A stretch of DNA of 30,668 nucleotides from a virus (IMGVR_UViG_3300020470_000133:1-30668); one strand, 5' to 3'; shown: positions 1 through 30,668, counted from the first letter of the stretch. Translations and numbers: made by a program. The notes: generated by a model from the sequence alone, not told the origin.

Positions 1-555
1 TTCTTCAGTATACTTTGTTTGGTATAGATTGTATAGATTGTCTGGTCCTTTTAAAAATCTAAAAGCTTCTGCTAAAACACCATGCAATAACATAGACTCT
101 TGATACTTAGATAAAAATGTAGTGTCAGCTAAAGTAAATTTAGGTGGATCAACAATATAATTAATCTGAATTGTCAAAGCAGTAGGAGGAATAGGAGCTA
201 CAAGAATAGTAAAATCGTCCCAATTTGCAAAGTATTTAGGAGTTCCTTGTGTGCCTGCACTATTAAATTCAGAAATAAAACTTGTATCTCTTTTTTCTAG
301 AAAAACTCTTGTACTTCCATCTATTACTTGAACAGATCTAATTATCATAGCATCAGATGGTAGACTTACATATCTATTTCCTGCTGTAAAATTAGAGGTA
401 GAGTATTTTCTTAAATCATCATAATCAACTTTACCCGCAACATCTAATTCAACAGATCTAATAAAATCTTGAATAATTGCATCTGTCAAAACAGTAGAAT
501 CAACTTCTGTATAGTTTCTTACTTGAGTTAAAAAATCTGAATATGTAATAGCCAT
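1..555 (-). CDS. Head-tail adaptor-like structural protein (C-terminus off the left edge)
   Basis: The frame is open from an ATG at 555 to the window edge, giving 185 residues without a stop. The protein starts MAITYSDFLTQVRN and continues through a mixed alpha/beta stretch ending LKGPDNLYNLYQTKYTEE. Its length, its start, and its place beside a P22 gp4-like gene resemble the phage adaptor proteins that sit between portal and tail in marine podovirus-like phages. This is family resemblance rather than a motif-based call. Its ATG overlaps the stop of the upstream 145-residue gene as TAATG, so the two are probably translationally coupled. Confidence 0.65.
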   Translation of the reverse strand, partial: MAITYSDFLTQVRNYTEVDSTVLTDAIIQDFIRSVELDVAGKVDYDDLRKYSTSNFTAGNRYVSLPSDAMIIRSVQVIDGSTRVFLEKRDTSFISEFNSAGTQGTPKYFANWDDFTILVAPIPPTALTIQINYIVDPPKFTLADTTFLSKYQESMLLHGVLAEAFRFLKGPDNLYNLYQTKYTEE

Positions 556-992
556 TATGAAATACTAACCCCCACTGAACCTATAGATGAAATAAGCTCT
601 CTTCTTCTATTTTGCACTGATGGATCTTCTGGAACCATACTATGAATAGTTGTTGTTATACCATTTGATGTAACATTAAATTCTTGAGTTTTAAAAGCAA
701 AGTCTCCCGGTAAGGATAAGTTTGCAACTCCAACAACAATACCACCAGAGTCTGCTAGCGTTTGATCGTTTTGTGCAACAGTTTGTGGTTGTTGAAATTT
801 TTGTGATCTAGTATTTCTTAAAGCGATAGCATCTGCTTTATGATGAGGTGGATCTAATTGAGGATGTTTTGCTTCAAACTCAGAGATATGTACTAAAGAA
901 CCATTCCATTCTTTAACCATTTCTATATATGGAAAAGCTTGTCCTGATCTATCAGATATTGCTAGTGATCTTTTACCTCTTGCAAATGCCAT
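555..992 (-). CDS. Conserved structural-module protein, function unknown
   Basis: A 145-residue protein starting MAFARGKRSLAISDRSG, followed by a Pro/His-rich segment (HPQLDPPHHKAD) and a C-terminal half with beta-like Ser/Thr/Val content. It resembles a hypothetical protein that recurs in marine phage structural modules, but no catalytic motif or membrane segment is visible. It lies between two adaptor candidates and overlaps both by 1 nt, so a minor virion or connector role is the reasonable inference. Confidence 0.6.
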   Translation of the reverse strand: MAFARGKRSLAISDRSGQAFPYIEMVKEWNGSLVHISEFEAKHPQLDPPHHKADAIALRNTRSQKFQQPQTVAQNDQTLADSGGIVVGVANLSLPGDFAFKTQEFNVTSNGITTTIHSMVPEDPSVQNRRRELISSIGSVGVSIS

Positions 993-1687
993 TATACTCC
1001 ATCTCCAAAATAAGTTTGTGGTGAAATATAAACAGATGATCTTGCACCATCTTCATTTAATGCTCTTAATAATTCATCCTCATACAATTGTTTAAGTAAT
1101 TGAATTCTATCAGGTGCTCTTTTTTGTGCTAAATAATATGCAAGTCCTGAGCACATACAAGGTAAGAATCTGTACGCTACATCAGCTTGATTTGTATAGA
1201 TTCCAGCATCTTCAATTCTATTAATTGTGTAAAATTTTAAAGTTGTATAAGTATTTAAATCTGGTGCTTGGTAAACAAAAATTTTAGGTGTTGTTTGTCT
1301 ATCCACATAATACTGAGAAGGTTGTCCTGTTGCTAATTTATTTGGTAATGCTGCATAAGCAGATCTGTCAATTTTAGTTAGAGATACATCTTGAGTGCTC
1401 GCACTATTTGAAGCTGCAGCAGTTGAAGATATGTAAGCCTCAAGAACATCGTTAACTTGTGCATCCACAGTGTATTCTGCTTGTCCAGAAACAAGAGCAA
1501 CTTCATTTAATTCAACTTTCCAAAGATGAATTCCTCTGTTGCCCCACTCAGAAAATAAAAGATTTAAACTTCTTCTTGCACTACGTAAGTCATTCCCACT
1601 ATTAGTCCGCATACCACATCTTTCGTATGCTTCTTCAATAATGTCATCGATATTTAAATCGAATGTTGTAGTTCCTGACGTAGCCAT
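992..1687 (-). CDS. P22 gp4-like tail accessory / head-completion protein
   Basis: A 231-residue protein resembling the P22 gp4 tail accessory factor family, which binds under the portal after packaging and joins head to tail. Supporting features are the N-terminal helical segment (DIIEEAYERCGM, then RSARRSLNLLFSEWGNRGIHLW), a central beta region (SGQAEYTVDAQVNDVLEA) and a C-terminal helix rich in Ala/Leu/Arg. The length fits the longer marine homologues. It overlaps the next gene at 992 and follows the Lys-rich 248-residue gene after 6 nt. The family call is fairly sure; its exact place in this virion is inferred. Confidence 0.75.
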   Translation of the reverse strand: MATSGTTTFDLNIDDIIEEAYERCGMRTNSGNDLRSARRSLNLLFSEWGNRGIHLWKVELNEVALVSGQAEYTVDAQVNDVLEAYISSTAAASNSASTQDVSLTKIDRSAYAALPNKLATGQPSQYYVDRQTTPKIFVYQAPDLNTYTTLKFYTINRIEDAGIYTNQADVAYRFLPCMCSGLAYYLAQKRAPDRIQLLKQLYEDELLRALNEDGARSSVYISPQTYFGDGV

Positions 1688-1693
1688 AATTCA

Positions 1694-2440
1694 TTACATT
1701 AAATCTTTATAATAATCTAAAGACTTCCCCGGTACTAATTGTTCATCTTGTAGACCCATGCCTGAAGTTCTTGCTGCACCATAACCTCGCATTTCTCCAC
1801 CCATAGATTTTTTCTTTATTTCTTTTTTTGTTCTTGGACCACTTCCAATAATAGGTTGTTTTACAATTTTTTCAATTAAATCAATATCTACATCTTTTCC
1901 TTTAGATGCTTTCATCATATTTGATTCGATGGCTTTTCCTCTTTTTTTCTCGTAACTAGATAATTTGCCATCTTTATCTAAGTCAGCTTTTTTTGGGTTC
2001 TTTAACATAGTATCTCCTCCAAATCTCATCTTTAAAAGATCTGCATGAGATTGTTTTGTTGATTTTTTACTTAATTGAGTTTTTAATTTTTTAACTTTAG
2101 CTTTTTTTTCTGGTGAAAGTGTTGCAACTTTATAAGCAAGATTGGCGGCTTCAAATCCTAAAGCAAGTGGTGTTGCTGCTCTAGCAATTCTAGCTACCTT
2201 ACCTAGTTTACCTAATTTTCCAACTTTTTTAGCAGCACTAGGTAACTTTGAAGGAAGTGCTTTCTTCGGATCAAATACTGTTAATGCTTTACTTTTACTT
2301 AAAACGTTTCCTGTACTCATAGGTGTCTTACCTTTAAATTTTTGTTTTAAAGTTGTAATCAAACCTTTGTTTGCAAAATCGTCAAATTTTTTATAGGCCT
2401 TAGTCAGAGCTTGGCCAGCTTTAAACATTTTTTCACTCAT
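1694..2440 (-). CDS. Lysine-rich protein with one EF-hand loop and an RG-motif tail
   Basis: A 248-residue, very basic protein. Residues 62-82 are Lys/Gly/Leu repeats (KKVGKLGKLGKVARIARAA), and residues 90-108 form a short hydrophobic stretch. Residues 153-164 are a textbook EF-hand calcium loop, with D153, D155, D157, G158, L160 and E164 in the expected places. The tail carries MRGYGAARTSGMG, related to C-terminal motifs in three other proteins of this window. It overlaps the upstream 90-residue gene by 4 nt (ATGA). I do not recognise a function; a DNA-condensing or internal virion protein fits the charge and position but is inference. Confidence 0.65.
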   Translation of the reverse strand: MSEKMFKAGQALTKAYKKFDDFANKGLITTLKQKFKGKTPMSTGNVLSKSKALTVFDPKKALPSKLPSAAKKVGKLGKLGKVARIARAATPLALGFEAANLAYKVATLSPEKKAKVKKLKTQLSKKSTKQSHADLLKMRFGGDTMLKNPKKADLDKDGKLSSYEKKRGKAIESNMMKASKGKDVDIDLIEKIVKQPIIGSGPRTKKEIKKKSMGGEMRGYGAARTSGMGLQDEQLVPGKSLDYYKDLM

Positions 2441-2709
2441 ACTTCAATCATACCACCGTAATACTTCTTGGTAAAGGTGCTTACATTTGTTGGTTTACCA
2501 CCAACACCTTGAGCTTTACTTCTCTTTCTTGCAACAGCAGAACGCTTTTCTGATTCTGTCATTTGGGCTGCTTTTGCAGCAGGCACGCATTTGGGGTATG
2601 CTCTTTTTGATCCACTTGCAGATTTTCTTCCACATTCTTTGTAGCCTCCACCTTTTTTGGGAGAGCCAATGTCTACCCATTTTTCGTTAAACCATTTTTT
2701 AAGACTCAT
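2437..2709 (-). CDS. Small basic Cys-containing protein, DUF5872-like
   Basis: A 90-residue protein starting MSLKKWFNEKWVDIG, with a KECGRKSASGSKRAYPKCVP segment and a C-terminal KPTNVSTF. This arrangement matches what I recall of the DUF5872 family, found in phages, giant viruses and bacteria and of unknown function. The two Cys residues (26 and 41) and the Lys/Arg/Gly content suggest a small nucleic-acid- or metal-binding protein, but that is not demonstrated. It overlaps its neighbours by 4 nt and 1 nt in one run of basic proteins. Confidence 0.7.
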   Translation of the reverse strand: MSLKKWFNEKWVDIGSPKKGGGYKECGRKSASGSKRAYPKCVPAAKAAQMTESEKRSAVARKRSKAQGVGGKPTNVSTFTKKYYGGMIEV

Positions 2710-3197
2710 TAGAATACTCCTTTGAATCCCATACCTCTAATAGCAATTCCTCCACCTCTAGAGTAATTTTCTACTGTCGTAACTTTTTTACCGTAGTCTA
2801 CTAACATAGATTTAGATGGTTGAAACTTATCTCTAGATTGAGGATCTCTAATATATTTCTTTTTCTTTTTCTTTGGAAAATTATCTATAATTTTTTGTGA
2901 TTCTTCTTTTAGAACTTCAATAGCTAATCCCTCGTTTGCTTTTGTGACAGAGTCTAAGGCTTTAGCTTGTGCCTTATGAAGACCTGATGCTTTATGTAGA
3001 GCTTTAGCAACTTCTTTTACCTTAGCTTCTCCTCCAATTTTTTTACCTTTAGGTCCCCAATCTTTTCTTTTCATTCCTGATGGATCTTTGATTTTACCCG
3101 CACAAATTTTGCTAGCGTAGGCGTTCGCATATGCGCTGGGATATACCTTGAATTTTCTTTTAGCTGCAGCTTTGCCTCTTGCACATAATTTAGTCAT
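2709..3197 (-). CDS. Basic protein with N-terminal Cys/Ala module and C-terminal RGGG-AIRG tag
   Basis: A 162-residue protein. Residues 1-42 (LCARGKAAAKRKFKVYPSAY onward) form a compact basic module also seen in phage and giant-virus small proteins. The middle is an amphipathic helical region with a run of six Lys (residues 109-114). The last residues are SRGGGIAIRGMGFKGVF, the clearest copy of a C-terminal motif shared with the genes at 16373 and 19374. It shares 1 nt with the next gene. Function is unknown; a role inside the head or at the vertex would fit. Confidence 0.65.
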   Translation of the reverse strand: MTKLCARGKAAAKRKFKVYPSAYANAYASKICAGKIKDPSGMKRKDWGPKGKKIGGEAKVKEVAKALHKASGLHKAQAKALDSVTKANEGLAIEVLKEESQKIIDNFPKKKKKKYIRDPQSRDKFQPSKSMLVDYGKKVTTVENYSRGGGIAIRGMGFKGVF

Positions 3198-3218
3198 GCA
3201 AGATTATAACATTTTTAA

Positions 3219-3359
3219 TTAAGCAGTAAAAGTCCTAGACAAAGGATTTTTCTTACGCTTAATAGCTATTTCTACTCTCTTCTTTTTTTTCTTCTCGTCT
3301 CTCGCACCACGAAGCTTGCCTTCTACTTGTTTAGATATTTGTGATCTACTTATTGCCAT
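3219..3359 (-). CDS. 46-residue basic peptide with a capsid-like MAISRSQ start
   Basis: An ATG at 3359 opens a 46-codon frame ending TAA at 3219: MAISRSQISKQVEGKLRGAR, then Asp/Glu/Lys-rich sequence ending SRTFTA. The first seven residues are identical to those of the major capsid protein at 12193. Its start overlaps the end of the oxygenase gene at 3346 by 14 nt, continuing the chain of overlaps. It is short, but the reading frame, the neighbouring gene spacing and the recurring N-terminus support it. Function unknown. Confidence 0.55.
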   Translation of the reverse strand: MAISRSQISKQVEGKLRGARDEKKKKKRVEIAIKRKKNPLSRTFTA

Positions 3360-3882
3360 TTTTTCCCCTTTCAAATGTTACAAATGCATTTAGGGTTAGT
3401 CTACCATTCGAAGTATTATTTCCAAAGTATCCATACCCTTTATGTTTATAATTAGACTTATAAGCTACAAATCTATTTTGAACATATTTTATATCATTTA
3501 TTACTTGTTTGTTATCATTATACAAATAAGTACCAGAATTTAAATTTGTCTCATTTAGGTATACTAAAACAGACATATCACATCCCATAGAATCTATATG
3601 TATCCATTCGTCCTTCTCATCTTCAGGAGTTCTTAAATGCAAATACAGAGAAGCTGAACAATTTTTTCCTTTAAAGTAATCTATCTCTTGTAAAAGATAC
3701 ATAAAAAAACTAGATAAACTTTTATTTGTTTTTGGTAAATTTTCACTTCTATATCCAGGCCAAGTTCCATAATCATTTGGAAATTTTTCATTATATTCTT
3801 TATTAGAATAAAGTTTTGTAGCTTGGAGTTCAGGCAATATAAAATCTAAACTTGGGAAAAATTTTTCTTTTTGTATTAACAT
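3346..3882 (-). CDS. 2OG-Fe(II) oxygenase-like protein (DUF6445-like), last gene of the halogenase cassette
   Basis: A 178-residue protein with the residues expected of a small non-haem iron dioxygenase: H95-x-D97 in EWIHIDS, a distal H147 in YKHKGYGYFGN, and R161 in GRLTLNAF as a candidate 2-oxoglutarate anchor. The YLNETNLNSGTYLY strand between them is also typical. The architecture recalls DUF6445, a family I remember beside tryptophan halogenases in bacterial TonB-receptor loci; that match is from memory. It overlaps the upstream halogenase gene by 7 nt (ATGTTAA). The likely reaction is hydroxylation or another oxidation; the substrate is unknown. Confidence 0.65.
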   Translation of the reverse strand: MLIQKEKFFPSLDFILPELQATKLYSNKEYNEKFPNDYGTWPGYRSENLPKTNKSLSSFFMYLLQEIDYFKGKNCSASLYLHLRTPEDEKDEWIHIDSMGCDMSVLVYLNETNLNSGTYLYNDNKQVINDIKYVQNRFVAYKSNYKHKGYGYFGNNTSNGRLTLNAFVTFERGKNGNK

Positions 3883-5024
3883 GCAAATGTTGTACCTTTA
3901 TATAAATTTTTGTCTAGTATATTCCATGCCTCTGGAGAAAAAGGCCATCTTGAAACATCTTCCTTTTCTTGTTTTATACTTTCAATAGTCTCCAACCATT
4001 TGTTATTTTTTAAATTTTGTGAACAAATATTTTTTGCATAATTCCAAAAATCTGAATCATAAATACTTCCACCTTGATATATGTAAGAAATAAAATTTAG
4101 ATACCTATCTGCGAGATCATGAATATGAAAGTTAACCTCAGTTTCACTAAATGATTTGTTAAAAATATAATCAAAAAAATATCTATTTAAGTTATCATAA
4201 AAACCACCTGATATTGCTTCAATTGGTTCGTAAAAAAGTGCTGAGTTTCCGTTTTTTAAAATTCTACCATCTATAAATTTATTAGCTTTAAAAGGTTTAA
4301 AAGTAAATTCTCTTATGTCTTCATAGTTAATATTTTTTTTAGTAATTATATTAAAGTTATCAATAGCTTCTTTTTTTGTTGTTATATTATCGTTATAAAG
4401 ATATCCCCATCCTTGTCTTTTTTGAAGTGGAATTCCAAACATCCATCCATTCTCATGTGCAATATGATAAGTAAAATTCCAATCTCCAGGTTTATCAACT
4501 CCATGTACGAGACAATGATTTATTGGTAAATCTACCATTGTGTAATTTGTGTAATCTTTTGGAAAACCTCTACAATCGATTACATAATCAAATTTATAAT
4601 TATTATTGATAATTACTTCTTCATCATTTTGTTTTATAGAGGTAATATCAATATTTAATTCACGAAATCTATTTTCATATTTATCATAAATTTTTTTATA
4701 TATTACTTCAGCTAATTTAAAATTATCAAAATGTATTGCATATTTTGGTGGAATAATTGGACTTACAAAATCGTGTTTTCTCCAATTTTTAAATTGGACT
4801 CCAGTTTTAAAAGTATATTGTAAATCTTGACCGTCAAACTCTACATTAAAATTAAGTGTTTCCCATAAAACTAAAGGCATATTTATTGTACTGCTCTCTC
4901 CTATACCTAAAATATTTTTTTGTGGATTATGAATGCAAGTTATTTTTGTATTATCTGCATATCCTAAAAAATGACAAACACTAAGAACCCCAACAGTCCC
5001 CGCGCCTATTATAGCAATGTTCAT
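3876..5024 (-). CDS. Flavin-dependent tryptophan-halogenase-like protein, short form
   Basis: A 382-residue flavoprotein of the tryptophan-halogenase superfamily, shorter than the usual 500-540. FAD-binding GxGxxG is residues 7-12 (GAGTVG), without the Trp that usually follows. GIGESS is at 40-45. K73 in YTFKTGVQFKNW aligns with the catalytic Lys of PrnA-type enzymes. The signature WxWxIP is W194-M-F-G-I-P199, with Phe for the second Trp. FYEPIEAISGG holds the conserved Glu (E269). Such enzymes use reduced FAD, O2 and halide to make HOCl or HOBr passed to the Lys. Activity is plausible but uncertain given the divergent motifs. Its ATG overlaps the peptidase stop (TAATG). The gene is markedly AT-rich. 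Confidence 0.75.
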   Translation of the reverse strand: MNIAIIGAGTVGVLSVCHFLGYADNTKITCIHNPQKNILGIGESSTINMPLVLWETLNFNVEFDGQDLQYTFKTGVQFKNWRKHDFVSPIIPPKYAIHFDNFKLAEVIYKKIYDKYENRFRELNIDITSIKQNDEEVIINNNYKFDYVIDCRGFPKDYTNYTMVDLPINHCLVHGVDKPGDWNFTYHIAHENGWMFGIPLQKRQGWGYLYNDNITTKKEAIDNFNIITKKNINYEDIREFTFKPFKANKFIDGRILKNGNSALFYEPIEAISGGFYDNLNRYFFDYIFNKSFSETEVNFHIHDLADRYLNFISYIYQGGSIYDSDFWNYAKNICSQNLKNNKWLETIESIKQEKEDVSRWPFSPEAWNILDKNLYKGTTFAC

Positions 5025-5500
5025 TAAATAATATCTTTTGCTTTACCTATGATTGGCTTATATTTTGTTTTACCTTCAGACTTATAAGCGTGTAAGTAAG
5101 ATGCACGTCTGCCTTCAGGTATCCAGCTGCAGTGAATCCATCCGCTATTAGGTTCACCTGGAGTGTAGAACTCGAGGATCAATTGATCTGGTTCAAGATT
5201 AGATTTAATCCAATCAAATAATTCAGCGTTGTCTGTGCCAATTACTTCAAAGTCTGCTGCCTCGGCCTTGGCGTGCTGCGAATTTACAGAGCTACCAATA
5301 GCTACACACAACTCACTACTACGAAATCCGCTAGTCACCTTGACTCTACCGAAGTGATCCCGAACAGGTTGCAAAATATTTTCACATAGTGCTTTTAATT
5401 TTTCTATTTGGTCTGCATTAGGATTGTTATCAATACCTTTACGTATTGCAGTATCTGATTTAATTAATTCTTGAAGGCTAAAATTACGACTTAAATTCAT
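5024..5500 (-). CDS. M15-family zinc D-Ala-D-Ala-type peptidase, probable endolysin
   Basis: A 158-residue single-domain Peptidase_M15_3-like enzyme. The zinc ligands are H76 and D83 (SQHAKAEAADFEV) and H123 (WIHCSW), preceded by VTSGFRSSELC at 55-65; E110 is a candidate catalytic residue. Family members cut peptidoglycan stem peptides and serve as phage lysins. There is no signal peptide, so export would need a holin. The gene is sandwiched between two halogenase genes, overlapping one by ATGA and the other by TAATG. Its base composition is visibly richer in G+C (sample lines about 42-52%) than the flanking genes (sample lines about 15-30%), suggesting that lysin and halogenases have different histories. 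Confidence 0.85.
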   Translation of the reverse strand: MNLSRNFSLQELIKSDTAIRKGIDNNPNADQIEKLKALCENILQPVRDHFGRVKVTSGFRSSELCVAIGSSVNSQHAKAEAADFEVIGTDNAELFDWIKSNLEPDQLILEFYTPGEPNSGWIHCSWIPEGRRASYLHAYKSEGKTKYKPIIGKAKDII

Positions 5501-7023
5501 AATAGTTTATAATACTCATTAGTTGTCATTGCTCTTTTAACACAATAATCTGAAAAATCATTTAAATATTTTAAATGTTCTTTAGATAAACTTTCTAAAT
5601 TATAATACTTTAACTCTTGTCTAGCAACCTCACTGTTAAAAATACCGTACCCATGACCAACTTGTATCCATAATGCATTACCTAAATCATGTTTTCTTCC
5701 TTTGTGATGATAGTCACATTCTCGTGGCATTCTTGATTTCCATATTTGCATTTTTCTATTAAACTCTTCTGTCCATTTATCTTTTGATGAAGCTTCTAAC
5801 CAAAAATCTTCTTTTCTTTTAGATTGGTAATGTAATAAAATAAAATCTCTTAAATCATCTATAAAACTATTAATTTGATTATTATAATCATCTATAAGAT
5901 AATTATTATTACAATCTAAATTAGAGGTAAAAAAATATCTAAAAAAATATTCAAGTTGTCTCGATGTTGTGTGTAATCCAGTAGCTTCTAATGGTTCTAC
6001 AAAGTGTGAGCATAAACCTATTGATAAAACATTTTTTACCCACATTTTATTAAGCCTTCCATTTTCAAAAGAAATTATTTTTTTAAATTCTACACCAATA
6101 TCTTTCATGACATCTTCATCACTACTTATATCAGAATTATAAACATAACCTCTTCCTATTCTTGTTTGCAATGGTACTTCAAATGTCCAACCATGTCTTC
6201 TTCCCGTCACAACTGTGTGATTTTTAATTGGTTCATTTGTCCTTAATTTTGGAAATAAACCAGCTCTGTTAGTAATCAAATTATCTTTAAAAGATACAAA
6301 TTCTACACCCATTTCTTTCATAATAGTTTTTGACCAACCAGAAACATCAAGAAAAAAATCTGCAAAAACTTCTTGCCCAGATTTTAATTTTAAACTTTTT
6401 ACAAAACCTTTTTCATCTTTGTTAATAGAAGTTATTGTATCTTCAATTCTATTCAATCTTTTACTTTGTAATAGCTTTTCTTTTAAATATTGTGCTGTAA
6501 GATAAGCATCTATGTGCAAACCTATATCATTGTTATTTATTAACCTATAACCATCTTCTCCAATTATTTCTTTATAAGGATTATTTTTTTCTCCAAATAT
6601 ATAATAGAGTTTATTTTCGTCCATCAAACGATTTTGAAGTAATGAATCAAATTTTTTATTTTCTGCTACATGTAAAATTCTTATATGATCATAATCTAAA
6701 GTAGGATATTTTTTTGTTTGTTCAAATGAACAACCAATAGGACTTAAAAAAGAATCATCATTTGTTACCCAATTTGTATGTTTTATTCCATATTTATAAG
6801 TGGCTCCTGTTTTTTTTAGAAAATCACTTACATCTCCTAAATTATAATGATCATTAAAAACGTCTGTAACTGCACCAGTTGTGCTTTCGCCAACTCCTAC
6901 AATTGGTATTTCTTTTGATTCAATTAATGTTATTTCAATATTTGGATTAGTTAGAAAATTTGCAAATGATGCAGCCATCCATCCAGCAGTGCCGCCCCCA
7001 ACTATAACAATTTTTTTTATCAT
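5497..7023 (-). CDS. Flavin-dependent tryptophan-halogenase-like protein, full length
   Basis: A 508-residue Trp_halogenase-family protein. The ATG at 7023 is preferred over an upstream in-frame TTG at 7032 because it gives an ATGA overlap with the preceding stop and starts MIKKIVIVGGGTAGW. The FAD GxGxxG region is residues 9-15 (GGGTAGW), followed by VGVGEST at 42-48. K77 (GATYKYGIKHTNW) is the expected catalytic Lys. The WxWxIP signature reads W279-T-F-E-V-P284, with Phe and Val substitutions. FVEPLEATG (341-349) carries the conserved Glu E346. Marine phage halogenases are known (VirX1 from a cyanophage iodinates many substrates). A flavin reductase partner is not seen in this window, so the host would have to supply it. 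Confidence 0.85.
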   Translation of the reverse strand: MIKKIVIVGGGTAGWMAASFANFLTNPNIEITLIESKEIPIVGVGESTTGAVTDVFNDHYNLGDVSDFLKKTGATYKYGIKHTNWVTNDDSFLSPIGCSFEQTKKYPTLDYDHIRILHVAENKKFDSLLQNRLMDENKLYYIFGEKNNPYKEIIGEDGYRLINNNDIGLHIDAYLTAQYLKEKLLQSKRLNRIEDTITSINKDEKGFVKSLKLKSGQEVFADFFLDVSGWSKTIMKEMGVEFVSFKDNLITNRAGLFPKLRTNEPIKNHTVVTGRRHGWTFEVPLQTRIGRGYVYNSDISSDEDVMKDIGVEFKKIISFENGRLNKMWVKNVLSIGLCSHFVEPLEATGLHTTSRQLEYFFRYFFTSNLDCNNNYLIDDYNNQINSFIDDLRDFILLHYQSKRKEDFWLEASSKDKWTEEFNRKMQIWKSRMPRECDYHHKGRKHDLGNALWIQVGHGYGIFNSEVARQELKYYNLESLSKEHLKYLNDFSDYCVKRAMTTNEYYKLL

Positions 7024-7619
7024 ATAGTGCAACTACTATCATCAGAGCCTAATATTCCTTTTGGCATGATATTAAATGCTAAAGATATCCTTGTAATATT
7101 AGAATTATTTTTCAAAACTCTGTGGTAAAGTTCTGATGGAAATAAAATTAACATATTATTTTTAGGTTCTATAGTCCATGAATTAGAATTAAATATATTA
7201 TATTCTTTTCTCTGCAAATCAAATCTTTTGTTATCCATGTTTAAAAATTCAATTTTTCCACAATTAAGTTCAGTTTGTAAATATAAAATACCACTAAAAA
7301 AACAATTATCATGATTATGAATTTCTGATTTTTGATTAGGTTTTGTTTTAGTTATCCATGAAGTTGATATTACAAATGAATTATTATAATGTAGTTTTTT
7401 TTGTAATAAGTTATTTATTTGTTTTTCAATTATATTATTTAAATCATTAAAAGGTTCTAACTGAAGAACATTATAAATAGTTGCTCTATCACTTGAAAAT
7501 TTATCTTCTCTTGGTGCACTTAGATTTAAATTATTTAACTTTTGAACGATAGTTTGAGAATCTATTTTAAGAGTTTGTATAAATAATGATTTAGAAAAAA
7601 GTGGAATTATTTCATCCAT
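7020..7619 (-). CDS. 2OG-Fe(II) oxygenase (2OG-FeII_Oxy_5-like), first gene of the cassette
   Basis: A 199-residue protein matching the small 2OG-Fe(II) oxygenase family common in marine phages. The iron-binding region is H101-N-H103-D104 in EIHNHDNCFFSGILYLQ. The distal His is H166 in LFPSELYHRV, and R177 in ITRISLAFN is the expected 2-oxoglutarate ligand. It would hydroxylate or otherwise oxidise an unknown substrate. It begins the chain of overlaps, and its stop overlaps the halogenase ATG as ATGA. The gene is among the most AT-rich in the window (one sample line about 15% G+C). Confidence 0.8.
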   Translation of the reverse strand: MDEIIPLFSKSLFIQTLKIDSQTIVQKLNNLNLSAPREDKFSSDRATIYNVLQLEPFNDLNNIIEKQINNLLQKKLHYNNSFVISTSWITKTKPNQKSEIHNHDNCFFSGILYLQTELNCGKIEFLNMDNKRFDLQRKEYNIFNSNSWTIEPKNNMLILFPSELYHRVLKNNSNITRISLAFNIMPKGILGSDDSSCTI

Positions 7620-7626
7620 AAAAAAA

Positions 7627-7782
7627 TTATATTTTTTGCATATTTGGATTATTTGATAAAATATTTTTTTCAGCTCTTGGTCTTGCTATAGAATCTTTAC
7701 TTCTTTTTCTTAAAACAGCAATAGAGCTTTCTTTCGCTTTTTTTTCTTTAATAGCTTTTAATAAATCAAATTTAAAATTCAT
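7627..7782 (-). CDS. 51-residue basic hypothetical protein
   Basis: An ATG at 7782 opens 51 codons to TAA at 7627: MNFKFDLLKAIKEKKAKESS, then a Lys/Arg-rich segment (LRKRSKDSIARPRAEKN) and the end NPNMQKI. It fits exactly between the genes at 7789 and 7619 with gaps of a few bases, which is the main argument for it. No domain is recognised; it looks like a short charged helix. Confidence 0.5.
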   Translation of the reverse strand: MNFKFDLLKAIKEKKAKESSIAVLRKRSKDSIARPRAEKNILSNNPNMQKI

Positions 7783-7788
7783 TACTTA

Positions 7789-8004
7789 TTATACTGTAGG
7801 TGGTTGTGGAGTGCAATAAAACTTTATGAACATGCCATATTTATTAACATCTGTGCTACCAAGCTCTTTCATTTTAACAATAGATTCTTCGTACCCAAAC
7901 ATTAAACAATCGTATTGTGTATTAAATGTTTTTGGCCATTTGTATGGTGGCATGCATTCACCAGCAACTTGTGAGCAAATAATTAAACTAAGAATAAATT
8001 TCAT
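7789..8004 (-). CDS. Small exported-looking Cys protein
   Basis: A 71-residue protein with a short hydrophobic N-terminus (MKFILSLIICSQVAGECMPP) that reads as a signal peptide, followed by a conserved-looking core with Cys and aromatic residues (FNTQYDCLMFGYEES, IKFYCTPQPP). Similar small exported proteins recur in marine phage late regions. Its ATG overlaps the stop of the gene at 8001 as ATGA. It belongs to a block of three small lysis- or envelope-type genes; a role in host envelope disruption is inferred from context. Confidence 0.6.
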   Translation of the reverse strand: MKFILSLIICSQVAGECMPPYKWPKTFNTQYDCLMFGYEESIVKMKELGSTDVNKYGMFIKFYCTPQPPTV

Positions 8005-8219
8005 TCCAAAATCAATTTTTTTATTGATTTTGATCCATCTATGTTTAACTCTAATTCAGCCATCGACTTTAGGCACTGATACTTTACTTTGCTATCTGGT
8101 TTTAACTGACGTTTTGCTACACGTGACCCCTTGAGACATTCAGACATTGAAGTTTGGATACGTGCCTCCTTGATCTCTCCATTGATTATCATAAGTAAAG
8201 CTATCACCATCTCTGTCAT
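8001..8219 (-). CDS. Small hypothetical protein with hydrophobic N-terminus
   Basis: A 72-residue protein starting MTEMVIALLMIINGEIKEAR. It has a short hydrophobic N-terminal stretch, then a basic segment with Cys28 (SECLKGSRVAKRQLKP) and Cys49. It is coupled by ATGA overlaps to both neighbours, between a membrane-anchored coiled-coil protein and a signal-peptide protein. No family was recognised. Confidence 0.55.
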   Translation of the reverse strand: MTEMVIALLMIINGEIKEARIQTSMSECLKGSRVAKRQLKPDSKVKYQCLKSMAELELNIDGSKSIKKLILE

Positions 8220-8593
8220 TCATGACTCCCATTTGCTCTAACTTTATCTTTCAGCTCTTCGATATCAGACAATGCTTGATCAAGCTGCTCTCTTAAAAAC
8301 TCGATATTTACTTTATTGGTCATGTTCATTTCTTGAGTCTCTTCCATTTTCTCAACGGACTTGTACAAATCCTCGATTAAAAAATGTTGCTCCTGATCTA
8401 TGGGGACTTGTTCACTTCGTTTTAACAAATCATTTTCAAACAACTCACGTGATGTCTCTAACGATACTAACCTCGCTGTCAGCTCCGTGTATGCGAACAC
8501 GCCCATTGCTACGAGCACGATCAGGCTAGCAACCGTCTTCATAGGCATTTGAACTCGTGCCTCTTCTCCGATGTTAAGTGGTTTGTTACTCAT
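8216..8593 (-). CDS. Membrane-anchored coiled-coil protein, possible inner-membrane spanin
   Basis: A 125-residue protein with a short cytoplasmic N-terminus, one transmembrane segment at about residues 19-36 (KTVASLIVLVAMGVFAYTE), and a long charged helical region to the end. This is the topology of an i-spanin. The exported Cys-containing proteins that follow it could be partners, but no lipobox is clear in them, so the spanin call is inference. ATGA overlaps couple it to the 30-residue gene upstream and the gene downstream. Confidence 0.6.
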   Translation of the reverse strand: MSNKPLNIGEEARVQMPMKTVASLIVLVAMGVFAYTELTARLVSLETSRELFENDLLKRSEQVPIDQEQHFLIEDLYKSVEKMEETQEMNMTNKVNIEFLREQLDQALSDIEELKDKVRANGSHE

Positions 8594-8682
8594 TTTTTCT
8601 TTTTCTTTTTAAATAAATTATCCATCCATTCACATACTTTGTCTAGTGCCTCGAAACATTTGTAAATAAATTTATCAATCAT
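8590..8682 (-). CDS. 30-residue amphipathic basic peptide
   Basis: An ATG at 8682 opens 30 codons to TGA at 8590: MIDKFIYKCFEALDKVCEWM, then DNLF and a run of six Lys. Both ends form ATGA overlaps (with the gene at 8679 upstream and 8593 downstream), which is strong positional support for such a short frame. It is predicted to be an amphipathic helix with a Lys tail, which could associate with the membrane. It sits directly before a membrane protein in a lysis-like block. Confidence 0.55.
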   Translation of the reverse strand: MIDKFIYKCFEALDKVCEWMDNLFKKKKKK

Positions 8683-9368
8683 TTTGTTCTTTTTCGAACC
8701 CCTCTTGCAACATTTGACTCAGTGTTTTCTCTTTTTTCTTCCATTTCGTAAAACATTTTGTCCGAATCTTCTGTAACCATGTTGTTATCTTCTGCGTCCC
8801 AGTATGTAGTCTGAACTTTGTAATCTGGCCAGCTGTCATCAGTAGTATAACTGTTAACGTGCCAAAGAATACGATTATTAGGCTGAGCTGCATAATTACC
8901 GTTAGCAAGAGCCAATATATGCGCACACTTATGTTCTTGAGGTATTTCAGAATGCTCAACATCCAATATATTAACATCTGGATGACCCCAATCAATCGTG
9001 AATAAATATTCTCCATGATAAAATTTTTTATCTAGGCCTAAATATTTTCCTTTTATACCAGCCAACCAATCAAAGCGATGAACACTAGGCCAATAACTAA
9101 AACAGTTCCACAATTCCAACTCGTGCGTCTGCATATTCGGCACATCGGCTCTATCAAACTGTTTTTGGAAAAACGCTGAGATAGGCAAACGCCAAAAGCA
9201 TGCACCGTTGGGAAGCATGATGTTAAATAAGATCGCACGTCCTGAAATGGATGTAAGACCGAAGACCACACAGTCTTCACTTTCTCCGTGATGTTTTTTA
9301 AGATCATAAAGATACTCCTTTCTTACCTTACAATATATAGGTGGTATGTTAGCATTTAGATAAGACAT
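8679..9368 (-). CDS. Conserved marine-phage protein of unknown function
   Basis: A 229-residue protein rich in aromatic residues (CFWRLPISAFFQKQFD, LWNCFSYWPSVHRFDW, FTIDWGHPDVNILDVEHSE) with a charged C-terminal tail ending GVRKRTK. I recognise it as a type of hypothetical protein carried by marine podovirus-like phages, but no motif points to a function. No signal peptide or membrane segment is visible. It heads the small lysis-type gene block, to which it is coupled by an ATGA overlap at 8679-8682, and follows the DUF6321-like gene by 3 nt. Confidence 0.65.
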   Translation of the reverse strand: MSYLNANIPPIYCKVRKEYLYDLKKHHGESEDCVVFGLTSISGRAILFNIMLPNGACFWRLPISAFFQKQFDRADVPNMQTHELELWNCFSYWPSVHRFDWLAGIKGKYLGLDKKFYHGEYLFTIDWGHPDVNILDVEHSEIPQEHKCAHILALANGNYAAQPNNRILWHVNSYTTDDSWPDYKVQTTYWDAEDNNMVTEDSDKMFYEMEEKRENTESNVARGVRKRTK

Positions 9369-9371
9369 AAA

Positions 9372-9689
9372 CTAGCATTTCCATCTCCGTCTAGCTTGTC
9401 TTAATCTTGAATTTGGATCTTTGGCAGCTTTAGGAAATTTTTTCATTTGCCCCGCTGACCTCGCACAAAAGCTCTTTCTACGTTTTGCAGCTTTTGAGCC
9501 TGGTTTGACTTTTCCAGTCACAGCCGTTTTTAGTTTAGATCCAGGATTTTCTCTTCTGTATCTCGCAACTCCAGCTGAGGTCATACCCGCACCTGATTTA
9601 GTTGCTCTAAAATATTTTTTTGTTTTAGGTGGCTGTACATCGCCACCTCTCTTTAATTCCAGAATATCAGCGTAATATTCTAATTTCAT
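9372..9689 (-). CDS. Small basic protein, DUF6321-like
   Basis: A 105-residue protein: KYFRATKSGAGMTSAGVARY, then GSKAAKRRKSFCARSAGQM and the end RLRQARRRWKC. This is the pattern I associate with DUF6321, a small Arg/Lys/Gly-rich family with conserved Ser-Phe-Cys-Ala-Arg and a terminal Lys-Cys, shared by phages and giant viruses and of unknown function. It lies 1 nt from the small structural protein gene at 9691. A virion nucleic-acid-binding role is guessed from charge. Confidence 0.7.
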   Translation of the reverse strand: MKLEYYADILELKRGGDVQPPKTKKYFRATKSGAGMTSAGVARYRRENPGSKLKTAVTGKVKPGSKAAKRRKSFCARSAGQMKKFPKAAKDPNSRLRQARRRWKC

Positions 9690-9690
9690 C

Positions 9691-9993
9691 TTACGTAAAT
9701 GTAATTGTTACGCCTGTAGTTCCAGCAATTGTTGCATGAATTCCGTCCTTAAAGAAAATACCATTTCCCGGTAAATACATATCTAAACCTTCAGTGCCAA
9801 ATAAATATGTAGCTACTATATCTCCAGATCCACCACCCGTTCTAAATATGATTGAACCACTTGCATTACCTTTAGCTTGTATAGAAGTTAACCTTACTCT
9901 GTTTGTTTTACCAGTTCCACCTATAGCAACCATTTGTGCAGTAGATGTAGCATGAGCCACTGATTGATCTGATGAAAAACTTCCTCCACCCAT
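9691..9993 (-). CDS. Small structural (beta-rich) protein, probable virion component
   Basis: A 100-residue Gly/Ser/Thr-rich protein (GGGSFSSDQSVAHATSTAQM, later AKGNASGSIIFRTGGGSGD, TIAGTTGVTITFT). The composition and alternating hydrophobic pattern indicate a beta-sandwich virion protein such as a decoration or fibre-base protein. An AAAGGAG ribosome binding site precedes the ATG and lies just after a UUCG-capped hairpin (10011-10030). Its neighbours are also structural. The specific location in the virion is not known. Confidence 0.6.
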   Translation of the reverse strand: MGGGSFSSDQSVAHATSTAQMVAIGGTGKTNRVRLTSIQAKGNASGSIIFRTGGGSGDIVATYLFGTEGLDMYLPGNGIFFKDGIHATIAGTTGVTITFT

Positions 9994-10010
9994 AATTTTC
10001 TCCTTTATTT

Positions 10011-10030
10011 GTGGCTCCCGAAGGAGCCAC
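10011..10030 (-). promoter_or_regulatory. UUCG-capped intercistronic hairpin
   Basis: GTGGCTCC-CGAA-GGAGCCAC is a perfect 8-bp inverted repeat. Read on the transcribed minus strand the loop is UUCG closed by C-G, an extra-stable tetraloop. It lies between two structural genes and is followed by AAATAAAGGAG, the ribosome binding site of the next gene, with no U-tract. It is therefore more likely an mRNA stability or processing element than a complete terminator. Confidence 0.6.
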
Positions 10031-10040
10031 TAATTAATTA

Positions 10041-10562
10041 TTACGTATCACTAAATGGTGTTACGATTGTTCCTGAACCTAATAGTAATGTATTATGAAC
10101 AAGATAGTTAGCTGCTTCAATTGCAGTAACTGTTACAACAGATCCAACTATTCCTCCTGTTGTAGATCCATTCATAGATAAAACATCATTAGAAGCTCCT
10201 GGAAAGAATGCTTTTTTAGCACCATCATCTACAGCAATCATAGCTGCACCCGTGAATTTGTCTGTTCCATCAGTAACAATTTGAACGTCAGTTGCAGTTG
10301 TGTCTACGTAAAACATAAACGTTGCACCAATATTGTTTTTGTTGTTAAGATCAGCTCCTGGCCCTGCAACTGCAGAATCAGCCGTAGCTACAATTGATGG
10401 TAAAGTAAAAATACCATCAGCATCTTGTGTTAATAAAATTCTTCCAGCATGATCGTTTACAGTTAAAGTAGTATTAGCCGTAAGCGCAACTGTAGAACCT
10501 GGTCCAGTACCAATAAAACCATTCTTGGATATTACTGGTCCTTGAAAAGTAGTGTTTGCCAT
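10041..10562 (-). CDS. Structural protein, candidate capsid decoration or fibre protein
   Basis: A 173-residue protein starting MANTTFQGPVISKNGFIGTG, rich in Ala/Thr/Gly/Val with repeated short beta strands (STVALTANTTLTVNDHAGRI, DTTATDVQIVTDGTDKFTG). Composition, absence of enzymatic motifs and position just after the capsid operon terminator indicate a virion protein. It has a dedicated 5' leader with an inverted repeat (10586-10630) and an AGGAG ribosome binding site, suggesting high or separately controlled expression. Confidence 0.65.
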   Translation of the reverse strand: MANTTFQGPVISKNGFIGTGPGSTVALTANTTLTVNDHAGRILLTQDADGIFTLPSIVATADSAVAGPGADLNNKNNIGATFMFYVDTTATDVQIVTDGTDKFTGAAMIAVDDGAKKAFFPGASNDVLSMNGSTTGGIVGSVVTVTAIEAANYLVHNTLLLGSGTIVTPFSDT

Positions 10563-10585
10563 TTTAGTCTCCTGTATAGCGGTTA

Positions 10586-10630
10586 AATTTTGTAGTCTCT
10601 ATACCGTCTGCCTAGTCAGTCTACAAAATT
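10586..10630 (-). promoter_or_regulatory. 5' leader with 10-bp inverted repeat before the structural gene
   Basis: AATTTTGTAG (10586-10595) and CTACAAAATT (10621-10630) pair perfectly around a 25-nt loop. A 6-bp pairing is also possible between GTATAG (10574-10579) and CTATAC (10599-10604), so two mutually exclusive folds can be drawn. The element lies in the 99-bp gap upstream of the abundant-type structural gene at 10562. It may be a regulatory leader or a processed 5' structure. I do not recognise it as a named RNA family. Confidence 0.5.
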
Positions 10631-10661
10631 ATTTTTCTAGGTACTATATATTATCATAAAT

Positions 10662-11201
10662 TTATTTGTAACTAAACCATCCAGTTATAAAATATTTATT
10701 TTCATTGCACGGAACTCCTCGATGCATATGAGTAAGACCAGCTGGCCAAATATAAAGATTTCCTGCTTTTGGATTTGTTTTAAATTTATGTTGTAAAAAC
10801 TCAGTTTCACCACCTTCATCTATGTCATTTAAATAAATCATCCATGCAAATACCCTCTTTAAATATTCTTTTGTTCCATCTTGCTCACAATGGATATGAT
10901 TGTAATATTTATTAGGTAGAAATCGGCAAAGTTGACAAAATGGATCTAGACTCCACATACATAATTTTTTGTCAAATAAAGGATATTCTTTTTTGAATTG
11001 ATTAACGGCTTCTTGTAAAGACAAGCCTAAATTACCAAAAGATTGACTTGATGTTAATTCAAGAGGTATTTCTAAATTATCTAGATCTTTTTCTCCCGCT
11101 TTACCTTTAGAAGCAAGATGTAAATTTTTCTCAAACCAATCTATAAGTTGATTACACGATTCTTTTGAGTATGCGTTTTCTTTTAAAAAAATAAAATTCA
11201 C
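10662..11201 (-). CDS. 2OG-Fe(II) oxygenase, prolyl-4-hydroxylase-like
   Basis: A 179-residue protein with the double-stranded beta-helix pattern of 2OG-FeII_Oxy_3/P4H-like enzymes: H102-I-H104-C-E106, then FAWMIYLNDIDEGGETEF, then AGNLYIWPAGLTHMHRG with H158 or H160 as distal ligand, and K169 or a nearby residue as the 2-oxoglutarate anchor. The iron motif is HxE rather than HxD if H104/E106 are used. It stands alone between the capsid terminator (11218-11251) and the structural gene leader. The substrate is unknown; hydroxylation of a virion or host protein is possible. Confidence 0.75.
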   Translation of the reverse strand: MNFIFLKENAYSKESCNQLIDWFEKNLHLASKGKAGEKDLDNLEIPLELTSSQSFGNLGLSLQEAVNQFKKEYPLFDKKLCMWSLDPFCQLCRFLPNKYYNHIHCEQDGTKEYLKRVFAWMIYLNDIDEGGETEFLQHKFKTNPKAGNLYIWPAGLTHMHRGVPCNENKYFITGWFSYK

Positions 11202-11217
11202 ATTTTTGACTTAACAT

Positions 11218-11251
11218 AAAAAAAAGGGCAGTGCAAATGCACCGCCCTTTT
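11218..11251 (-). terminator. Rho-independent terminator after the major capsid gene
   Basis: On the minus strand the stem pairs AAAAGGGC with GCCCTTTT and, after a G-U wobble, GTGCA with TGCAC. It is followed by a run of eight T (plus-strand A run 11218-11225). It starts 24 nt after the capsid stop and is the clearest intrinsic terminator of the structural region. The mismatch position pairs as G-U only in minus-strand RNA, which supports the orientation. Confidence 0.9.
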
Positions 11252-11275
11252 AGAGTAATTAATATGTATTAATTA

Positions 11276-12193
11276 TTAGCTAGTTGGTAGATTTCCGTTA
11301 CCAAAAATACATCTTGGATCAGAGAATCCAAAAGAGTATCTTTCTCTAGCTTTAAATCTTACGTTACCAGTATCGAAGTCACCTTCAATCGCAGTTTTGA
11401 TTGGTGATCTAACGAAGTGTTTTAATCCGTTAGGCACATCAGTCAATAGGAAGAAAGAATCAGTATCAGTTAAGAAATTGTTAACTGAGTACCCTTCTGG
11501 TACCATTCCCATTGAAGCGATTGCGTTGATATCGTTATCAGCAGTTCCGACTCTTTGAGGAGTTTTCATCAATCTCTCAGCAGTAAATTGTAATTCTTTT
11601 GGAATTATCATTTTTCTACCTTGAGAAGCGATTCTTAATCCTCTTTCATCTACAAAACTTGCGATGTCGATTAACGATTGCTCAAGTGAAGTTTCGTTTA
11701 AGTCTGCAGCAACAGAAAGAACGTTTGAGAATGTACCACCAGTAGCTAATGGGTGAGATGCCGAAATTAACGGAACACCGTCTCCACCAGTCACAGCAGT
11801 AAATTGTGCTTGGTTCAATACGTTTGCAGCTTTAACTTGCTTCGTATTTGACATAGATCTTGCAAGAGCTCTTGTGTATCTTGCAGCTAATCTGTCATAT
11901 AGGTTATCTTCGATTGCTTCTTCAGTGATAGCAAATGCTAAAGCAATTGTTTCGTGGTTGTATCTAGCTGTGAATGTTTCACCTGCTGTATCAAACACTA
12001 CTCCAGCACCTTCTTGTTTAGTTGGTGCAGAAGCGAAACCGCTTAACATTACTTCTTCTTCAAAAGCTCTGTCAGATGTTTCAGTAGTGAAAATCTCCGC
12101 ATGTTGATTTTCATATCTACTATATTCCAGGCCGAATAAAGCATTCAAACCTGGCTCTAGTTCTTTAACTAGTTGTGATCGTGATATTGCCAT
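11276..12193 (-). CDS. Major capsid protein (HK97-like fold, Mu gpT-related type)
   Basis: A 305-residue protein starting MAISRSQLVKELEPGLNALF. The N-terminal helix region, the RYNHETIALAFAITEEAIED segment, the conserved ASHPLATGG stretch and the C-terminal VRFKARERYSFGFSDPRCIF match the gpT-like major capsid proteins found in marine podovirus-like phages. Length is normal for a capsid subunit without a fused protease. It follows the scaffold and a second structural gene and is closed by a strong terminator. An AAGGAG ribosome binding site precedes the ATG. Confidence 0.87.
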   Translation of the reverse strand: MAISRSQLVKELEPGLNALFGLEYSRYENQHAEIFTTETSDRAFEEEVMLSGFASAPTKQEGAGVVFDTAGETFTARYNHETIALAFAITEEAIEDNLYDRLAARYTRALARSMSNTKQVKAANVLNQAQFTAVTGGDGVPLISASHPLATGGTFSNVLSVAADLNETSLEQSLIDIASFVDERGLRIASQGRKMIIPKELQFTAERLMKTPQRVGTADNDINAIASMGMVPEGYSVNNFLTDTDSFFLLTDVPNGLKHFVRSPIKTAIEGDFDTGNVRFKARERYSFGFSDPRCIFGNGNLPTS

Positions 12194-12205
12194 GGTTATT
12201 CTCCT

Positions 12206-12784
12206 TTACGCTATACCTGTTCCACTTCTGTAGAAGTGGTTGTTGATTCTAACAAGAATATTTGCGTTTGCTGAACCAGTGTCAGAGTTTTCTGGATCTT
12301 GACAAATATCAATCGCTTGAATAGCGAAAGTAGTTGCAGTTCCTGAAACACTAACGTCTAGTTGTTGTTTCGATAATCCTGTTGTTGTTACACCCGTTGT
12401 ATTTGTAACAGAGTAGTTCTTGTACAGATCAGCTCTTGTGAAAGCCTCATCAGCATCTACTAAAAATACTGCATCTGGATCGTCAATTACGAATGCAGTA
12501 ATATCACTAGCAGCGATACCGCCAGGATAGTAGTTACTGTATGTAGGTTTCTTAGTAGTTGGGTCTGTGTAAAAACATCCGTTAAAAACACCCACAACAG
12601 CATCTGATGTGTTAGGACCATGTCTTTGGATGTTTCCAGTTCCTAATGGTTCAACCATTTCTCCTTGGAAAATCGCATCTGAATATCCTGACGCAATCGT
12701 ATATCTGTTCTGAGCTCCAACTAATGGTGTACCGTCTAGTTTTCTGTAAGGTCTTAGACCAAACTTTTCACTTACGTTTGCCAT
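12206..12784 (-). CDS. Capsid-associated structural protein
   Basis: A 192-residue protein (MANVSEKFGLRPYRKLDGTP start; beta-rich middle with AASDITAFVIDDPDAVFLVD; end NANILVRINNHFYRSGTGIA). It lies immediately before the major capsid gene, 12 nt apart, which is where head decoration or stabilisation proteins often sit. I recall similar proteins in marine phage head operons. A second capsid or decoration role is probable; no enzymatic motif is visible. Confidence 0.7.
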   Translation of the reverse strand: MANVSEKFGLRPYRKLDGTPLVGAQNRYTIASGYSDAIFQGEMVEPLGTGNIQRHGPNTSDAVVGVFNGCFYTDPTTKKPTYSNYYPGGIAASDITAFVIDDPDAVFLVDADEAFTRADLYKNYSVTNTTGVTTTGLSKQQLDVSVSGTATTFAIQAIDICQDPENSDTGSANANILVRINNHFYRSGTGIA

Positions 12785-12837
12785 GTTATGTTTCTCCTTT
12801 TAACAGTTTACTTTAAACCCTAATGGCTATTGCAAAA

Positions 12838-13308
12838 TTATTTTTTGCTTCCACCACCAAAGGTCACTTTAGACTGCCTATCAATATTGATTGGCATGTC
12901 TGGGTGCTGTTCCTTCATAAGATCATTGTCCACCGCATTCATTCTGTCTTGCGTAAGTCTTTTAAAATACTCCGCACGGCTTTCCAAAATCTCATTTGGT
13001 ATCCTTGCCAGCACAAGGCCCCCAATTCCAATACACCCCTCGTATTTACCTTCGGTATAGTAAGGATACTTGTTAGTGCCGATTTCGTTTTGAACTTGTT
13101 CGACTTTTACAAATTCCCAACCTTCCCTCATTTTTTTAGATACATTAGCTGTATCTTCAAAACCTTGAACGGTAGTACGAATCCATCTATGACTGTACCC
13201 GTTCGGTGCAGGTGGCGCATCCAAACTGGATGGTGGAGCCCAAGTTTTTTTGGCTTCTTTTGTTGCCTTAGTCTCAGACTCTCGTGAAGTTCTCTTAATT
13301 GTACTCAT
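12838..13308 (-). CDS. Conserved head-module protein, function unknown
   Basis: A 156-residue protein with a charged N-terminus, a Pro-rich WAPPSSLDAPPAPNGYSHRW segment, a middle with EGWEFVKVEQ and GCIGIGGLVLARIPNEI, and a Lys/Gly-rich tail. It overlaps the scaffold stop by 1 nt and precedes the capsid-associated gene, so it is probably made with the head proteins. It could be a scaffold partner or minor head protein; no known family was recognised. Confidence 0.6.
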   Translation of the reverse strand: MSTIKRTSRESETKATKEAKKTWAPPSSLDAPPAPNGYSHRWIRTTVQGFEDTANVSKKMREGWEFVKVEQVQNEIGTNKYPYYTEGKYEGCIGIGGLVLARIPNEILESRAEYFKRLTQDRMNAVDNDLMKEQHPDMPINIDRQSKVTFGGGSKK

Positions 13309-14366
13309 TATTTATCCTCCTTCACGTATCTAGCGTATTCCTCTAGTGGCACCCCTAATCGTTTAGCAATAGCTACTTGTGACTTGGTGAGTTTCACAGT
13401 TCTGCGTCCTTGTTGACTACGACCAGCCGAGGCAACCGTTTGGACGGGTTTCGGTGTCTCTTTTTTAGGCTCGTCCTTAGTGTTATCAAAACTTTCTGGA
13501 AAGTATTTCCTTAGTCTTGAATTAACTTCATTATAATACTCATCACTGTCTACTTCAATACCCTCTTGAGATATATTGTTATGTATTGTGATTGCAGCAT
13601 TAGTCATGACCTCATCAGTTCCAAACCATTCATTTTCCTCAGCCCACTTCTTAGCTCTAGGAGTAATTTGTGTTTGTTCTGATGATTCCGCTGTTTGAGG
13701 TTCAGCTTGTACGTTGTTTGTTGATTTATTGGTTTCTTCTTCTTTTTTTTGTTTTTCTCTATTAGATAATTCTAATCGAGCCTTTTCTTTTTCAACAGCT
13801 AATTGAGTTAATTTATCATTTGCTTCCATAATTTGTGAAGCATCATTAGACTCAATAGCTTGTTTCAAAGCCACTTTTACTTGTTCTCTTTGAGCATCAA
13901 CTCTAGCATCAAATTCTTTTAGATACTGTTCGTCAGACTCTTTAAATTTAAGAGAAGTTTGGTCGTACTTTTTTTGTAGACCTTTTGCAAAATCAAGAGC
14001 AGCTTTTTCTCTTCGTTCAGCTTCTTTCTTTTGAAAAACAAGTTTATCTATTCTTTTTTGATAATCTCTTCTTGATTCTTGTAAGTTTGGTTTTTCTTCA
14101 GTTTGTTTTTCTTCTTTTGTTTCTTGTTTCGGTTTTTCTTTTTCTTCAGTTATTTCAATTTCAGGTTTATCTGATTTTTCTTCTTTTGGTTTTGAATGAT
14201 CAGTGTAACCTAAATCAACTTCACCTAAATTTAAGTTAGGTTCTTTTTTAGTTTCTTCTTTTTGTTCAAGTTCTATACTTTCTTCTTTTACGTCATCAGT
14301 ATCTAACTCGACTTCTTTTTCTTTGGCTAATAGAGCTTCCGCACTATAGTCTTTTACTTCTGCCAT
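13308..14366 (-). CDS. Probable scaffolding protein
   Basis: A 352-residue acidic, low-complexity and coiled-coil protein. Residues 1-100 are Glu/Lys-rich (QKEETKKEPNLNLGEVDLGY, EITEEKEKPKQETKEEKQTE). Residues 100-210 form a long charged helix. The C-terminus is basic (SQQGRRTVKLTKSQVAIAKR). This layout with a basic C-terminal helix and the position upstream of the capsid gene are typical of phage scaffolds, which bind the capsid through a basic tail. The call rests on composition and context, not on a family motif. Confidence 0.75.
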   Translation of the reverse strand: MAEVKDYSAEALLAKEKEVELDTDDVKEESIELEQKEETKKEPNLNLGEVDLGYTDHSKPKEEKSDKPEIEITEEKEKPKQETKEEKQTEEKPNLQESRRDYQKRIDKLVFQKKEAERREKAALDFAKGLQKKYDQTSLKFKESDEQYLKEFDARVDAQREQVKVALKQAIESNDASQIMEANDKLTQLAVEKEKARLELSNREKQKKEEETNKSTNNVQAEPQTAESSEQTQITPRAKKWAEENEWFGTDEVMTNAAITIHNNISQEGIEVDSDEYYNEVNSRLRKYFPESFDNTKDEPKKETPKPVQTVASAGRSQQGRRTVKLTKSQVAIAKRLGVPLEEYARYVKEDK

Positions 14367-14381
14367 GTTTATCCTCCTTTA

Positions 14382-14822
14382 TTAAAATAAATGGAGAATA
14401 TCTTCTGGCTTACCTATAGTTCCTATGATCTCGTCATCGTTTAATATACGGTGTTCACCGTATTTAGTCTGAAATCTACTTCCAGCATATCTGCCGTAAA
14501 TGACAAATTCGCCTTCATTACACCAAGCACCTTTTGGAAATTTTTCTTTATCTTGATAACAAAGGTCACCCATTTTTACAACAAGTCCAACAACAGTAGT
14601 CATTTGAATTTTGTCTTGAGTTTCGTCTGCTAAAATAACACCGCCTTTTGTTTTTGCTTGTCCTGACCATGGTCTTACAAGCATACGGTATCCTACAGGG
14701 TTTGGTATGATTTCAAGATATTTTTTGATGCCTTCTGGATCTGTTGGAATTTGTGATTTGACCTCTTCCTTATTTTCTTTCGAACCGAAATCTGTAAGTT
14801 TAGGTTTTATCAATTGTACCAT
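14382..14822 (-). CDS. GroES-like co-chaperonin
   Basis: A 146-residue protein with a GroES-like barrel: NPVGYRMLVRPWSG, then the mobile-loop region AKTKGGVILADETQDKIQM, then TTVVGLVVKMGDLCYQD and ILNDDEIIGTIG. An N-terminal extension of about 40 residues precedes the domain. Phage co-chaperonins such as T4 gp31 replace host GroES on GroEL to fold the capsid protein. Its place just ahead of scaffold and capsid genes fits that job. The stop lies 15 nt from the scaffold ATG. Confidence 0.85.
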   Translation of the reverse strand: MVQLIKPKLTDFGSKENKEEVKSQIPTDPEGIKKYLEIIPNPVGYRMLVRPWSGQAKTKGGVILADETQDKIQMTTVVGLVVKMGDLCYQDKEKFPKGAWCNEGEFVIYGRYAGSRFQTKYGEHRILNDDEIIGTIGKPEDILHLF

Positions 14823-15003
14823 CGTTATCCTCCTTGTGCAGGTTTTTAATATCCTGAAGCAGCGTTTCTAAGGCGCTGAGTCTGCCCCTAGCATACATCA
14901 ACTGAGATTCCGTTTCAACCCCGTAGCAGATATGATCTTTTACGTCTTTAATATTTCTTCTTATTACATTTTCAATTTGTTCTCTTGTACGAGGATCTAA
15001 CAT
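14800..15003 (-). CDS. 67-residue helical hypothetical protein
   Basis: The start at ATG 15003 (MLDPRTREQIENVIRRNIKD) is preferred over an in-frame TTG at 15015 because it overlaps the preceding stop by only a few bases. The protein is a charged helix-rich chain (YARGRLSALETLLQDIKNLH) with two Glu/Lys-rich ends. It overlaps the co-chaperonin gene by 23 nt. Similar small proteins recur in marine phage head operons; function unknown. Confidence 0.6.
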   Translation of the reverse strand: MLDPRTREQIENVIRRNIKDVKDHICYGVETESQLMYARGRLSALETLLQDIKNLHKEDNDGTIDKT

Positions 15004-15596
15004 TTTTGTAAACAAACTTTATGGTTACCTTTTTCATGTATTTTAAAATCCCAATATGAGATTGCTGCTCTTATGACTTCAAAATTACATAGATTATAAT
15101 CATCAATAATTATTCTAGAACCTTTTCTAGATCTTTCTGCAAACCATAAGGCTTCCCTTAATATATCTTTTGTAGTATGTGGACCGTCAAGAAATACTAA
15201 ATCATAAACTGTTTTACTTAAATTAAATATGTCCATGTATTCAACGTCAGTCATATTATAAAATTTAAAATTAGGGTTTGAAGCAAAATCTTTTACCATT
15301 TGATCTCTCATATCATTTGAATATGTTGGTGCTTTAGAAGTCCACTTTCCATCCCTTTTCCATTGTGGACAATTATCAAAATGGTCATATTCAAGATCTC
15401 CATAAGGATCTATTGCATAATGTTGATATTCTGTTTTACCTAATCTTGGTGCAATACTCATCATTATTATTTGAGAACCTAATCCCTCTCTAACTCCAAC
15501 TTCACAAGTAGTTACTGATTTTGGATCTTCATAAAATGGTAATGTCTCGCACCATTTTTTTAATAAATCATATTCGGAGCTATCTCCACGGATCAT
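14997..15596 (-). CDS. SAM-dependent methyltransferase, small-molecule type (Methyltransf_24-like)
   Basis: A 199-residue class I methyltransferase fold. Motif I is CEVGVREGLGSQ (31-42), the acidic ribose-binding position is in AIDPYGD (61-67), motif IV-like is YDLVFLDGPH (131-140), and RIIIDDYN (161-168) is the following strand. This pattern is typical of Methyltransf_24 O- or N-methyltransferases rather than DNA methylases. It overlaps its neighbours by 7 nt and by ATGA. It is more AT-rich than the adjoining head genes and looks like an accessory insertion. Its substrate is unknown; it could act with the oxygenase and halogenase enzymes. Confidence 0.7.
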   Translation of the reverse strand: MIRGDSSEYDLLKKWCETLPFYEDPKSVTTCEVGVREGLGSQIIMMSIAPRLGKTEYQHYAIDPYGDLEYDHFDNCPQWKRDGKWTSKAPTYSNDMRDQMVKDFASNPNFKFYNMTDVEYMDIFNLSKTVYDLVFLDGPHTTKDILREALWFAERSRKGSRIIIDDYNLCNFEVIRAAISYWDFKIHEKGNHKVCLQKC

Positions 15597-15799
15597 ATTT
15601 TAAATTGTTGTAAGATTTGTAATTTTTCTTCTGCGTGAGAAATTTTTTCAATTAATTTATCTATTTCATCTAAATGTTGTGGATGTTCGCCTATGGCGAC
15701 TGGCTTTTCTAAATAAATTTGTATTGTAGCATCCGCCTCAGATATTTGTGCGTTATATCTATCCTCTAATGCATTTATAAGAGCAGATCTTAGACTCAT
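15593..15799 (-). CDS. 68-residue coiled-coil hypothetical protein
   Basis: A protein starting MSLRSALINALEDRYNAQIS, with an acidic helix and a C-terminal heptad-like segment (IDKLIEKISHAEEKLQILQQ). It overlaps the methyltransferase ATG by ATGA and is separated by 14 nt from the next small gene. It resembles small coiled-coil proteins found in this position in marine phages; no specific function. Confidence 0.6.
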   Translation of the reverse strand: MSLRSALINALEDRYNAQISEADATIQIYLEKPVAIGEHPQHLDEIDKLIEKISHAEEKLQILQQFKI

Positions 15800-15813
15800 A
15801 TAGAATCTATATA

Positions 15814-15990
15814 CTAATAAAAAGGATGTGCAATACTTTTTATTTTACCTTGTGCTTTTAATTTTTTAAGATCTCCTTTTGTCATTTTTTGAAGCTGCTC
15901 TACAGAATACTCATTCTTTTCGAACATTTCTTCATGGGGATCTTTTTGCACTTTTGGTTTAAATAAATTTTTTATCCAATTCCAAATCAT
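15814..15990 (-). CDS. 58-residue basic hypothetical protein
   Basis: An ATG at 15990 opens 58 codons to TAG at 15814: MIWNWIKNLFKPKVQKDPHE, then EYSVEQLQKMTKGDLKKLKA and the end SIAHPFY. The ATG overlaps the stop of the membrane-protein gene as ATGA. The aromatic-basic N-terminus could be a short membrane-associating helix. It sits directly downstream of the holin candidate. Confidence 0.55.
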   Translation of the reverse strand: MIWNWIKNLFKPKVQKDPHEEMFEKNEYSVEQLQKMTKGDLKKLKAQGKIKSIAHPFY

Positions 15991-16373
15991 TTCTTCCCTC
16001 CATTACGAAATATTTGTGTTCCCTTAATGCCATATATGCTCGCCACGACAAGGATCCACAAATTTGTGAACCATCCCGGCAGTTGCGAGAACATTTCAAA
16101 GAATAATTTTACTTTGTCCATGGCAGTCGGATCATCCGATATCACCGCATATGCAAGCACCAACACGGGCAAACTTAATATGATGAGGACCGCCTCGTCC
16201 TTCCAGTCCGATTGTCTAGCTTCTAATAATTTTCCTTGGTAAGCTTCCTCACCACGTGCTTGACGTTCTGCATGTAGCAATTGTGCATCAGACATAGCCA
16301 TCTTTGCTTTTTGTTTATTTGCGTAAATTTTTGATCCTGCAGAAACTGCAAGTTTAATAGCTTGAAACCACAT
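15987..16373 (-). CDS. Membrane protein with two TM segments, holin candidate
   Basis: A 128-residue protein. It has an amphipathic N-terminal helix (IKLAVSAGSKIYANKQKAKM), a charged linker, TM1 at about 61-79 (AVLIILSLPVLVLAYAVIS), a short loop, and TM2 at about 100-117 (WFTNLWILVVASIYGI), ending in a basic tail. Size, topology and basic C-terminus are those of a holin, and it resembles proteins tagged as 3TM or gene-transfer holins in marine phages. It is far from the M15 peptidase (5024) but transcribed in the same direction. ATGA and 1-nt overlaps couple it to its neighbours. Confidence 0.6.
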   Translation of the reverse strand: MWFQAIKLAVSAGSKIYANKQKAKMAMSDAQLLHAERQARGEEAYQGKLLEARQSDWKDEAVLIILSLPVLVLAYAVISDDPTAMDKVKLFFEMFSQLPGWFTNLWILVVASIYGIKGTQIFRNGGKK

Positions 16374-17047
16374 TATCTAACTCCTATAAATTTATGTCCT
16401 CTTATAGATGCACCCACACCTCTAATTCCATCTGGTCTGTGAGGACAAGACATTTTATATTTTTTTGTCATTTTACCATTTTTCATTTTTACAGGAGGCA
16501 CTTGTGGGTTAGGGCCTCTTTTAGGTGGAGGACCATAAGATATACCTCCAGAATTATAAGTTTGAAAATTTCCTAAAAAAGTATCAGTTGGTGAAGTTGG
16601 TTTTGTCGAAACAACTTTTTCAACTTTGCAAGGTGGTAGTGTTCCATCTGGACAAAGTGGTGTTGATCTTCCTTCTCCTCCTCCAAGATTAGGTGGTGGT
16701 TTTGGAATAGTTTGTTTTTTTGTATTAGCACTAAATGGATGTTTTTTCGGTTTGTTAAAAGCATCTAAAACATAACCTAATGGAAAAGCTGCAGCATTAA
16801 GAGCAGCCGTCATTATGGTATTTCCAGAAATATTTTTAAATGGATTTTTTATTGTCTTCTTATCAGTAGATACACTTCTCGTAACTGTATTATTATTCCC
16901 TCCTTGGCCACCTGTGTCTCCAGGGCCTGGAGTATATTTTTGAACAGGAGATTTATAAGTCCCTTTACCTGGAGATTTTTTTCCTCCAGCATCAGCACCT
17001 CCACCATATCTAAATTTTGATTTATATTTTAATTTTTTATTCATCAT
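16373..17047 (-). CDS. Pro/Gly-rich basic protein with C-terminal RGxGxxIRG tag
   Basis: A 224-residue low-complexity protein. It has a basic Gly-rich start (KSKFRYGGGADAGGKKSPGK), a short hydrophobic segment at about 78-93 (TIMTAALNAAAFPLGYVL), Pro-rich stretches (IPKPPPNLGGG, YGPPPKRGPNPQVPPVK), and the C-terminal CPHRPDGIRGVGASIRGHKF. The end is a variant of the tail shared with the genes at 2709 and 19374. It overlaps the portal stop by 4 nt. No family was recognised; an internal or vertex-associated head protein is the best inference. Confidence 0.6.
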   Translation of the reverse strand: MMNKKLKYKSKFRYGGGADAGGKKSPGKGTYKSPVQKYTPGPGDTGGQGGNNNTVTRSVSTDKKTIKNPFKNISGNTIMTAALNAAAFPLGYVLDAFNKPKKHPFSANTKKQTIPKPPPNLGGGEGRSTPLCPDGTLPPCKVEKVVSTKPTSPTDTFLGNFQTYNSGGISYGPPPKRGPNPQVPPVKMKNGKMTKKYKMSCPHRPDGIRGVGASIRGHKFIGVR

Positions 17048-19374
17048 TTTTTCTTAGCTTTAGCTAATTCAATTTTTTCTTCAGCAATTCTAATTCTTTC
17101 TGCTGCTTGGTCTTCATTATTTTCTATTTTCATTTTTTCTAAATCTAATTGTTCTTCAATTTGATTTTCTTTGATATCCATATTCATCATTGCTTCATCA
17201 GCTCTACGTTGCATGTCCATAGCTCTTAAATCTAATTCTCTTTGTTTTAACATTACTAATGGATCTTGTTTTTGACCCATAGCTTCTGATTGAGCAAGTT
17301 CAATAGTCAATTGTGAAACTCTATTTGCTATCATTGCGTTGATTTCTACTTGTGCACCTTGTGGGTCAGATTGTAATCTACCTTGCATAATAGGATCATT
17401 TGCAATAGCAGCTCCAACTTCACCTTGTGCTTTTAATGAAACGTGTTCAGATATGTGTGCTTGTAAAGCAGTGTAAACTTGTGGGTTAATCTGCACCATT
17501 CTTGTAGACATAAATGCTCTATGTGCATTGATATGCGCATCATGATCCTGATCTGGAAATGCTTTAAGTGGTTTCATAGCTAATACTTCCATATTTTCTG
17601 TTGCAGGATCTTTTGGCATAGGTTTTTCTAAAGGTTTAAGTATTTGATCGATATCTTGAGTCCCTAATGCTTCATATACTCTTCGATATGCCTCTCTCAA
17701 GTTATGCATCATAGGATTTGACATAGCAATCTTTAAATTTTCGTTTGCAAGTGTAACTCTTTGCGCCATACTCATGATATTTGGGTCTGCAACAGGAATT
17801 ACGTCCACTCGATCGTCAAAATCTGTCTGTTTAACTGCTTGATCTGCACCATATACTGAATATGGGTAGATTGGTGGTAGATATGTTGCAAAAACTTTGG
17901 ATAAAAGTCTAAATTCTCTTCTCATTGAGTAGTAACATCGCTTGTGTATAGCACTCATGACCCTCGAACCACGTTCCAACAGCGAAACAGTGGTACCAAC
18001 AGCTCTATTTTGCATGTCATTGCCTGTATCCATGTTAGTAATCGCTGCAAATTTCTGTCCAGCTTGTACAACAAAGCCCATTAGTTGGTATAATGTAGCT
18101 GATGGCTCCTTAAATGGTAAAATTTGAAACTGATCTTTGATATTTCCTCCCGGTGCGTCTACATCTCTAAACTCTCCCGGTTGAAATGGCTGATCATCGT
18201 CACGAATTCTTATACCTCTGGACTTAAATCCAGCTGGTAAGTTAGATAATGTACCAGCATCAAGCAATTGTCTTAAAGATTGTGTAGCAGTTCTACTTAA
18301 ACCACCAATCATGTGTGTTAATCCAAAGCCATAAAAACCTAAACCTGGTAAAAATTTAAAATGAACAAAATATTCTTTACGTTTTTTAAGTTCATCTCCA
18401 ATATCATAGTTACGATAGATAGATAAAATCTGTCCTGAACCTTCATCGATAGTTACGATGTAAGGAACTTTTACTTGTTTGTCTGCATCTTGCATTTCAA
18501 ATTCTTCTAAATTGCAATCAACATGCATTTCTAAAATAGAAAAAGAATATTGTTTATCACCACCAGGAGTTACACCTTCTAACTCTTGATATTTTTTTTC
18601 AATTTCAGTTGGACCTGTTGATGTAGGTTTTAATTCTACGTCTCTATAAAAACCAGCTTGTTGTTTTTTTAAAATTTCGTTCTCACCCATTTTAATTACG
18701 TGAGTAATTCTTTCACAATCCATTAAATCTGTAGCATAATAAGGCACCACTAAATCTTCAGCTGGTATAAATTTAGATACAGCTCTTTGCATTACTTCAT
18801 CGTAGTAAACTTTTTTAAATGCTGAACCTGCTAAAGCTAGATAGAATAGTAATTGATCAAACTCAGGAGTATATTCTTCCATCTCCTCAGTAATCATGTA
18901 ATTCATAAAATCTTGAACACGCTGCGCTTGATTTACTTTTTGATCATCTTCCATCCCCAAGACTCTTGTTCTAACTGGTCCTGAAGATGGAAGTAATTCT
19001 TTATAAGCTTGCGCTTGAAATTGAGTAACAGCTTCTGATAAAAGTGGATGAGTCACGGATGCCGACCCTTTGAACGGTCTAGTCATCTCAGTGTGTTTAA
19101 TTCCAAGAAGATCTAAATTATTTGTGTAAGACGTCTCCCAATCTTTTCTTGAAACTCTATCCTTTTTATAATCGTCAAGTAATTGATTAGACATTCTCTG
19201 AAGAACTTCATCTGACATGTCTTCTGCGATGTTTTTATAGAATGCATCAGCTGCGTTTTCTACAGCAGCCATAACATCAGAATCTGTTTCTGTTTCAGAT
19301 TCTACTTCAACATCTACTTCTTCAGTGTCAGGAGTTTCAATCTCCTCTTCAATCACTTTATCGATTTCAGCCAT
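17044..19374 (-). CDS. Portal protein
   Basis: A 776-residue portal, the dodecameric channel at the head vertex through which terminase pumps DNA. Supporting parts are an acidic N-terminus, the conserved DRVSRKDWETSYTNNLDLLG and FKGSASVTHPLLSEAV region (about 75-115), the central domain with YFVHFKFLPGLGFYGFGLTH, and a long C-terminal helical barrel-like region rich in Gln/Met/Glu (MLKQRELDLRAMDMQRRADE). The length fits large podovirus-type portals. It lies two genes after terL and overlaps its neighbours by 1 and 4 nt. Confidence 0.9.
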   Translation of the reverse strand: MAEIDKVIEEEIETPDTEEVDVEVESETETDSDVMAAVENAADAFYKNIAEDMSDEVLQRMSNQLLDDYKKDRVSRKDWETSYTNNLDLLGIKHTEMTRPFKGSASVTHPLLSEAVTQFQAQAYKELLPSSGPVRTRVLGMEDDQKVNQAQRVQDFMNYMITEEMEEYTPEFDQLLFYLALAGSAFKKVYYDEVMQRAVSKFIPAEDLVVPYYATDLMDCERITHVIKMGENEILKKQQAGFYRDVELKPTSTGPTEIEKKYQELEGVTPGGDKQYSFSILEMHVDCNLEEFEMQDADKQVKVPYIVTIDEGSGQILSIYRNYDIGDELKKRKEYFVHFKFLPGLGFYGFGLTHMIGGLSRTATQSLRQLLDAGTLSNLPAGFKSRGIRIRDDDQPFQPGEFRDVDAPGGNIKDQFQILPFKEPSATLYQLMGFVVQAGQKFAAITNMDTGNDMQNRAVGTTVSLLERGSRVMSAIHKRCYYSMRREFRLLSKVFATYLPPIYPYSVYGADQAVKQTDFDDRVDVIPVADPNIMSMAQRVTLANENLKIAMSNPMMHNLREAYRRVYEALGTQDIDQILKPLEKPMPKDPATENMEVLAMKPLKAFPDQDHDAHINAHRAFMSTRMVQINPQVYTALQAHISEHVSLKAQGEVGAAIANDPIMQGRLQSDPQGAQVEINAMIANRVSQLTIELAQSEAMGQKQDPLVMLKQRELDLRAMDMQRRADEAMMNMDIKENQIEEQLDLEKMKIENNEDQAAERIRIAEEKIELAKAKKK

Positions 19375-19844
19375 TAATATAATTTAGTAGGTTTCATTCC
19401 TTGTATTGCCATTCCACCACCTCGTGCTCTAATCATTTTACCTTTTTTAGCACCGTCCATAAAATTTAGACCTGAATTAGGTTTTGTCATAGCTCTATAC
19501 TGACTTTCAGATTTTGGCATAAGAGGTGAAAGCATACCTTCGTTCTTTCTTGCGACTACTGCTTTTTTTATTTTCTCATTTGTCTTAGCAACCTTTTGCA
19601 CTTTTTCTTTTATTTCTCTTGGAAGTGCATCTTTATCAACTGTAGTTTTTACAGGAGTTCCAACCATAGTTTTTGATCCTGTATCTCTTACAATTGTCTT
19701 ACCAATTTTTTTTGATGATAATGGTGTCTTTGCACTTGGAGGTGCACCAGTAGGAGTTTTAGTTGCTCCCATACCCATTAGTTTTGAAGCACCGTAAAGT
19801 GCTGCTGCACCCATCAATGCTTTTCTTAATTTCTTTTTCGACAT
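19374..19844 (-). CDS. Basic protein between terL and portal with C-terminal ARGGGMAIQG tag
   Basis: A 156-residue Lys-rich protein (MSKKKLRKALMGAAALYGAS start; TKTPTGAPPSAKTPLSSKKI; long basic helix in the middle) ending MIRARGGGMAIQGMKPTKLY. The last 20 residues match the tail motif of the 2709 and 16373 genes. It lies 13 nt after terL and overlaps the portal start by 1 nt, so it is made with the packaging machinery. Function unknown; possibly a head-internal or packaging-associated protein. Confidence 0.65.
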   Translation of the reverse strand: MSKKKLRKALMGAAALYGASKLMGMGATKTPTGAPPSAKTPLSSKKIGKTIVRDTGSKTMVGTPVKTTVDKDALPREIKEKVQKVAKTNEKIKKAVVARKNEGMLSPLMPKSESQYRAMTKPNSGLNFMDGAKKGKMIRARGGGMAIQGMKPTKLY

Positions 19845-19857
19845 GTCTTTTCTCCTT

Positions 19858-21342
19858 TTAATAATATACGTATTTACGTTGTCTATAACTTTCTACCTCA
19901 TCCTCGTCAGAATAAGTTGTTATAAACGAACCTTGCCGATATCTTAACATAGCTTGTGTAGTGCTGTCCACATAATCGTCATGTTCTCCATGAGGAAACG
20001 CTGCACACTCTTCAATTACTTCTTGAGCAAAATGTTCATCTCTTGGGTAATAAACTTGTTCAGATTCAAATATTGGAGCACATGCATTAACCCTTGAATG
20101 TTTATCTTGGCCACGTCCTGGAGTGTAATCCATAACAGGAATTCCCATTCTTCTAAATTCTTGTAATAAACTTTGTCCACTTGCTTTAGCTTCAATGATT
20201 ACAGTTTCAGGTTGCCAATATTTGTATTGATCTAAAGCAACCATTTTTAATTCTGGAAAATCATATTTACCTTTGATTGCATCAATTAACATTATGGCAT
20301 CAGGCCCTGATTCGTGGGGCGTGAATATTCCCCATGTAGTGATAGCTGAATAATCCGCAGTTTCTTTTTTACTAAATGCAGTATCGTAAGATTGTATGAC
20401 ATGTTTTAAAACTGGCATATCCCCTTTCCATGGCTGCCACCATTCTCTTTTTAAAATGGCTCCTTCTTCTGAAGTTGGATTCTGCATGTATTGAGCAGAC
20501 CAATTACGTATGGATAATGACGCCTTAACTTTTTCTAATTCATCTAGAGCCCAATATTCAGGCCACACGGGTCTCGGCTCACTGTCCTCGTCCAAGATTG
20601 CTGGAAAAGAAATTTTTTCCCACTTGTCTGCTTTAGGTTCCGTTTCTGCTTTGATTAATCTACCAGTCAAATCATCTTGAGCCCATCTTGTCATTACTAA
20701 AACAATCGAGCCTCCAGGTTGCAAACGTTGTCTTGGTCCTGAAAGATACCAATCATAAGTTCTCTCCATTGCAGAATCAGATAACGAATCTTGTTCTGTA
20801 TGTGGATCATCGATAATAAGTAAGTCCGCCCCTCGTCCTGTGATAGAACCGCCAACACCCGCTGCAAAGTATTCCCCACCATGATTGGTCTCCCAACGTC
20901 CTTTAGCCTTACTATCTTCTCTTAGTCTAACATCTCCAAAGATTTGTTTATACTCTGGACTGTCAATTAAATTTCTTACCTTCGCACCAAATCTCGCAGA
21001 AAGTTCTGCGTTGTGAGACACTTGCATAATTTTCATCTTAGGAAACTTTCCTATCATCCAAGCTGGAAAATAGATGGATGCAAATTCTGACTTGGTATGT
21101 CTAGGAGGCATATTCACAATGAGCCTTCCTTTTTTGTGCTTAGATATTTTTGTAAACTCGTGTGCAATATGTTGATGATGTCCCCAACGGTTAGGATCTT
21201 TATCAGTACGACAGATAAAATCTGGCCAAACATTCTTAACAAAATATAAGAAGTTATCTTGGCATAATTTTATATGTCTTAACCATACTTTTTCGAGCCT
21301 CTCTCGTAGCTGATCTGTGGTCAACAATTCTGTATTTGTCAT
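19858..21342 (-). CDS. terL: Terminase large subunit
   Basis: A 494-residue packaging ATPase-nuclease. The Walker A-like loop is PPRHTKS (79-85) in RLIVNMPPRHTKSEFAS. Walker B is LLIIDDP with D178-D179, preceded by GGSITGRGAD. A coupling-type segment SIVLVMTRWAQDDLTGRL follows. The C-terminal RNase H-like nuclease begins at IQSYDTAFSKKETADYS, with further acidic residues at VIIEAKASG and HDDYVDS. All motifs are present and the length is normal. The ATG at 21342 lies after a 222-bp leader region. The small subunit gene is about 5.6 kb upstream rather than adjacent. Confidence 0.95.
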   Translation of the reverse strand: MTNTELLTTDQLRERLEKVWLRHIKLCQDNFLYFVKNVWPDFICRTDKDPNRWGHHQHIAHEFTKISKHKKGRLIVNMPPRHTKSEFASIYFPAWMIGKFPKMKIMQVSHNAELSARFGAKVRNLIDSPEYKQIFGDVRLREDSKAKGRWETNHGGEYFAAGVGGSITGRGADLLIIDDPHTEQDSLSDSAMERTYDWYLSGPRQRLQPGGSIVLVMTRWAQDDLTGRLIKAETEPKADKWEKISFPAILDEDSEPRPVWPEYWALDELEKVKASLSIRNWSAQYMQNPTSEEGAILKREWWQPWKGDMPVLKHVIQSYDTAFSKKETADYSAITTWGIFTPHESGPDAIMLIDAIKGKYDFPELKMVALDQYKYWQPETVIIEAKASGQSLLQEFRRMGIPVMDYTPGRGQDKHSRVNACAPIFESEQVYYPRDEHFAQEVIEECAAFPHGEHDDYVDSTTQAMLRYRQGSFITTYSDEDEVESYRQRKYVYY

Positions 21343-21530
21343 ATAGATTCACTATACCCTTGGGTCCCCTTAAAATAAACCCCCAAACGTTTAAGGCCTT
21401 ACTCCATGTATTTGCGCTACAAGTTTTAGTAAAAGTTAAGTAACATATAAAAATTTTTCGCAAAAAAAATTTAATTTTTTTTGTTTTAATTTTGGTTTTG
21501 GTTTGGTACCTCTATTGAAGAGAAGGGAGC

Positions 21531-21557
21531 CACGGCACAACCCTAGGTTGTGCCGTG
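21531..21557. other. Perfect 12-bp hairpin in the leader region of terL
   Basis: CACGGCACAACC-CTA-GGTTGTGCCGTG is a perfect inverted repeat, 8 bp after the stop of the small gene at 21565. On the minus strand it is followed by GGCTCCC without a U-tract; on the plus strand by TTTATTATT. It may be a factor-dependent terminator, a processing site, or a protein-binding dyad that separates the early-type genes from terL. The rest of the 21343-21530 gap is AT-rich and shows no supported gene. Confidence 0.6.
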
Positions 21558-21564
21558 TTTATTA

Positions 21565-21765
21565 TTAAGAGTTTATTTCCTCTTTTATTTTTTTATCGAC
21601 CTCATCTAAGGCAAATTTTTCAACCTCTAAAAGTGTTTTTTTAGGGTCGATCGTGTAAGTGTGTACGACCTCCCCTCCACTTTTTTCGAGTTCTAATTGC
21701 CATAAGTTATCAGTTCTAAGAGGTTTTAAACTAAGGTTATACCCTCTATAAGATAATCTAGCCAT
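21565..21765 (-). CDS. 66-residue hypothetical protein
   Basis: The ATG at 21765 is chosen because it follows a good AGGAAGGG ribosome binding site and opens with MARLSYRGYNLSLKPLRTDN. A longer in-frame version would overlap the upstream gene. The core has alternating hydrophobic strands (LWQLELEKSGGEVVHTYTID) and an acidic/basic helical tail. It looks like a small alpha/beta protein; no family was recognised. Confidence 0.55.
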   Translation of the reverse strand: MARLSYRGYNLSLKPLRTDNLWQLELEKSGGEVVHTYTIDPKKTLLEVEKFALDEVDKKIKEEINS

Positions 21766-21767
21766 GA

Positions 21768-21920
21768 TTAAACCCTTCCTATAGTTCTTAATGACAAAAT
21801 TATGCCTAGTGTGGCTAGGGTAAACCCTAGCCAAACATCGACTGAAAAAAGAATTACAACACCTAAAAAAGCAATTGTAAAACTTGCCATGATTAAAAGT
21901 ATATATAAAAAGATATCCAT
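21768..21920 (-). CDS. 50-residue membrane protein, two predicted TM helices
   Basis: An ATG at 21920 opens 50 codons to TAA at 21768: MDIFLYILLIMASFTIAFLG, VVILFSVDVWLG, then FTLATLGIILSLRTIGRV. Nearly the whole chain is hydrophobic, compatible with two short membrane helices. It ends 2 nt before the start of the 66-residue gene. A 22-bp perfect dyad (21812-21833) lies inside it, so part of this segment may also serve as a DNA or RNA element. Confidence 0.45.
   Translation of the reverse strand: MDIFLYILLIMASFTIAFLGVVILFSVDVWLGFTLATLGIILSLRTIGRV
21812..21833. promoter_or_regulatory. 22-bp perfect dyad inside a small ORF
   Basis: TGGCTAGGGT-AA-ACCCTAGCCA has 10-bp arms and a 2-bp centre. 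It lies inside the 50-residue membrane ORF. It could be an operator or, with the centre opened to a larger loop, an RNA hairpin. No U-tract follows on either strand. Confidence 0.45.
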
Positions 21921-21921
21921 A

Positions 21922-22275
21922 TTAATTATTCTCTAATTTGAAATTAGTTCTTAATTCATTAGAGACACCACCAATTAAATATTTAGCATATAATTCAGGA
22001 TGTTCTTTTTTGAATTTAGTGACATCAAATCGACTTGTATTTTTAGTCACTAATTGTACTGATCCAATATAAAGACCTTTTTTTCCAATTGTTTTTGGTT
22101 GTTTAAATTGGAAATAATTGTCATTTAATTCACAATGTTCAACTAATTCAGGTTTTAATAATTTAGTGACCTTACTATAGTTTTTTATTGTGTCAGTAAA
22201 TTGACTATAAACTAAAGCTTTATAATCAATCTTTTTATTGTTAACGTCTGTTAACATTTGTTTCAGTGATTTCAT
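21922..22275 (-). CDS. 117-residue hypothetical protein
   Basis: A basic helix-rich protein starting MKSLKQMLTDVNNKKIDYKA, with SKVTKLLKPELVEHCELNDN and a central YIGSVQLVTKNTSRFD strand region. No motif was recognised. It is preceded by AACAAACTAACAAAAAGGAG, a leader also found before other early-type genes in this window, which supports the ATG at 22275. It ends 1 nt before the small membrane ORF. Confidence 0.55.
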   Translation of the reverse strand: MKSLKQMLTDVNNKKIDYKALVYSQFTDTIKNYSKVTKLLKPELVEHCELNDNYFQFKQPKTIGKKGLYIGSVQLVTKNTSRFDVTKFKKEHPELYAKYLIGGVSNELRTNFKLENN

Positions 22276-22432
22276 AATTAACTCCTTTTTGTTAGTTTGT
22301 TTTTATTTATCACGTCCCATTAATTTATTTATTTTTAGGATAATATCAAGCCCTTATTTTAAAAAATTGAAAAAATTAAAAATAATAAAATAAGGACTAG
22401 AATTTCCTTCCATAATACCTGAATAAAAACCC

Positions 22433-22452
22433 ACATTAGAAACATTCTAAAC
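22433..22452. promoter_or_regulatory. 20-bp dyad element, copy 1
   Basis: ACATTAGAAACATTCTAAAC contains TTAGAA-ACA-TTCTAA. It differs from a second copy at 27686-27705 by one base. It lies at the 3' end of the GP88-like gene (its stop is at 22447), about 160 bp upstream of the gene starting at 22275. A shared operator is the natural reading. Confidence 0.55.
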
Positions 22453-23148
22453 TGCCGTTTTAATAAATGAATTTTTAGTTACTTTCCGTCCGAGTCCCTT
22501 AGCTACCAAACCCACAACCACGCCACACGGATCTTTAAATCGAAGGTCGTGCTTATCACCGTTTATGACTCTCCGATCCATCCAGGTTTTGGGCAGCTTA
22601 TCCTTGAACACTACTGCAACATTCGCACCTTTTTCAATTGCAGCTAATTGGTCCAGGTGATTCTTTCCGCTGTCACTAAATGTTATATGATAGTTTTTTA
22701 AATCATGATCTAAATAATTTAAAACTTTTGTATAATCATAGAATTGGACATCAGGATGTAGCTGCATTAAGCTGCCACCGCCATCGACTTTCATCCGATG
22801 CCATGGAAGATCACTAGTCCCATTCAATCGAACCGCAAACTTGAAGCCCTGGCTTGCTGCCCTTTTTTTGAGCTGCTCTATTTCAGTACTTAGCTGCCAT
22901 AAGAATGCGTTCTTATTGGTCCAGAATAAATTAGTTTTATTTATTCTAGCTTTTTGAACGCTGCCCATTTGGCCACGGCCTGAAGTATTTAAACAGGGGG
23001 CAATGCAGCCCCCTGGTCCTTTGGTTGCTTTTGGGCACACGTTTCTGCCACTTAAATCGAATGGCGCAAGATGCAAAATTGCTGTCTTATATCCAAACGC
23101 CTCCCCTTTGGCCATTTTGGTTTGGCTGTAATAATTAAGAAGCGGCAT
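22447..23148 (-). CDS. GP88-like protein (mycobacteriophage Gp88 family pattern)
   Basis: A 233-residue protein with a three-Cys cluster near the N-terminus, C38-x9-C48-x3-C52 in NVCPKATKGPGGCIAPCLNT followed by GRG. It then has conserved polar segments (FAVRLNGTSDLPWHRM, YDYTKVLNYLDHDLKNYHIT, HDLRFKDPCGVVVGL). This matches what I remember of the phage GP88 family; its biochemical function is unknown. The gene is GC-richer than its surroundings (one sample line about 52%) and full of GCTGC/GCAGC pentamers. It overlaps the preceding 82-residue gene by 14 nt and looks like a transferred pair. Confidence 0.65.
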   Translation of the reverse strand: MPLLNYYSQTKMAKGEAFGYKTAILHLAPFDLSGRNVCPKATKGPGGCIAPCLNTSGRGQMGSVQKARINKTNLFWTNKNAFLWQLSTEIEQLKKRAASQGFKFAVRLNGTSDLPWHRMKVDGGGSLMQLHPDVQFYDYTKVLNYLDHDLKNYHITFSDSGKNHLDQLAAIEKGANVAVVFKDKLPKTWMDRRVINGDKHDLRFKDPCGVVVGLVAKGLGRKVTKNSFIKTAV

Positions 23149-23383
23149 GAATCACCTTCTCCCAGTTACCGTTAACCTTAGCCAATTTTATTTGGTGACT
23201 GTATACGCTGCCAGCTTCATCGAAAAAACCCAGCTCGCTGCCTTTGGCATCTATTAGCATAGTTTTCTTAATGCCCTTGCCTTGCTTCGGAGATTCTAGA
23301 AGCTTTCCGCTGCATAAAATAAATGGATGCAGCTGGCTGCTTTTTATTTCCTGCCCTTTTTTTAGATCTTTAAACATTATCAT
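23135..23383 (-). CDS. 82-residue partner of the GP88-like gene
   Basis: A protein starting MIMFKDLKKGQEIKSSQLHP. An alternative ATG two codons in is equally possible. It has beta-like segments (FILCSGKLLES, KKTMLIDAKGSELGFFDEAG) and the end KVNGNWEKVIHAAS, suggesting a small barrel or beta-roll. Its composition matches the GC-richer GP88-like gene, which it overlaps, so the two probably travel together. A CAACTAACAAAAGG leader precedes it. Confidence 0.5.
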   Translation of the reverse strand: MIMFKDLKKGQEIKSSQLHPFILCSGKLLESPKQGKGIKKTMLIDAKGSELGFFDEAGSVYSHQIKLAKVNGNWEKVIHAAS

Positions 23384-23572
23384 TTTTTTACCTTTTGTTA
23401 GTTGATTTGCATCTTATTAACACGGGAGGCATGCAGCTGTCAAATTTTATTTTTAGAAGCTTCTGCTGCCATGACTCCAGGACCACCGGGACCAATAACC
23501 TGGAGAGCTGCTAAGAGCTGCCACGGTTCAAGGACCAATTGATAATTAGTTATAGTAATAAAGGTAAAAAAT

Positions 23573-23732
23573 TTGCATAGCAAAGTTTCACGCATGCGTA
23601 GGTATTAGTTATAGACAAAAGAAAAAAAAGTTGCATGGCAAAGTTTCACGCAATTCGCATACGTGAGTTTTAGTAATAGTAAAATGGTTTCAAAATTGCA
23701 TAGCAAAGTTTCACGCACCGATAGGTGCGTGA
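23573..23732. repeat. Array A: three copies of a TTGCATAGCAAAGTTTCACGCA dyad repeat
   Basis: Copies start at 23573, 23631 and 23696 (the middle one with CATGG for CATAG), spaced 58 and 65 bp. Each contains the dyad (T)TTGC-ATA-GCAA(A) followed by AGTTTCACGCA, and each is preceded by a TTAGTTATAG- or TTAGTAATAG-like segment. The third runs into a perfect 9-bp hairpin TCACGCACC-GATA-GGTGCGTGA (23711-23732), and the first into the palindrome ACGCATGCGT (23590-23599). They occupy the 356-bp gap 23384-23739. The remainder of that gap (23384-23540) is GCTGC-rich, with no gene seen. Confidence 0.8.
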
Positions 23733-23739
23733 GACGTGG

Positions 23740-24105
23740 TTATTGCGTCAAGATTTTTTGAAAAATTTTTTTTAAATTTTCGGAAGAATAGTCAAGTATC
23801 AAGGTTCTCGGTTCACGAACCAACCAAAGTTCAAAACGTTTGGGTTGTCTCTGCGAGAGTACCTCTCGCAAGATAAATGAAGTGCCTTTATTTTGATAAT
23901 GTTCTAAATGCCAATTAATCTGATACTTTGAAAGTCCTAAATTCTTGACATCATTCGACTTGAGTTCAATCCAAATACTTTTCCCATTTATCAACCAATA
24001 AACATCTGCAATTCCATTGATTGTATTACTTTCTATGCGAAAAATTTGACCTTTTAATTTTAATTTTTTGATACGTTGCCAAAGCAAACTTTCTGATTTT
24101 TTCAT
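23740..24105 (-). CDS. VRR-NUC / PD-(D/E)XK-type nuclease
   Basis: A 121-residue nuclease-like protein: ESLLWQRIKKLKLKGQIFRI, then NGIADVYWLINGKSIWIELK with D34, E47-x-K49 as the PD-(D/E)XK catalytic set, and KYQINWHLEH with Q62. This is the compact VRR-NUC/Holliday-junction-resolvase-like layout common in phages, acting in DNA processing or recombination. The chain is slightly longer than the minimal domain. It lies between a terminator upstream and the repeat array downstream, so it may be its own transcription unit with the dyad at 24107-24127 as control site. Confidence 0.75.
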   Translation of the reverse strand: MKKSESLLWQRIKKLKLKGQIFRIESNTINGIADVYWLINGKSIWIELKSNDVKNLGLSKYQINWHLEHYQNKGTSFILREVLSQRQPKRFELWLVREPRTLILDYSSENLKKIFQKILTQ

Positions 24106-24106
24106 T

Positions 24107-24127
24107 ATGTTATTAAGTCAATAACAT
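24107..24127. promoter_or_regulatory. Inverted repeat at the nuclease gene start
   Basis: ATGTTATT-AAGTC-AATAACAT has 8-bp arms and a 5-bp spacer. It sits immediately before the nuclease ATG (24105) and just after the terminator at 24128-24166. Its position makes it a candidate operator controlling the nuclease gene. Confidence 0.5.
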
Positions 24128-24166
24128 AAAAAAAGCCCTAACTCCACTCTCGCTTTGTTAGGGCTT
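24128..24166 (-). terminator. Rho-independent terminator after the 64-residue gene
   Basis: AAGCCCTAAC (24133-24142) pairs with GTTAGGGCTT (24157-24166) around a 14-nt loop. On the minus strand it is followed by a run of seven T (plus-strand A run 24128-24134). It ends the early-type run of small genes upstream and separates them from the nuclease gene. Confidence 0.88.
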
Positions 24167-24177
24167 AACTAGTCAAT

Positions 24178-24372
24178 TTAATGATAATATTTCTTATAAT
24201 GTTTATCAAGTGCCTTTTCAATTTTCTTTGTAAATGCGTATTTCTTCCACTCCTTAACAGATACAAAAAAACATTCTCTGCAATTAGAAAAATCTTTTAT
24301 AAAATCTGCAAAGGTTCCATTGTACAAAGGATTAATCTTTTTTGCTCTTATAAATATTTGTCTTAAAGTCAT
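24178..24372 (-). CDS. 64-residue basic hypothetical protein
   Basis: A protein starting MTLRQIFIRAKKINPLYNGT, with FIKDFSNCRECFFVSVKEWK and a Lys/Tyr/His-rich end. A CxxC pair (residues 31 and 34) is present but isolated. It shares bases with the preceding stop (TAATG) and is the last gene before a strong terminator. Confidence 0.55.
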   Translation of the reverse strand: MTLRQIFIRAKKINPLYNGTFADFIKDFSNCRECFFVSVKEWKKYAFTKKIEKALDKHYKKYYH

Positions 24373-24617
24373 TAATCCCTAAAACAAGGAATACAACCAA
24401 GTTCAGTAATATTTGTAAAAATACTTCCACTTTCGTTTCCCTCATCATCTGCACTTGGTGTCAAAACTGTTCCATTGTCCAAATGTATTTCACATGGTTG
24501 AAAACTCCAACCAAACAATCTGTCAGTTTCTTTTGGACTTAACCATTCAACTTTAACAATCTTTCTTCCTACTAAATGTTTATTTACTAAATTTTGCCAA
24601 TATTTATCTTTTGCCAT
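24372..24617 (-). CDS. Small conserved phage protein
   Basis: An 81-residue protein: MAKDKYWQNLVNKHLVGRKI, then the core CEIHLDNGTVLTPSADDEGN and SGSIFTNITELGCIPCF. The xLDNGTxLxPSxDDEGN pattern recurs in small phage proteins of unknown function. The start follows AAAAAAGGAGTAATAATG, an ideal ribosome binding site. It belongs to a run of short early-type genes. Confidence 0.65.
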   Translation of the reverse strand: MAKDKYWQNLVNKHLVGRKIVKVEWLSPKETDRLFGWSFQPCEIHLDNGTVLTPSADDEGNESGSIFTNITELGCIPCFRD

Positions 24618-24619
24618 TA

Positions 24620-24835
24620 TTACTCCTTTTTTGCCATAGCACTTATTTTATTTAATTGAACATCAAGATTAGTTGCATAATCCCAAACAATAATAAATCG
24701 TTCCAACCAATTAACTTGTTTTGGTGTTAGTTTGGAATTCCACATAATCTCTTCATCTGCACTTCCCAATGGCGATAGATTTTCTCTATCGCCAAAGTTT
24801 TTATATATTTTTACAAGTGTTTCAATACTAACCAT
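24620..24835 (-). CDS. 71-residue hypothetical protein
   Basis: A protein starting MVSIETLVKIYKNFGDRENL, with a helix-rich C-terminal half (LTPKQVNWLERFIIVWDYAT). It overlaps the preceding gene by 8 nt and lies 2 nt from the next. No motif was recognised. Confidence 0.55.
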   Translation of the reverse strand: MVSIETLVKIYKNFGDRENLSPLGSADEEIMWNSKLTPKQVNWLERFIIVWDYATNLDVQLNKISAMAKKE

Positions 24836-25439
24836 TTGGTAGTGCTTTTATTGTTTCACTTGGAATTGTCATATTAATTTGAGTTTGTTTAGCAATCAAA
24901 GATATTTGTTTTAATACCTCTGAACCAATCATATCACTATGTAATAAATCAGTTGCTTTTTCTTCCAACTCATCAAGCATTTGCAATTCTTTTCCTTTTT
25001 TAGAATTATAAAATGCTTTTCTTGTTTCTATCTTACATTGATCTTTTAAATAATTATCAACTTTATCTTTAAGATCATATATTTTATCATCATAATTATA
25101 TTTTGGTATATCGTAAAGTTCCCAATTACGAGTTTCTGCCCAATTTCCTAATTTATCACTTAAGACTTTAAAGAATTTTTTAACTTGTTCTCTTTTTTCT
25201 TCAAGTCTCTTTTGATAGTTTTTAGAATAATCGTTAAACTCTTTTTCAACTTTCAGATACTTTTCAATATCTTTTTCAACTCCTAATCTTTTTACAAAAG
25301 TTGGAAAGTTCTTTTGAGTTGTTTCGTTTATTTCTGCTTGATGTAGAGATTCAATGGTGCTTTTCTTTTCTCTGAACTTACGAGAAAGTTTATTTGACCA
25401 ATATTCTCTATTGTCTTTACTTATTTGTTTATTACTCAT
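24828..25439 (-). CDS. 203-residue coiled-coil hypothetical protein
   Basis: A highly charged, mainly helical protein (YLKVEKEFNDYSKNYQKRLE, QVKKFFKVLSDKLGNWAETR) ending TQINMTIPSETIKALPNG. No enzymatic motif is visible. Its leader carries AACAAACTAACAAATACAAG followed by GAGCAATAATG, and further upstream a bulged inverted repeat (25466-25509), so it probably starts an mRNA segment. Confidence 0.55.
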   Translation of the reverse strand: MSNKQISKDNREYWSNKLSRKFREKKSTIESLHQAEINETTQKNFPTFVKRLGVEKDIEKYLKVEKEFNDYSKNYQKRLEEKREQVKKFFKVLSDKLGNWAETRNWELYDIPKYNYDDKIYDLKDKVDNYLKDQCKIETRKAFYNSKKGKELQMLDELEEKATDLLHSDMIGSEVLKQISLIAKQTQINMTIPSETIKALPNG

Positions 25440-25465
25440 TATTGCTCCTTGTATTTGTTAGTTTG

Positions 25466-25509
25466 TTGTGGTGCTTTTGTTAGGTCAATCCCCACTACTA
25501 ACACCACAA
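25466..25509 (-). promoter_or_regulatory. Bulged inverted repeat in the leader of the 203-residue gene
   Basis: TTGTGGT and GTTAG (25466-25472, 25479-25483) pair with CTAAC and ACCACAA (25498-25509), leaving a six-base bulge and a 14-base loop. It lies between the stop of the gene at 25559 and the start at 25439. No U-tract follows, so a leader structure or operator is more likely than a terminator. Confidence 0.4.
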
Positions 25510-25558
25510 GATTATTTTTATTTTATAACAGTTGTTAAAAATAATCAAAAAATTCTTT

Positions 25559-26059
25559 TTAACCAATAGTAAATCCACCACTATTTTTACAGAATTCAGA
25601 AAATTCTTTTACGTTTTCTTCTGTAAATGGGTAAGAACCATCACTATTTCTTTTGTTATAAATCTCTTCCCATTTATCGTGATCTTCTTTTGGAAAATCT
25701 TTTGGTGCAAGACCTATATCATTTAATCGTGTTTGTACTTCTTCACAATGTTTTTCAAGTTCCTTTTCAACTTGTTCATTGTGTTTTTCTATTTTTTCTC
25801 TTCTCTTTTCCCATGCTTGAGCAAACTTTTTACAATGACCACTTGCAATTAAATGATCTAATTGTTTTGCGATCTGCTCTGCTTGTGCTTTTGGTACTTC
25901 ATGACAATCGTTATAGTGCCAACTCTCTTGATCTTTTTCATCTATTACTTTTGTCTCTTCAAGTACATATTGTGCTAAAGGTCGCCAATACCAAACGTTG
26001 TTTCTAAAGTATTCGCCCTTTTCATTTTTTGGATTTAAACCACTTATATCAAAACCCAT
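25559..26059 (-). CDS. Conserved phage hypothetical protein
   Basis: A 166-residue protein starting MGFDISGLNPKNEKGEYFRN, with NVWYWRPLAQYVLE and a long charged helix (CKKFAQAWEKRREKIEKHNE), ending GSYPFTEENVKEFSEFCKNS. The opening GFDxxGLNPK...YFRNNVWYWRPL pattern recurs in phage early regions; its function is unknown. The start follows AAGGAGCAATAATG and the shared AACAAACTAA leader. Confidence 0.65.
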   Translation of the reverse strand: MGFDISGLNPKNEKGEYFRNNVWYWRPLAQYVLEETKVIDEKDQESWHYNDCHEVPKAQAEQIAKQLDHLIASGHCKKFAQAWEKRREKIEKHNEQVEKELEKHCEEVQTRLNDIGLAPKDFPKEDHDKWEEIYNKRNSDGSYPFTEENVKEFSEFCKNSGGFTIG

Positions 26060-26205
26060 TATTGCTCCTTTTTTAGTTTGTTAATTTTAGAATAAAGAAC
26101 TTTTAACTCATTACTAATTTTTTTATATTCATCAGTTTTTTTATATTTTAAGATTTCTTCATTTAAGACTTTTTGAAATTTTAAAATTTTTTGTTTTTTA
26201 TTCAT
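26059..26205 (-). CDS. 48-residue charged helical ORF (tentative)
   Basis: An ATG at 26205 opens 48 codons to TAA at 26059: MNKKQKILKFQKVLNEEILK, continuing as a Lys/Glu helix to KINKLKKEQ. Its stop shares one base with the next ATG. However, the last codons coincide with the AACAAACTAA leader and ribosome binding site found before other genes, so part of its coding appearance may be a by-product of that leader. Confidence 0.4.
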   Translation of the reverse strand: MNKKQKILKFQKVLNEEILKYKKTDEYKKISNELKVLYSKINKLKKEQ

Positions 26206-26241
26206 TCCTTTACTTATCCCATGATGATAAGATATGCAAGT

Positions 26242-26352
26242 CTATAATTTAAAGAAAAAAGACAATAATAACCAACCAAAAAAGGCTATAAAAAACGTAG
26301 GTATTGGATAAGCAATACAAAAATATAATATATGTGCGAAAAGATTTCCCAT
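26242..26352 (-). CDS. 36-residue membrane peptide (tentative)
   Basis: An ATG at 26352 opens 36 codons to TAG at 26242: MGNLFAHILYFCIAYPIPTF, then FIAFFGWLLLSFFFKL. Almost the whole chain is hydrophobic, as in a single-pass or hairpin membrane peptide. No strong ribosome binding site precedes it and AT-rich sequence can give such frames by chance. Confidence 0.35.
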   Translation of the reverse strand: MGNLFAHILYFCIAYPIPTFFIAFFGWLLLSFFFKL

Positions 26353-26388
26353 GAAAATAAGATATAAAGAGTAATTTTTTAATTACAA

Positions 26389-26700
26389 CTATATTTTTTT
26401 TATTTCTTTAATTACTGAATTAGGAATTAATGTTGTATTTCCAATAGTCTCTATTCTTTTCTTATCTTCTGACAATGAATAATCGCCAAATATTCTTGTA
26501 ATGCCTTTTGATTGAGATAACAAGTGTCCTTTTGTAATACAAGTTGCAAGATCAGAATTTTTTATTTGTTCAAAACTACTCCAACTGCTATCGCTAACAA
26601 TATCAAACCACTCGCAAGAAACCATTGGATATTTTTCAATTTCTGAATTTATTTTTTTAGGTATTAAAATTTTTTTACTTTTTCTTTTTACCTTTTTCAT
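26389..26700 (-). CDS. Small conserved phage protein
   Basis: A 103-residue protein with a basic N-terminus (MKKVKRKSKKILIPKKINSE), then CEWFDIVSDSSWSSFEQIKN, an ATCITKGHLLSQS strand, and NTTLIPNSVIKEIKKI at the end. The W-x-D-I ... S-W ... G-x-L-L ... I-P-x-x-V-I pattern recurs in small phage proteins of unknown role. The ATG lies 6 bp from array B, so the repeats probably control it. Confidence 0.6.
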   Translation of the reverse strand: MKKVKRKSKKILIPKKINSEIEKYPMVSCEWFDIVSDSSWSSFEQIKNSDLATCITKGHLLSQSKGITRIFGDYSLSEDKKRIETIGNTTLIPNSVIKEIKKI

Positions 26701-26706
26701 AATTTT

Positions 26707-26800
26707 TTACATAGTAAAGTTTTAGGAATATGAAAAAATATTACATAGTAAAGTTTCAGGAATATGAAAATTTTTTACATAGTAAAGTTTTAGCAATATC
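26707..26800. repeat. Array B: three copies of a TTACATAGTAAAGTTTYAG repeat at 34-bp period
   Basis: Copies start at 26707, 26741 and 26775, exactly 34 bp apart. Each has the dyad TTTAC-ATA-GTAAA (first base A in the middle copy) followed by GTTT(T/C)AG(G/C)AATAT. The array is the same element as array A with R and Y exchanged symmetrically (GC pairs replaced by AT pairs). It fills the gap between the 103-residue gene and terS. The period is not a multiple of three, so coding does not explain it. Confidence 0.85.
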
Positions 26801-26895
26801 ATTTCTTCTCCTTAATTAAAATTGAAACAATACCTACTGAGCTGTTTAAATGTTTGTTGTGAACCTCATTAAACACTTGCATCCAATTCCCGGTC

Positions 26896-27402
26896 TTAAC
26901 CAATCTCTTCTGGCGTAACGTCAATGATGTTTTTGGCCTCTCCGATTTTACCTTCAAGTTCGGATAACCTTTTCTCCAATTGTTCACGACTCATTCCCTC
27001 CAACCCAACATGTGTTACTTCTTTCTTATCTACAAACATACCAGCCATTTGGCCTGATCTGAATTCTGCATTTACAGCTACTGCATACTGTTTTTTGTCT
27101 TCTGCTTTTTTACTTAAAGTTTCAAATCTTTTATACTTTTTTAATTTATCACCTTCATGTTTTTTTAATTCTTGGTTGTACTTCATTTCCATGTATCTGA
27201 CTACATGTGGGTTCTTATTTGGATCTGTGAGTCTAGAGGCAATTTCTGTTGGTCCTTCAGGTTTGTTAGATTTGTATCCAGCTCTTCTTGCAGCTTCTAC
27301 TTTGGTTATCTCTCCCCAATTGCTAACATATATATCTACAAAAGCTTTTTGCTTTAAAGTTAACTCAGAGGTTGATTTCAATACGTTTTTTCTTTTTGCC
27401 AT
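26896..27402 (-). CDS. terS: Terminase small subunit
   Basis: A 168-residue protein with an N-terminal helix-turn-helix region (ELTLKQKAFVDIYVSNWGEI, TKVEAARRAGYKS), a conserved PTEIASRLTDPNKNPHVVRY segment, and a C-terminal oligomerisation helix with EGMSREQLEKRLSELEGKIG. These are the features of phage small terminases, which bind the packaging site and present DNA to TerL. Unusually it is about 5.6 kb upstream of terL, with early-type genes in between. An AGAGGT site precedes the ATG, which faces an operator-rich region. Confidence 0.82.
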   Translation of the reverse strand: MAKRKNVLKSTSELTLKQKAFVDIYVSNWGEITKVEAARRAGYKSNKPEGPTEIASRLTDPNKNPHVVRYMEMKYNQELKKHEGDKLKKYKRFETLSKKAEDKKQYAVAVNAEFRSGQMAGMFVDKKEVTHVGLEGMSREQLEKRLSELEGKIGEAKNIIDVTPEEIG

Positions 27403-27497
27403 CTTGACCTCTTATATCACAATTTCTCCTAATACTCTTCCTTACAAACATTTTTTTATAAAAATTTTTGCACTTTTGACGTCCTCTGTAGTAATTT

Positions 27498-27589
27498 TTC
27501 CTGGTATTACTAGGAATTTTCCTAGTGTTTTCCTAGTTGATTTTGCTCTAGAAGTGTTGATTTATATAGTATTTTCCTAGTTTCCTAGT
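27498..27589. promoter_or_regulatory. Cluster of TTCCTAGT operator-like boxes
   Basis: Five exact TTCCTAGT boxes lie at 27509 (reverse), 27519, 27530, 27574 and 27582, with a near copy TTCCTGGT at 27498. The first pair forms ACTAGGAA-TT-TTCCTAGT, a perfect dyad. Spacings of 10-11 bp put several on one face of the helix. They lie in the 395-bp divergent gap 27403-27797 between terS and the plus-strand gene, which otherwise holds AT-rich sequence and the dyad at 27686. Confidence 0.7.
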
Positions 27590-27685
27590 ATTTTTCATGT
27601 TTTACATATTTTTTTATTTTTTGTTTGTAAGAAAGTGCATTAGGAAAGTGGTCCGAGAGCCGAGAGCCTTGCTGCCCTATCCCCT

Positions 27686-27705
27686 ACATTAGAATCATTC
27701 TAAAC
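27686..27705. promoter_or_regulatory. 20-bp dyad element, copy 2
   Basis: ACATTAGAATCATTCTAAAC contains the perfect dyad TTAGAAT-C-ATTCTAA and matches the copy at 22433 in 19 of 20 bases. It lies about 92 bp upstream of the plus-strand regulator-like gene. Its shape recalls Fur/Irr-family boxes of alphaproteobacteria (TTAGAAnnnTTCTAA), but a phage-encoded regulator is equally possible. Confidence 0.55.
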
Positions 27706-27797
27706 AGATAAAAGGACACTATAGATGTACACCACAATTAGGTGCCACTTACGGCTACATGGCCATTCTATAAACAATCACAAACAAAGGAGGATTA

Positions 27798-28196
27798 ATG
27801 ATTATAGAAAAAAATACCAATAAAAATAACCTACAATATGCAACCCCTGAGTTAAGACAAAGGACCAATGAGCACTTAGACTCAGTAATTATGCATACTT
27901 TTATGAGACTTTCTCATCTAAAAAAAGATGCCGATGGCTTTAAAAGTTTATATTTACATATGGGACATTTTACAATCGTATATGGAATATGGGTATGGAT
28001 ACCAATAAAACAGAGAAATCATCATTGGTTCACGTCCAAAGACCTTAAAGCTGCAATCCTAAAATACTTAGGATTTGACATGGCCATCTGTAATATTACC
28101 AAATATTTAGATGATTTATGTCGTTTAGGTTTAATGGAAATTAAACTAAAAGGCAGATCCTATAGATATAGGGTAAAGCCTTTACAAAGCAAGTAA
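27798..28196 (+). CDS. Winged-helix-like protein, candidate regulator; only plus-strand gene
   Basis: A 132-residue protein starting after AAAGGAGGATTA, a very strong ribosome binding site. The N-terminal half is helical (ELRQRTNEHLDSVIMHTFMR, then HMGHFTIVYGIWVWIPIKQR). Residues 75-125 (FTSKDLKAAILKYLGF, ITKYLDDLCRLGLMEIKLKG, RSYRYRVKP) read like a winged helix-turn-helix with its beta wing. It is transcribed against all other genes, faces a cluster of TTCCTAGT boxes and has its own terminator. A transcriptional switch role is inferred; the wHTH fold is by eye. Confidence 0.65.
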   Translation: MIIEKNTNKNNLQYATPELRQRTNEHLDSVIMHTFMRLSHLKKDADGFKSLYLHMGHFTIVYGIWVWIPIKQRNHHWFTSKDLKAAILKYLGFDMAICNITKYLDDLCRLGLMEIKLKGRSYRYRVKPLQSK

Positions 28197-28262
28197 AAAC
28201 TATTAATAATTAAGAGTATTTATTTTTTTTTCATTAATAAATGCCTTTTTTGTTAGTTAACT

Positions 28263-28303
28263 AGAGCCCAGGTTTTTTATCATCTCCCTGGGCTCTTTTT
28301 TTT
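28263..28303 (+). terminator. Rho-independent terminator of the plus-strand gene
   Basis: AGAGCCCAGG (28263-28272) pairs with CCTGGGCTCT (28287-28296) around a 14-nt loop, followed by eight T (28296-28303). It lies 67 bp after the stop of the plus-strand gene, within the 246-bp convergent gap 28197-28442, where no other gene is seen. Minus-strand RNA would form the stem without a U-tract. Confidence 0.9.
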
Positions 28304-28442
28304 ACTTGAAATTAATATTTAAACGTATATCTATAAGGGATGTTTCATATTAATCATATGATTCCTTTCTGCTTAGAGGGTGGCGATTGCTCCCTGCCCT
28401 CTAAGTTTAAATTCTACTATCCACCATGACTATGATCTTTTA

Positions 28443-28886
28443 CTAATTTCCTGCCTCAAAATTTCGCAAAAAATTTTCTACATAAACATTATCAGCTAAC
28501 ATAATCTGCTTTCTCTTATTCTCTAAATTACGTCTTAAAGTTTTACGCAGCTCTTGATTAGGTTCTTTTTTAAGTCGTTGAAATAATTCATTATATTCAA
28601 ACCATAAAAAATGTTTTCTTTTAAATTTAATATCTCCTTTTTTAAGAGCTTTATAATATCGGTATCGAACATCATCAGGTTCCCATCCAGCCCACCAACA
28701 AATTTGATCAAAGTCTTTAGATCTTGCTATCCAAAAATGTGCATCAGTTTTATTTAATGATGACTTTCTATCTCCAGCTTCAATTCTACAATCTTCAAAC
28801 GCATTTAAAATTACATGTCGCCACAACTTCTGTTCATTATTAATATGATTCTCAGCTAAAATATCTGCAGTAATTTTAGTGCCCAT
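28443..28886 (-). CDS. 147-residue conserved phage hypothetical protein
   Basis: The ATG at 28886 (MGTKITADILAENHINNEQK) is preferred to a longer frame from 28985, which would overlap the previous gene by 110 nt. The protein has LWRHVILNAFEDC, then AHFWIARSKDFDQICWWAGW and EPDDVRYRYYKALKKGDIKF, a charged C-terminal helix and the end FLRNFEAGN. The ICWWAGWxPxxVxxRY stretch is found in small phage proteins; function unknown. It is the last minus-strand gene before the convergent terminator region. Confidence 0.6.
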   Translation of the reverse strand: MGTKITADILAENHINNEQKLWRHVILNAFEDCRIEAGDRKSSLNKTDAHFWIARSKDFDQICWWAGWEPDDVRYRYYKALKKGDIKFKRKHFLWFEYNELFQRLKKEPNQELRKTLRRNLENKRKQIMLADNVYVENFLRNFEAGN

Positions 28887-29091
28887 AAGTCTTAACAAGT
28901 CTGGAGAGTAAATCACGATAGTGGCCTTTCGAATTTTTAAAATTAAATCGAGTAGCGACCTCGTAGTGTTCTTGAACATCCTCAATTAAATGAGTGATAG
29001 CTGCGCCTTGTAAGTTCTCATCTTTTATGTGATCATTTATTTCTTTTAAATCTAAAATCATTTCACTCTTAGTATAGTTATCAGGCATCAT
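28876..29091 (-). CDS. 71-residue hypothetical protein
   Basis: A protein starting MMPDNYTKSEMILDLKEIND; either of the two first Met codons may start it. It is charged and helical (AAITHLIEDVQEHYEVATRF), ending LSRLVKTYGH. It overlaps both neighbours by about 11 nt. No motif was recognised. Confidence 0.55.
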   Translation of the reverse strand: MMPDNYTKSEMILDLKEINDHIKDENLQGAAITHLIEDVQEHYEVATRFNFKNSKGHYRDLLSRLVKTYGH

Positions 29092-29374
29092 CTTTGGAAG
29101 ACTCCCTACTAAAATTAGAAATGTAAATTACATTATTTTTTACTTTCTTTTTTTTAATTATTTTTTTAAATTTTTTATCTGCGTTATGAACAAACTTTAA
29201 ATCCTGAGCATCATTTAAGAATCGTTGATCCATAGTGTCATAACCATAGTTAACACCATGTAACATTGCAAAGATAACTTGAGTTAGCTTAGTGTACTCT
29301 GCATCAGTAAATTTATTGGCAGCACTAATTAAAACTTTAGTAAGATCAGTGATACCATCCTTTTGTTTTGCCAT
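29081..29374 (-). CDS. 97-residue hypothetical protein
   Basis: A protein starting MAKQKDGITDLTKVLISAAN, with TQVIFAMLHGVNYGYDTMDQ and a strongly basic segment (KKFKKIIKKKKVKNNV). The basic stretch could bind nucleic acid. It overlaps the zinc-ribbon gene by 29 nt and the next gene by 11 nt. Confidence 0.5.
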   Translation of the reverse strand: MAKQKDGITDLTKVLISAANKFTDAEYTKLTQVIFAMLHGVNYGYDTMDQRFLNDAQDLKFVHNADKKFKKIIKKKKVKNNVIYISNFSRESSKDDA

Positions 29375-29558
29375 TTATATAGTCCCACGCTAATTTGTAT
29401 AATAAAACTTGTTCTGCTTCTGTGTTGAAAGGGCCGTGAGACGTGGTTCCTGATCCGTTGCAAATGATACAATTCACGTAACTTTTATGATGTGTAATAA
29501 TATACCCAGTACCATTACAATCTGTACACTTATTGAGTTTGCCAATGTTCTTAGTCAT
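29346..29558 (-). CDS. Small DnaJ-type zinc-finger protein
   Basis: A 70-residue protein (ATG 29558 preferred over an in-frame TTG at 29582) with two CxxCxGxG repeats: CTDCNGTG and CIICNGSG. Four cysteines in this arrangement form a DnaJ-like zinc site used in protein binding or redox chemistry. The C-terminal part (NTEAEQVLLYKLAWDYINGK) is helical. Stand-alone proteins of this kind are common in phages; the partner is unknown. Confidence 0.65.
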   Translation of the reverse strand: MTKNIGKLNKCTDCNGTGYIITHHKSYVNCIICNGSGTTSHGPFNTEAEQVLLYKLAWDYINGKTKGWYH

Positions 29559-29601
29559 ATAAAAATTTTTTTTAAGTTGCAACAGTTAATTGTAGAGAGA
29601 G

Positions 29602-29632
29602 TTGGTGCCAAGTGCAATGGACTTGACACCAA
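29602..29632 (-). other. 12-bp hairpin with orientation-revealing G-U pair
   Basis: TTGGTG, a mismatch, then CAAGT pair with ACTTG and CACCAA around a 7-nt loop. The mismatch is C-A on the plus strand but U-G in minus-strand RNA, so the structure is complete only in the transcribed strand. It lies between the gene ending at 29642 and the zinc-finger gene. There is no U-tract, so a processing or stability element is likely. Confidence 0.5.
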
Positions 29633-29641
29633 TTGGATGGG

Positions 29642-30040
29642 CTAGTGTTTTGGTTCGAAGTCTTGAAGATCTTCTAAAACCTTTTCAGCTGCAGCTTCTA
29701 TTTCAGGTGCTGCATAATCATGATTTTCGTAATCTAAATTAGAGTCAGTGACACGTTCCCCACGACTATTATAGCAATGCGTGGCCATATCTTTTAACGA
29801 CAAATCAAATTTAGCTAAAAGATTTATTATCTTACTTACTTCAGTTTTACTAAAGATAGGATTACCATCTCCTAGTGTAGCAGTGAGATCTCTTGGAGAA
29901 ACATTAGTCAATCCTTTAAGAGTCATACCATGCTCATGATCTGTTTTTAAATAAGTATCAATCTTATCGAGTAATACTTGTTCAAACATAAAGCCTTCAC
30001 AGTTTCGAAGAAAAGCTTTACTTATTTTTATTTTTTTCAT
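29642..30040 (-). CDS. 132-residue hypothetical protein
   Basis: The ATG at 30040 (MKKIKISKAFLRNCEGFMFE) is chosen because GAGGTG precedes it; a longer in-frame start at 30085 lacks such a site. The protein has GMTLKGLTNVSPRDLTATLG, IFSKTEVSKIINLLAKFDLS, and an acidic C-terminus (AAPEIEAAAEKVLEDLQDFE). The middle helices could be a small DNA-binding module, but this is not clear. Confidence 0.55.
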   Translation of the reverse strand: MKKIKISKAFLRNCEGFMFEQVLLDKIDTYLKTDHEHGMTLKGLTNVSPRDLTATLGDGNPIFSKTEVSKIINLLAKFDLSLKDMATHCYNSRGERVTDSNLDYENHDYAAPEIEAAAEKVLEDLQDFEPKH

Positions 30041-30152
30041 AACACCTCTTATGTTAAAGTTATGATTGACTTTATTGCCAATCACAAAAACGATAAAATA
30101 CTGAGCTTATTAATCAAGCACTTTTTTAAAAAAGTTACACCTCTTGATTGAA

Positions 30153-30371
30153 TTATTTAAAAAAATAGTAAACTAAACCTGAACCAAGAATAAATATTTG
30201 TGGGACGAAATTTAAAAGAATACTACCTTCTCTCCATTTTATACCTACAATAGTCCATAAAATTGCACCAGTAAAATGCACAATAACTCCCCAAGGATAA
30301 ACATCAAATGAATGTAAACAAATCGCTGTTAATATTACTGTAGCAGCTAAATACTTTAAATAAACTATCAT
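30153..30371 (-). CDS. Small membrane protein, DUF6552-like
   Basis: A 72-residue protein with two or three membrane helices: about 4-19 (YLKYLAATVILTAICLHS), 27-43 (WGVIVHFTGAILWTIVGI) and 52-71 (LLNFVPQIFILGSGLVYYFF). The WTIVGIKWREGSILLNF middle recalls the DUF6552 pattern of small marine phage and bacterial membrane proteins. Its ATG forms an ATGA overlap with the frame-restored stop of the methyltransferase gene. Confidence 0.6.
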   Translation of the reverse strand: MIVYLKYLAATVILTAICLHSFDVYPWGVIVHFTGAILWTIVGIKWREGSILLNFVPQIFILGSGLVYYFFK

Positions 30372-30668
30372 TGAGTTATGTCAGAATCTGATAAAACTTT
30401 TTTTATCGCTAAACCTATTTCTCTTGCGATTTGTGGGACGATTGCGTTTCCGAGAGTTTTGATTCTGTTGGCTCTATCTTTGTCCAATTCATAGGAAATC
30501 CCATTAGGAATTCCACGAACAGCGGATTCAGACGTCCACCAGGTTTGTTGTTGGCTAATACTTGATGAGGTAGTTTGATCTGCACTCCTCTCTTCTTGTT
30601 CGTTATTGGATTGTAGGCCATGTCCTTGAAGTCTGATACCATTGGAGATCGATACATCTTCTTCTCCT
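30368..30668 (-). CDS. C5-cytosine DNA methyltransferase, C-terminal part, with an apparent frameshift
   Basis: The N-terminus lies beyond the right edge. One frame gives MYRSPMVSDFKDMAYNP ... GGRLNPLFVEFLMGFPMNWT, the C-terminal region of m5C methyltransferases. It then runs out of family at 30415 (stop). From about 30478 the next frame gives DRANRIKTLGNAIVPQIARE, the canonical motif X end, running to TGA at 30368, which overlaps the next ATG as ATGA. A one-base loss near 30479-30481 (AAAA read as AAA) would explain it. It may be an assembly error, a real mutation or, less likely, programmed shifting. The enzyme would methylate phage or host DNA; the target is unknown. Confidence 0.75.
   Translation of the reverse strand, partial: GEEDVSISNGIRLQGHGLQSNNEQEERSADQTTSSSISQQQTWWTSESAVRGIPNGISYELDKDRANRIKTLGNAIVPQIAREIGLAIKKVLSDSDITQ

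Follow-up and report, generated by a model that had tools for sequence, protein, structure and literature searches.

The locus analyzed here raises the question of why a phage lysin gene should lie between two pairs of putative modifying enzymes, and whether the five genes work as one system. The window, a virus record of 30.7 kb, carries them on the minus strand and, as proposed in the original prediction, inside a structural/lysis block; terminase, portal, capsid, and small basic proteins are encoded on the same strand. The five genes are, in coding order:

7020–7619, minus strand: 2OG-like oxygenase (PF13759, E 1.7e-19; TIGR02466, 75.6 bits, cut-off 62.5)
5497–7023, minus strand: full-length halogenase-like protein, 508 aa (PF04820, E 3.2e-85, profile positions 1–448 of 458)
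5024–5500, minus strand: M15 peptidase, a core phage lysin (PF08291, E 1.9e-17, 63.8 bits, cut-off 23.2; phrog_894 endolysin)
3876–5024, minus strand: compact halogenase-like protein, 382 aa (PF04820, E 3.1e-27, profile positions 1–94 and 149–403)
3346–3882, minus strand: DUF6445 / 2OG-Fe(II) oxygenase-like protein with an HxD...H pattern (PF20043, 28.1 bits, cut-off 24)

Gene calls, family matches, and junctions all agree with the arrangement first described, the junctions reading ATGA, ATGA, TAATG, and ATGTTAA on the coding strand, exactly as claimed. For the full-length halogenase, ATG at 7023 is a likelier start than the listed TTG at 7032, since its relatives in contigs L121 and L122 begin there too. 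Scans for promoters and terminators within the cassette gave nothing better than shuffled sequences. The dN/dS ratio is 0.05 for the full-length halogenase (L121 vs. L122) and 0.15–0.17 for the short one. Both values are well below 1, and thus the cassette genes are under purifying selection.

Among the viral contigs examined, the full five-gene order is present in the window only, and a single occurrence could mean an assembly chimera. The original prediction proposed a search for the same order in marine viral contigs; the complete order was not recovered elsewhere, but each internal junction occurs in at least one other contig. The 2OG gene and the full-length halogenase are paired in the same slot in L121, L122, L210, and L211, and the full-length halogenase is followed by M15 in L121, L122, L211, and L212 (L122, L211, and L212 form one close lineage, and L121 and L210 represent two others). 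The junction of M15 with the compact halogenase is found in L006, and the pair of the compact halogenase and DUF6445 gene in a near relative, L005, where it is 98% identical and leads into the core genes seen in the window. Because every internal junction is thus observed in independent contigs of other metagenomes, including the 55.9 kb contig L211, a chimeric assembly is extremely unlikely.

The left pair, 2OG gene and full-length halogenase, recurs at 57–60% identity in a backbone that is otherwise closely related. Between the window and L122, the core protein p125 is 98% identical, whereas the full-length halogenase is 60% and the 2OG gene 48% identical, which points to cargo having been exchanged within a similar backbone. 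In L121, L122, L211, and L212, M15 is followed by a 2OG-type gene of another kind. Viral contigs scanned with the single sequences of the full-length halogenase and the 2OG gene gave no matches; profile queries did.

By nucleotide comparison, the window is a fragment of an HTVC023P-type phage of Pelagibacter (SAR11), with 87% DNA identity to HTVC023P over 55% of the queried stretch. SAR11 is the commonest bacterium of the ocean. HTVC023P-type phages (HTVC023P, HTVC027P, and uncultivated genomes) share with the window both the backbone and the M15 lysin, and the genes around the cassette can be followed from one genome to another:

8216–8593, minus strand: p125, core lysis-block gene and upstream anchor of the hotspot (phrog_20984, E 3e-56)
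8001–8219, minus strand: p72, small core lysis-block gene and upstream anchor, adjoining p125 in related contigs (phrog_24646, E 1e-33)
7789–8004, minus strand: p71, small protein with a signal-like N terminus (phrog_19893), present in L099 without the enzymes
7627–7782, minus strand: p51, small ORF, followed in L099 directly by M15 (left site empty)
3219–3359, minus strand: small basic ORF (MAISRSQISKQVEGKLRGAR...), end of the hotspot; a similar ORF of 50–60 aa follows M15 in empty sites
2709–3197, minus strand: p162, basic core protein and downstream anchor (phrog_27331), after M15 in empty contigs

In most related contigs, p125 precedes M15; a single N-terminal hydrophobic segment and a coiled-coil-like tail make this small protein spanin- or holin-like by look only. 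We considered p51 or p71 as a phage-encoded peptide substrate and rejected both, as both are present in L099 without the enzymes.

The M15 peptidase itself is 78–81% identical to those of other pelagiphages, and its His/Asp ligands H76, D83, and H123 are invariant in four pelagiphage homologs. In HTVC023P, M15 has the corresponding position and is preceded by unrelated genes, and in HTVC027P, the second cultured phage, it adjoins small genes only. A profile scan for M15 yielded 80 viral loci. The block p125–p72–M15–small basic ORF–p162 is empty in nine contigs with HTVC023P-type flanks (L063, L070, L072, L073, L076, L083, L086, L090, and L110). In other contigs the M15 site holds two 2OG genes (L039), one 2OG gene (L087), 2OG genes on both sides (L107/L108 and L112), a sulfotransferase (L054), a carbamoyltransferase (L099), or a methyltransferase (L102). 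Halogenases are found upstream of M15 in L066/L071; downstream of it, L068 has a 2OG gene, a carbamoyltransferase, a halogenase, and another 2OG gene, and L006 has two compact halogenases and one 2OG gene. The carbamoyltransferase genes (PF16861; L068:6543–8144 and L099:1375–2961) occupy the same slot, downstream of or near M15. GC content is 22–27% in the cargo, 38% in M15, and 30–42% in most core genes.

Thus, the p125–p72–M15–p162 block of HTVC023P-type pelagiphages is a swappable slot for modifying enzymes. The empty and variously filled blocks of related contigs identify the lysin locus as a cargo hotspot and not as a set of enzymes wired to the lysin, the connection initially suspected: M15 is a core gene in pelagiphages that have none of these enzymes, and among relatives the enzymes to its left and to its right change independently of each other. 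Since only 3 of the 80 M15 loci contain a halogenase, M15 can do without halogenases. A joint role with the lysin, in which lysis would be aided or timed by halogenating or hydroxylating either the envelope or the lysin itself, is highly improbable. Such a role would fit the translational overlap with M15 and the presence, in three or more further lineages, of the 2OG–halogenase pair immediately before M15, but most relatives have M15 without the enzymes, other cargo at this site is diverse, and the same enzymes are found far from any lysin in cyanophages, in Pelagibacter phage HTVC008M, and in tail-gene islands.

What, then, do the enzymes do? The presence of two halogenase-like proteins was confirmed by PF04820 matches, the FAD motif, and the catalytic Lys and Glu in both. 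In the full-length protein, the GxGxxG FAD motif is present as GGGTAGW at the N terminus, and K77 and E346, the equivalents of K79 and E346 of PrnA, are invariant in 19 viral relatives. Its predicted structure (pLDDT 87.9) aligns with PyrH, Thal, and RebH at a TM of ~0.84. The protein resembles known tryptophan halogenases, and its family and conserved residues suggest halogenating activity.

The compact protein is without PF04820 positions 94–149 (about 55) and the C-terminal part, and its model (pLDDT 87.6) matches flavin-dependent halogenases (FDHs) with VIA Z of 30–40 over ~370 residues. It keeps K73, present in all 11 compact sequences, and E269, the E346 equivalent. The catalytic Glu is absent in the compact relatives L020, L027, L029, S-SSM7, and bacterial L201–L203, so the compact subfamily may not all halogenate. 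The three bacterial relatives are lone genes in metagenome-assembled genomes (MAGs), one of Myxococcaceae, with Val or Ile in place of the Glu; none of their neighbors was informative. Separately, in L010, L016, and L018 at least six small 2OG-sized genes follow the compact halogenase, in a stretch bounded by tail-fiber genes and a tail gene; one of these was tested and gave a weak match.

Two sequence motifs weaken the halogenase assignment. The WxWxIP motif is WTFEVP in the full-length protein (second Trp and Ile replaced) and WMFGIP in the compact one, and Fx.Px.Sx.G, quoted for active FDHs (PMC8407142), is F-V-E-P-L-E-A-T-G in the former and F-Y-E-P-I-E-A-I-S in the latter, with Ala for the Ser in both. 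These changes are shared with other marine phage relatives, and WxWxIP is missing from some active FDHs (PMC8407142). An alternative explanation is that the flavoproteins are non-halogenating oxygenases with the FDH fold, which would hydroxylate or crosslink aromatic residues of a protein in the manner of the LodB/GoxB maturases acting on LodA/GoxA. WxWxIP is said to prevent monooxygenation (PMC8407142) and is changed in both proteins, as is the Ser, and the Glu is gone from several compact relatives. The full-length protein also matches the NCBIfam LodB (E 1e-7) and GoxB models weakly and far under the cut-off (31.4 bits against an equivalog cut-off of 400). Nevertheless, both window proteins keep the catalytic Lys and Glu, the solved structures nearest to them in fold are genuine tryptophan halogenases, and no partner resembling LodA/GoxA was seen in the window. 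We consider this alternative unlikely.

The oxygenases differ from each other in their iron-binding residues. The 7020–7619 protein was first taken for a canonical 2OG oxygenase, but in place of the HxD/E...H triad it has H-x-H...H, as do all PF13759-type relatives aligned. Hence we do not claim a canonical 2OG oxygenase, and the chemistry of this protein is less certain than its name. The H-x-H...H pattern of the marine phage PF13759/TIGR02466-type "2OG oxygenases" may mean a three-His iron site. The DUF6445 protein has the canonical HxD...H pattern, formed by WIHID and a later His. No solved structure was matched by sequence for the 2OG, DUF6445, or M15 protein. A role in defense was rejected; the only matches to defense-system models were weak CRISPR-associated "2OG" ones, all to a single gene.

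Outside the cassette, one more oxygenase is encoded in the window:

10662–11201, minus strand: third 2OG-Fe(II) oxygenase (PF13640), after the capsid gene, with the canonical HxD/E...H pattern

It is preceded by a strong terminator-like hairpin (11251–11222), and its relatives in L221 and L222 immediately precede a compact halogenase, whereas in L007 the distance is two genes. Another possible cargo gene, a methyltransferase (PF13578, 14997–15596), is located between the portal and capsid genes.

VirX1 of cyanophage Syn10 (PDB 6QGM; PMC8407142), the one phage halogenase that has been characterized, sets a precedent for FDH activity in phages. In syn9, which is near-identical to Syn10, gp42 matches VirX1 over its whole length and overlaps a second halogenase gene, gp41. 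Paired phage halogenases are therefore not new, contrary to the initial view: in addition to the syn9 tandem, adjacent pairs occur in 21 of 80 related viral loci from a profile search with the full-length halogenase, and a 2OG-type gene lies within 3 kb in 33 of these 80. The viral contigs L135, L137, L141, L165, L166, and L199 each contain at least three halogenase-like and several 2OG-type genes. The syn9 system and the window are alike in encoding PF04820 phage FDHs, with two halogenase genes per operon. However, the full-length protein of the window is only ~30% identical to the syn9 pair, its WxWxIP and Ser motifs, like those of its compact partner, are altered, and the window combines one full and one compact gene with a lysin between them, whereas gp41 and gp42 overlap directly.

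Other known systems share single features with the window. HTVC008M, which also infects Pelagibacter, has overlapping 2OG and halogenase genes set between those of its terminase subunits, but this phage is a myovirus with one halogenase of 30% identity at another insertion site. Compact "tryptophan halogenases" with 38–41% identity over most of the length are encoded by cyanophages S-SSM5, S-MS29, and S-SSM7; unlike the compact gene of the window, they adjoin gp33 or an endonuclease gene and not a lysin, with no DUF6445 partner noted. Cyanophage prnA genes of 1104–1167 bp, short forms included, have been tabulated (PMC3037559). A Mediterranean marine phage genome has two Fe(II) oxygenases and two tryptophan halogenases (PMC5628290), and the uncultured Mediterranean phage AP013490 counts among the closest known systems. 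Many 2OG oxygenases were described as cargo in 80 uncultivated HTVC023P-type genomes (PMC9599517), and the main text of that paper mentions no halogenase. The HTVC023P-type records of a phage collection, from which near relatives of the window may be missing, gave no match to the window halogenases, and the literature on bacterial clusters with SapC/TonB and tryptophan halogenase yielded nothing useful. New here are the compact subfamily of PF04820 halogenases, which lacks the substrate-side insert, the hotspot, and the occurrence of halogenases in the HTVC023P-type group.

The explanation that we favor, with a probability of about 0.6, is that the cassette is hotspot cargo: FAD halogenases and oxygenases inserted around M15, which would tailor an aromatic group, probably late. 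It draws on gene identity, predicted folds, conserved residues, selection, the hotspot, and modular exchange. Short runs of modifying-enzyme genes would be inserted before M15, after it, or on either flank at once and read with it through coupled translation, the left insert being the 2OG-like oxygenase with the full-length FAD halogenase, and the right one the compact FAD halogenase with the DUF6445 oxygenase. By analogy with homologs, a host reductase would supply reduced flavin (no flavin reductase was recognized among the window proteins scanned), which would react with O2 and halide in the FAD domain; hypohalous acid would then pass through a tunnel to the conserved Lys, and this Lys with the conserved Glu would halogenate an aromatic ring. 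The substrate side of the compact enzyme appears to be more open, and thus it may act on something larger, for example a protein or peptide side chain. The oxygenases would hydroxylate the same or neighboring targets. Of the late chemical tailoring originally suggested, tailoring stands as a general class of function; late expression is probable from the position in the structural/lysis block. Temporal classes are mosaic in the related HTVC027P (PMC12753301).

Another scenario is host-directed metabolism, in which the enzymes would halogenate tryptophan, indole, or another small metabolite of the host, and the lysin site would merely tolerate the insertion. The full-length enzyme has the classical architecture of a small-molecule FDH, cyanophage relatives sit among metabolic cargo (talC, petE, and hli), and unrelated enzymes also occupy the hotspot. 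On the other hand, no biosynthetic gene cluster lies nearby, the compact enzymes are without the substrate-side insert, and the same enzymes are found between tail genes in other phages. We consider this scenario somewhat unlikely.

For the preferred reading, late tailoring by hotspot cargo, the target may be a peptide, a virion protein, or the envelope, and no substrate gene is linked to the cassette. In L010, L016, L018, and L221, compact enzymes and 2OG runs lie between tail-fiber and tail-tube genes. Such positions would suit virion proteins as the target, or these sites may simply tolerate cargo. Quite tentatively, and with considerable doubt, we suggest that compact halogenases and small oxygenases could form a late phage system halogenating or hydroxylating aromatic residues of virion or envelope proteins, and that the abundant SAR11 phages could trade these enzymes through the lysin slot, varying their surface chemistry.

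In summary, a compact FDH that keeps both Lys and Glu is of practical interest as well, since it may take larger substrates. Near-identical phage backbones with and without the enzymes around a constant lysin provide a natural comparison for the role of phage halogenases.
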